From positions 1 through 40,805 of the IMG/VR virus record IMGVR_UViG_3300008627_000017: 40,805 nt of DNA; one strand, written 5' to 3'. Shown here piece by piece: positions 1-40,805 of this stretch. Position numbers and translations under genes: made by a program. Position 1 is the stretch's first letter. Each line of letters starts with the position of its first letter. Source of the DNA: a virus. The notes under the pieces are model-generated. The model saw nothing but the letters and a program-made list of their open reading frames with translations, was not told where the DNA came from and made no database searches.

Positions 1-231
1 GGTTCTGCATCAAGAGACTCTAAAAGGAGTGATAAGAATGTTGAGGGAAATCATAAAGTTGTACCGTATAAAGGAAAGACCAGGCGGATACTTCACGACA
101 TTGGCGATGGAGTTCGTAGTTCTTTCTCTTATGTTGGGGCTAGTAATTTTGATGAGTTTCATTCATTAGTAGAATTAGTGGAAGTTACGAGAGCAGGACA
201 AGTTGAAGCTAAACCACATTTATTAAAATAA
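1..231 (+). CDS. IMP dehydrogenase / GMP reductase family protein, C-terminal end (5' truncated by window)
   Basis: The frame is open from base 1 to a TAA at 229-231 and encodes the last 76 residues of a purine nucleotide oxidoreductase. The stretch VEGNHKVVPYKGK matches the family's flap region (EG...VPYKG), followed by GVRSSFSYVGA (family G-LRSS--Y-GA) and a tail with VEVTRAG and a PH near the end. Known family members oxidise IMP to XMP or reduce GMP to IMP. On a phage it would adjust guanine nucleotide supply during replication (inference). The catalytic Cys loop lies upstream of the window, so the two activities cannot be told apart. The neighbour downstream is a short acidic gene 13 nt away, probably co-transcribed. 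Confidence 0.8.
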   Translation, partial: GSASRDSKRSDKNVEGNHKVVPYKGKTRRILHDIGDGVRSSFSYVGASNFDEFHSLVELVEVTRAGQVEAKPHLLK

Positions 232-244
232 TGGAGATTGAGTA

Positions 245-385
245 ATGGATTTAGAAGAGATTTTACATAAGCTAGAAGAAGCTGTAGAATTAAATGATTG
301 GGATTTAGTACAAGAATCAATAGATACTATTAGAGAAGAAGTACATAATCCTTTTGATGATTATAATAATGAAGAAGAATGGTAG
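245..385 (+). CDS. Small acidic protein of unknown function
   Basis: ATG to TAG, 46 residues, preceded by GGAGATTGAGTA (GGAG about 7 nt before the ATG). The product is strongly acidic, with EEILHKLEEAVELNDWDLV predicted as a helical hairpin and an EEEW tail. It lies 13 nt after the nucleotide-metabolism gene and ends 7 nt before the tmRNA, so it was probably transcribed with both. I do not recognise a family. The short length, good ribosome binding site and non-overlapping position make it a credible real gene. Confidence 0.55.
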   Translation: MDLEEILHKLEEAVELNDWDLVQESIDTIREEVHNPFDDYNNEEEW

Positions 386-392
386 ATGATAT

Positions 393-797
393 GGGGCGGA
401 AATGGAATCGACTGGTACTTTTCATCAAAAAAGTGCAACGGAGATTGAGCAGGTCTTACTATAAAAGGCTCATAACTCAAAATGGCGATAAATCGCTTAA
501 TGGGTTAGACATTGATTGGCATTTGGCTGAGTATGATTACCCAGCTTCACCGATTGGTGATACTAATCCGGTTTACGCTTACGCGTGAATCCTTGGGTTG
601 TTTAGCACCCGAGTATAAAATAAGCTAAATAATCTTCTTCGGCAAGTGTGAAGGAAAAAACGGACTTGTCAGTTATTTTGTTCTGAGTAAAACAATACAT
701 AGTTGTTTGTTAATTACTACTGATGGAAATTAACTAAGTTGTGAATGACTTTTTGATGAGAGTAGACAGGACCCGGGATCGTTACCCGGCCGCTCCA
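393..797 (+). ncRNA. ssrA: Phage-encoded tmRNA (transfer-messenger RNA), long tag peptide
   Basis: The 5' end GGGGCGGAAATGGAATCGAC is the conserved tmRNA start. GGGGCGG (393-399) pairs with CCGCTCC (790-796), including a G3-U wobble of the alanine type, and A797 is the discriminator. CCA is not encoded (CTA follows). The tag frame probably resumes at GGC (484) and ends at TGA (586-588), giving about 34 residues beginning GDKSLNG and ending NPVYAYA. Most bacterial tags are much shorter, with ALAA-like ends. The 3' half has stem-forming segments compatible with pseudoknots. The T-arm is CCGGG/CCCGG with loop ATCGTTA, not canonical TTCRANY. With SmpB (not seen here) a tmRNA rescues stalled ribosomes and tags their products. 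The exact resume codon is inferred. Confidence 0.92.
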
Positions 798-843
798 CTA
801 AATATGATTTTAAAACTAATATATAAACTATTTATAGATAAGA

Positions 844-1341
844 ATGAATAAGTACATTTTATATTTATCTGTTTTGTTGATAACATTTGCTAATGTTAAA
901 ATATCAACAAAATTATTTGATAGAAAAAATATTCAGCTTAAAATTTTAACTCAAGAAAATATAGAGTTAAAAAATAAGTTGGATAAGTATGAAACAGGAG
1001 GAATCAGTGTGACTGTTACCATGTATCAGCCAACACGTTATCAGACAGATTCTACACCGAACATTCTCGCAGATGGAACGCGTATAAGAGCTGATAAAGC
1101 ATCTAATTATAAATTTATAGCGGTGAGTAGAAATCTACTGAAACGTTTTGGTGGTTGGTTGGAGTACGGGGATTTTGTTTTGTTGAAGGGCACTAAAATT
1201 AAAGATGGCATATATCAAGTGAGAGATACAATGAATCCGAGATTTGTAAATTACATTGATATTCTAGAATCTCTTGATGTTAAACCATATAAATTTGATG
1301 ATGCAAAAATAGTTAAGGCTAATTTTTTTATTGGAAAATAA
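844..1341 (+). CDS. Membrane-anchored 3D-domain (double-psi beta-barrel) cell-wall protein
   Basis: 165 residues. Residues 1-20 form a signal anchor (LYLSVLLITFANV), 28-50 a short coiled coil, and 54-165 a 3D/RlpA-like domain. That domain has ADGTRI, IAVSRNLL, FGGWLEYGD, VRDTMN and YIDI, carrying the spaced aspartates that name the family. Related domains in lytic transglycosylases and endolysin-like phage proteins act on peptidoglycan, so this is a candidate exported or virion muramidase-like or lysis factor. Residues 1-50 would hold it at the inner membrane facing the periplasm. It follows the tmRNA by 46 nt. The sequence TATTTATA lies 7 nt before the ATG, too close for a clear promoter assignment. 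Confidence 0.65.
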   Translation: MNKYILYLSVLLITFANVKISTKLFDRKNIQLKILTQENIELKNKLDKYETGGISVTVTMYQPTRYQTDSTPNILADGTRIRADKASNYKFIAVSRNLLKRFGGWLEYGDFVLLKGTKIKDGIYQVRDTMNPRFVNYIDILESLDVKPYKFDDAKIVKANFFIGK

Positions 1342-1402
1342 TACTTGATTTGTATAGAATTATTTGGTAAATTAGTATAACAAAATTTTAAAGGTTATTT
1401 TA

Positions 1403-2566
1403 TTGAATTTTAGTAAAAAGTTTTTCGATATTCCAGAATTTGATTTTGAAGGCGAAAAGAAAAAGTTTATAGATAATTTAGATTTTCTTAAATCAATGTC
1501 AGTACAAGAACAAACGTTATATAAAAAATGGCAAGAGTTTAATAAAAATGATTATGGTATTAGACGTAAGGCTAGTAAGTTTAATGCACTCTATCATCGG
1601 TTATGGAAACCTACAGACATTTATAATAAAGAGTTAACTATCAAAGAAATAGAATCAATAGATCCTGTTGTGGAATATGTTCCATCTGAAGGAGCTAGTG
1701 AATGGACTCTTTATCGTATGTTAATTCATACTATGGATTGGAGTGCTAACCCAGGTCGTAATCAGAAATATATTATTAAAGATAAAACAACTAATAGAGT
1801 TTTAGGTTTAGTATCTATGGGTTCTGATGTAACTTCAATTAAAGTTCGTGATGATTATATAGGATGGACTAAAGATAATAAGTTTGTAGATCATAAATTA
1901 AATAATACAGCTATTGCAAGTACTATCGTATGTACTCAACCAATTGGTTTTAATATGTTAGGTGGTAAGTTAATTGCAGCTTTAACTACTTCATCTGCGG
2001 TTAGAGAACAATGGTATAAAGATTATGAAGATGTTTTAATTGGTATAACTACTACATCACTATATGGAGTTCATTCACAGTATAACGCAATACCACATTG
2101 GAAAACACTTGGTGAGTCAGCTGGTAAGATTGCAATTAAACCTGATGATAGTGCTTATTTTGTTTGGGCTGATTGGTTAAAAGAAAATCATAGAGAAGAG
2201 TTTGATAAGGCACAAAGTCAAACAGGACCTAAACAAAATACTATAAATCGTATCTTTAAACATCTTGGTATTAAAGGTAAAGATTATGAGCACGGATTTC
2301 ATAGAGGTGTATTTTTTGCAAATATGTATGACAATGGTTTAGAGTATTTGAGAAATGAAATCCAAGAAAAAGATTTGGTTATGAAAGATAAATTTAAAAA
2401 TGATATAGATTACATAATGAATTGGTGGAAACCAAAAGCTGTTAGACGTTATGTTAAACTATATGAAGATAATAGAATTAAACCCGAAGTACTTTTCTAT
2501 GGTGATATTGTAGGAAAGACTTGGGAAGAAACTAAGCAACAATACTTAGGAGAAGTAGGAAGATAA
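1403..2566 (+). CDS. DUF4338 / DruA-like protein
   Basis: 387 residues from a TTG start with AAAGG 8-12 nt upstream. No ATG gives a comparable N-terminus. The centre (about 130-250) matches what I recall of DUF4338: RVLGLVSMGSD, RDDYIGWT, a Cys-Thr-Gln-Pro segment then GFNMLGGKLIAAL, REQWYKDYEDV and a glycine-rich strand near residue 220. DUF4338 includes DruA of the Druantia defence locus, whose biochemical role is not settled. It is the first gene of an operon whose following genes overlap by 1-8 nt. On a phage it may act against competitors or serve DNA metabolism (inference). Distant homology only, so the family call is tentative. Confidence 0.5.
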   Translation: MNFSKKFFDIPEFDFEGEKKKFIDNLDFLKSMSVQEQTLYKKWQEFNKNDYGIRRKASKFNALYHRLWKPTDIYNKELTIKEIESIDPVVEYVPSEGASEWTLYRMLIHTMDWSANPGRNQKYIIKDKTTNRVLGLVSMGSDVTSIKVRDDYIGWTKDNKFVDHKLNNTAIASTIVCTQPIGFNMLGGKLIAALTTSSAVREQWYKDYEDVLIGITTTSLYGVHSQYNAIPHWKTLGESAGKIAIKPDDSAYFVWADWLKENHREEFDKAQSQTGPKQNTINRIFKHLGIKGKDYEHGFHRGVFFANMYDNGLEYLRNEIQEKDLVMKDKFKNDIDYIMNWWKPKAVRRYVKLYEDNRIKPEVLFYGDIVGKTWEETKQQYLGEVGR

Positions 2567-3735
2567 TGGCAAAAATAAAAATAGATAAAAATGGGATAGG
2601 AGATATAAGACAGTTAACAAAAAATCCCGATAATCCATATGTTAGAGATGAAGAACAAATTACAAATTTGATAAATTCATTTGAGGAAAAAAAAGAGAGT
2701 GGTGAAGTACGATTAAATAATTATTCAATAAGATGTTATTCTGATGGTGTTATAAAAGGTGGAAATTCTCGATGGGATGCTGGGATGGAGTCTGGTAATT
2801 ATTTTTTACATATAGATATTGATCCTAAATCAAGTACAGAAGCTAGTAAAAAAGAAAAGGTTAAAGATTTACTTGACGATAATATAAAGAGAAAAGATAA
2901 ATGGGAAGATAGAGTTTTATGTTATAAATTATGGGAAGATGCTGAACAAGAAGAGAGAGATATTGAAAAAATACCAGTAAAAGATAAAACTGCTATTTGT
3001 AAAAAATTGGGAACTTCTTGGGATACGATGAGAGATGCAATATCTGTTTATGAAAACGATAAAGATTTATTTGATAAAGTTGATGCTAAAGGTATGGGTA
3101 TAACAACAGTTATAGCCGCATATAAACAACAATCAAGCAAAACAAATCAATCTGGTCAAAGCGTTGAGAAATCAAAACAAAATGTAGATTTTATAAATAA
3201 AAGTATAATAGAACAAATTATTAGTGCCACACAAGTTACTTGGGATAAAACATTAGATGTAGAAATACTAATTAGTAAAAGTAAAGATATACACCCATAT
3301 AATGACTTTTCTGTTAAAGTTCGGTCAACTATTATATCAACTTTAATAGAGAAGATTGGTGCAAATATTTTTATTGAAAATGGTACTGATTGTCAATATG
3401 CTACAGGAAACTTTAGAGATAAAGATTGGTTTTTTCCGACTAAATCATTACCAATAGAAATAAAAGTCGCTGAATTTGATAGTCTAACAAAAACTCATTG
3501 GAATTGGAATAAGATTAAAGGTGGTCATCATATACTAATAGTGCATTCTGATGTGAAAAGATGGTTTGTTGTAAAAGTTAATTTAGAAAAAGCTAATTTT
3601 ACTGAAGCTAAAAGTGCTTATGATTCAAATAAAGTTTATTTAAATCAAATATTAGATTGTGAACACGAGGTTTTAATAGGTGAAATTTATGATGATGCTA
3701 AACATGGAATACAAGTAAATTTAGTAACGGTATGA
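2566..3735 (+). CDS. ParB-like domain fused to PD-(D/E)XK-type nuclease domain
   Basis: 389 residues; ATG overlaps the previous stop by one base (TAATG). The N-terminal part contains VIKGGNSRWDAG (residues 62-73), the GGN-R motif of ParB/sulfiredoxin-like nuclease folds. A helical segment around 135-170 includes KTAICKKLGTSWDTM, HTH-like as in ParB. The C-terminal part holds D275, then PIEIKV with E298-x-K300 and GGHHILIVHSD, a D...ExK pattern of restriction-endonuclease-like folds. This suggests a DNA-binding, DNA-cleaving protein. Its place between a DruA-like protein and a glycosyltransferase suggests a role in host DNA attack or self/non-self discrimination (inference). Confidence 0.55.
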   Translation: MAKIKIDKNGIGDIRQLTKNPDNPYVRDEEQITNLINSFEEKKESGEVRLNNYSIRCYSDGVIKGGNSRWDAGMESGNYFLHIDIDPKSSTEASKKEKVKDLLDDNIKRKDKWEDRVLCYKLWEDAEQEERDIEKIPVKDKTAICKKLGTSWDTMRDAISVYENDKDLFDKVDAKGMGITTVIAAYKQQSSKTNQSGQSVEKSKQNVDFINKSIIEQIISATQVTWDKTLDVEILISKSKDIHPYNDFSVKVRSTIISTLIEKIGANIFIENGTDCQYATGNFRDKDWFFPTKSLPIEIKVAEFDSLTKTHWNWNKIKGGHHILIVHSDVKRWFVVKVNLEKANFTEAKSAYDSNKVYLNQILDCEHEVLIGEIYDDAKHGIQVNLVTV

Positions 3736-5087
3736 GTATATTAAAATTCACAGAGTCTGCTTATATTGATAAGACTTATGATTATAAGATTCTTGTATAT
3801 CCAAATATAACTTTTCAAAAAGATTTGGAGAAAGATTCTTATGTAGTTGTTCTTGGTAATATTATTAAAGAGTTAAATAAAGTTCGTGATGATTTATTCT
3901 TTACAATAATATCACCAACTCATATACAGAGTTTGGAGTTTGATAATACAGAACAAATACTTGCTCCACAAATATCTTATCCTAACTCTATGAGAATGGC
4001 ATTTCCATTTAAAGAAGTAATGAAGAATATAAGATGGAAAGAAAATGATTATGATATTGTATATTCTCATTTACCAGAACATACAGGTAATTTAAAATCT
4101 TTATTATTGAATGGAACAAATATTACTCCTGGTTTTATTGGTTATACTCATTGGACTGAGTTTCCTGAAATAACTAATTACTTTTATGATGTTGGTTTAG
4201 ATTATAATATTGTTGGTTTATTACAAATGGAAAAATGTGGTGTGAATACACAAGGACAAAAAAATCTAATTCTAAAAAATGCAAAGAAACATTTTAATGA
4301 TGAAGTTGTTAAAAGATTAGATGAGATACTTGAACCACAATATCTTGGTTGGGAAATACCAAAGTTACCTCAATATGGTCCAAAAGAAAAGTTTGAAGGT
4401 AAGAAGATAATTGTATACAATCATCGACCACATACATATAAAAATTATCCCTGGTTCTTAAAACAAATGGATAAACTATGGGAACAAAGAAAAGATTTTG
4501 AAGTATGGGTGCCGTTAGCGGAATCCAAAGAACGAGAGTACATGACAATTGATAAGTATGATAGAATTGGTTATTTTTCTAAATTATCAGCGTGTTATGT
4601 TGGTGTATGTGCAAAACAAAAGTATAGTGGTTGGGCAGTATCTGCTACAGATGGTATGAGTGTTGGAGTACCTTATTTATTTTCTGATGATGATTACTAT
4701 CATGAATTGGCAGATGGTGCTGGAGTATATTATCAAGAAAATGATTTCTTAAATACGATAGAGGGTATGCTAGATGATTCAGATTTAAGAAATAAATGGT
4801 CAGAGAAATCATTAGAAAGATTTGAAAATTGTAAATGGGAAAATGCAATCATTCCATTTAACAATATGATAAATGATACAATAAAAAATTTACCTATGTT
4901 GAAAGAGGATACAGATACTTATAAGAAAGTAGTAGATTTTATACATAGAAAAAAATCAGTTACTAAAGCAGATATTCTTGATATGTTAAATTGGGGCGTA
5001 AGAATATCTTTTAGCGGTTATAGAAATAGATTAAGAAATGAACCTACAATAAGGTTTACAAAAAATAGATATGAGGTTATAGAATGA
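3732..5087 (+). CDS. Glycosyltransferase (GT-B-like) with C-terminal winged-helix-like segment
   Basis: 451 residues, ATGA overlap with the preceding gene. The C-terminal Rossmann half includes KKIIVYNHRPHTYKNYPWFL, FEVWVPLAE, and GWAVSATDGMSVGVPYLFSD followed by HELADGAGVYY. These are typical nucleotide-sugar binding features of GT-B/GT4 enzymes. Residues about 395-451 (KKVVDFIHRKKSVTKADILDM onward, ending TKNRYEVIE) look like an appended winged helix-turn-helix. A DNA-binding appendage on a phage glycosyltransferase suggests modification of phage DNA bases, as with T4 hydroxymethylcytosine glucosyltransferases. No hydroxymethylase is visible in the window, so the acceptor is unknown. A surface-glycan role remains possible. 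Confidence 0.65.
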   Translation: MSILKFTESAYIDKTYDYKILVYPNITFQKDLEKDSYVVVLGNIIKELNKVRDDLFFTIISPTHIQSLEFDNTEQILAPQISYPNSMRMAFPFKEVMKNIRWKENDYDIVYSHLPEHTGNLKSLLLNGTNITPGFIGYTHWTEFPEITNYFYDVGLDYNIVGLLQMEKCGVNTQGQKNLILKNAKKHFNDEVVKRLDEILEPQYLGWEIPKLPQYGPKEKFEGKKIIVYNHRPHTYKNYPWFLKQMDKLWEQRKDFEVWVPLAESKEREYMTIDKYDRIGYFSKLSACYVGVCAKQKYSGWAVSATDGMSVGVPYLFSDDDYYHELADGAGVYYQENDFLNTIEGMLDDSDLRNKWSEKSLERFENCKWENAIIPFNNMINDTIKNLPMLKEDTDTYKKVVDFIHRKKSVTKADILDMLNWGVRISFSGYRNRLRNEPTIRFTKNRYEVIE

Positions 5088-5857
5088 AACAATTAACAGT
5101 AGAACAATTAGAATCTAATTGGGATAAACTTCGTGATTTAATTACACAAACATTTGAAGGAGACCGATTGGTTAATCTTAATGAAATGTATGATTATTTT
5201 GAGGATAGAATGTGCATGGCGCCTGCTAGCGGGAAAGAACATTTTCATTATGCTCACGTGGGTGGTTATGTAGAACACGTTCTTCATATTATAGATTACG
5301 CGTTACAAATAAAAGAGTTGTGGAAACAAAATGGAGCAACTATAAATTTTACTGATGAGGAGTTGATTTTTGCAGCGATGCATCATGATTTAGGTAAGGT
5401 TGGAGATATGGATAAAGATTATTATATACCACAAGAGAATGATTGGTATAGAAAAAATCGTGGTGAAATTTTTACTCATAATCCAGAATTATCATATATG
5501 ACAGTTACCGATAGAGCAATATTTTTGCTTAATAAATTTGGGGTTGATATGAGCGAAAATGAATATCTTGGATTAAGATTAACCGATGGCTTATATGAAG
5601 AAGCTAATAAAAATTATTACATATCATATAATCCAGATTGGTCATTGAAATCTAATATTGCATACATTCTTCACCAAGCAGATTTAATGGCAGCACGTAT
5701 TGAATATGATGAATGGAAACGAGATGAGGAAGAGGAAGAAATTAAAGTTCAACAGAATGTAGAAAATATTAAGAAAGCAACCACTATGAAAGAAACTTCT
5801 GAGGAACTTTCACAGAAATCAAAAGATTTATTTAATGAATTATTTGGAGATAAATAA
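5084..5857 (+). CDS. HD-domain phosphohydrolase
   Basis: 257 residues, ATGA overlap with the glycosyltransferase gene. HD-superfamily metal ligands are visible: H58 and H65 in HVGGYVEHVLHI, H101-D102 in AAMHHDLGK, and D200 in ILHQADLMAARIEYDEW. Family members hydrolyse phosphate esters of nucleotides or signalling molecules. Similar genes are common in T4-like marine phages, where they are usually assigned to nucleotide metabolism. The C-terminus (about 210-257) is charged and probably coiled. The substrate cannot be read from sequence. Confidence 0.8.
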   Translation: MKQLTVEQLESNWDKLRDLITQTFEGDRLVNLNEMYDYFEDRMCMAPASGKEHFHYAHVGGYVEHVLHIIDYALQIKELWKQNGATINFTDEELIFAAMHHDLGKVGDMDKDYYIPQENDWYRKNRGEIFTHNPELSYMTVTDRAIFLLNKFGVDMSENEYLGLRLTDGLYEEANKNYYISYNPDWSLKSNIAYILHQADLMAARIEYDEWKRDEEEEEIKVQQNVENIKKATTMKETSEELSQKSKDLFNELFGDK

Positions 5858-6114
5858 TGATAATAGAAATAGTATTAGGAATTATTATTTTTGCTGAAGG
5901 ATATATAATTTGGAATTTAATACGGAAAGCAGAATTACTTGAAACTTGGGTAGAAGATTTTACCCAGCGAATAGGAAGAGTGCAAAATGATTTAAAAGAA
6001 ATTGATTCTACGGGTCATTTTGAAGCAGACGATGAAATAGGAACTATATTTGATCAAATAAAAAGTGTTGTGAATGAATTACAAGATATAAGTGGAGAGG
6101 ATATAAATGAATAA
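5857..6114 (+). CDS. Small single-span membrane protein
   Basis: 85 residues; TAATG overlap with the HD gene. One N-terminal transmembrane helix (IIEIVLGIIIFAEGYIIWNL, residues 2-21) is followed by an amphipathic, acidic cytosolic tail with GHFEADDEIGTIFDQIK around residues 53-69. The segment resembles a small protein I recall from marine T4-like phages, beside late-transcription genes. Its 3' end overlaps the sigma factor start by 8 nt, so translation is likely coupled. No enzymatic motif is seen and the function is unknown. Confidence 0.65.
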   Translation: MIIEIVLGIIIFAEGYIIWNLIRKAELLETWVEDFTQRIGRVQNDLKEIDSTGHFEADDEIGTIFDQIKSVVNELQDISGEDINE

Positions 6115-6838
6115 GAAAGCACCCAAGAAGAGGCGTAAGAAAAGTAAGATATATTTTGGACAACCGGTCCAAGATGCTATAATTAGATATAATGATACAG
6201 ATAATCCGTTAATTAAGAATAAAATTTATAGTGATCATATACATAAAGCATTCGATAAGTTAGCTGAAAATTTGATACATACCTTTAAATTTTATTATTT
6301 TGATTATCCAATTGAAGAGGTTAAACATGATGTTGTTTCATTTTTAATTATGCAAATGCCAAAATATCAACCAGACAAAGGAAGAGCGTTTTCTTATTTT
6401 TCTGTTGTTGGTAAAAATTATTTGATATTACATAATAATAATAATTATAAAAAAATGAAAAGCCACGATGATATAGCAGTATTAGATTTCAATAGAAACA
6501 TATCGGTCGAAAGAGATAAAGTAGCAAATGACGAATTTAACATTCAATTTGTAGATCAAATGTTAGAATATTGGGAAAACAATATTACTAATATTTTTAA
6601 GAGAAAAAAAGATATACTAGTCGCAGATTCTGTTTTAGAACTTTTTAGAAAGAGAAAAGATATAGAAAATTTTAATAAAAAGGCACTTTATATTTTAATA
6701 CGAGAAATGACAGGATCTAATACACAACATATTACGCGAGTTATCAATCAGATGAAAATGTATTATTATAATATGATAAAAGAGTTTTCAGTAGCAGGAG
6801 AAATAGATACTTCAAATACGGGGAGTATTTTTGATTAA
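6107..6838 (+). CDS. 55: RNA polymerase sigma factor for late transcription (T4 gp55-like)
   Basis: 243 residues, longer than T4 gp55 (185). A basic N-terminus (KKAPKKRRKKSK) precedes a helical region. The sigma region-2-like core is around 85-110: MQMPKYQPDKGRAFSYFSVV then GKNYLI, the part that binds the polymerase clamp and melts the -10 element. A C-terminal helical stretch (about 165-230) follows. T4 gp55 recognises the single late-promoter element TATAAATA with gp45 and gp33. Here the gene closes the 1403-6838 operon, and a recurrent TATTTATA octamer precedes many downstream genes, a natural candidate target. Confidence 0.8.
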   Translation: MNKKAPKKRRKKSKIYFGQPVQDAIIRYNDTDNPLIKNKIYSDHIHKAFDKLAENLIHTFKFYYFDYPIEEVKHDVVSFLIMQMPKYQPDKGRAFSYFSVVGKNYLILHNNNNYKKMKSHDDIAVLDFNRNISVERDKVANDEFNIQFVDQMLEYWENNITNIFKRKKDILVADSVLELFRKRKDIENFNKKALYILIREMTGSNTQHITRVINQMKMYYYNMIKEFSVAGEIDTSNTGSIFD

Positions 6839-6850
6839 ATAAAATAATAT

Positions 6851-6921
6851 GGGGCTGTAGTATAACGCGAGTACAGCGGATTTGCACTTCGCAGGTCGGG
6901 GTTGGATCCCCCGCAGCTCCA
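6851..6921 (+). tRNA. tRNA-Ala (anticodon TGC)
   Basis: Full cloverleaf by eye. Acceptor GGGGCTG/CAGCTCC has G3-U70, the alanine identity pair. The D-stem is GTAT/GTAC, the anticodon stem GCGGA/TTCGC with loop TTTGCAC (anticodon TGC at 6883-6885), and the T-stem CGGGG/CCCCG with loop TTGGATC. A6921 is the discriminator and CCA is not encoded. In the T-loop, position 56 is G, and in the D-loop the normal G18-G19 reads G18-C19. This looks like a reversal of the universal G19-C56 tertiary pair. It lies 12 nt after the sigma factor gene. Confidence 0.88.
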
Positions 6922-6944
6922 CACTATATGAAAAGGGTAATAAT

Positions 6945-7127
6945 ATGAGTAGAAAACAGTTTATAGCTGAAAGTGGTAGATTTTCCATATATGGAATATT
7001 TAGATTTGCTGCTTACTTACTTGCTTCAGTTGCATTGTATGTTGGTAATTTACAGATTGCTGGTATTGCATTTGGATTTGGAGCAACTCTTGGTTTTGTT
7101 CGTAGATTAGCAAGAATCTGGGAATAG
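6945..7127 (+). CDS. Small membrane protein
   Basis: 60 residues from ATG 6945. The longer frame upstream runs through the tRNA and is not used. A GGGT-rich purine stretch (AAAAGGGTAATAAT) serves as ribosome binding site. Two hydrophobic segments (IYGIFRFAAYLLASVALYVG and LQIAGIAFGFGATLGFV) suggest a two-helix hairpin, with a basic C-terminus FVRRLARIWE. No family recognised. It sits between two tRNA genes in a small accessory island. Confidence 0.6.
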   Translation: MSRKQFIAESGRFSIYGIFRFAAYLLASVALYVGNLQIAGIAFGFGATLGFVRRLARIWE

Positions 7128-7134
7128 GAATTAT

Positions 7135-7205
7135 ACTCCCGTAGTTCAACGGTAGAACGGTGGTCTGATAAACCATAGACGAAAGTTCAACTCTTTCCGA
7201 GGCGA
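7135..7205 (+). tRNA. tRNA-Ile-like gene (anticodon GAT) with defective acceptor stem
   Basis: The core is canonical: D-stem GTTC/GAAC with G18-G19, anticodon stem GTGGT/ACCAT with loop CTGATAA (GAT at 7167-7169), and T-stem GAAAG/CTTTC with loop TTCAACT. The acceptor strands ACTCCCG (7135-7141) and CGAGGCG (7198-7204) pair poorly. About four of seven positions pair in register, or five of six with one bulged A. No CCA is encoded. It may be a decaying tRNA, a tRNA needing end editing, or a recombination scar. Amino-acid identity is from the anticodon only. Confidence 0.6.
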
Positions 7206-7232
7206 CATAAATTACAAAAAAAAACAATCTTA

Positions 7233-7240
7233 TATTTATA
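7233..7240 (+). promoter_or_regulatory. Candidate late-promoter octamer TATTTATA
   Basis: TATTTATA lies 30 nt before the ATG at 7271, with TTAGGAG as the ribosome binding site. The same octamer occurs at a similar distance ahead of 8376, 20521 (one mismatch), 24512 (one mismatch) and 34673. Its reverse complement is the T4 late consensus, so the orientation of the element is uncertain. Confidence 0.4.
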
Positions 7241-7270
7241 GTTACAGAAACTATTTAGGAGAAATTCAAA

Positions 7271-7750
7271 ATGAAAAAACACATATTACAAGAAAATTAT
7301 GAAAGATTTTTCGGATACGTTTTAACAGAAGGTAATTATACCACTAATACTAAAACTCATAAAGAATTTAAACGAAATTTAGATAAATTAGTTTCTAAAA
7401 TTCAATCACATTGGGGTGGTGGAGCCGCTAAAAGATTAGCCGAACCGAGTAGTGAAATAATTAGGTTGTTTCCTATATTTACAAAACTTAAACAAAAATT
7501 TGGACGTGATAATTTTTTAACAACGCGAATAACATTCAAAGATAAAAAGAAATCTCCAGTGAAATGGGTAGAAGTTATTGGATACTTTACAAAAAGTGAT
7601 GATAAAATATCTAAAAGTATATCCGGATTTGATGTAGTACCATCAGAGGGTTGGAAAAATAAAAGATTTTTTGATTACCAAATTAAAAATGATATACAAT
7701 TAAAAGATTTTATTAAAGATATAGAAGAAGAATTTTGGAATAACAAATAA
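7271..7750 (+). CDS. Protein of unknown function with capsid-targeting-like N-terminus
   Basis: 159 residues, strong ribosome binding site TTAGGAG. The N-terminus KKHILQENYERFFGYVLTEG is amphipathic. It holds LQE and LTE, two (L/I)xE sites of the type cut by T4-like prohead proteases. The remainder is basic with alternating strands (DNFLTTRITFKDK, VEVIGYFTKSDD, GFDVVPSEGW) and a helical end. I recognise no family. The N-terminal organisation suggests a head-packaged protein (inference). It sits in the accessory island after the tRNAs. Confidence 0.55.
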   Translation: MKKHILQENYERFFGYVLTEGNYTTNTKTHKEFKRNLDKLVSKIQSHWGGGAAKRLAEPSSEIIRLFPIFTKLKQKFGRDNFLTTRITFKDKKKSPVKWVEVIGYFTKSDDKISKSISGFDVVPSEGWKNKRFFDYQIKNDIQLKDFIKDIEEEFWNNK

Positions 7751-7912
7751 ATTGTGATAAAACTAAAAGATTTAATATAAAAGGTCAATATATAAAAACA
7801 ATAAATATACACAACCGATTTAGATTAGATACTAATGATATGTCATCTGGAATTTATTATTTTTCAGAGTTCAACGGAATTAGTAAGTAAAGGTTGTATT
7901 ATTAAAATAAAA
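7744..7912 (+). pseudogene. Relic resembling a type IX secretion (T9SS type A) C-terminal sorting domain
   Basis: The frame from 7744 to the TAA at 7888-7890 reads KRFNIKGQYIKTINIHNRF, then RLDTNDMSSGIYYFSEFNG and ISK. This matches the usual sorting-domain pattern (NILGQ-VKT...D-S-L-SGIY). After the stop, skipping one base (T7888) restores KGCIIKIK, the expected basic terminal motif. It therefore looks like a gene 3' fragment with a one-base frameshift. There is no start codon or passenger domain; the upstream part overlaps the end of the preceding gene in another frame. T9SS is confined to the Bacteroidota superphylum and relatives, so this is probably a host-derived scrap. Short length limits certainty. 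Confidence 0.5.
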
Positions 7913-7942
7913 AAAAGGGGCTTTAAACAAGCCCCTTTTTTT
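7911..7942 (+). terminator. Bidirectional rho-independent terminator
   Basis: The stem is AAAAAAGGGGCTT (7911-7923) with AAGCCCCTTTTTTT (7929-7942) and loop TAAAC. A-tracts and T-tracts on both flanks let it work on either strand. It separates rightward genes ending at 7750 from the leftward gene ending at 7980. Confidence 0.9.
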
Positions 7943-7979
7943 GTGCTCTATATTGTAGGAATATAGAACTATTTCGTTC

Positions 7980-8201
7980 CTACTTACGAAATAAACCCAC
8001 CAGCATCAATAAGGCAACAAGCCCTGCAAATCCGGACTCGCCGAACTTACTGATAATTGATGTTAGGTTACCAACAACATTAACGCCAAAAATTCCACTT
8101 CCAAATACAATTTCAGAAATAGCACCAATAGCGACAAGGGATAGTAATAGATGAGCTATATCATCTGCCCAACCCTTTACTGTTGAAATGACTTCCTTCA
8201 T
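7980..8201 (-). CDS. Small two-helix membrane protein (minus strand)
   Basis: 73 residues on the minus strand, ribosome binding site GGGAG 7 nt before the ATG. An N-terminal amphipathic segment (MKEVISTVKGWADDIA) is followed by hydrophobic helices (HLLLSLVAIGAISEIVFGS and GLVALLMLVGLF) and a basic end FRK. Size and topology fit a holin-like or small inner-membrane effector, but no family is certain. It is one of only two minus-strand genes, with its own sigma70-like promoter and a shared terminator, so it is probably expressed independently, perhaps early. Confidence 0.6.
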   Translation of the reverse strand: MKEVISTVKGWADDIAHLLLSLVAIGAISEIVFGSGIFGVNVVGNLTSIISKFGESGFAGLVALLMLVGLFRK

Positions 8202-8237
8202 GGTTATCTCCCGTTAGTTAGTAAAAAAAGGTTTTGA

Positions 8238-8263
8238 ATTATAATTCATTACCCTTTTGTCAA
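8238..8263 (-). promoter_or_regulatory. Sigma70-like promoter for the minus-strand gene
   Basis: On the minus strand a perfect TTGACA (8263-8258) and a perfect TATAAT (8243-8238) lie upstream of the ATG at 8201. The spacer is only 14 nt, shorter than the 16-18 nt optimum. The -10 sits in the palindrome GAATTATAATTC (8236-8247), which could also be an operator. Confidence 0.45.
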
Positions 8264-8270
8264 TAATAAC

Positions 8271-8343
8271 TATTTATATTTACAAGTAATAAATTTTGGT
8301 ATATATTTATATATCCATATTTTTGGGTTGTAATATATTTATA
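8271..8343 (+). promoter_or_regulatory. Cluster of three TATTTATA octamers upstream of the baseplate module
   Basis: TATTTATA occurs at 8271-8278, 8304-8311 and 8336-8343. The last is 32 nt before the ATG at 8376. The three copies are spaced 33 and 32 nt, about three helical turns. This is the densest occurrence in the window and heads the structural operon, consistent with a strong late promoter region. Confidence 0.45.
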
Positions 8344-8375
8344 TTTGAGTAATAACATTTATTTTTAGGTAAATT

Positions 8376-8771
8376 ATGAGCATAGATTATGAAATCTTTG
8401 ATGGAAAATCACTTTCTTCACTTTTCAAAGATATATATGAAAATACCCAATTTAATAAGAAACAACTTGATATATTGACTAAAGAGTTGGTTCAATTTAT
8501 TAAAGATGGCGACACTGCCGTACAAATAATTCCTATGATAAAAGAATATTTAGAAATAAATATTAAAAATGATGATCAACTTGTTAAAATGGCTGGTATT
8601 GTGCAGAGACTTATTTCTGCTGAAAGTAAGGCGGGGTCTGAAGATGAATTTGGACTATCCGAAGATGAAAAGAAACAATTACTTTCTGAAATAGAAACAA
8701 CTGTAAAAGATATGCAAGTAGAAACAGATATAATACATAATAAAATAGAGGAATCAAAGAAAGCTAATTAA
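8376..8771 (+). CDS. Conserved phage protein next to the hub gene, function unknown
   Basis: 131 residues, almost entirely helical and acidic. A SLSSLFKDIYENTQFNKKQL segment is followed by hydrophobic heptads (IIPMIKEYLEI, VKMAGIVQRLI) and a C-terminal coiled coil (KKQLLSEIETTVKDMQVET). Its stop abuts the ATG of the gp5-like gene, so the two are probably co-translated. Position suggests a hub assembly or chaperone role (inference); no motif decides it. Confidence 0.6.
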   Translation: MSIDYEIFDGKSLSSLFKDIYENTQFNKKQLDILTKELVQFIKDGDTAVQIIPMIKEYLEINIKNDDQLVKMAGIVQRLISAESKAGSEDEFGLSEDEKKQLLSEIETTVKDMQVETDIIHNKIEESKKAN

Positions 8772-9848
8772 ATGGTAAATCCAAATATAGAAATACCTCC
8801 GAAATTCCCTAAATGGACTGATATAAGTTCATATACTAAACAGATTGTAAAAAACGCATTATCTGAATTTTCTTTTAAATTTTTTGGAAATGAACCATTT
8901 GAAGTTAAAAAGAGTTTTAAAGATAGTAGTGGAAATTATGGAGCGGTGACTGGTAATTTTATAAATACTCCAAATAAAGAAATACTGGGAGGCGTAGTAT
9001 TACCATTAAATCCAAATATAACTAATATTCCTGTTGTAGGAGAACACGTAGCAGTTACGGAATATAATGGACAACATTATTATATTGGTATTATAAATAG
9101 AAAAAATTCACCAAATGAAAATTCAATTCCGGGGGTTACCGGCCCGTATGATCCAGATGCTAAATTAGGTGAAACGATGACAAGAAATACTGATATTAGA
9201 CATGTTAAAGTGTGTGAGGGCGAAGTTTTGTATGAAGGTAGATTTGGTAATTCAATAAAACTTGGGTGCGATCATGATAATAATACACCAAATATTAGGA
9301 TAAGAGCTGGACAACAATTATTAAATAAAGAACAGGTAGACGATTCAAATATATTAGTAGAAGAAAATATAAATAATGATGCATCTTCTATTTATTTAAC
9401 AACTGATGAAATAATTAATTTCGATGGAAAAAATATATCTGGTACAAATATATTTATGAAATCTGACGCATTACATTTTAGTGCTAGAAGTGGTATTATA
9501 CATATGAAAGCTAAGAAAAATATAATTCTTGAAGGTGATGAAGTTTTTATAAACGCCAAAAAAGCAGGAACAATAAAAATGGGAGATCCAAAAGCAGTGT
9601 TTATACCAACTATTAATGGTCAAAAATTATTTGAATTAATTACATCACTTACCAAAGTATTATTAGGAATACCACAAATGGCCGCTACTGCTGGGGCTGA
9701 TGTAAGAGCCGCGGCTGATATTGCTAAAGGTACAAACGATATTGTAAAACAATTAAAAAATAAAGAATTTTTAAATATGCAAGTAATGACGGCCGACCCA
9801 AATTTTAAAATTCCAAAAGAAGCTAAAGTTCCAGATTTCAGAAAATAG
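8772..9848 (+). CDS. 5: Baseplate hub / tail spike protein (gp5-like, OB-fold plus beta-helix)
   Basis: 358 residues. Residues about 30-115 form a gp5/VgrG-type OB fold (VVLPLNPNITNIPVVGEHVA then YIGIINRKNSPN). EGRFGNSIKLG and PNIRIRAGQ follow. Residues about 200-275 are short repeated strands (IYLTTDEIINFDG, NIFMKSDALHFSA, GIIHMKAKKNIILEG) ending GTIKMGDP, the intertwined spike beta-helix. The C-terminal tail is helical. T4 gp5 is longer (575) and carries a lysozyme domain, which I do not see here. The product would form the membrane-piercing spike at the tail tip. Confidence 0.75.
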   Translation: MVNPNIEIPPKFPKWTDISSYTKQIVKNALSEFSFKFFGNEPFEVKKSFKDSSGNYGAVTGNFINTPNKEILGGVVLPLNPNITNIPVVGEHVAVTEYNGQHYYIGIINRKNSPNENSIPGVTGPYDPDAKLGETMTRNTDIRHVKVCEGEVLYEGRFGNSIKLGCDHDNNTPNIRIRAGQQLLNKEQVDDSNILVEENINNDASSIYLTTDEIINFDGKNISGTNIFMKSDALHFSARSGIIHMKAKKNIILEGDEVFINAKKAGTIKMGDPKAVFIPTINGQKLFELITSLTKVLLGIPQMAATAGADVRAAADIAKGTNDIVKQLKNKEFLNMQVMTADPNFKIPKEAKVPDFRK

Positions 9849-9862
9849 TATAGGAGTACGTT

Positions 9863-10312
9863 ATGACAAAAAAACAACTAATAAAAATAATACAAGAAGC
9901 TGTTAAGCGAGAAGTTAAAAAAGAAGTTAAAAAGATATTTATTAAAGAGGAATCTTCCTCTAATTTAAAAGATGTAATGCCCACAGATTATGTTGAAAAC
10001 GAGGTTCATGAAACTGAATCACAAAAACAATATAGCAAAGATGAAACTATTAATAAAGTTTTAAATGAAACAGTTGGATTATCTAAACAGAATGCGTATC
10101 CAACATTAAGTGGCAGAACATTTGATACAAGCCGTATGAGTGAACTTATGGGATATGGTAAACCAGATGCGGTTAAACGAGATATGGTAGCAGCTGATAC
10201 GTTGCAAAAAGCTGGAAAGCGGATTGACGATGTTCCAGAACACGTAACAAATGCTTTACGAAGAGATTATAGAAGTTTGATGAAAGCTATAGATAAGAAA
10301 CGAGGAGCTTAA
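9863..10312 (+). CDS. Basic amphipathic-helix protein in the baseplate module, unknown function
   Basis: 149 residues; ribosome binding site TAGGAG. The N-terminus TKKQLIKIIQEAVKREVKK is a highly charged helix that resembles the C-terminal helix of the 52-residue protein at 28746-28904. The middle is polar, and the C-terminal third (RTFDTSRMSELMGYGKP, VAADTLQKAGKRIDDVPEHV) looks compact. It is placed between the spike and gp25, so it is probably structural or an assembly factor. Family not recognised. Confidence 0.5.
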   Translation: MTKKQLIKIIQEAVKREVKKEVKKIFIKEESSSNLKDVMPTDYVENEVHETESQKQYSKDETINKVLNETVGLSKQNAYPTLSGRTFDTSRMSELMGYGKPDAVKRDMVAADTLQKAGKRIDDVPEHVTNALRRDYRSLMKAIDKKRGA

Positions 10313-10315
10313 TAA

Positions 10316-10741
10316 GTGGCTAGTGCACGAGAAAAAGATTTAAATCCAAATACATATATAGGATTATCTTTTCCATTACGATCGGATAATAACAATGATT
10401 TTGCACTAACAAAAACTTCTTTAGAACAGGCACAACATAATTTAAAAAATTTATTACTAACTTACCCAGGAGAAAGAGTAGGTCAAAATGAATTTGGAAG
10501 TAAGTTAAGAAAACTTTGTTTTGAACAGATTAATGATGAACTTCCCATACGAATAGAAGAAGAAGTTAGAAATAGTGTTGGTGATTGGTTGCCTTATATT
10601 AATATTTTAGAGGTGAATACTTTAACAGAAGAAGGCGATTCAAATAAAATATATGTTCAAGTTAAATATTCAACTACATTGAATCCAACTACTATGAATC
10701 AAATTGAATTGGATACAAGTTATACGGCTGAGAGATTTTAA
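10316..10741 (+). CDS. 25: Baseplate wedge protein gp25
   Basis: 141 residues from a GTG start (T4 gp25: 132), three nt after the previous stop. It has the GPW/gp25 family pattern: YIGLSFPLRSDNNNDFALTK, then LLTYPGERVGQNEFGSKLRK with the conserved E...FG. The C-terminal strands include DWLPYINILEV. In contractile injection machines gp25 sits at the wedge core and nucleates the sheath. It lies directly before gp6, as in T4. Confidence 0.85.
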   Translation: MASAREKDLNPNTYIGLSFPLRSDNNNDFALTKTSLEQAQHNLKNLLLTYPGERVGQNEFGSKLRKLCFEQINDELPIRIEEEVRNSVGDWLPYINILEVNTLTEEGDSNKIYVQVKYSTTLNPTTMNQIELDTSYTAERF

Positions 10742-10753
10742 TAGGAAATATAA

Positions 10754-12739
10754 ATGGCACGCACAAGTATAAAAAAGAATGTAGTAAAATCTGTTAATTA
10801 TCTTAATAAAGATTTTAGTGACTTTAGGGATAATTTAATAGAGTTTGCTAAAGTATACTTTCCAAATACATATAATGATTTTAATGAAGCATCTCCAGGT
10901 ATGATGTTTATTGAAATGGCTGCGTATGTTGGTGATGTTTTATCTTATTATATTGATTCTCAATTTAGAGAAACACTTTTAACATATGCTGAGGAAAAAA
11001 GAAATATATATAATATAGCACAATCGTTTGGGTATAAACCTAAAGTTACTTCACCGTCTACGGCTGTCTTAAATGTATTCCAAACCGTTCCAGCTTTGAA
11101 TGAAAAGCCAGATTATAGATATGCGTTAAATGTTAAGGGTGGAATGGTTGTAAAAGCGTCAAGTACTGGTACTACATTTAGAACATTGGAAGATTGTAAT
11201 TTTAAATTCTCAGCTTCTTATGATCCACGAGATGTAACAATTTTTGAATCTGATAGTGGGTCTCCTACTAAATTTCTTTTAAAGAAACAAATCAAAGCGG
11301 AAAGCGGTACTATTATAACAGAGTATTTTTCATTTGGATCTGCTGAAAAATATCCACAAATAAAATTAGCAAATTCTGATGTTATAGAAATAGTTTCTGT
11401 AACGGATAGTGATGGTAATACTTGGTATGAGGTTGATTCTCTTGCTAGGGATACTATTTTTGAGGATATGGAAAATAATTCTACTAATGATCCTACATCC
11501 GTAATAAATAGAGAAACTGTACCATATATTTTAAAGTTGAAAAAAACTTCTCGTAGATTTACCACATATATAGATCAAAATGATCAAACAGTTTTGAGGT
11601 TCGGTGCTGGAATAAGTGATAATCCAGACGAAGAAATAATACCAAATCCTGATATGGTTGGATCTAATTTACCTGGAAGTCCATCATATTTAACTACTGC
11701 ATTTGATCCTTCAAATTTTTTAAAAACAAAAGCTTTTGGGTTAGCACCATCTAACACAACGCTTACAATTAAATATTCTTATGGTGGAGGTATTAATGAT
11801 AATGTTAATGCAAATGATATAACTGATATATCAAGCGTATCTTATGCAATACAAGACAATTTATTAGCTTCTACTCTTGTTCAGGAAGCAAAAAATTCAG
11901 TTGCTGTTACAAATCCAAATCCAGCGGTTGGGGGATCTGCTGGTCAAACAATACGACAGGTGCGGGAAAGTGCAATGGCATATTTTCAAACTCAGCAAAG
12001 AAATGTTACAGCAGAAGATTATGTTATTAGATCTTATTCATTACCGCCTAAATATGGAACTGTTGCAAAATCATTCGTAGTTCAGGATGATCAATTAAAT
12101 AAATCAGCTGAAATTGATTTTGCTGAAAGTCAGATTAAAGAGGAAGATGTTGGAAAGAGTTTAAAATCTGTGGTAGCTAGGATACCAAATCCATTGGCTA
12201 TAAATTTATATACTCTTGGATATAATTCTAATAAAAAACTTATTTCATTAAATCAAACAGTAAAACAAAATTTAAAAATGTATTTATCACAATATAGAAT
12301 GGTTACGGATGCTATTAATATAAAAGACGCATATGTTATTAATGTTGGAGTTCGGTTTGCTATTTTAACGAAAGCTGGATTTAATAAAAATGAAGTTCTT
12401 TTACAATGTGTTTCCAGAATAAAGGACTTTTTTAATATAGATAGATGGCAAATTGGTCAACCGATTGTACTATCAGATATTTCTTATGAATTGTCGTTGG
12501 TTAATGGAGTTGCTTCGGTTGTAGCACCAGTAGAAAATAATCCAGACAATTTACCAATTATAATTGAAAATAAATATAAATTAACCGAAGGGTATTCCGG
12601 AAATTTTTATGATATTAAAAGCTCATTAATAGATGGTGTTTTATATCCAGCTTTAGATCCAAGTATATTTGAAGTTAAATTTCCGAATTCAGATATTCAA
12701 GGAAAAGTTTTGGGTGATAATTTAGGGATAGTAGAATAA
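10754..12739 (+). CDS. 6: Baseplate wedge protein gp6 (baseplate J-like)
   Basis: 661 residues, essentially the length of T4 gp6 (660). The N-terminal part shows EASPGMMFIEMAAYVGDVLS then YYIDSQFRETLL, the conserved start of the family. The central region has AGQTIRQVRESAMAYF and RNVTAEDYVIRSYSLPPKYG, the typical baseplate J / gp6 region. The C-terminal third (about 500-660) carries the wedge dimerisation fold. gp6 forms the ring holding the baseplate wedges together around gp25 and gp7. Confidence 0.88.
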   Translation: MARTSIKKNVVKSVNYLNKDFSDFRDNLIEFAKVYFPNTYNDFNEASPGMMFIEMAAYVGDVLSYYIDSQFRETLLTYAEEKRNIYNIAQSFGYKPKVTSPSTAVLNVFQTVPALNEKPDYRYALNVKGGMVVKASSTGTTFRTLEDCNFKFSASYDPRDVTIFESDSGSPTKFLLKKQIKAESGTIITEYFSFGSAEKYPQIKLANSDVIEIVSVTDSDGNTWYEVDSLARDTIFEDMENNSTNDPTSVINRETVPYILKLKKTSRRFTTYIDQNDQTVLRFGAGISDNPDEEIIPNPDMVGSNLPGSPSYLTTAFDPSNFLKTKAFGLAPSNTTLTIKYSYGGGINDNVNANDITDISSVSYAIQDNLLASTLVQEAKNSVAVTNPNPAVGGSAGQTIRQVRESAMAYFQTQQRNVTAEDYVIRSYSLPPKYGTVAKSFVVQDDQLNKSAEIDFAESQIKEEDVGKSLKSVVARIPNPLAINLYTLGYNSNKKLISLNQTVKQNLKMYLSQYRMVTDAINIKDAYVINVGVRFAILTKAGFNKNEVLLQCVSRIKDFFNIDRWQIGQPIVLSDISYELSLVNGVASVVAPVENNPDNLPIIIENKYKLTEGYSGNFYDIKSSLIDGVLYPALDPSIFEVKFPNSDIQGKVLGDNLGIVE

Positions 12740-12740
12740 T

Positions 12741-13856
12741 ATGCATTATTTTTTATTTCCAGAAAAAGATACGACAATTTATCAAAATAGTTCTAGTTTG
12801 AATGCTGGATTAGATGAGATATTAGAAGTCCGAAAAGAGGTTAGTGATACTGGAGCTACTGTAAATGTTTCAAGAGTTTTAATTAAATTTGATCTATCAT
12901 ATATTTCTGGATCAATAATATCTGGATTAATACCAAATCCACATAGAACGGGGTCTAGATATTATTTGAATTTATATGACGCACACCCATCTGCGTTGGC
13001 GACATCTCAAAAGTTATATACATATCCTATAAGTGGTTCTTGGACGATGGGAGATGGTCGTAGTTATGATGATCCAATAACAACAGAGGGGTCAAGTTGG
13101 TCATTTAGACACGGAAAAATAGATGGAACACTTTGGACAGATATTAGCTCATCTGGAGCAGTATGGCATTCTGGAAGTGGATATGAAGCTTCTCAATCGT
13201 TTGATCACGACACAACAGATGTGCGAATGGAAGTAACTGATATTGTTAAACAATGGATAAGTGGATCAATACCAAATGAAGGGTTTATATTAAAAAGAAG
13301 TGGCAGTATAGGAAATTTAGATAGTGGAAGTGATGAGGGGAATACCACTAAGTTAGGAAATTTTTCATTTTTTTCAGCTGATACTCATACAAAATATCCA
13401 CCTACTTTAGAAGTTGTATGGGATGATTCCAAATGGAGTACTGGATCATTAACACCATTAACAGGATCTGATTTAGAAGATGCTGTAATTTATATGAAGG
13501 GACTTAGACCTGAATATAAAGAAAAATCAAAAGCTCGGTTTAGATTTGTAGGTAGAACAAGATTCCCAGCTAAAACATATTCAACTACACCATCTAATTT
13601 GACAGTAAAGTATTTACCGAGTGGCTCTACATATTATTCTATTAAAGATGCAGAAACGGATGATGTTATTGTACCATATGGAACTGGATCAAAAGTTAGT
13701 TGTGATACTAATGGAAATTATTTTAATCTTTGGTTAGATGGATATCAACCAGAACGATATTATAAAATTGAATATAGAGTACAAAGCGGAAGCGGTACTG
13801 CTGACGAAATAGATCAATATTACGATGAGGGGTTTACATTTAAGGTTGCATTATAA
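12741..13856 (+). CDS. Virion structural protein with DNRLRE/CBM96-like domain
   Basis: 371 residues, starting two nt after gp6. FPEKDTTIYQNSSSLNAGLD and VSRVLIKFDLSYISGS near the N-terminus, then SWTMGDGRSYDDP, VTDIVKQWISGSIPNEGFIL and YPPTLEVVWDD, form the DNRLRE/CBM96-type jelly-roll pattern. Such domains bind polysaccharide or act as surface-stalk modules. The C-terminal part (about 250-371) ends EGFTFKVAL. Ser-Gly-Ser tracts are frequent here and in the neighbouring tail genes. It is likely a baseplate-periphery component. Confidence 0.6.
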   Translation: MHYFLFPEKDTTIYQNSSSLNAGLDEILEVRKEVSDTGATVNVSRVLIKFDLSYISGSIISGLIPNPHRTGSRYYLNLYDAHPSALATSQKLYTYPISGSWTMGDGRSYDDPITTEGSSWSFRHGKIDGTLWTDISSSGAVWHSGSGYEASQSFDHDTTDVRMEVTDIVKQWISGSIPNEGFILKRSGSIGNLDSGSDEGNTTKLGNFSFFSADTHTKYPPTLEVVWDDSKWSTGSLTPLTGSDLEDAVIYMKGLRPEYKEKSKARFRFVGRTRFPAKTYSTTPSNLTVKYLPSGSTYYSIKDAETDDVIVPYGTGSKVSCDTNGNYFNLWLDGYQPERYYKIEYRVQSGSGTADEIDQYYDEGFTFKVAL

Positions 13857-14449
13857 TGCCATATACAAAACAAGAATTAGAGGATGTAGATTTTTATAGA
13901 GAATTTGTAGATAAATTAAGAAATAAATATCTATTAGAAATTAAAGAAGCAGCTAAAACTAATTTTAGAAAAAATAGAGTTTTACGATTATATGAAGATA
14001 TTTTTGAAGATGAAGAATTGGGATTTGGATTGGGTATAGAAAGTATTCCAATAGATATTCATAATGAAGATACATATAAGGGCAAAGTTAATCCATATAA
14101 AACAGAAGAGTTAGCACAAACTGAATTTACTGGGAGTGTTACGGTAGCCAGTAGTAGATATCCTGTATATATACAAACACCAAATTTAGAAAAAATTATA
14201 GATAGAAGTATAAATGAATTATCTGAATTTATAGTTTTAGCTGAATTACCGGGGGGTCTTGCTAATGGAGATGTAGTTACAACAAAGGACGCGGAAGATT
14301 TTAGAAAGTGGTTAATTGAAGATGGTCAGAAAAAAATATTTCCTGATTTAGCAACTTTTTATGGCAGTGGACATGCTTTTACAAATATAAAATCAATTAA
14401 TTTTAGTGTTTTAAATACAATTCCTGATGGGGAGCCGGTGGACGCATGA
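13856..14449 (+). CDS. Baseplate-region protein, unknown function
   Basis: 197 residues with a TAATG overlap to the previous gene and an ATGA overlap to the next. It is helical at the N-terminus (YREFVDKLRNKYLLEIKEAA), followed by mixed strands and PVYIQTPNLEKIIDRSINEL. There is an acidic tail. No family recognised. Tight coupling within the gp25-gp6 operon makes a structural or assembly role likely. Confidence 0.55.
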   Translation: MPYTKQELEDVDFYREFVDKLRNKYLLEIKEAAKTNFRKNRVLRLYEDIFEDEELGFGLGIESIPIDIHNEDTYKGKVNPYKTEELAQTEFTGSVTVASSRYPVYIQTPNLEKIIDRSINELSEFIVLAELPGGLANGDVVTTKDAEDFRKWLIEDGQKKIFPDLATFYGSGHAFTNIKSINFSVLNTIPDGEPVDA

Positions 14450-15774
14450 GTAGATTAAGAAAAGAAGATTTAGAGTTATTAGTAAAGCCAAGAGAAAGGG
14501 TAAATTTAGAAGCTCGCAAGTATAATTATTTAGGAGGTCCTTTTTTAAGAAATGCTCGGGATTATATTGAAATTTTAGTATATGATACTAATGATAATTT
14601 TTTAGAGAGTTCAATTGTAAATAGAAATGATTATGTTATTGAATCATATGAACCACCAAAATTAAAATTAAAAACGGGAACTATTTTAAGAAAGATGGGA
14701 TATGATAGAGGTCGGTTTGTTGTGAAGTATCGGTTTTTAAGAAAAGCGGCAGGATCTCCAGAAGCATTATTAATTGAAGTATCTGGATCTTCTGATATTA
14801 TAAGACGTGAAAATAAATATCCTGTTCATGAAATCTCACCATCCAGAAAAGAAATAAGATTAATGCCACAAAATATAAGTAACGATAAATATTTACGTGA
14901 TTTTTATAATGCATCCCGAATAATAAAGAAAGTCAGATCTAATTCAGCTAATGATGATAGAATACTTGAGTTCGTGGGTGCTACTGATGATGAAAAAAGA
15001 GCTAGTAAAAAATTAAAATTTGTATCAGATGATGTTACGTTGCCACATAATTTTATAGGCGGAACATTAACATTAGAGAATTCATTTGTAACTAAGGTTA
15101 TTTTTGCGACGGGCCCCGGCGGTTCAGCTGAACCATCACTAGAAATTGAATCACATGCTGAAGCACTTGATGCTCAATTTGTTATTGATACTGAGACAAG
15201 TGCTGCTGCACGTTTAGTAAACGCCTCAAGTGCTGATTTAACTTTTACAAATATATATAAAAGATTTAAAAAAGTTGATTTTGAAGGTTTTCCACAAAAT
15301 ACAAATGGTATTACGATTGTGGACGGGACTACAAATACATTAGAAAATATTCATGAATTAGATGAAAGTATATTTAAAGTTCCTATGTATCATCCGGGAG
15401 ATGAAATTACATTTAAAAGTGTATCGCGAAGGCCACTTGATACACCTACTACATATGTTTGGGAATTTTTTGGGTGGGACCAAGATGATAGATGGCAAGG
15501 TTCAACATGGAAGTACCCAGGTGGTAGACGTATATACTCTTCTCATAAATTATCTTTAGATGATGATATTTCGATTTTAAGTACATCTCCGACAGACGGT
15601 GTTATTGGTGGTTCTTTAAAAGCAAGAGTTGAAGATTCGATAGATGGGTCTAGTGTTAAGGTAAAATTATTGAGTAGTGATATGAGATTGGGAGTTGCTT
15701 TAACAATAAGTAATTCAGCAAGTACAGTTACAAGTACCATAGTTTTACCAACTTGTGTTAGAACAGCGACATAA
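14446..15774 (+). CDS. Baseplate/tail structural protein, unknown function
   Basis: 442 residues. The N-terminal beta-rich segment (ARDYIEILVYDTNDNFLESS) resembles in layout the N-terminal platform of the giant fibre at 34673 (LKVNVPLKIEILDKSGNTVW). The centre has RKEIRLMPQNISNDKYLRDF. The C-terminal part contains YHPGDEITFKSVSRRPLDTP, TTYVWEFFGWDQDDRWQGS and RIYSSHKLSLDD, resembling an immunoglobulin/PKD-like fold. It probably connects the baseplate to peripheral fibres (inference). Confidence 0.5.
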   Translation: MSRLRKEDLELLVKPRERVNLEARKYNYLGGPFLRNARDYIEILVYDTNDNFLESSIVNRNDYVIESYEPPKLKLKTGTILRKMGYDRGRFVVKYRFLRKAAGSPEALLIEVSGSSDIIRRENKYPVHEISPSRKEIRLMPQNISNDKYLRDFYNASRIIKKVRSNSANDDRILEFVGATDDEKRASKKLKFVSDDVTLPHNFIGGTLTLENSFVTKVIFATGPGGSAEPSLEIESHAEALDAQFVIDTETSAAARLVNASSADLTFTNIYKRFKKVDFEGFPQNTNGITIVDGTTNTLENIHELDESIFKVPMYHPGDEITFKSVSRRPLDTPTTYVWEFFGWDQDDRWQGSTWKYPGGRRIYSSHKLSLDDDISILSTSPTDGVIGGSLKARVEDSIDGSSVKVKLLSSDMRLGVALTISNSASTVTSTIVLPTCVRTAT

Positions 15775-15780
15775 ATTATA

Positions 15781-16392
15781 ATGCCAAATAATAATTTATA
15801 TATAGAATTACCTGAATTTAATTCTTTAAATGAATCAAATAATACATTTGTATTTGATGAGTTCTCCACTACTACTGGACAAATTGGGAATTTACCAATT
15901 AATATAATAAGCGGATTATTTAATACTGGTACTACATCAAATGATGATTTAGAGGGTAGATTTACTAGTGCTATAGAAATATTTGTAGATACAAGCGATC
16001 CGATAACAACAAACGGTCCAACAATAGAATTTGAAGTTAGTACAGCTACATTATTTGTTAAAAAAGTTCCTGGTTTTTCAAAAGCTTTTGATCCTATTAG
16101 TGGAGATCCGACAGATGGATTTACATTTAAAATAGAACCTGAGGAACTTCATACTAATAATATTGATAATGAAGGTATATATACATTTGAAGTAGAATTA
16201 TTTGGAACATTAGGAGAGGTTTCAGAAGAACATGATCATGAAGATGGAACAAGCCATTCTCATCCTCATGATGGAGATCATACACATGGTGATGGTGGTG
16301 GAGGCGGTGAAGGCGGTGAAGGTGGTGAAGGCTCTAATAACGACCCCGAGTCTGGTACGGGTGGATCTGATGATCCTCCTATATTTGAATAA
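15781..16392 (+). CDS. Structural protein with His-rich and Gly-rich C-terminus
   Basis: 203 residues. The N-terminal about 145 residues are acidic beta-strands. The C-terminus has HDHEDGTSHSHPHDGDHTH, with several HxH units, followed by a GGGGGEGGEGGEG linker and an acidic end. HxH motifs coordinate metal in phage fibre trimers such as T4 long fibre tips, so the segment may bind metal in a trimer (inference). The position between two tail genes supports a virion role. Confidence 0.5.
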   Translation: MPNNNLYIELPEFNSLNESNNTFVFDEFSTTTGQIGNLPINIISGLFNTGTTSNDDLEGRFTSAIEIFVDTSDPITTNGPTIEFEVSTATLFVKKVPGFSKAFDPISGDPTDGFTFKIEPEELHTNNIDNEGIYTFEVELFGTLGEVSEEHDHEDGTSHSHPHDGDHTHGDGGGGGEGGEGGEGSNNDPESGTGGSDDPPIFE

Positions 16393-16408
16393 TTAGGAAA
16401 TAGTAAAA

Positions 16409-19400
16409 ATGGCATTAGAACATACTACGACAATTGGACAGTTTAGTGTAGAAATGAAAGTGGATCACTCCGCACTTTCTGAAGAAGAACGCATTGCAGC
16501 TTTAGAATCACAAGATAGAAAAATTAAATCGCCATTTGTTACAAAAATTGAAAATATAAATGGTAATGAAATTACTATAAATCAATCTTGGGATTCATTT
16601 GAAAGAAAATTAAATCCAAATGTAAGGCTTTCATCTACTTCAACAGAACTTGGGAGAGATCCTGACAACAAAACACCATCAGATCCGTTTTATGATTGGA
16701 TAATTTCGTTCCCATTTAATAGTAAAAGGGATTTGCGTACTTATTTGCATTTTGGTGATGATAAAATGTTACTTACTACTAATGTAAAAACAGATGTTGA
16801 AACATTTCCAAATTTACCATATTCAATTATATATAAGTTATATGAACCATTACCGAATGATATAGAAGAAAGAGATAAGGCATTTATTGTAAAAGAAATT
16901 CTTCCTGAATTAACTCAACAGGTAGAACTAATTCCATATGACCAGGAAGATGAAGATGTATTGGTTTTAAGAGTTCCAGATTCAGAACAAACGGTATCAC
17001 CAATAACAAAACGATCTACTGAATTTCAAAGTTATGATAAGTTAGTAACAACAGATAAAAAATTAAAAAAAGAAATTGAAGATAAATATTTATCGGTAGA
17101 AGATAGATCAGTTGAATTAAGTATTGATCATTCTAATTATGAAAACTATGTAAATTTTTCTTCTGCACAAAAACGATTAGAAAATTTTAAATATAAAATA
17201 GGTTTAATAGAAGAATATACTGCAAAGAGTTCTTCATTAGTAGATGTTACAAATTCTGGACCAGATTTACTTTTATATGATAATAAAATTAGAGACATAA
17301 AGAATAATTTTGATAGTTATGAAAAGTATTTACATAATACTAAATCTACATATACTACTAGTTCAATAGGAGAGTTTCCAGATGCATCCTGGCCCAAAAC
17401 TGGAAGTGGAACATATGCCGATCCTTATAAGCCGGTAAGTTCTTCTAATCAATCATTTATAGATTGGTATGGGTCTATCGAATCAAAAACCGGACAACTT
17501 TATAGTGCTTCTCTTTATGATAAGAATAATCCTAATAGATTAGTAAATTTATTACCATTGCACGTAAAAGAAGATGTTAATAATAAACCATTTTTTGATT
17601 TATTTGATATGGTAGGACACCATTTTGATGAACTGTGGTCATATGCAAAATCTATATCTGATATAACTGATAGACAAAGTGATTTAACCAAGGGGTTTTC
17701 TAAGGACTTGGTTTTTAATTTGGCTAAATCTTTGGGGTGGGATATAAATGATGGAAAAGATTTATTGGATTTAAGTAGAGTTGGATTTGGACAAAAATTA
17801 AGTGGAGACACATATTCTCTTTATACATCTGGATCATTAAGTTCTCCGCCTGAAGGTGATATATCAAAAGAGATAACTAAACGAATTATTGCAAGCATGC
17901 CTTACTTGTTAAAATCAAAAGGTACTTTGGGTTCGTTACGAGGATTGTTAAATTGTTATGGTATTCCTTCTTCTATTTTACGAGTAAGAGAATATGGTGG
18001 ATTACAAGAATCTAATCAAAGAGATGCGTTTGAAATTACAAGAAAATTTACGAAAGCATTAGGATTTAGGGGATCCCAATATATAGAAACAACGTGGGCG
18101 GATGATGCTACTAGTGGTAGAAAGCCAGAAACAGTGGAATTTAGATTTAGAGCAGTAACCGGCTCTGATCAGGTGCTTGTACAAAAAGATACTGATTGGG
18201 CAGTTAAATTAAAAGATAATAATTCTACAGATAATTTTGGAACTGTTGCATTTTTATTATCTGGATCTGATGGATATAAAGAAGTAAGTTCTTCATTGAT
18301 GCCAGTATTTGATGGGGAGTATTATTCTGCTATGATACGGAAATCTAAAGTAGAAAATAATTTGTTTCCAAATTCATCATTTGAGACAAGCAGTTTATTC
18401 AATCCACCATTCGACACCAGTACTACGAGCGCTACAAATGGAACGATTGAGATTGTAAGTGGATCTAACGTATCTAAAGTAGGATCGAATAGTTTAAAAC
18501 ATACAAACACTTCTAAAAATACAATATCACACACTTTATTGTATAAAAATCCAAATGCAAGAACTATTGGAGCTGATGCGTCTGCTTCTCTTGCGACAGT
18601 AAGTGAAGGAGAAACTTATACATTTAGTGCATATGCAAAGGTTTCTTCAAGCATGGTAGATTCAGCTGCTAGATTGAGTTTGTTTGAGTTAGATGGTAAT
18701 GAACAAGTAGTAAATTGGGATTTAGATAGGGATTATATTTCTAACGTTAATGGCGGAGTAAAGACAGGATTAAATGTTGGGTTAAACGAGGAAGAATGGA
18801 AATTAGTTGAAGTAACTAAAAAAATAAAATTTCCGAATACTAAAAATTTAGGAGTTAGGTTTGAGAACATAAAACCAGATTCGGTAATTTATTGGGATGA
18901 GGTTTCTTTAAGAAAAGTTGCTGCTGTATCAGATGATATTAGTAATGCATTTAATTATGATTTATATGTTAAAAAATTTGATGCTGGAATAGATAGAATA
19001 TTATATTCATCAAAAACAACATTGAGTATTACTGGGTCAAATACTGTTAGTGAATCATATAATGCTGCGTGGACAGGAAGCGGAACTCTTTATATTGGAG
19101 GAAACTCCACATCAGAATTTAGTGCATCAAAGTTGAGTGGATCAATGATGGAATTTAGATTGTGGACAGAAGGATTAGAAGAACAATACTTTGATACGCA
19201 TACTGAAGCACCAAAATCATATATAGGAAATAACCCATCATCTTCTTATTATAGTTTAGTAAGACGGTATTCGTTTGATGATAACACGACGTTATCTGAT
19301 GGTAGTTCTATTAGGGACGTGAGTTCAAATCAAACAACTGTACAAACTGGAAGTGCTAACGGATTTGGAGGACTTAATACATTTGAATCTGTTGTAGATA

Positions 19401-20473
19401 GATCAAAAACGTCTGTTCCAAATTATGGTCCAAATAGAAGAAGTGCTACTAAGATACGAATAGAGAATAATGTTTTGAGTGGAAGTGGAGCTGGATTAAG
19501 TAGATATCATAGATACGATGCTAGCTCAAATGATTTTGCACCATTAGATTCTCCTAAAGTAGGCATATATTTTTCACCAACAGATACTATAAATGAAGAT
19601 ATTATATTATCTTTTGCAAATTTGGATTTTAATCAGTATTTGGGAGATCCAAGGGATATTTTTTCTGATGAATATGGAGAACTGAAAAGTATTTCAAATC
19701 AATATTTTCAAAAATATAGTGGTAGAAATAATTTTTGGGATTATATGCATATAATAAAATATTATGATCAATCCGTTTTTAAACAAATGAAAAAACTTAT
19801 ACCTGCGAGATCTAAACCACATACGGGAGTATTGATTGAAGGAAATATTTTTGAGAGACAGAAATCTCCTGTTCAAAGAAATAATCCAACTTTTACTCAT
19901 TTATATTATGATAAAACTATTAATGTAACAAATTTTGATGCTTCAAGTGAAGCAACACGTTCTATATTACAAATAGAAACGGATTATCCAAATTATGATG
20001 CAACAGTATCTACGGAAAAAAGATTTAGATTACCTTCGTTGTATAATTTCACTAGTAATGATAATTACGATGATATAAATTTATATGTTAGTGGATCAGT
20101 TAAAGTTGGAGGACCAGATAGAGTATTTTCAGAAGCAACTGGAGCTATGATATTAAATAATAGACAATCTGTATTTAATAAAAAATATAAATTCTTTTAT
20201 ACAAGTTCTGCAGATTTTGATAGGAGTTTAAAAAAGAGTCTTGATAACTTTGAACATTTATATAGTTCTAAATCTTTACACGGAACCGATTTAGATCCGG
20301 AGTATCAATTCGTTACGTCATTTAATAATACTTTTTATAATGGTGTTAAAAATTCAAAGGATACTACTATAGATGGGAATCACCCAATTCAGATAAGATT
20401 AATGTCTACTACAGTTGCGATACCTACAGATTCAACACTTGCAAATTTGATTGTTACAGATGATAAATTATAG
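16409..20473 (+). CDS. Giant baseplate wedge-like protein with carbohydrate-binding and LamG-like domains
   Basis: 1354 residues in the position of T4 gp7 (1032), but the sequence link is only positional. N-terminal helical/beta scaffolding includes HFDELWSYAKSISDITDRQS. KRIIASMPYLLKSKGTLGSL followed by RGLLNCYGIPSSILRVREYG (around 490-530) is typical of large baseplate/tail proteins. Around 650-830 lies a CBM4/9-like jelly roll (NLFPNSSFETS, ETYTFSAYAKVSSSM, VIYWDEVSLRK). Around 880-960 is a LamG-like unit (GSGTLYIGGNS, SGSMMEFRLWTEGLEEQYFD, YYSLVRRYSFDD). The glycan-binding insertions suggest that the baseplate itself touches host surface polysaccharide. Confidence 0.6.
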   Translation: MALEHTTTIGQFSVEMKVDHSALSEEERIAALESQDRKIKSPFVTKIENINGNEITINQSWDSFERKLNPNVRLSSTSTELGRDPDNKTPSDPFYDWIISFPFNSKRDLRTYLHFGDDKMLLTTNVKTDVETFPNLPYSIIYKLYEPLPNDIEERDKAFIVKEILPELTQQVELIPYDQEDEDVLVLRVPDSEQTVSPITKRSTEFQSYDKLVTTDKKLKKEIEDKYLSVEDRSVELSIDHSNYENYVNFSSAQKRLENFKYKIGLIEEYTAKSSSLVDVTNSGPDLLLYDNKIRDIKNNFDSYEKYLHNTKSTYTTSSIGEFPDASWPKTGSGTYADPYKPVSSSNQSFIDWYGSIESKTGQLYSASLYDKNNPNRLVNLLPLHVKEDVNNKPFFDLFDMVGHHFDELWSYAKSISDITDRQSDLTKGFSKDLVFNLAKSLGWDINDGKDLLDLSRVGFGQKLSGDTYSLYTSGSLSSPPEGDISKEITKRIIASMPYLLKSKGTLGSLRGLLNCYGIPSSILRVREYGGLQESNQRDAFEITRKFTKALGFRGSQYIETTWADDATSGRKPETVEFRFRAVTGSDQVLVQKDTDWAVKLKDNNSTDNFGTVAFLLSGSDGYKEVSSSLMPVFDGEYYSAMIRKSKVENNLFPNSSFETSSLFNPPFDTSTTSATNGTIEIVSGSNVSKVGSNSLKHTNTSKNTISHTLLYKNPNARTIGADASASLATVSEGETYTFSAYAKVSSSMVDSAARLSLFELDGNEQVVNWDLDRDYISNVNGGVKTGLNVGLNEEEWKLVEVTKKIKFPNTKNLGVRFENIKPDSVIYWDEVSLRKVAAVSDDISNAFNYDLYVKKFDAGIDRILYSSKTTLSITGSNTVSESYNAAWTGSGTLYIGGNSTSEFSASKLSGSMMEFRLWTEGLEEQYFDTHTEAPKSYIGNNPSSSYYSLVRRYSFDDNTTLSDGSSIRDVSSNQTTVQTGSANGFGGLNTFESVVDRSKTSVPNYGPNRRSATKIRIENNVLSGSGAGLSRYHRYDASSNDFAPLDSPKVGIYFSPTDTINEDIILSFANLDFNQYLGDPRDIFSDEYGELKSISNQYFQKYSGRNNFWDYMHIIKYYDQSVFKQMKKLIPARSKPHTGVLIEGNIFERQKSPVQRNNPTFTHLYYDKTINVTNFDASSEATRSILQIETDYPNYDATVSTEKRFRLPSLYNFTSNDNYDDINLYVSGSVKVGGPDRVFSEATGAMILNNRQSVFNKKYKFFYTSSADFDRSLKKSLDNFEHLYSSKSLHGTDLDPEYQFVTSFNNTFYNGVKNSKDTTIDGNHPIQIRLMSTTVAIPTDSTLANLIVTDDKL

Positions 20474-20483
20474 AAATGTAATA

Positions 20484-20491
20484 TATTTATG
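20484..20491 (+). promoter_or_regulatory. Candidate late-promoter octamer (TATTTATG)
   Basis: Seven of eight matches to TATTTATA, 29 nt before the ATG at 20521, in a 47-nt intergenic gap. The ribosome binding site is TTAGGAAA. Confidence 0.35.
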
Positions 20492-20520
20492 AACGAGAAA
20501 TTTTATATTAGGAAATAAAA

Positions 20521-21447
20521 ATGGGATTTATAGATAATTCTACAATTGTTGTTGATAGTATTTTAACTAAACGCGGAAAAGAGCTTTTTTTAAGTGGTGG
20601 GAATGCTAAGATAGTTAAATATGCTTTAAGTGATGAAGAAGTTGATTATACACTATGGGATTCAAAACATCCAGATGGACCAGAATTTTATGGAACAGTA
20701 ATTGAAAATATGAATATATTAGAGGCACTTATATCAAGGGAAGAGTTGAAAACATTTTTAAATTCTCAACCACCAATTGTAGAACCTACAAAATTAGATA
20801 TAGAAGTAGAACCATTAAGTTATACTCTTAACGCCGGGGATGAAATAACAATTCAACCAAAAACTATAGGGTTGACAAAAGAAGAATATTTATTTAAAAT
20901 TGAAAATACAAATGTAATAAAATTTTATGAACCGGATATAATTGCAAGTAATAAAGATGGAGAGTATGTAACCGCAGGAGCTTCAGAACCAAACCAATCT
21001 TTTATATTAAAAAGTGTAAATTTTAAAACAGTCAATATAGGAGATATAATTAGAGTAACTGATAGTGGAGATTCTGCGAATGATGGAGATTATACTATTA
21101 CTGCTATAGAATCTTCGATGGGGGGAAATTCTCTTACAACTTATTATGTTGTAGATAGACCACTAAAAAATACAAACTTTAATACTAATCTTAATTATGA
21201 GATCAGAAGATTTTCATTAGATAAAAAAGTATTTAGCGGAAATATTGCACATTTAAGAGCAGAATCTATAAATCCAGGAACTGGTGCTAATATAATAATA
21301 ACTGGATTAGATTCGGGATTATCTGCTGATATTAAAGTGGAAGTATTAACTGATGAAATATCCGTCAAGGATGCTAGTGAATCACCGCTTTTTGACTGGA
21401 AGGCTTTAGACTTTTCTTCATTTTTAAATTTTAAAATTAAATTTTAA
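20521..21447 (+). CDS. Tail structural protein, paralogue A
   Basis: 308 residues. The N-terminal about 70 residues (MGFIDNSTIVVDSILTKRGK, FALSDEEVDYTL-like YALSDEEVDYTLWDSKHPDG) are nearly the same as in the protein at 21549-22142. Both also share a YTIENTNVI/FKIENTNVIKF strand and a C-terminal SADIKVEVLTD-like module. It differs by an insertion of about 90 residues (around 150-230). The tandem arrangement shows duplication. No enzymatic motif is seen. The location between the baseplate and fibre genes implies a virion part. Confidence 0.6.
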   Translation: MGFIDNSTIVVDSILTKRGKELFLSGGNAKIVKYALSDEEVDYTLWDSKHPDGPEFYGTVIENMNILEALISREELKTFLNSQPPIVEPTKLDIEVEPLSYTLNAGDEITIQPKTIGLTKEEYLFKIENTNVIKFYEPDIIASNKDGEYVTAGASEPNQSFILKSVNFKTVNIGDIIRVTDSGDSANDGDYTITAIESSMGGNSLTTYYVVDRPLKNTNFNTNLNYEIRRFSLDKKVFSGNIAHLRAESINPGTGANIIITGLDSGLSADIKVEVLTDEISVKDASESPLFDWKALDFSSFLNFKIKF

Positions 21448-21469
21448 AATTTTTTAAGGATATAAAATA

Positions 21470-21547
21470 ATGAAAAAATTGTTTTATATATATTTATATT
21501 CAGAGAAGTTATATATAAATTTGTTTAATAATCTTTGGAGAAAATAA
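21470..21547 (+). CDS. Possible 25-residue ORF between the paralogues
   Basis: The ATG at 21470 follows AAGGA by 9 nt, and the TAA ends one nt before the next gene. The product (MKKLFYIYLYSEKLYINLF onward) is hydrophobic and basic. The same stretch holds TATTTATA (21491-21498), so it could equally be just the promoter/leader of the following gene. Confidence 0.25.
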   Translation: MKKLFYIYLYSEKLYINLFNNLWRK

Positions 21548-21548
21548 A

Positions 21549-22142
21549 ATGGGATTTTTAGATAGTTCAAGTGTTACTGTAGATGCTATTTTAACTAAGC
21601 GTGGGCGGCAAATATTATCAAGTGGTGGAAATTTTAGTGTTACAAAGTTTGCTTTAAGTGATGAGGAAGTTGATTATACTTTGTATGATGTAACTCACCC
21701 AGATGGGACAGATTCATATGGTACGGCTATAGAAAATATATCTTTATTGGAAGCTGCACCAAATAGAACAGCTTTTAGAAGTTATCTTACTAATATGTCG
21801 TTATCAGGAAATAAATTAACTATATCACCTACAAGTTATACTAATCTTTTACCAGGAACTGAAATAACTATGAACCCACGAACTGATTTAGATCCAACAT
21901 ATCAATATACTATTGAAAATACAAATGTAATTAGATTTAAAAATCAGGGTCCAAAGAAAACACTTTTTAATGTAACTAGCGCACAATTTATTGCACAATC
22001 CATAAGCGATTCAGCATCTACCATTGTTACAATATCAGGATTAACTTCTGGAATGACTTCAGTAGTTTCAGTACACGTTAAAGCAGATCCCGCATCAGAT
22101 AATAGTCCAGATAAGGGAGAAGAGCTAACTTTAGGGGGATAG
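21549..22142 (+). CDS. Tail structural protein, paralogue B
   Basis: 197 residues, ribosome binding site TTGGAGA. The N-terminus GFLDSSSVTVDAILTKRGRQ and FALSDEEVDYTLYDVTHPDG align directly with the preceding paralogue. ALTISPTSYTNLLPG-type strands and QYTIENTNVIRF follow, then a compact Ig-like C-terminus (GLTSGMTSVVSVHVK). It lacks the insertion present in paralogue A, so it may be the ancestral form. Four nt separate it from the next gene. Confidence 0.6.
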   Translation: MGFLDSSSVTVDAILTKRGRQILSSGGNFSVTKFALSDEEVDYTLYDVTHPDGTDSYGTAIENISLLEAAPNRTAFRSYLTNMSLSGNKLTISPTSYTNLLPGTEITMNPRTDLDPTYQYTIENTNVIRFKNQGPKKTLFNVTSAQFIAQSISDSASTIVTISGLTSGMTSVVSVHVKADPASDNSPDKGEELTLGG

Positions 22143-22145
22143 AAT

Positions 22146-23174
22146 ATGGCTTTTTTTAGAGATTTAAATCAAACAACCGATGTTATTACAGATGTAGGAA
22201 CTGTAACGGCTGGGTTATTTCAAGATGGCGCGTCATCAATAACTACATTTTATTCATCTTCTACACAATATACAAACACAGGAGATTATAGTATAGATGT
22301 GTATAGATATGATCCCGCAAATAATGCATCGGCGTCTGTACAATTTGGGGTTGCTTATGGTCATAGAGGAGGAAGTGGTTCTTTAGGTACTGTCGGAGCT
22401 ACAGGAGACAGAACTACAGCTGCAATATTTGGACAATTTAATAATTTAATAAATCCAGCACAAACAACAGCTTTTAAATTTCAAGGTAGATCCGAATCTG
22501 AGCAAGTATATGTACTTGCGATTAATAGAGCAAGAATGCGGGAACAGATTGAACCGGGCGGATGGGAATTACATCTTAAAAATGGCAATAACACCATTAA
22601 ATTAATTGATGATTATTCAACTAATAAAGGCGGCAATACGGAAAGACGACAATTTTTACCTGAATATAATGTTGTTAGTGGAACACTCGTAGGTGGAACA
22701 ACAATTAATACGGCTGCAGGGAGTGAAGATTCCACTATGGGATCTTATGGAACGTTTTATGCAAAACTTGGGGTAATTGTATTAAATCCCTATAGATTGT
22801 CTGGAACACCATTAAGTTTAATTACTGCAAGTGGGTCTAATAGTGATGATAGAAATAATAGATTATTTTTTGATGCTGTTGTAGATGGACAATATTTTCA
22901 AGCTAAAAGACAAGAACAAATAACTTCAAATCATTATTTTATTAGGGCTGCTGCTGGAGATTTTAATTCTACTACTAATGAAACATATTATACACAATCT
23001 GTAGATGGTAGAAAGCAAATAATTTCTGGACTTAGAAGTGATCCAAAAGTATATATTACTACTGTTGGTATGTATAATAGTGATAATGAATTGTTAGCAG
23101 TGGCAAAGTTGAGCAAACCAATTATTAAATCTAGGTCCAGAGAGGCACTTATAAAAGTTAAACTCGATTTTTGA
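22146..23174 (+). CDS. Tail structural protein sharing its C-terminal module with 23288-24478
   Basis: 342 residues. Beta-rich, with VQFGVAYGHRGGSGSLGTVG and a long Gly/Ser/Thr content. The last about 40 residues (VYITTVGMYNSDNELLAVAK then LSKPIIKSRSREALIKVKLDF) closely match the end of the next structural gene. This suggests a common baseplate- or neck-binding domain on two different bodies. Function otherwise unknown. Confidence 0.6.
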   Translation: MAFFRDLNQTTDVITDVGTVTAGLFQDGASSITTFYSSSTQYTNTGDYSIDVYRYDPANNASASVQFGVAYGHRGGSGSLGTVGATGDRTTAAIFGQFNNLINPAQTTAFKFQGRSESEQVYVLAINRARMREQIEPGGWELHLKNGNNTIKLIDDYSTNKGGNTERRQFLPEYNVVSGTLVGGTTINTAAGSEDSTMGSYGTFYAKLGVIVLNPYRLSGTPLSLITASGSNSDDRNNRLFFDAVVDGQYFQAKRQEQITSNHYFIRAAAGDFNSTTNETYYTQSVDGRKQIISGLRSDPKVYITTVGMYNSDNELLAVAKLSKPIIKSRSREALIKVKLDF

Positions 23175-23203
23175 TATATTAATAAAGGTCAAATAATAAG
23201 AAC

Positions 23204-23250
23204 AAAACTCCTTTATATTTATAATTGATGATATAATATAGGGGAGTTTT
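23204..23250 (+). promoter_or_regulatory. Leader stem with embedded TATTTATA, upstream of 23288
   Basis: AAAACTCC (23204-23211) can pair with GGAGTTTT (23243-23250) across a 31-nt loop that contains TATTTATA (23216-23223). The right arm includes GGGGAG, the ribosome binding site of a possible 11-codon leader ORF. If transcribed through, the stem would hide that site. If transcription starts at TATTTATA, the left arm is absent. Confidence 0.3.
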
Positions 23251-23255
23251 TAGTT

Positions 23256-23291
23256 GTGAAACGTAAATATAATTTTAGAGAGAATAAATGA
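23256..23291 (+). CDS. Possible 11-residue leader peptide
   Basis: The GTG at 23256 is preceded by GGGGAG (23241-23246) and encodes MKRKYNFRENK. Its TGA overlaps the ATG of the downstream structural gene (ATGA). TATTTATA ends 32 nt before the GTG, the spacing seen elsewhere to real starts. This suits translational coupling but could be chance. Confidence 0.25.
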   Translation: MKRKYNFRENK

Positions 23292-24478
23292 CTAGTGGTT
23301 TAACAATAGGAACAAATACCGGCGAAAGTGGTCAGGTTGAAATAGAACCAGATTTAAGAAATATAGGAGATACTGGTTATAAACTTAGTTATGGTGTTCC
23401 GGGATTTAAAAACTTTGAATCAGGAGATATTTTAATTTCTTCTTTTAAAACGCATAAAACATTTACGCTATCCGAATCAGATAGTGGTAGCGGGTTATAT
23501 GCAGTTCCAATTATAAAATCAACCGCCGCTAATTTATATAATTTTAATACTACTGATGCCGATTCAAAAACAATATCATCAAGTATCTTTTATAAAGTTC
23601 CGACATATCATTCTATAAATTCTTTGTATTATAGAGATATTAATCAAATGAATGGTTATATAGATTTAATTAGGGGAGTACCAACTTCATCAGATGCAAT
23701 TTTATCATATGAATATACACACCCGTTTGAAACAAATCCAACGATGAAATATACTCTTAGAAGACCATATACTAGACAATTACATGATACTGCTACAGTA
23801 ATAGGAATACCGCAAAAATATTATGGTGAAATGATAAATCCAAATTCAGTTAGGATTACAGATAATAGTACAGATATTACTTTTATTTTACAAGACGATG
23901 GTAGAGGAAATTTATATGATGTGGAATATAGTTCAAGTTATGCCAGACGGTCTCCAGATACTAATAATAGTGGTAGTGTAGTTGGTAATGTATTTTATGG
24001 TGATGGAATAGTAGTAATTACAGATACAGGATCATATTCGGCGGTAGGAACTCTTGAGGGATCAAATGGATTTACTGTAAAGTTTGATTCAACACAAACG
24101 ATTTACGAAAGAGAATATGTTTGTAAGGTTGGAGAAAATGAATTTCAACACACTAATAATAGAAGTTTAAAAGTTGGTCAAAGTGGAAGTGTGGTAATGG
24201 GGTCACATGCGTGGACATCTTCATTAGATTATGGAACTGTTTTTGATGAATTTCCATATGATTTAGTTGGATACGCAACTAGTTCTTATAAAACTGAATT
24301 TGAAATAGGAGACAAATTAATAGGAGAAGCATCTCATTCTGATTTTGCTACTTATGTTACGACTATTGGACTTTATAATGATAAGAATGAATTGTTAGCA
24401 ATTGGAAAAACAGCAAAACCAATTAGAAATGATAAAGAATTAGCAATGACATTTGTAGTTAGATTTGATACAAATTGA
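23288..24478 (+). CDS. Tail structural protein with shared C-terminal module
   Basis: 396 residues. The N-terminus is Gly/Thr rich. The centre includes SINSLYYRDINQMNGYIDLI, NPTMKYTLRRPYTRQLHDTA and ITFILQDDGRGNLYDVEYSS. The C-terminus (TYVTTIGLYNDKNELLAIGK, TAKPIRNDKELAM) parallels the gene before it. It is the last gene of the structural run begun at 8376. No fibre-type collagen repeats or enzyme motif were seen. Confidence 0.6.
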   Translation: MTSGLTIGTNTGESGQVEIEPDLRNIGDTGYKLSYGVPGFKNFESGDILISSFKTHKTFTLSESDSGSGLYAVPIIKSTAANLYNFNTTDADSKTISSSIFYKVPTYHSINSLYYRDINQMNGYIDLIRGVPTSSDAILSYEYTHPFETNPTMKYTLRRPYTRQLHDTATVIGIPQKYYGEMINPNSVRITDNSTDITFILQDDGRGNLYDVEYSSSYARRSPDTNNSGSVVGNVFYGDGIVVITDTGSYSAVGTLEGSNGFTVKFDSTQTIYEREYVCKVGENEFQHTNNRSLKVGQSGSVVMGSHAWTSSLDYGTVFDEFPYDLVGYATSSYKTEFEIGDKLIGEASHSDFATYVTTIGLYNDKNELLAIGKTAKPIRNDKELAMTFVVRFDTN

Positions 24479-24493
24479 TATTTATTATAAATA
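24479..24493 (+). promoter_or_regulatory. Overlapping TATTTATT / TATAAATA promoter candidate
   Basis: TATTTATT (24479-24486) and a perfect T4-type late box TATAAATA (24486-24493) overlap, 25 and 18 nt before the ATG at 24512. They head the accessory cassette. The ribosome binding site is TTGGAGAG. Confidence 0.45.
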
Positions 24494-24511
24494 GTATATT
24501 GGAGAGATGTA

Positions 24512-25792
24512 ATGATTAAAAAGCTATTATTAATAATATTATGTAATACATATTTGTTTGGTCAAGGATTAGGAGGCGCCTTTTCTAACTTTTTTAAGTA
24601 TTCTACTGCTTATGCGGGATTTAATTTATCTTCACCTAAATTTGAAGATGATAGATACAGATTACAATTAATAGATCCGGAAACAGGATTAGAGAATTTT
24701 TTAAATGGTGAAGTAATTGTAGTAAAAGATGAACGAGAACTTGAACCAGATTTTGATTTAGGTTTTGGACTTCGTAAGATTGGTAGATTTCAATACGAAC
24801 CTAAACGGGGCGTGAAAAATGCTGGCGTTGGGGGTGATTGGTATAAAGGTGATGAAACAAGTTTTAATGAAGCAGCAACAACCGGTAGAGTGAGAGGTTG
24901 GGAGTATTTATTAAAGTATTCCACTAATCGTAGATGGGATGAAAAGTTTGTATCACAAGAATATTTTTTAAGATATCTTGGTGATTGGTTTATTGCTAAA
25001 GTAAAATATGCCGACTTTGAGATGGAAGATATTACATATTCTCAAAGTGATTTTCGATTTAGAAAAGAAATTGAACTTGAAGATGCAAGTTTAAACTTTT
25101 CTATAGGTATTGGAACTCGTAATCATCCAGTTTATGGATTTACACCAACTGTAATTGATTCGTCTTGGTATACTGGTTCTTGGTGGGATTTCGCAGAAGA
25201 GGAATTTGGTGTAGATGATAGGTCATATAGTATTGATTATGACGGAGATGGTAGTCCAGATGGAATAGTTTTGGGTATATATGATAATGGAACTGGTGAA
25301 TCTGTTGGATATGTTGGATATGATTGGAGATGGTTTGATGCTGATGGTAATTTAATGGCGATGACAGACAGAGAATTTTATAAATATCATTTCCCAAGAT
25401 TATTGGAAGATTGGTTTGAAGAACAAACAAAAGCATTAGGTAATCAAATGGAAGTTTCATTATCTCTTGGGGTGGATTATTATAAATATACTGAAGATCA
25501 ATGGTATCATATTTGGGCAAGTATATTTCCATATCATTATGGATTGAATAAATGGTCATACCATAATGCCATTCGTTTCCAAGAGTATGAAGGAGAAGAT
25601 AAAGAACTACAAGATTTCAAATTTGAGGACAGGGGATTTGGCCAATGGATTGATTATGATTTAGGAGCTATTATAGGATTTAAGTTACAAAATAATTTGG
25701 GATTTTATACAGAAGGTAAATATTTGAATTATTGGAATAGACCCTCATATGAATTAAAAGTAGGTTTGAATTATCAGTTTGTTGGATTTTAA
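24512..25792 (+). CDS. Phage-encoded outer-membrane beta-barrel protein
   Basis: 426 residues. The Sec signal peptide is MIKKLLLIILCNTYLFGQ. The mature part is rich in alternating aromatic strands (YFLRYLGDWFIAKVKYADFE, ASLNFSIGIGTRN, NNLGFYTEGKYLNYW) and ends in a barrel-closing strand ELKVGLNYQFVGF with terminal Phe. A Ca-binding loop of the TSP3/dockerin type, DYDGDGSPDG, lies around residue 243. Three extended Trp/Tyr-rich segments look like surface loops. The product would sit in the host outer membrane, where it could block superinfection, alter receptors or aid uptake or lysis (inference). It heads the cassette containing the cysteine peptide and H-NOX. Confidence 0.65.
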   Translation: MIKKLLLIILCNTYLFGQGLGGAFSNFFKYSTAYAGFNLSSPKFEDDRYRLQLIDPETGLENFLNGEVIVVKDERELEPDFDLGFGLRKIGRFQYEPKRGVKNAGVGGDWYKGDETSFNEAATTGRVRGWEYLLKYSTNRRWDEKFVSQEYFLRYLGDWFIAKVKYADFEMEDITYSQSDFRFRKEIELEDASLNFSIGIGTRNHPVYGFTPTVIDSSWYTGSWWDFAEEEFGVDDRSYSIDYDGDGSPDGIVLGIYDNGTGESVGYVGYDWRWFDADGNLMAMTDREFYKYHFPRLLEDWFEEQTKALGNQMEVSLSLGVDYYKYTEDQWYHIWASIFPYHYGLNKWSYHNAIRFQEYEGEDKELQDFKFEDRGFGQWIDYDLGAIIGFKLQNNLGFYTEGKYLNYWNRPSYELKVGLNYQFVGF

Positions 25793-25805
25793 TTAGGAGA
25801 AAACA

Positions 25806-25874
25806 ATGTTAAAAGCATGTGAAAATCCGAATTGTAAATGTGAAAATTGCAATTGTAAAAATTGTAATTGTTAA
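25806..25874 (+). CDS. 22-residue cysteine-rich metallothionein-like peptide
   Basis: ATG to TAA, with ribosome binding site TTAGGAG 7 nt upstream, 13 nt after the barrel gene and 13 nt before H-NOX. After MLKA the chain is CENPNCKCENCNCKNCNC. Eight of its 18 residues are Cys, in CxC and CxxC spacings with Asn/Lys/Glu between. This pattern suits thiolate metal binding (Cu, Zn or Fe) or an iron-sulfur/NO trap. It lacks a signal peptide, so it is cytosolic. Too short for family assignment, but the strong ribosome binding site and non-overlapping position argue for expression. Confidence 0.65.
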   Translation: MLKACENPNCKCENCNCKNCNC

Positions 25875-25887
25875 TTAGGGAAATACA

Positions 25888-26436
25888 ATGTATGGTATGA
25901 TAAATAAGGCAATTAGAACCTTAGTTATACGAGAAGCAGGAGAAGAGGTTTGGAATCAAGTACTTGAAACTTCTGGAATAGGCGAAGATGTATATGAGGA
26001 TTTAGATGCTTATGATGATGGGATAACATTCTCATTAGTTGGAGCAGTTTCAGAAACATTAGGAATTCCAGCAGGAGATGTATTAGAAATGTTCGGTGTT
26101 TATTGGGCAACAGATGTTGCACCAAAAGGATACGGAGAATATTTCAACGCGTTTGGTAATGACTTTAAAAGTTTTGTGGCAGGATTAGATGAGATGCATG
26201 TACGAATTACAAAAATGTTACCAAGTTTAGTTCCACCTGCATTCAGTATAGAAGAATTGGGAGAAGATCATTTTAAGATACATTATGTATCACAGAGAGA
26301 TGGTTTGGCTCCATTAGCAGTTGGTATGTTAAAGGGAGTGGCTCAACACTTTGGTGGTGAGGCAGACATATCTCAATTAGAATATAAAGGTACTGATGAT
26401 CACGATGTGTTCGAGGTACGATTTAAAGAGAAATAA
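25888..26436 (+). CDS. H-NOX (heme nitric oxide/oxygen binding) domain protein
   Basis: 182 residues, a complete stand-alone H-NOX. The N-terminus MYGMINKAIRTLVIREAGEE is the family start. Then come DAYDDGITFSLVGAVSETLG and EMFGVYWA, the proximal heme ligand H104 in LDEMHVRITKMLPSLVPPAF with the conserved Pro pair, and the heme-propionate motif Y133-V-S135-Q-R137. The end DVFEVRF is also typical. Known bacterial H-NOX proteins bind ferrous heme, sense NO and control adjacent histidine kinases or c-di-GMP enzymes. The residue matching the O2-stabilising distal Tyr140 of Thermoanaerobacter appears to be Pro142, so NO selectivity is predicted. The downstream gene, three bases on, carries an MshEN domain. 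Confidence 0.9.
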   Translation: MYGMINKAIRTLVIREAGEEVWNQVLETSGIGEDVYEDLDAYDDGITFSLVGAVSETLGIPAGDVLEMFGVYWATDVAPKGYGEYFNAFGNDFKSFVAGLDEMHVRITKMLPSLVPPAFSIEELGEDHFKIHYVSQRDGLAPLAVGMLKGVAQHFGGEADISQLEYKGTDDHDVFEVRFKEK

Positions 26437-26438
26437 TA

Positions 26439-27101
26439 ATGAACGGAAAAAAGTTAGGTGAATTGTTATTACATGGAGATGTTTTAACTAAAAGACAACT
26501 TAATAAAGCTATTGCTATGCAACAAGCAGGTGATGATAGAAAGTTGGGTGAAATTTTAGTTGAATTGGGATATATAACTGTAGATGATATTACTGATGTT
26601 ATGATGCAACAGGCATCTAAAGCACAGGAAGTAGTAGAAAAAGGAAAAAGGGATTTTGTATTACAACAACAAATTCTTAAACAGAAAACAAAACCAAAAG
26701 TAACTACACCAGCTTCAGTTACACCAGCTCCAACTAAGAAAAACGAACCAATAGATTTGAGTGAAGATGCGGTAATGAAAACAAAGTTTGCATTAGATGT
26801 TAAAACTATGATTAGTGCAGCAGTTGGTATTGCAACACTTGTTGGTTTCTATTATATGATGATGGGTGAAATACAAGAAGCAAAAGAACTTCCAAATTTG
26901 GAAAGTTTATATCAAGAAGAATATCCATCAAGACCAGAGGGTTATAATTGGCCAAGGTCTTACGAACAATATAAAGATAATGTCGAAGGTTTACAAGATG
27001 AAATGGATGATGCTTACGGAAGAATAGAAGAACTTGAAGAACTTATTAAGGAATTACAAAACGACATTAAATCACTTGAACGAAGAAAGAGGGATAAATA
27101 G
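26439..27101 (+). CDS. MshEN (PilB/MshE N-terminal, c-di-GMP-binding type) membrane-anchored coiled-coil protein
   Basis: 220 residues. Two tandem MshEN motifs: KLGELLLHGDVLTKRQLNKA to Q28, and KLGEILVELGYITVDDITDV to Q58. They match the RLGxxLxxxG...L...Q motif that binds c-di-GMP in MshE. Motif 1 is one residue short and both have Lys for the first Arg. A Pro/Thr/Lys linker (82-103), one transmembrane helix (about 122-142) and a C-terminal coiled coil (183-217) follow. There is no ATPase domain, so it is not a pilus motor. The next-door H-NOX suggests an NO-to-c-di-GMP or membrane signalling pair (inference). It might also be a spanin-like or virion membrane factor. Confidence 0.65.
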   Translation: MNGKKLGELLLHGDVLTKRQLNKAIAMQQAGDDRKLGEILVELGYITVDDITDVMMQQASKAQEVVEKGKRDFVLQQQILKQKTKPKVTTPASVTPAPTKKNEPIDLSEDAVMKTKFALDVKTMISAAVGIATLVGFYYMMMGEIQEAKELPNLESLYQEEYPSRPEGYNWPRSYEQYKDNVEGLQDEMDDAYGRIEELEELIKELQNDIKSLERRKRDK

Positions 27102-27103
27102 TT

Positions 27104-27544
27104 ATGAATAGGTCAAAATTAATTAAGTTGAGTTTTAAATTACTATGTATTATGGGATTGGCATTTATATTATGTGGAAATGTTGTAAATGGTCAAGACA
27201 GAAAACCAAAGGTAGAGATTATCAATGATGATAACTTTAAGAAAAAAGTGGCAAAGGGATTTGTTCTTATTAAATTTACAGCTCCATATCAAATGAAAAA
27301 ACTTGATAATAAATTATTTGATGGTGTAAAGGGATTTGAAGGATGTGTTATTTATATAGTTGACCATTCAGAAGTTAAAAAAGTAGTTAAGAAACTTAGA
27401 ATACGAAATTATCCATCAATTGCGTTATTCCATAATGGAAAAAAGAAAGAAGTTTGGAAGGCAGATATGGATGGTGTTGTGGATGTTAATAATAAAGAAA
27501 TTAAAAAGGCAATATCAGATGCAATGGCAGGAGATGTATTCTAA
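27104..27544 (+). CDS. Exported thioredoxin-fold protein lacking CXXC
   Basis: 146 residues. The signal peptide or anchor is residues 1-31 (FKLLCIMGLAFILCGNVVNG). FVLIKFTAPYQMKKLDNKLF occupies the place of the thioredoxin active-site strand, with APYQMKK where WCxxC is expected. The cis-Pro strand NYPSIALFHNGKK is intact. The fold therefore seems kept, the redox site lost. It would act in the periplasm as a binding or chaperone-like module. FILC-G is not a good lipobox. It overlaps the next gene by one base and follows the MshEN gene by two nt. Confidence 0.6.
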   Translation: MNRSKLIKLSFKLLCIMGLAFILCGNVVNGQDRKPKVEIINDDNFKKKVAKGFVLIKFTAPYQMKKLDNKLFDGVKGFEGCVIYIVDHSEVKKVVKKLRIRNYPSIALFHNGKKKEVWKADMDGVVDVNNKEIKKAISDAMAGDVF

Positions 27545-27873
27545 TGCCAAAAGGTGATTGTTATGAAGCAAATGGTAGAATTGTAATGCAGAAAATGTCT
27601 GCTCCTGATGAAAAGAAGTGGAAACTTTGTCATGGTGTAGGAATATTACAATCAGATGGAAAACCATTTGGACACGCCTGGGTAGAACATGGTAGTAGGT
27701 GTATTGACCAAAGTAATGGACAAGATATAAATTTTCCAAAAAAATTATATTATGCATTAGGCAACTTTCCAGTTAAAGGATATAAGATTTATAAATATAC
27801 ACCAGAACAAACAGGATTGGCTATGGTAAGAAATCAACATTGGGGGCCGTGGGATTCAAAACCACCAAGATAA
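27544..27873 (+). CDS. Conserved phage protein with Cys/His (papain-like?) motif
   Basis: 109 residues. An N-terminal GDCYEANGRIVM, a central FGHAWVEHGSRCIDQSNGQD and then KKLYYALGNF give a Cys...His...Asp/Asn order typical of papain/transglutaminase-like folds: Cys after GD, HAWVE, then a polar D/N. I recall similar short proteins in other phages, annotated only as hypothetical. Catalysis is not shown. The TAATG overlap links it to the thioredoxin-fold gene. Confidence 0.5.
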   Translation: MPKGDCYEANGRIVMQKMSAPDEKKWKLCHGVGILQSDGKPFGHAWVEHGSRCIDQSNGQDINFPKKLYYALGNFPVKGYKIYKYTPEQTGLAMVRNQHWGPWDSKPPR

Positions 27874-27876
27874 ATT

Positions 27877-28020
27877 ATGTTAAAACATTTAAAAGAAACA
27901 GATTCTGGATATTTTGAACATTGGTGGAGAGCTATAAGAATAAGTGGTGCACTATTTATTCACGCGTTCTTACCAGATGTATTGAGTGATTACGCGAGTA
28001 AAGAGATATGTGATGATTAA
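27877..28020 (+). CDS. DUF6356-like small protein
   Basis: 47 residues: MLKHLKETDSGYFEHWWRAI, then RISGALFIHAFLPDVLSDYA and SKEICDD. This is the pattern I associate with DUF6356 (MLKHLKET--YFEHW-HA--I---L--HA--P--L--YAS), common in marine phages. One hydrophobic amphipathic helix; the function is unknown. Its end overlaps the ADP-ribosyltransferase start by 8 nt. Confidence 0.6.
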   Translation: MLKHLKETDSGYFEHWWRAIRISGALFIHAFLPDVLSDYASKEICDD

Positions 28021-28558
28021 ATTAAAATCTCTAATAGTAGAAAATTTAGATTCTGAAATAGAAATGCTTAAAAAGTATATGAAGGCAGGTGGTGAAAGAA
28101 CCACTAAAATAGATTCTACTATTAAATCTTTGTATTCAAAAAAACCTAAATACCCAAAAGAATTAAAACCGATTAGTGGCGAAGTGTATAGGGGAACGGC
28201 TATATCTAAAAAAGATTTAAAAAAACTAAAAATAGTTAAACGAGATGACGCATGGTTGTTTCTAAAAATGAAGTATAAGTCAAGACGACCAGTACAATCA
28301 TTTACATATAATTTTGATTTAGCTCAAAAGTTTGCTAAATATAATGCTAAACCTGATTATCCAGAATCAATTATTATTGCTAAAATAGATAATAGTTTTG
28401 TTGGAAATTACAAGTGGTTGAGTAAAATAGGGAAAGAAGTTGGATTAAAAAGAAATGAAAAAGAAGTATTTCATGTGGGTAATACTATGAATGCAATAGT
28501 CAGAGTAAATGCTTTGTCCTTATATGGATTGTTTTGGAAAAAGGAGTTGGGAATATGA
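28013..28558 (+). CDS. ADP-ribosyltransferase (R-S-E class) with capsid-targeting-like N-terminus
   Basis: 181 residues from ATG 28013. The in-frame upstream start at 27986 adds only nine residues and breaks the shared N-terminus. The tag MIKLKSLIVE ends with an I-x-E prohead-protease-type site. The catalytic pattern of arginine-type mono-ADP-ribosyltransferases is visible: R60 in VYRGTAI, S96-F-T98 in VQSFTYNFDLAQKFA, and E149-x-E151 in RNEKEVFHVGN. T4 Alt is likewise a head-packaged ADP-ribosyltransferase injected with DNA to modify host RNA polymerase. This protein may do the same job by convergent architecture (inference). ATGA overlap with the next gene. Confidence 0.75.
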   Translation: MIKLKSLIVENLDSEIEMLKKYMKAGGERTTKIDSTIKSLYSKKPKYPKELKPISGEVYRGTAISKKDLKKLKIVKRDDAWLFLKMKYKSRRPVQSFTYNFDLAQKFAKYNAKPDYPESIIIAKIDNSFVGNYKWLSKIGKEVGLKRNEKEVFHVGNTMNAIVRVNALSLYGLFWKKELGI

Positions 28559-28749
28559 TTAAATTAAAAGAATTATTAAATGAAGATAAAGATTCAAAAT
28601 TTTTAGAACAACAGTTATCCAGAGTAAATACTCAACTTTTTAAAATATTAAGTATGATAGATATTAATAGTGATACTAAAGCTACATTACAAGGTTGGAT
28701 GGTAGGTTTACATCGTGAGTTAAAAAGAAAGGGTTGGAAAGTAAAATGA
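28555..28749 (+). CDS. Small protein with MIKLKELLNE capsid-targeting-like tag
   Basis: 64 residues; ATGA overlaps on both sides and AAGGAG ahead of the ATG. The first ten residues MIKLKELLNE share the tag of the flanking ADP-ribosyltransferase and metallopeptidase. The rest (KFLEQQLSRVNTQLFKILSM, LQGWMVGLHRELKRKGWKVK) is helical and increasingly basic. It is a candidate head-packaged internal protein. No known domain. Confidence 0.55.
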   Translation: MIKLKELLNEDKDSKFLEQQLSRVNTQLFKILSMIDINSDTKATLQGWMVGLHRELKRKGWKVK

Positions 28750-28904
28750 AAACATTTCACGTAGATGAACCGAGTGAAATCGGAAAGAAAAAAGTTAGAG
28801 TATCACCAAAAGAGTTAAATATGGTAAAAGATGAATTGTCTGAAATAGTGTTGAGAAAAAAGATTAGAGAAATTATTCGTAAAGAAATAAGAGAGATATA
28901 TTAA
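28746..28904 (+). CDS. Small charged helical protein
   Basis: 52 residues, ATGA overlap with the preceding gene. The second half (LSEIVLRKKIREIIRKEIRE) is a highly charged amphipathic helix with EI/KKIRE heptads. It is similar in character to the N-terminal helix of the protein at 9863. It probably mediates oligomerisation or membrane/DNA contact. No family recognised. Confidence 0.45.
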   Translation: MKTFHVDEPSEIGKKKVRVSPKELNMVKDELSEIVLRKKIREIIRKEIREIY

Positions 28905-28906
28905 TC

Positions 28907-29059
28907 ATGCCCAATAAATCAGCTAAAGATAGAAAACGAAAAAGAAGATTATTAAATAAAAAATGGTCTATTGAGGGTAGAACTGCAAAGCAACATAAAA
29001 GGTGGCTAAGCAAGCAATCTGAAAGTAACAATAAACCATTTATTTATAGATCTAGATAA
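28907..29059 (+). CDS. Small very basic protein
   Basis: 50 residues, starting two nt after the previous stop. KDRKRKRRLLNKKW and KQHKRWLSKQS make it strongly basic, suitable for nucleic-acid binding or head packaging with DNA. A TATTTATA octamer (29041-29048) lies in its last codons, 15 nt before the next ATG. No known domain. Confidence 0.45.
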   Translation: MPNKSAKDRKRKRRLLNKKWSIEGRTAKQHKRWLSKQSESNNKPFIYRSR

Positions 29060-29063
29060 TAAA

Positions 29064-29684
29064 ATGATTAAACTAAAAAATATATTAGGTGAAATTAGCA
29101 ATGCGGATAATGCCCGAGGAACAAAAGGATATACAGGCTTTCTTCCATCTGAGCTTTGGGATACATATATGAGAAAACTACAAAAATCAATAAAAAACAC
29201 AACAGGATATACCATTGTTGGATTGGAGGATTTACCGCCCGATACAATAAAAAAGACCGATAATCCAATAAATCAAAGTGATGTAGATGATAAGAATATT
29301 TCTGAAATTATTAAATTAAAAGATTTATTATTTGAGCGCATTGATTATGAAGATACTGCAAAACAGATTATAAAATCATATAAATTAAAATCTAAAGTTA
29401 AAATTAAATCAGGAAAAACAAAAGCTGATTATGATTGGATTAATGATATAATTAATTTAAGACCAAGTTATTCTACTATAAAAGATTTTTTAATGACAGT
29501 ATTACATGAAATACACCATGCATTACAAAGAAAGAAAATGGGTGCTAAAAAGTATGAAAAGGAGTATCAACAGGCTGGTGATGTGGCTGCTAATCAAGGA
29601 AAGGATTTCCATGATGATAATAGGTTTGAAGAAGCTGCTGAACGATGGGCTAAATCCCAATTATCTAAATGGAATAAAAAATAA
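29064..29684 (+). CDS. HExxH metallopeptidase with duplicated capsid-targeting-like tags
   Basis: 206 residues. The N-terminal tag is MIKLKNILGE, with a second, nearly identical copy inside the chain at residues 82-91 (IIKLKDLLFE). Residues 11-80 form a short polar domain. Residues about 92-206 hold the peptidase: TVLHEIHHALQ gives H148-E149-x-x-H152, and FEEAAERWA (188-196) offers a glutamate third ligand, as in gluzincins. Cleavage after E10 and E91 by a gp21-like protease would release two pieces (inference). It looks like a fusion of two tagged proteins. A head-packaged protease could act on host proteins after injection. Confidence 0.65.
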   Translation: MIKLKNILGEISNADNARGTKGYTGFLPSELWDTYMRKLQKSIKNTTGYTIVGLEDLPPDTIKKTDNPINQSDVDDKNISEIIKLKDLLFERIDYEDTAKQIIKSYKLKSKVKIKSGKTKADYDWINDIINLRPSYSTIKDFLMTVLHEIHHALQRKKMGAKKYEKEYQQAGDVAANQGKDFHDDNRFEEAAERWAKSQLSKWNKK

Positions 29685-29711
29685 GTTTATTTGAGTTATA
29701 AAATTGATAGT

Positions 29712-29719
29712 TATAAATA
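29712..29719 (+). promoter_or_regulatory. TATAAATA late-promoter candidate
   Basis: A perfect T4-type late box, 34 nt before the ATG at 29754, in a 69-nt gap at the start of the replication/recombination genes. Confidence 0.4.
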
Positions 29720-29753
29720 GTTATATTTTTTTAGTAATAGGAAATTAAGATAT

Positions 29754-30104
29754 ATGCTTACTCGAAGTGCTAAAAACAAGGGAAAACGACTTCAAAATAA
29801 GGTGAGAGACTTGTTATTGGAAGCATTTAAGGATGAGTTAGAAGAAGATGATATTCGTAGCGTTATGATGGGAGAGTCAGGGATGGATATCAAATATTCA
29901 CCTAAAGCTAAATCTCTTATTCCGTATGCAATTGAGTGTAAAAATCAAGAGCAGATTTCAATTTGGAGCGCTTTAGAACAGGCAGCAGAAAATTGTACTG
30001 ATGATATGACGCCAACTCTTATATTTAAGCGTAATAGAAGTAAAACATATGCAGTCATAGAATTAGATAAGTTTATAGAGTTAATACGTGAAAAATCAAA
30101 ATAA
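29754..30104 (+). CDS. PD-(D/E)XK nuclease (resolvase-like)
   Basis: 116 residues. The N-terminal helix KNKGKRLQNKVRDLLLEAFK contains the usual early polar residues. GESGMDIKYSP supplies D45 and YAIECKNQE supplies E61-x-K63, with SIWSALEQAAE and TPTLIFKRNRSKTYAVI completing the core. The pattern fits small Holliday-junction resolvase/VRR-type nucleases. Its location before primase and Mre11-Rad50 suggests a role in recombination-dependent replication. Confidence 0.65.
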   Translation: MLTRSAKNKGKRLQNKVRDLLLEAFKDELEEDDIRSVMMGESGMDIKYSPKAKSLIPYAIECKNQEQISIWSALEQAAENCTDDMTPTLIFKRNRSKTYAVIELDKFIELIREKSK

Positions 30105-31041
30105 AATTGTAAATTTATTAAATAGGGTTTTAAACTCAACGGGAAAAAAGTTAAAAAAATCCAATGAGTATATGTATTGGTCTCCATTTATTTCACATCA
30201 TAAGCCGAAGCTCCAGGTCAATATTAGTACTGGAAAGTGGCATGATTGGGTAAGTAATATAGGTGGGCACACTTTATTTCAGTTATTTAAAAAGGTAAAT
30301 GCTACTAAAGCACAATTTAATGAGCTTAGAGAACTGGTAGATGCTGATATATCGTATAATAAAATTGATAAGGGGAATACACAAGCTTTAAAAGTAGAAT
30401 TACCAAAAGAATTTAAATCACTTTGGAATGGGAATGATAGTATTGTTAAAAATCATGCATTAAATTATTTATATAAGAGAGGAATAACTGATGCGGATAT
30501 ATTAAAATATAATATTGGTTATTGTGATAGCGGGTTGTATTCTAATCGTATTATTGTACCATCATATGATGAAAATGGCCAACTAAACTTTTTTATTGGC
30601 AGAGATTTTTATAATAGTAAAATGAAGTATAGAAATTCACCAACGTCAAAGAATGTTATTGGATTTGAATTGTTTATCAATTGGGATGAGCCAATAATAT
30701 TAACTGAGGGTGTGATGGATGCTATTACATTTAGAAGAAATGCGATTCCTTTATTTGGTAAAACGGTAATGAGTAATTTAAAAAAGAAAATTATTGAAAA
30801 GAGAGTAAAGAGGATTTATTTAGCATTAGATAATGATGCATTAAGTGATTCTATTGAAATTGCTAAATATTTTATAGATAATGGAATTGAGATTTATTTG
30901 ATGAAATTTGAAAAAAAAGATCCAAATGAGATTGGTTTTGAGAATTTGTTATATTTAATAAATGAAGCAGGTAAAACTACATTTTCAGATTTAATACAAT
31001 TGAAATTAAATGGCAAAACAAAAAGATATATGGAAGTTTAA
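30088..31041 (+). CDS. 61: DNA primase (T4 gp61 / DnaG-type TOPRIM)
   Basis: 317 residues (T4 gp61: 342) from a GTG start overlapping the nuclease by 17 nt. The N-terminal region EYMYWSPFISHHKPKLQVNI and WHDWVSNIGGHTLFQLF keeps the shape of the DnaG zinc ribbon but has lost the metal-binding cysteines. The TOPRIM core has ILTEGVMDA (E207, D211) and IYLALDNDAL (D248-N-D250). A 4-helix linker lies between (ALNYLYKRGITDADILKY, as in DnaG). It synthesises RNA primers with the replicative helicase, which is not in this window. Confidence 0.8.
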   Translation: MKNQNKIVNLLNRVLNSTGKKLKKSNEYMYWSPFISHHKPKLQVNISTGKWHDWVSNIGGHTLFQLFKKVNATKAQFNELRELVDADISYNKIDKGNTQALKVELPKEFKSLWNGNDSIVKNHALNYLYKRGITDADILKYNIGYCDSGLYSNRIIVPSYDENGQLNFFIGRDFYNSKMKYRNSPTSKNVIGFELFINWDEPIILTEGVMDAITFRRNAIPLFGKTVMSNLKKKIIEKRVKRIYLALDNDALSDSIEIAKYFIDNGIEIYLMKFEKKDPNEIGFENLLYLINEAGKTTFSDLIQLKLNGKTKRYMEV

Positions 31042-31237
31042 TGATAATGACTGGAAAGTTCATATTACAAATATAGAACTTTTTGAAAGTATATGTCAAA
31101 CATTTAACTTTATGAATCAAATAGATAGTTGTACTAAATATTATAAAGGTGATTTATCTAATCCAATAGCTTGGGATATAGTAGTGCCAGATGAATTTAT
31201 AAATGATGTTAAAAAACATATTAAGGATTTTGATTGA
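31010..31237 (+). CDS. Small protein between primase and Mre11-Rad50, unknown function
   Basis: 75 residues. It starts inside the primase 3' end (32-nt overlap) and shares TTGA with the next start. DIWKFNDNDWKVHITNIELF and SNPIAWDIVVPDEFINDVKK suggest a compact alpha/beta fold. No family recognised. The overlaps on both sides imply translational coupling. Confidence 0.5.
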   Translation: MAKQKDIWKFNDNDWKVHITNIELFESICQTFNFMNQIDSCTKYYKGDLSNPIAWDIVVPDEFINDVKKHIKDFD

Positions 31238-34200
31238 TAGAACCAAATGTTGTAAAAGTTCCTTTTCGTAAATTAAAAAAAATACTTCACATATCAGATA
31301 TTCAAATTCGTAATTTAAAGCGCCATCACGAATACGAATTGGTGTTCGATCGGTTATATGAAAAGGTAAAAGAACATTCAGAAAATTCAGTAGTATATAT
31401 TGGTGGTGATATAGCACACTCTAAAACTGATATGTCTCCTGAATTAGTTGATCAATTATCGCGATTGTTTAAGAATCTTGCAGATATTGTACCCACAATT
31501 ATTATTGCCGGAAATCATGATTGCAATCTTAATAATAGGTCAAGAATGGATGTTCTTACTCCGATAGTAGAAAATCTTAACCACGCTAATTTACACTATC
31601 TTAAAAATACAGGAGTGTATAAATGTGCAGATACTAAATTTGTAGTATGGGATGTGTGGGACGATAAAAAAGATTATATTAAAGCTAAAGATGTAGATGG
31701 TGATACTAAAATATTATTATTTCATGGAACAGTTGATGCATCTGAAACTGATTTAGGGTTTAGATTACCGTCAGATGTTAAAATTAAAATGATGGATGAG
31801 TTCGATATGGCACTACTGGGCGACATTCATAAAATGCAAACTTTACAAGAATATAATAAAAAGAAAAAGAAGCCCATAGTAAGATATTGTGGAAGTCTTG
31901 TAATGCAAAATCATGGGGAGCAGTTATATGGTCATGGTATATCATTATGGGATGTACCAAATAGATCCTTTGAACATATAGAATTAAAAAATGATTATGG
32001 TTATGTAACAGTTGATATAGATAAGGGAAAAGTACCACAAATAGATAATATGCCTAAAAAGGCTAGATTGCGAGTTCGTGTTTCTAATACTTCTGCTACC
32101 GAATTAAAGAAAGCACTTACATTAATTCATGAAAAATATGGTATTGAAGAAATGTCAGTTACTAGAATAGATGCACTTTATAATACTGATAGAAAAAGAA
32201 ATAAAACAATTCAAATTAGTGATATAAGCAATACCGATATTCAGTATAAATTAATAGAGGAGTATTTAAATGCTAATCATATAATAGATGATAAAACTTT
32301 ACTTGAAATTAAAAAAATAAATGAAACATTAAATCAAAATCTTCCAGAAGAAGAAATATATAGAAATGTTAGCTGGAAACTTAAACATTTTGAGTTTTCT
32401 AATATGTTTAGTTATGGCGAAGATAATATTGTTAATTTTACTAAATTAAATGGTATAGTGGGGTTATTTGCTCCAAATACATCAGGTAAAAGTAGCTTAT
32501 TAGATGCACTTTCTTTTTGCTTATTTGATACTTGTAGTAGAGCTTTTAAAGCTGATAATGTATTGAATAATAAAAAGAAAGATTTTTTTTGTAAAGCGAA
32601 TTTTGAGATCGATGGGATAGATTATTTTGTTGAACGTGTTGCTAAAAAACAAAGAAATGGTCATGTAAAGGTTGATGTAGATTTTTATACATTTGATGAT
32701 ACAGGAGATAAAGTATCTATGAATGGGGATCAAAGGAGAACTACAAATACTAATATTAGAAAAGTTATAGGAACATATGATGATTTTATTTTAACTACAT
32801 TATCTTCTCAAATAAATAATTCAGTTTTTATAGAAAAAACTCAAAAAGAGAAAAAAACATTGCTTGCTCAATTTATGGGATTGGAGATATTTGATAAATT
32901 GTGGATAAGTGCTTCTGATGAAATTAAAGATGTATCTGCGGTATTGAAAAATTTTAAACAAAATGATTGGGACGTAGAATTAGTAGATATTAAAAATAAT
33001 AAAAAACAATTTAAAGAAACATATGATAAATTATTAGTTGAAAAATCTGGATTACAAACTGAGAAAAAGACATTAGAAAATAATATTATATTATTATCTA
33101 AAAAGTTGAAACCTACTGATAAGTCAGTTGAAGATATAGATAATTTAAAAGAAAATAAAAATAAATTAATACAGATATTAAGTGATCTTGATAATGAATT
33201 GGGAGAATTGAGTTCAAGATTAGAAAAAACAAATATATTAAATGAAGAATTACACATAAAAATACAAGATCATAAATCTCAAAATACTGAAGGCAAATTT
33301 GTTGAATTAGAAAATTTAGAGTTACAAAAAAAGGAAATTGAAATTGACTTGGATAAAATGAAAATAGAAGTAAAATCTAAATTAGATAAAATTGAAAAAC
33401 TTGGTGATTTGGAATATGATAAAGATTGTGATTATTGTATGAAAAATCCGTTTACATTAGATGCTATTGAAACTAAAAAGAAATTAGAAGTAGATAAAGA
33501 TGACGTTAAAATTTATCTAAATAGATTAGATACTATAGAACATCAAATAAATCATTTATATCATGTTAGAGAACGGAAAGCGGACTTGGACGACAATATA
33601 AATAAATTGCAAAAAATATTTTCACTTAAAAATGAATTGGATAGCAAGAAGGTATTATCAGTAGAAAAGAGAAAAAATATATTACATCAAATAAGTTCGG
33701 TAGAAGAAAAAATTGTTAAATATTATGAGCAGGAAAAAGATATTATTTATAATCAACAAATAGAATCAGAAATAGGCGGTGTAGAAGTTAAATTAGATAT
33801 TATTGTTAATGATTATGAATTATTAAATGATAATATAAATAATGTTTTTAGTGAAATTAAAGTGTTAGATACTAAAAGGCGGTCTATTTTAAATAATATT
33901 AAAAAGGTTGAAAAATTAGAAAATAAATATAAAGCTTATGAATATTATTTAGATGCTGTTAAACGTGATGGTGTTCCATATGAATTAATAACTAAAGCAT
34001 TACCTACAATTGAAGGCGAAGTAAATAATATACTTGCTCAGTTAGTTGATTTTCAAATGTTGTTTGAAATGGATGGAAAAAATATAAATAATTATATTGT
34101 GTATGATGAAGATAATATTTGGCCTCTTGAATTATCATCTGGTATGGAACGATTTATTTCATCGCTTGCTATTCGTGTTGGTTTAATAAATGTTTCTAAC

Positions 34201-34410
34201 TTACCACGAAGTAATTTTCTTGCGGTTGATGAAGGTTTCGGGAGTATGGATTCAGATAATCTTAATTCTGTTTATAGCTTATTTCAATATTTAAAATCAC
34301 AATTTCAGTTTACATTGATTGTATCACATATTGATCAAATGAGAGATGCGGTAGATACGCTTTTAGAAATAAAAAAGGAAAATAGTTTTAGTAATATTAA
34401 TTTTGATTAG
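31234..34410 (+). CDS. 47-46: Mre11-Rad50 (gp47-gp46) fusion recombination nuclease
   Basis: 1058 residues from TTG, with AAGGA just upstream. Residues about 10-360 are gp47/Mre11: ILHISDIQI, VVYIGGDIAH, IIAGNHDCN, ILLFHGT, LLGDIHKMQ. From about 375 gp46/Rad50 begins: WKLKHFEFSNMFSYG, Walker A APNTSGKSS (K419), long coiled coils, zinc hook C732-DY-C735, signature LSSGMERF (967-974), Walker B FLAVDEGFGSMD (D999-E1000). T4 encodes these as two proteins (339 and 560). Here one chain joins nuclease and ATPase. Motif I has Gln in place of the usual metal-binding His (DIQ, not D-H). It would resect DNA ends for recombination-dependent replication. Confidence 0.9.
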   Translation: MIEPNVVKVPFRKLKKILHISDIQIRNLKRHHEYELVFDRLYEKVKEHSENSVVYIGGDIAHSKTDMSPELVDQLSRLFKNLADIVPTIIIAGNHDCNLNNRSRMDVLTPIVENLNHANLHYLKNTGVYKCADTKFVVWDVWDDKKDYIKAKDVDGDTKILLFHGTVDASETDLGFRLPSDVKIKMMDEFDMALLGDIHKMQTLQEYNKKKKKPIVRYCGSLVMQNHGEQLYGHGISLWDVPNRSFEHIELKNDYGYVTVDIDKGKVPQIDNMPKKARLRVRVSNTSATELKKALTLIHEKYGIEEMSVTRIDALYNTDRKRNKTIQISDISNTDIQYKLIEEYLNANHIIDDKTLLEIKKINETLNQNLPEEEIYRNVSWKLKHFEFSNMFSYGEDNIVNFTKLNGIVGLFAPNTSGKSSLLDALSFCLFDTCSRAFKADNVLNNKKKDFFCKANFEIDGIDYFVERVAKKQRNGHVKVDVDFYTFDDTGDKVSMNGDQRRTTNTNIRKVIGTYDDFILTTLSSQINNSVFIEKTQKEKKTLLAQFMGLEIFDKLWISASDEIKDVSAVLKNFKQNDWDVELVDIKNNKKQFKETYDKLLVEKSGLQTEKKTLENNIILLSKKLKPTDKSVEDIDNLKENKNKLIQILSDLDNELGELSSRLEKTNILNEELHIKIQDHKSQNTEGKFVELENLELQKKEIEIDLDKMKIEVKSKLDKIEKLGDLEYDKDCDYCMKNPFTLDAIETKKKLEVDKDDVKIYLNRLDTIEHQINHLYHVRERKADLDDNINKLQKIFSLKNELDSKKVLSVEKRKNILHQISSVEEKIVKYYEQEKDIIYNQQIESEIGGVEVKLDIIVNDYELLNDNINNVFSEIKVLDTKRRSILNNIKKVEKLENKYKAYEYYLDAVKRDGVPYELITKALPTIEGEVNNILAQLVDFQMLFEMDGKNINNYIVYDEDNIWPLELSSGMERFISSLAIRVGLINVSNLPRSNFLAVDEGFGSMDSDNLNSVYSLFQYLKSQFQFTLIVSHIDQMRDAVDTLLEIKKENSFSNINFD

Positions 34411-34552
34411 AATATAAAATTCTTTTTGTACATTTTTCTTTTATAAGTTTTTCTACTACTACATACATTTTATATCCATTGTGCTTACAATATTCTTTGA
34501 GCATATCTCTATATTCTCTTCTTATTTTTATATCTACTAATTTTTCTTTCAT
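34397..34552 (-). CDS. Small ribbon-helix-helix-like protein (minus strand)
   Basis: 51 residues on the minus strand. Ribosome binding site TAGGAA lies 8-10 nt before the ATG. KLVDIKIRREYRDMLKEYCK then GYKMYVVVEKLIKEK follows the strand-helix-helix layout of Arc/MetJ-type repressors. Its 3' end overlaps the end of the Mre11-Rad50 gene by 14 nt, tail to tail. The repeats TTTCATAA/TTATGAAA in and upstream of its start suggest autoregulation. Confidence 0.55.
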   Translation of the reverse strand: MKEKLVDIKIRREYRDMLKEYCKHNGYKMYVVVEKLIKEKCTKRILYSNQN

Positions 34553-34614
34553 AATAAATTCCTAACTTTATAATAATTATTGATTTCATAAAAAAATCAT
34601 AATTTATTATGAAA
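34547..34614 (-). promoter_or_regulatory. Operator-like repeats upstream of the RHH gene
   Basis: TTTCATAA occurs at 34547-34554 (covering the RHH start codon) and 34584-34591, and its inverse TTATGAAA at 34607-34614. The last two form an inverted repeat with a 15-nt spacer. Three half-sites near a small DNA-binding gene are typical of an autoregulated operator. AT-richness lowers the weight. Confidence 0.35.
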
Positions 34615-34639
34615 ATATTTAATATATTTTTGATCTTAA

Positions 34640-34647
34640 TATTTATA
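34640..34647 (+). promoter_or_regulatory. TATTTATA promoter candidate for the giant fibre gene
   Basis: TATTTATA ends 25 nt before the ATG at 34673. The region 34553-34672 holds no other gene. Confidence 0.4.
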
Positions 34648-34672
34648 GGTATATGATGGAGATATAATATAC

Positions 34673-37600
34673 ATGGGATTTCTTCCTAAAGAAAGAATAA
34701 AACAAAATCTAAAAAAAGTTGATGTATTCCTTGAAGATACTGAAAATGAATATATAAGAGTACAAGATATTCCTGATACTTTTGTACAGGGAAGATCTGC
34801 ATTTAAACTGTTTGGTTCTGAGTTTCTTAAAGTTAATGTTCCATTAAAAATTGAAATATTAGATAAATCTGGAAATACAGTTTGGGTTGAACCAGTAAGA
34901 TATGGTCAAGAATCATCACCGAAATTACCTTATAGATATGTTACTGTAGAAGTTTATCCGCCCCCATATAATATACCCGGTGAAGCTGAAATTGTTATAT
35001 TAGCTGAATTAGATGATGAAAAAGTTCCATTTGATATACCACAAGAATTTATTGGAACGTATAATGTAAAATATAGAAAAACAATAAATTTGGATTCTTC
35101 TGTTACAATAAATACTCAACCAATTTTATTTTATAAAAAACCTAAGATAGCCGCGACAGAGATAGTAAAGGCCCAGAAAAAAATGGATGCCCCAGAAAAC
35201 ACATTTATATCTGGTAGTAAACTATATGGAATAGTAAATGCAGAACTTTCAAATCAATCTTATCAATCTGGATCTGAAACGAATACACAAACAAATACAT
35301 CAGAAGGTGGAAAATCTTCTACTTCATCTGGAGACATACAAAAACAAGCTAATTTGTGGAAATATAAAACTGGAGAATATGCGTCTAGAAGCGAATTAGA
35401 AAAAAGGGGAATTAAAAAGGAATTAGGATCTCCAGAAGTTCCGCAAATGGTTTTATATACTAATGAAGCAAATAATTTTGTATCCAAAATGGTAGGAGGA
35501 GATATTACAGTTAATAATATTGATTTACCAATAAATGAAAAGAGAGAAATAAGCAACGGCGATCCGACATTACCTGATTCTGCGTTTCAGGCAGCATTTA
35601 CATTTCCTACTTTTGTGGCTACCGTTGAAGAAGTTATAAGTGATAGGCAGTTAATTGTTAATAAGCCATATTCTTTGGAATTTGATAGTACTAGATTTGG
35701 AGGGGATGATGATAAACAAAGAATTTATAGTAATATAGGTTCTATAAGTGGACAATCACCAATATATGCTAATTTTACAGCTTCATATGTGGATTGGTCA
35801 GTACCTTCCACAAGTAGTTATAGATTTGATTCGTTTATTGATTTAACTATTGAAAATATGAGAACTTTTAGTGGAGATGTTTATAGATTAAAGGTTTATG
35901 GTGCAAGTGATAGTTCTCAGGGTGATTTTCCTGTACTATTAAATACAGTAGTTGAATCTCCAGAATTATTAGTAGATACTAATTCGCCATCCGGTGTTTT
36001 ACGAAGTGGATATTTTATAGATCAAACTCATATAGATAAATATTGGAATGCATATGGTGGAGATAATACTACGAATACTCTTACACCATATTATACTATG
36101 TCTTTGGCAGATAGTGTATTCTTGTCAGGGTCTTATTCTACTTACAATCAGGTTGGGAGGGCTGAACTTGATAATTCATATTCTTTTACTGTTAGAAAGG
36201 ACGTGGTTTATACTTTAAGTTTTAAGGCGAGAGCTAGAAAAACAGAAAAAACAGATATAAGTGGAAATGCATATAAAAAAGCAAAAATGTTTTTTCACCT
36301 ATCTGGATCTAATTTAGCAAGAGATGTTGATTTACAAATTCAACATTCTGCTTCTTTTGGTCATACACTTACAAATGAATTTAATCAAAAAGTTGGGTTG
36401 GAAATATTAGATGACGTTTCAGATGATGAGTGGATAGATTTTGGTTATATTAGCCATACATTTACACCAAAGTTTAAATTAAATAAAATAAAAAATACTG
36501 ATACGGTTTTGCAATTAAGAATACACTCTGGAGAGTGGGTAATTAGAGATATATCATTAAGGGCTGCATCTGATACGGGATTTTCGCCAGATGAAATGAA
36601 GGTACGAATCCCAATTCCACCAAATACATTGAGACCAGATAATTGGGATTTTTTGATAGAGTATTTAGATATAAATGGAAATACTGCTGAAACGATAACA
36701 TTTCTTGATAATATTGCTATATCTGGGTCTGCTTTAGTTATTGAAGGAAGTGATAATTTACTTTCAGGTTCTCTATTTATGGGGAATATACAAGATTCGG
36801 GAATAGAAATGGCGGGTGCTAATTCAGCATTTATGCGATCAGTTGGATATATAGGATTTCAAAGTGCGTCGTTAAGTGGTAAAGGTGGATTTATGATATG
36901 GAGTGGATCAGTATTACCAGATGCTCCAGATAATTATACCGGAGCTGGTTTAGAGATACACGATGGAGTAACTGGTGATGATGAAAGTTATTTTAAGTTT
37001 AGAACGAATCCTTCTTTATTTGATGTAAAAACATCTACATTCTTTTTTGGTAAGTCCAATAATCCCGCTAATTTTATTAGTGGGTCAAACGGTAATTTAC
37101 AAATTTCATCATCCAATTTTAGTGTAGGGGCTTCTGGCAACGTTACGATGAGTGGGGAAGTTAGTGCCTCAAGTGGTCACATTGGTAATTTTAGAATTAT
37201 AGATGGAAAGATAAGTGGTAGCAATATTACTTTGGATGCTACAAATTCTACAATCTATAAAACAGATCAGGGACCCGGCAGCGATACTAGTGCACCATTT
37301 GATCAATTAAGAGATGAATATTATATAGATTTTACTCCAACCGTTGAAAGTCCAGATAACTATTATATTAAGATGGGTCCAAATTTTATGGTGGATAAAG
37401 ATGGCATATTGATTGCTAGTGGAGCAACTTTTGAAGGATCTATTACTGCGAGTGCTGGGTTAATAGGTGGATTTACAACGGATAGTCATTCATTTTATAG
37501 TGATAATATATTCATAAGTGGTAGCCCAGAAGTTGGTGGAATTGACGATCCAAAGTATATGTTTATTAGTACTTCTAATTTTAATGTAAAAGAAAACGGC

Positions 37601-40600
37601 GACATAACAGGTTCACAAGTATTGTTTACTGGTGGTAAAATTGCTGGATTCACTATTGACGGAACACAGCTAAAACAAGGAACAAGTTTTTATTTAGACG
37701 GTAATAGTTCAGCAACTTACTTTATATCTTCATCTAATTTTCAAGTTAGACCAGATGGAGATGTTAGTGGTTCACAAGTATTATTCACCGGTGGTAAAAT
37801 TGCTGGAGCAACAATAACAGATGATAAATTATCATATGGTTCAAACTGGTCAATATCAGCATCTGCACAAGACAATGAATATTTTATATCATCAAGTAAA
37901 TTTAATGTAAAACAGAGTGGCGACATAACAGGTTCACAAGTATTGTTTACTGGCGGTAAGATTGCTGGATTTACAATATCAGGGAACACTCTTACAGCAA
38001 CTAATTTTACATTAGATGCTAGTGGTAAATCTATTTCACTTGGAACTGATGATACTATCTTTATAGCAGACGCCGATGAAGGTATTCAGTTAGGTGATGC
38101 TACATTTGCAGATGCACCATTTAGTGTAACTACCGCAGGTGTACTAAAAGCTGAATCTGGGACGATTGGTGGTTGGAATATTGATAATTCAAAAATATAT
38201 TCTACTAATTTATATATTCGTTCAAGTGGAGTATTAGAGACGGCTAATTTCGCCAGTGGGGTCAAGGGGTGGAGAATTGATTCCGCTAATAATGGTTCAG
38301 CTGAATTTGAAAATGTTAAAATTCGTGGTACATTATCTACTGCGGTATTTGAGAAAGAAACAGTAAATGCAGTTGGTGGGCAGTTATATATTGCTAATTC
38401 AACCGCTATAACAGGATCGGGAACTGTATCTGCGTCTGAAGCTACAATGAGTGTTGAGAATGTTGGTGGATTTGTAGCTAATGAAATAGTTTCAGCGAAG
38501 AAAATACACAATACAGGATTTGCTACTGAATATATGTTGGTAGAAAGTTCTTCGAGAGACAATCCATCAAGTGATACTAATTTTGCTGGAAAACTTTATG
38601 TACAAAGGGGATATAGTGGATCATTGCCTGGAACAAATGATACGGGATCTCTTGGGAACGCAGCATCTATTGCACAAGATTTTGAGCCAGGACAAGTTTT
38701 AGTTTCAACTGGAACGGTTGGAACTGGTTATATTAGATTAAATGCAAATCCAAATGATCCATATACGCCATATATTGATATTGTTGAAAGAACTGGAAGT
38801 GCAATTTATGATGTAGATTTGAAAGCTCGACTTGGTGATTTGAGTGGATTAAGTTCAGCACGACTACATGGTACAGATCCCGCAAATGCAGGATTTGGAT
38901 TATATTCTCAAAATGTATTTTTAGAAGGTGGTATAGTAGCTAATACTGGTTCTATTGCTGGTATAAATATGGAATCCGGTAAATTATTTACGGACGTTGG
39001 TACTTGGGACAATTCAAACACAGGATTTTATCTTGATTCAGAATCTTCAATGAGTTTGGGTGATAAATTTAGTTGGGACGGTAATAATTTATCAGTTGAA
39101 GGTTCTATAACAATTACTAGTGGTGATTTAGCAGGAGTAACTGCAGCATCAATTAGTGGTTCGGGTGATGAAGTGTCGTCATCATTAGCTAGTAGACAAA
39201 CTCCATTTGAAACTCAGGTGGTCCTTGATTCTGATGGTATGGGACTGTGGAACGCAGCTGGAACGGTTCAAGTAGCTGATTATGGTAGTACAGTTACAAT
39301 TGGCAGATCGGGATCAGGATATGAAAATGTTTATATTGATAGTGATTCTGTGGATATAAGAAGGGGGACTCAAGTTTCTGCCTCATTTGGAATTCCGACA
39401 ACAATAGGACCAACTACTGGAGAACATATTAAAATTTCTTCTACTGGAGTTGAATTAAAAAAGAGCAGCACAGTTTATGGTAAATTTGCATCCACTACAA
39501 CGATAGGAAACACAAGCGCAGATCATGTAAGTATTGATAGTAATTCTGTTGATGTTATACACAATTCTAATAATAAAGCAGTAGTTGATGCAACAGGATT
39601 TCATGTAACTCAGAGTGCTAATGGTGTAGCACATTTTGGATCTACTATGCGAGTTGGACAAGATCATGCTTCAAAATCTGCATTAAGAGTTGATGGTAGT
39701 GGTAATTTAACTATTGGAACAAGCGGAACTACAAATTTTAGTGTAACAAATGCTGGGGCAATTACTATGGCAGCTGGATTAAATGCAGTTCATATTAATG
39801 CAACGTCAGGTTCTATTGGCGGATTTACAATTGGAACAAATATTTTAACTACCAGTGGGGCAGGAATTGGTAAATCTGGTCAAGACCAAGCATTTTGGGC
39901 AGGCAGTGATACACAAAACTCTGCTGAGTTCAGAGTTTCACACGCAGGAGCATTAGTTGCAAGTGACGCAACTATTACAGGAACAATTACAGCAGATATA
40001 ATAACTGCAAATACGGCAGGAAATATGGCAGGTTTTAGATTAGGTTCTAATATATTAGAATCAACTGGTTCTTCTGCTGGAGTTGGTGTTAAAATAGATA
40101 CTTCTACTACTAATACCATTAATGTAGGAGATTTTGATGCTCAACATATGTTGTTGGATGGTGCAAATTCAAATGTTAAATTTTATGATGCCAGTAATAA
40201 TGAAATTTTAAAAATTGGTAGTGGTTTGACACAGACCTTTTCGGGTTATGGACATGGAATGAAACTAACTAAAGGAGCTCTTTTAATTTATGATGGTGCA
40301 GCTGTACAAGATCAAATAGCACCTTCGCTTGATGTTCAAACTGAAAGAGAATCAAATATGGAAGGTGATGCTTATAGTGTATATTTTAGAATGAGCGCAA
40401 ATAATAGTACCTCTTATAATCAATATGTGTGGGGGGATAACGATGGAAGTGATTTTTCCACTACACATTATAATATTTATAGTAAAGTAACTGGACTGAA
40501 CTATATGGCTACCAATACCAGTTATGGAGTTTATTCCAAAGTAGAAGGTGTTGGTACTTCTGGAACTGGTTATGGTGGATATTTTTCAGCTAAGCAGTAT

Positions 40601-40805
40601 AATAGTGTACAACCAACTAATTTGTATGGATTATATGTTAAAGCAGAAACAGCAGATAATACTTTCGGAGTTTATATTGACGCAGATTCTGGTTTTGGAC
40701 TTTATGTTGCAGATGGTAATTCATATTTTCAAGGAGGAGTTTCAATAGGAAATACCACTGCTCAAAGTAGTGCAGGTTTAACAATAGGCAGTAATGGTGG
40801 AACTA
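34673..40805 (+). CDS. Giant tail fibre / adhesin, 3' truncated by window
   Basis: One open frame from ATG 34673 to the window end, more than 2040 residues. It was read by eye without a stop. The N-terminal about 150 residues (FLPKERIKQNLKKVDVFLED, LKVNVPLKIEILDKSGNTVW) are probably the attachment platform. Around 450-640 is a jelly-roll CBM-like region (VVYTLSFKARARKTEK, EWVIRDISLRAAS). Then come many short beta-helix modules with GSxxLFTGGKIAGFTI, GTIGGWNI, GSIGGFTIGTNIL and similar, rich in Ser/Gly/Thr and nearly Cys-free. Near the edge, DSGFGLYVADGNSYFQGGVS resembles fibre-tip or pre-chaperone modules. This is the likely host-recognition fibre. Confidence 0.8.
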   Translation, partial: MGFLPKERIKQNLKKVDVFLEDTENEYIRVQDIPDTFVQGRSAFKLFGSEFLKVNVPLKIEILDKSGNTVWVEPVRYGQESSPKLPYRYVTVEVYPPPYNIPGEAEIVILAELDDEKVPFDIPQEFIGTYNVKYRKTINLDSSVTINTQPILFYKKPKIAATEIVKAQKKMDAPENTFISGSKLYGIVNAELSNQSYQSGSETNTQTNTSEGGKSSTSSGDIQKQANLWKYKTGEYASRSELEKRGIKKELGSPEVPQMVLYTNEANNFVSKMVGGDITVNNIDLPINEKREISNGDPTLPDSAFQAAFTFPTFVATVEEVISDRQLIVNKPYSLEFDSTRFGGDDDKQRIYSNIGSISGQSPIYANFTASYVDWSVPSTSSYRFDSFIDLTIENMRTFSGDVYRLKVYGASDSSQGDFPVLLNTVVESPELLVDTNSPSGVLRSGYFIDQTHIDKYWNAYGGDNTTNTLTPYYTMSLADSVFLSGSYSTYNQVGRAELDNSYSFTVRKDVVYTLSFKARARKTEKTDISGNAYKKAKMFFHLSGSNLARDVDLQIQHSASFGHTLTNEFNQKVGLEILDDVSDDEWIDFGYISHTFTPKFKLNKIKNTDTVLQLRIHSGEWVIRDISLRAASDTGFSPDEMKVRIPIPPNTLRPDNWDFLIEYLDINGNTAETITFLDNIAISGSALVIEGSDNLLSGSLFMGNIQDSGIEMAGANSAFMRSVGYIGFQSASLSGKGGFMIWSGSVLPDAPDNYTGAGLEIHDGVTGDDESYFKFRTNPSLFDVKTSTFFFGKSNNPANFISGSNGNLQISSSNFSVGASGNVTMSGEVSASSGHIGNFRIIDGKISGSNITLDATNSTIYKTDQGPGSDTSAPFDQLRDEYYIDFTPTVESPDNYYIKMGPNFMVDKDGILIASGATFEGSITASAGLIGGFTTDSHSFYSDNIFISGSPEVGGIDDPKYMFISTSNFNVKENGDITGSQVLFTGGKIAGFTIDGTQLKQGTSFYLDGNSSATYFISSSNFQVRPDGDVSGSQVLFTGGKIAGATITDDKLSYGSNWSISASAQDNEYFISSSKFNVKQSGDITGSQVLFTGGKIAGFTISGNTLTATNFTLDASGKSISLGTDDTIFIADADEGIQLGDATFADAPFSVTTAGVLKAESGTIGGWNIDNSKIYSTNLYIRSSGVLETANFASGVKGWRIDSANNGSAEFENVKIRGTLSTAVFEKETVNAVGGQLYIANSTAITGSGTVSASEATMSVENVGGFVANEIVSAKKIHNTGFATEYMLVESSSRDNPSSDTNFAGKLYVQRGYSGSLPGTNDTGSLGNAASIAQDFEPGQVLVSTGTVGTGYIRLNANPNDPYTPYIDIVERTGSAIYDVDLKARLGDLSGLSSARLHGTDPANAGFGLYSQNVFLEGGIVANTGSIAGINMESGKLFTDVGTWDNSNTGFYLDSESSMSLGDKFSWDGNNLSVEGSITITSGDLAGVTAASISGSGDEVSSSLASRQTPFETQVVLDSDGMGLWNAAGTVQVADYGSTVTIGRSGSGYENVYIDSDSVDIRRGTQVSASFGIPTTIGPTTGEHIKISSTGVELKKSSTVYGKFASTTTIGNTSADHVSIDSNSVDVIHNSNNKAVVDATGFHVTQSANGVAHFGSTMRVGQDHASKSALRVDGSGNLTIGTSGTTNFSVTNAGAITMAAGLNAVHINATSGSIGGFTIGTNILTTSGAGIGKSGQDQAFWAGSDTQNSAEFRVSHAGALVASDATITGTITADIITANTAGNMAGFRLGSNILESTGSSAGVGVKIDTSTTNTINVGDFDAQHMLLDGANSNVKFYDASNNEILKIGSGLTQTFSGYGHGMKLTKGALLIYDGAAVQDQIAPSLDVQTERESNMEGDAYSVYFRMSANNSTSYNQYVWGDNDGSDFSTTHYNIYSKVTGLNYMATNTSYGVYSKVEGVGTSGTGYGGYFSAKQYNSVQPTNLYGLYVKAETADNTFGVYIDADSGFGLYVADGNSYFQGGVSIGNTTAQSSAGLTIGSNGGT
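37601..37975 (+). repeat. Three tandem fibre repeats of about 53-54 residues
   Basis: Copies of GSQVLFTGGKIAG start near 37601, 37760 and 37922, spaced 159 and 162 nt. Copies 1 and 3 are almost identical over about 54 nt (both begin GACATAACAGGTTCACAAGT); copy 2 is more diverged. Between them runs FISSSNFQV/FISSSKFNV. They are beta-helix rungs and possible sites of recombination-driven length change. Confidence 0.75.

Follow-up and report, generated by a model that had tools for sequence, protein, structure and literature searches.

What does a marine tailed phage do with a haem-based sensor, and on which protein would such a sensor act? These questions are raised by a gene located in a 40,805-nucleotide stretch of viral DNA (IMG/VR record IMGVR_UViG_3300008627_000017, referred to here as the window), whose product had been read from the sequence alone as a complete, stand-alone H-NOX (haem NO/O2-binding) protein with His104, a PP-AF segment and a YxSxR motif. 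The gene starts with an ATG codon, encodes 182 aa (Table 1) and does specify a complete H-NOX. The profile search and the structure prediction suggested by that reading agree on this identity. The protein matches the HNOB profile (PF07700, Pfam) over positions 1-162 of 163, with an E-value of 4.3e-45 and a score of 154 bits, far above the curated cut-off of 25.5 bits. Its best match among PDB sequences (phmmer) is the Nostoc H-NOX Alr2278 (E=4e-42), followed by sGC beta1 and further bacterial H-NOX structures. Similarly, the AlphaFold2 model (pLDDT 82.7, pTM 0.80) adopts the H-NOX fold, with the Nostoc H-NOX 2o09 as the top Foldseek match (E=2.6e-16, TM 0.86). In the alignment with Alr2278, the window protein holds the proximal His104, Pro116-Pro117 of the PP-AF segment, and Tyr133, Ser135 and Arg137 of the YxSxR motif. 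None of the 12 aligned phage copies departs from His104, and every copy long enough to cover Pro117, Tyr133 and Ser135 has these residues as well. The description as stand-alone is correct for the protein, but it overlooked a constant partner gene directly downstream, here named C3.

Table 1. Features of the window and of related loci discussed in the text.
Feature	Coordinates	Strand	Basis or remarks
DruA-like protein	1403-2566		PF14236, E=9e-23
tRNA-Ala (TGC)	6851-6922		
Predicted outer-membrane beta-barrel protein, 426 aa	24512..25792	+	Sequence, alignment A3, synteny K5
Cys-rich micropeptide ORF MLKACENPNCKCENCNCKNCNC, 22 aa, metallothionein-like	25806..25874	+	Sequence scan of loci
H-NOX protein, 182 aa	25888..26436	+	HNOB, PDB phmmer, AlphaFold2 and Foldseek, alignments, dN/dS
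Partner protein C3, 220 aa	26439..27101	+	Profile against PDB, AlphaFold2 and Foldseek, adjacency to H-NOX in other contigs
Secreted thioredoxin-fold protein, 146 aa	27104..27544	+	Pfam Thioredoxin E=7.7e-9, synteny
109-aa protein, weakly transglutaminase-like	27544..27873	+	Relatives within the same block in L003 and L012
Open frame of at least 2044 aa	34673-40804		Runs off the contig end
Other Cys-rich micropeptides	L011 9289-9357; L013 9919-9987; L060 16363-16419; L139 6963-7043		
K11 membrane protein			Cluster examples: L163, L160, L191, L123, L137

The ligand of the sensor had been predicted from a Pro residue placed at the position of Tyr140, which was taken to favour NO over O2. In the alignment with Alr2278, Pro142 of the window protein corresponds to Ns Pro143, and Leu143 to Ns Met144, which, like sGC beta1 Ile145, we take to be the equivalent of Tt-Tyr140. 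The distal residue is therefore Leu143, and the original assignment was off by one. The inference that it served nevertheless survives, as the distal pocket lacks a hydrogen-bond donor. The triad of residues that stabilises O2 by hydrogen bonding in H-NOX proteins is formed by Trp9, Asn74 and Tyr140 (PMC7356049). At these positions the window protein exhibits Ile9, Trp73 and Leu143, so that the triad is absent, and an O2 sensor was rejected on these grounds. Judging from this apolar pocket, the protein is predicted to sense NO and not O2.

A redox sensor, the mode proposed for the haem-free H-NOX of Vibrio cholerae, was considered as well, as a thioredoxin-fold protein and a Cys-rich peptide are encoded in the same block. 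This mode operates through Cys oxidation (PMC7108781), yet neither the window protein nor any phage H-NOX of the alignment contains a single cysteine. This reading was accordingly rejected, and we regard it as barely credible.

The gene belongs to phages. In the window, its neighbours include T4-type baseplate wedge proteins (identified with PHROGs), a primase, an SbcC-like protein with a calcineurin-like phosphoesterase domain and a PDDEXK resolvase. The window also holds a DruA-like gene, related to part of the Druantia defence system and separated by some 8 kb from the genes of the baseplate, a tRNA-Ala gene (relatives carry tRNA-Cys and tRNA-Ala, and one of them five tRNAs), and a single very long open frame with no Pfam match. 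The search of viral metagenomes for the same gene beside T4-like genes, also suggested by the sequence-only reading, revealed homologues in 14 further IMG/VR loci (76-93% identity) from 13 metagenome datasets, and the H-NOX-bearing contigs collapse by nucleotide identity to about 11 viral populations. These represent at least two unrelated types of tailed phages, T4-like and non-T4, the latter (L005-L010 and L014) with S74 tail fibres or other tail genes; a tape-measure gene also occurs in the non-T4 type. Another H-NOX phage is split over two contigs of the Marinimicrobia MAG UBA6531. The first contig encodes a tape-measure protein and then the H-NOX, which breaks off after 26 codons, and the second one begins within C3 and carries tail-like and DNA-related genes. 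Pairwise dN/dS values of the phage H-NOX genes are approximately 0.04-0.20 where synonymous sites are unsaturated, which indicates that the gene is under purifying selection. Between lineages these sites are saturated.

These data bear on the possibility that the gene was recently captured from a host and has no function in the phage, or that the contig is an assembly chimera. The H-NOX is certainly an accessory, optional part of its block, missing from most phages that bear C3. This scenario is nevertheless extremely unlikely given the number of viral populations and datasets, the phage genes on both sides, an omega far below 1 and the saturation between lineages. A host chimera in particular was rejected, as flanks of the same kind recur in independent contigs, so that the attribution of the gene to a phage holds.

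The earlier statement that no phage H-NOX had been described was confirmed within the resources searched. No relative was found in the phages of INPHARED, in PHROGs, or among the viral structures of BFVD (best match, TM 0.31), and a wider pattern scan of viral contigs recovered the same family only. In the literature, of which the searches covered a part, no system combining an H-NOX with a phage, or an H-NOX with an MshEN domain, is described. Matches on plasmids are of the cellular type and 23-30% identical. In the tree, the phage proteins form one group with weak support (74/64). The nearest sampled cellular relatives, found in Planctomycetota, Roseobacter and Nostoc, are 36-42% identical, and no donor was identified among them.

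The second question, that of the partner, was approached through genomic association, which shows the pairing of the H-NOX with C3. In the window, C3 starts two bases past the end of the H-NOX gene, and elsewhere the two genes overlap by 1-11 bases. C3 abuts or overlaps the H-NOX gene in all the loci that continue past it (the window, L002-L007, L012 and L014). A broader scan detected at least 80 C3 loci, and C3 without H-NOX is widespread in marine T4-like phages, although no match was found in the cultured phages of INPHARED. Since most T4-like relatives have C3 without H-NOX, the core function of C3 does not need NO. In non-T4 backbones, among the loci listed, C3 occurs only alongside H-NOX wherever the upstream side is visible, and the pair has therefore moved together. 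The copies linked to H-NOX are clustered in the tree of C3 (four changes versus 7.7 after shuffling; 0/500), all within a single supported group of 12 members, a few of which lack H-NOX.

The protein C3 consists of an N-terminal MshEN/GSPII domain (approximately residues 3-60), a basic linker, one TM helix (a hydrophobic 19-mer at approximately 124-142) and a C-terminal coiled coil (175-219). Its profile matches PilB (5zfr, E=1e-11), PilF (6f8l, 1.6e-8) and MshE (5htl, 1.8e-5) in the PDB. The AlphaFold2 model has a mean pLDDT of 60, with confidence confined to the MshEN domain and the C-terminal coil, and its top Foldseek matches are the c-di-GMP complexes of MshE and PilF (probability 0.95-1.0, 1.8 A over about 55 residues). 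The linker on the N side of the helix is basic and an acidic stretch follows on the C side, a charge distribution that suggests an N-in, C-out topology.

Binding of c-di-GMP was evaluated with the published definition of the MshEN motif (PMC5013675). All the parsed copies keep the K/R, L, G and Q residues of motif I. The last residue of motif II is Gln or Glu in 8/8 distinct H-NOX-linked copies versus 1/25 parsed others (Fisher 6.5e-7), counts that are not phylogenetically independent and that leave out 19 "KIG" variants skipped by the parser. Examined by eye, most of these variants close motif II with His, Asn or Ser, a few of them possibly retaining Gln or Glu (L142, with ...ILKQ, and L150 and L151, with ...ILES). 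Close H-NOX-less relatives from the same C3 group (L139, L175 and L176) also lack the motif II Gln. The five T4-like H-NOX-linked proteins hold K/R-L-G and a terminal Gln in both motifs, and the non-T4 ones end motif II in Glu. In addition, Asp replaces the turn Gly at position 10 of motif I in 7/8 distinct H-NOX-linked copies. In PilF, single Gln-to-Glu mutants bind c-di-GMP with an affinity of approximately 0.5-1 uM, and a Lys at motif position 1 does not preclude binding at 6 nM (PMC11731258). According to the fold and the motifs, binding of c-di-GMP by C3 is plausible, but it may be weak or lost due to the Asp at position 10 and the motif II Glu of the non-T4 proteins.

The link with C3 must be weighed against a direct action on the host, in which the H-NOX would mainly rewire signalling by binding a host kinase or diguanylate cyclase, with C3 as an independent neighbour. 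Cellular H-NOX relatives of the same clade adjoin HNOBA-PAS-histidine-kinase genes (L021), and exactly one GGDEF protein is encoded in 34/40 genomes of the possible host family, which would offer a single target. The host itself, Marinimicrobia for one lineage, is weakly assigned through the binning of phage contigs in the UBA6531 MAG. The outer-membrane protein encoded upstream of the H-NOX has no homologue in 245 genomes of this phylum and is thus of no help. In the same phylum H-NOX is nearly missing (2/245 genomes, both distant), so that a host docking partner for an H-NOX is improbable there, and the constant adjacency or overlap of C3 across backbones favours C3 as the partner. This alternative is thus unlikely. 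Among the neighbours of the H-NOX between 24512 and 34410, no kinase, GGDEF, EAL or HNOBA effector was detected with Pfam.

In marine T4-like phages, the block runs from tail fibres through an outer-membrane protein, a lipoprotein, H-NOX (when present) and C3 to the thioredoxin-fold protein. Genes for a membrane protein that binds cyclic nucleotides, a holin-like product, a metallopeptidase, a nuclease and a primase often come next, in this order. Among the loci listed, the thioredoxin-fold gene follows C3 directly in 66/77 C3 loci, and the outer-membrane gene (K5) is present in 58 of these 66. The thioredoxin-fold protein has a signal-peptide-like N-terminus and its CxxC motif is replaced (APYQMKK). 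The outer-membrane protein, also found just upstream in the T4-like relatives, has a signal-peptide-like start and a C-terminal aromatic strand, features from which a beta-barrel is predicted.

Two further gene families occur in this region. Many marine phages encode, within the envelope block and upstream of C3/H-NOX, Cys-rich micropeptides of 14-26 aa that are metallothionein-like and show a CxCxxCxC pattern. The 87 loci contain 29 such ORFs, invariably on the strand of the genes, and three resampled controls contain none. The membrane protein K11 (214 aa in L191) matches Popeye POPDC1-3 (E=7e-14) and a cNMP-binding domain (E=3e-16), and its gene lies two to three positions past C3 in 28/62 H-NOX-less loci and in 0/4 of the T4-like H-NOX loci examined.

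The position of the pair offers clues to its output. The sequence-only reading had suggested the timing of lysis or the scavenging of NO. Lysis is circumstantially favoured in two lineages. Downstream of the pair, L007/L029 encode small TM proteins and a GH108 muramidase (E=5e-25), and L003/L012 encode the thioredoxin-fold protein and a holin-like product (E=5.5e-4, short of the Pfam cut-off). A third backbone, the UBA6531 phage, speaks against it by placing the pair between tape-measure and tail genes and not among lysis genes. T4 late-promoter-like sites show a modest excess over shuffles, with an uninformative placement, and no T4 late-promoter consensus lies between 25792 and the H-NOX gene. 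Scavenging found no specific support. A late-made haem protein acting as a sink could bind NO and protect the infected cell or phage replication, and other NO-related genes (norB/nirK) are carried by phages of marine OMZs (PMC8115048). A stoichiometric binder has a small capacity compared with enzymes, though, and would not require a conserved membrane partner, making this role very unlikely.

Control of pili or entry is also compatible with the late/envelope position of the pair, because PilB provides the closest match to the MshEN domain and phages are already known to inhibit pilus assembly. In its strongest form, C3 would be a decoy of the N-domain of a type IV pilus/secretion motor (PilB), blocking pili and the entry of competing phages, and the H-NOX would tune it. 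The possible host genomes encode MshEN domains in PilB-like ATPases of 575-607 aa. C3 exhibits no residue-level sign of binding to pilus platform proteins, its late-gene location is atypical of early exclusion genes, and there is no evident reason for an NO input, all of which renders the decoy rather improbable.

According to these data, the interpretation that we prefer, and to which we give an even chance, is that positions 25888-27101 constitute a two-gene signalling cassette of marine tailed phages, in which an NO-sensing H-NOX acts on the membrane protein C3 to adjust a late envelope event. In this cassette, the H-NOX would bind ferrous haem through His104, sensing NO rather than O2, and would act on the co-translated C3, anchored in the inner membrane. 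The cytoplasmic MshEN domain of C3 would probably bind c-di-GMP and, if the charges are a reliable guide to topology, the coiled coil would be periplasmic. Expressed with the late/envelope block, the pair would then adjust an envelope event of late infection to the status of NO and c-di-GMP, with lysis timing or entry/pilus blocking as the leading candidates for the predicted output. More tentatively, the pair may function as a coincidence detector, mobile between unrelated phages, in which the H-NOX (NO) and the membrane MshEN protein (c-di-GMP) jointly decide the event, such as the timing of lysis.

Phages read peptides and host damage signals, but we know of no description of gas sensing by a phage, and a coincidence detector of this kind would be, to our knowledge, the first phage system to sense a gas. 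NO is a signal of both stress and respiration in the host, and the phages with the H-NOX pair are suggested to read it during infection. If the pair works in this manner, how an infection ends in waters that are denitrifying or poor in oxygen could hinge on NO, and phages would directly read c-di-GMP as a signal. The association with H-NOX also provides testable functional leads for C3, a widespread gene family of marine T4-like phages.

Compared with known systems, the phage protein resembles Alr2278, the stand-alone cyanobacterial Ns H-NOX, in length, fold (TM 0.86), invariant haem contacts and an apolar distal pocket with a Trp. It differs from it in being 36% identical, encoded by phages and paired with an MshEN membrane protein instead of a kinase. 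As in the bacterial systems that control histidine kinases or c-di-GMP enzymes, a stand-alone H-NOX shares an operon with its putative effector and shows a link to c-di-GMP. Unlike the effectors of those systems, C3 has no kinase, GGDEF or EAL domain, and is predicted to read c-di-GMP, not to make or degrade it. With the MshEN (GSPII) domains of MshE, PilB and PilF, C3 shares two tandem 24-residue motifs, the four-helix fold and, in the T4-like H-NOX-linked proteins, the Lys/Arg-Leu-Gly and Gln contacts of both motifs, but it lacks the ATPase and shows a fused TM helix and coiled coil, a 6-residue spacer and the Asp at the motif I turn. The occurrence of a known sensor family in a new setting is thus well supported, the type of partner is undescribed in the literature searched, and the mechanism is plausible. 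The closest ecological parallel is provided by the OMZ viruses with norB/nirK (PMC8115048), likewise marine tailed phages with NO-related genes, which encode enzymes there and a sensor here.
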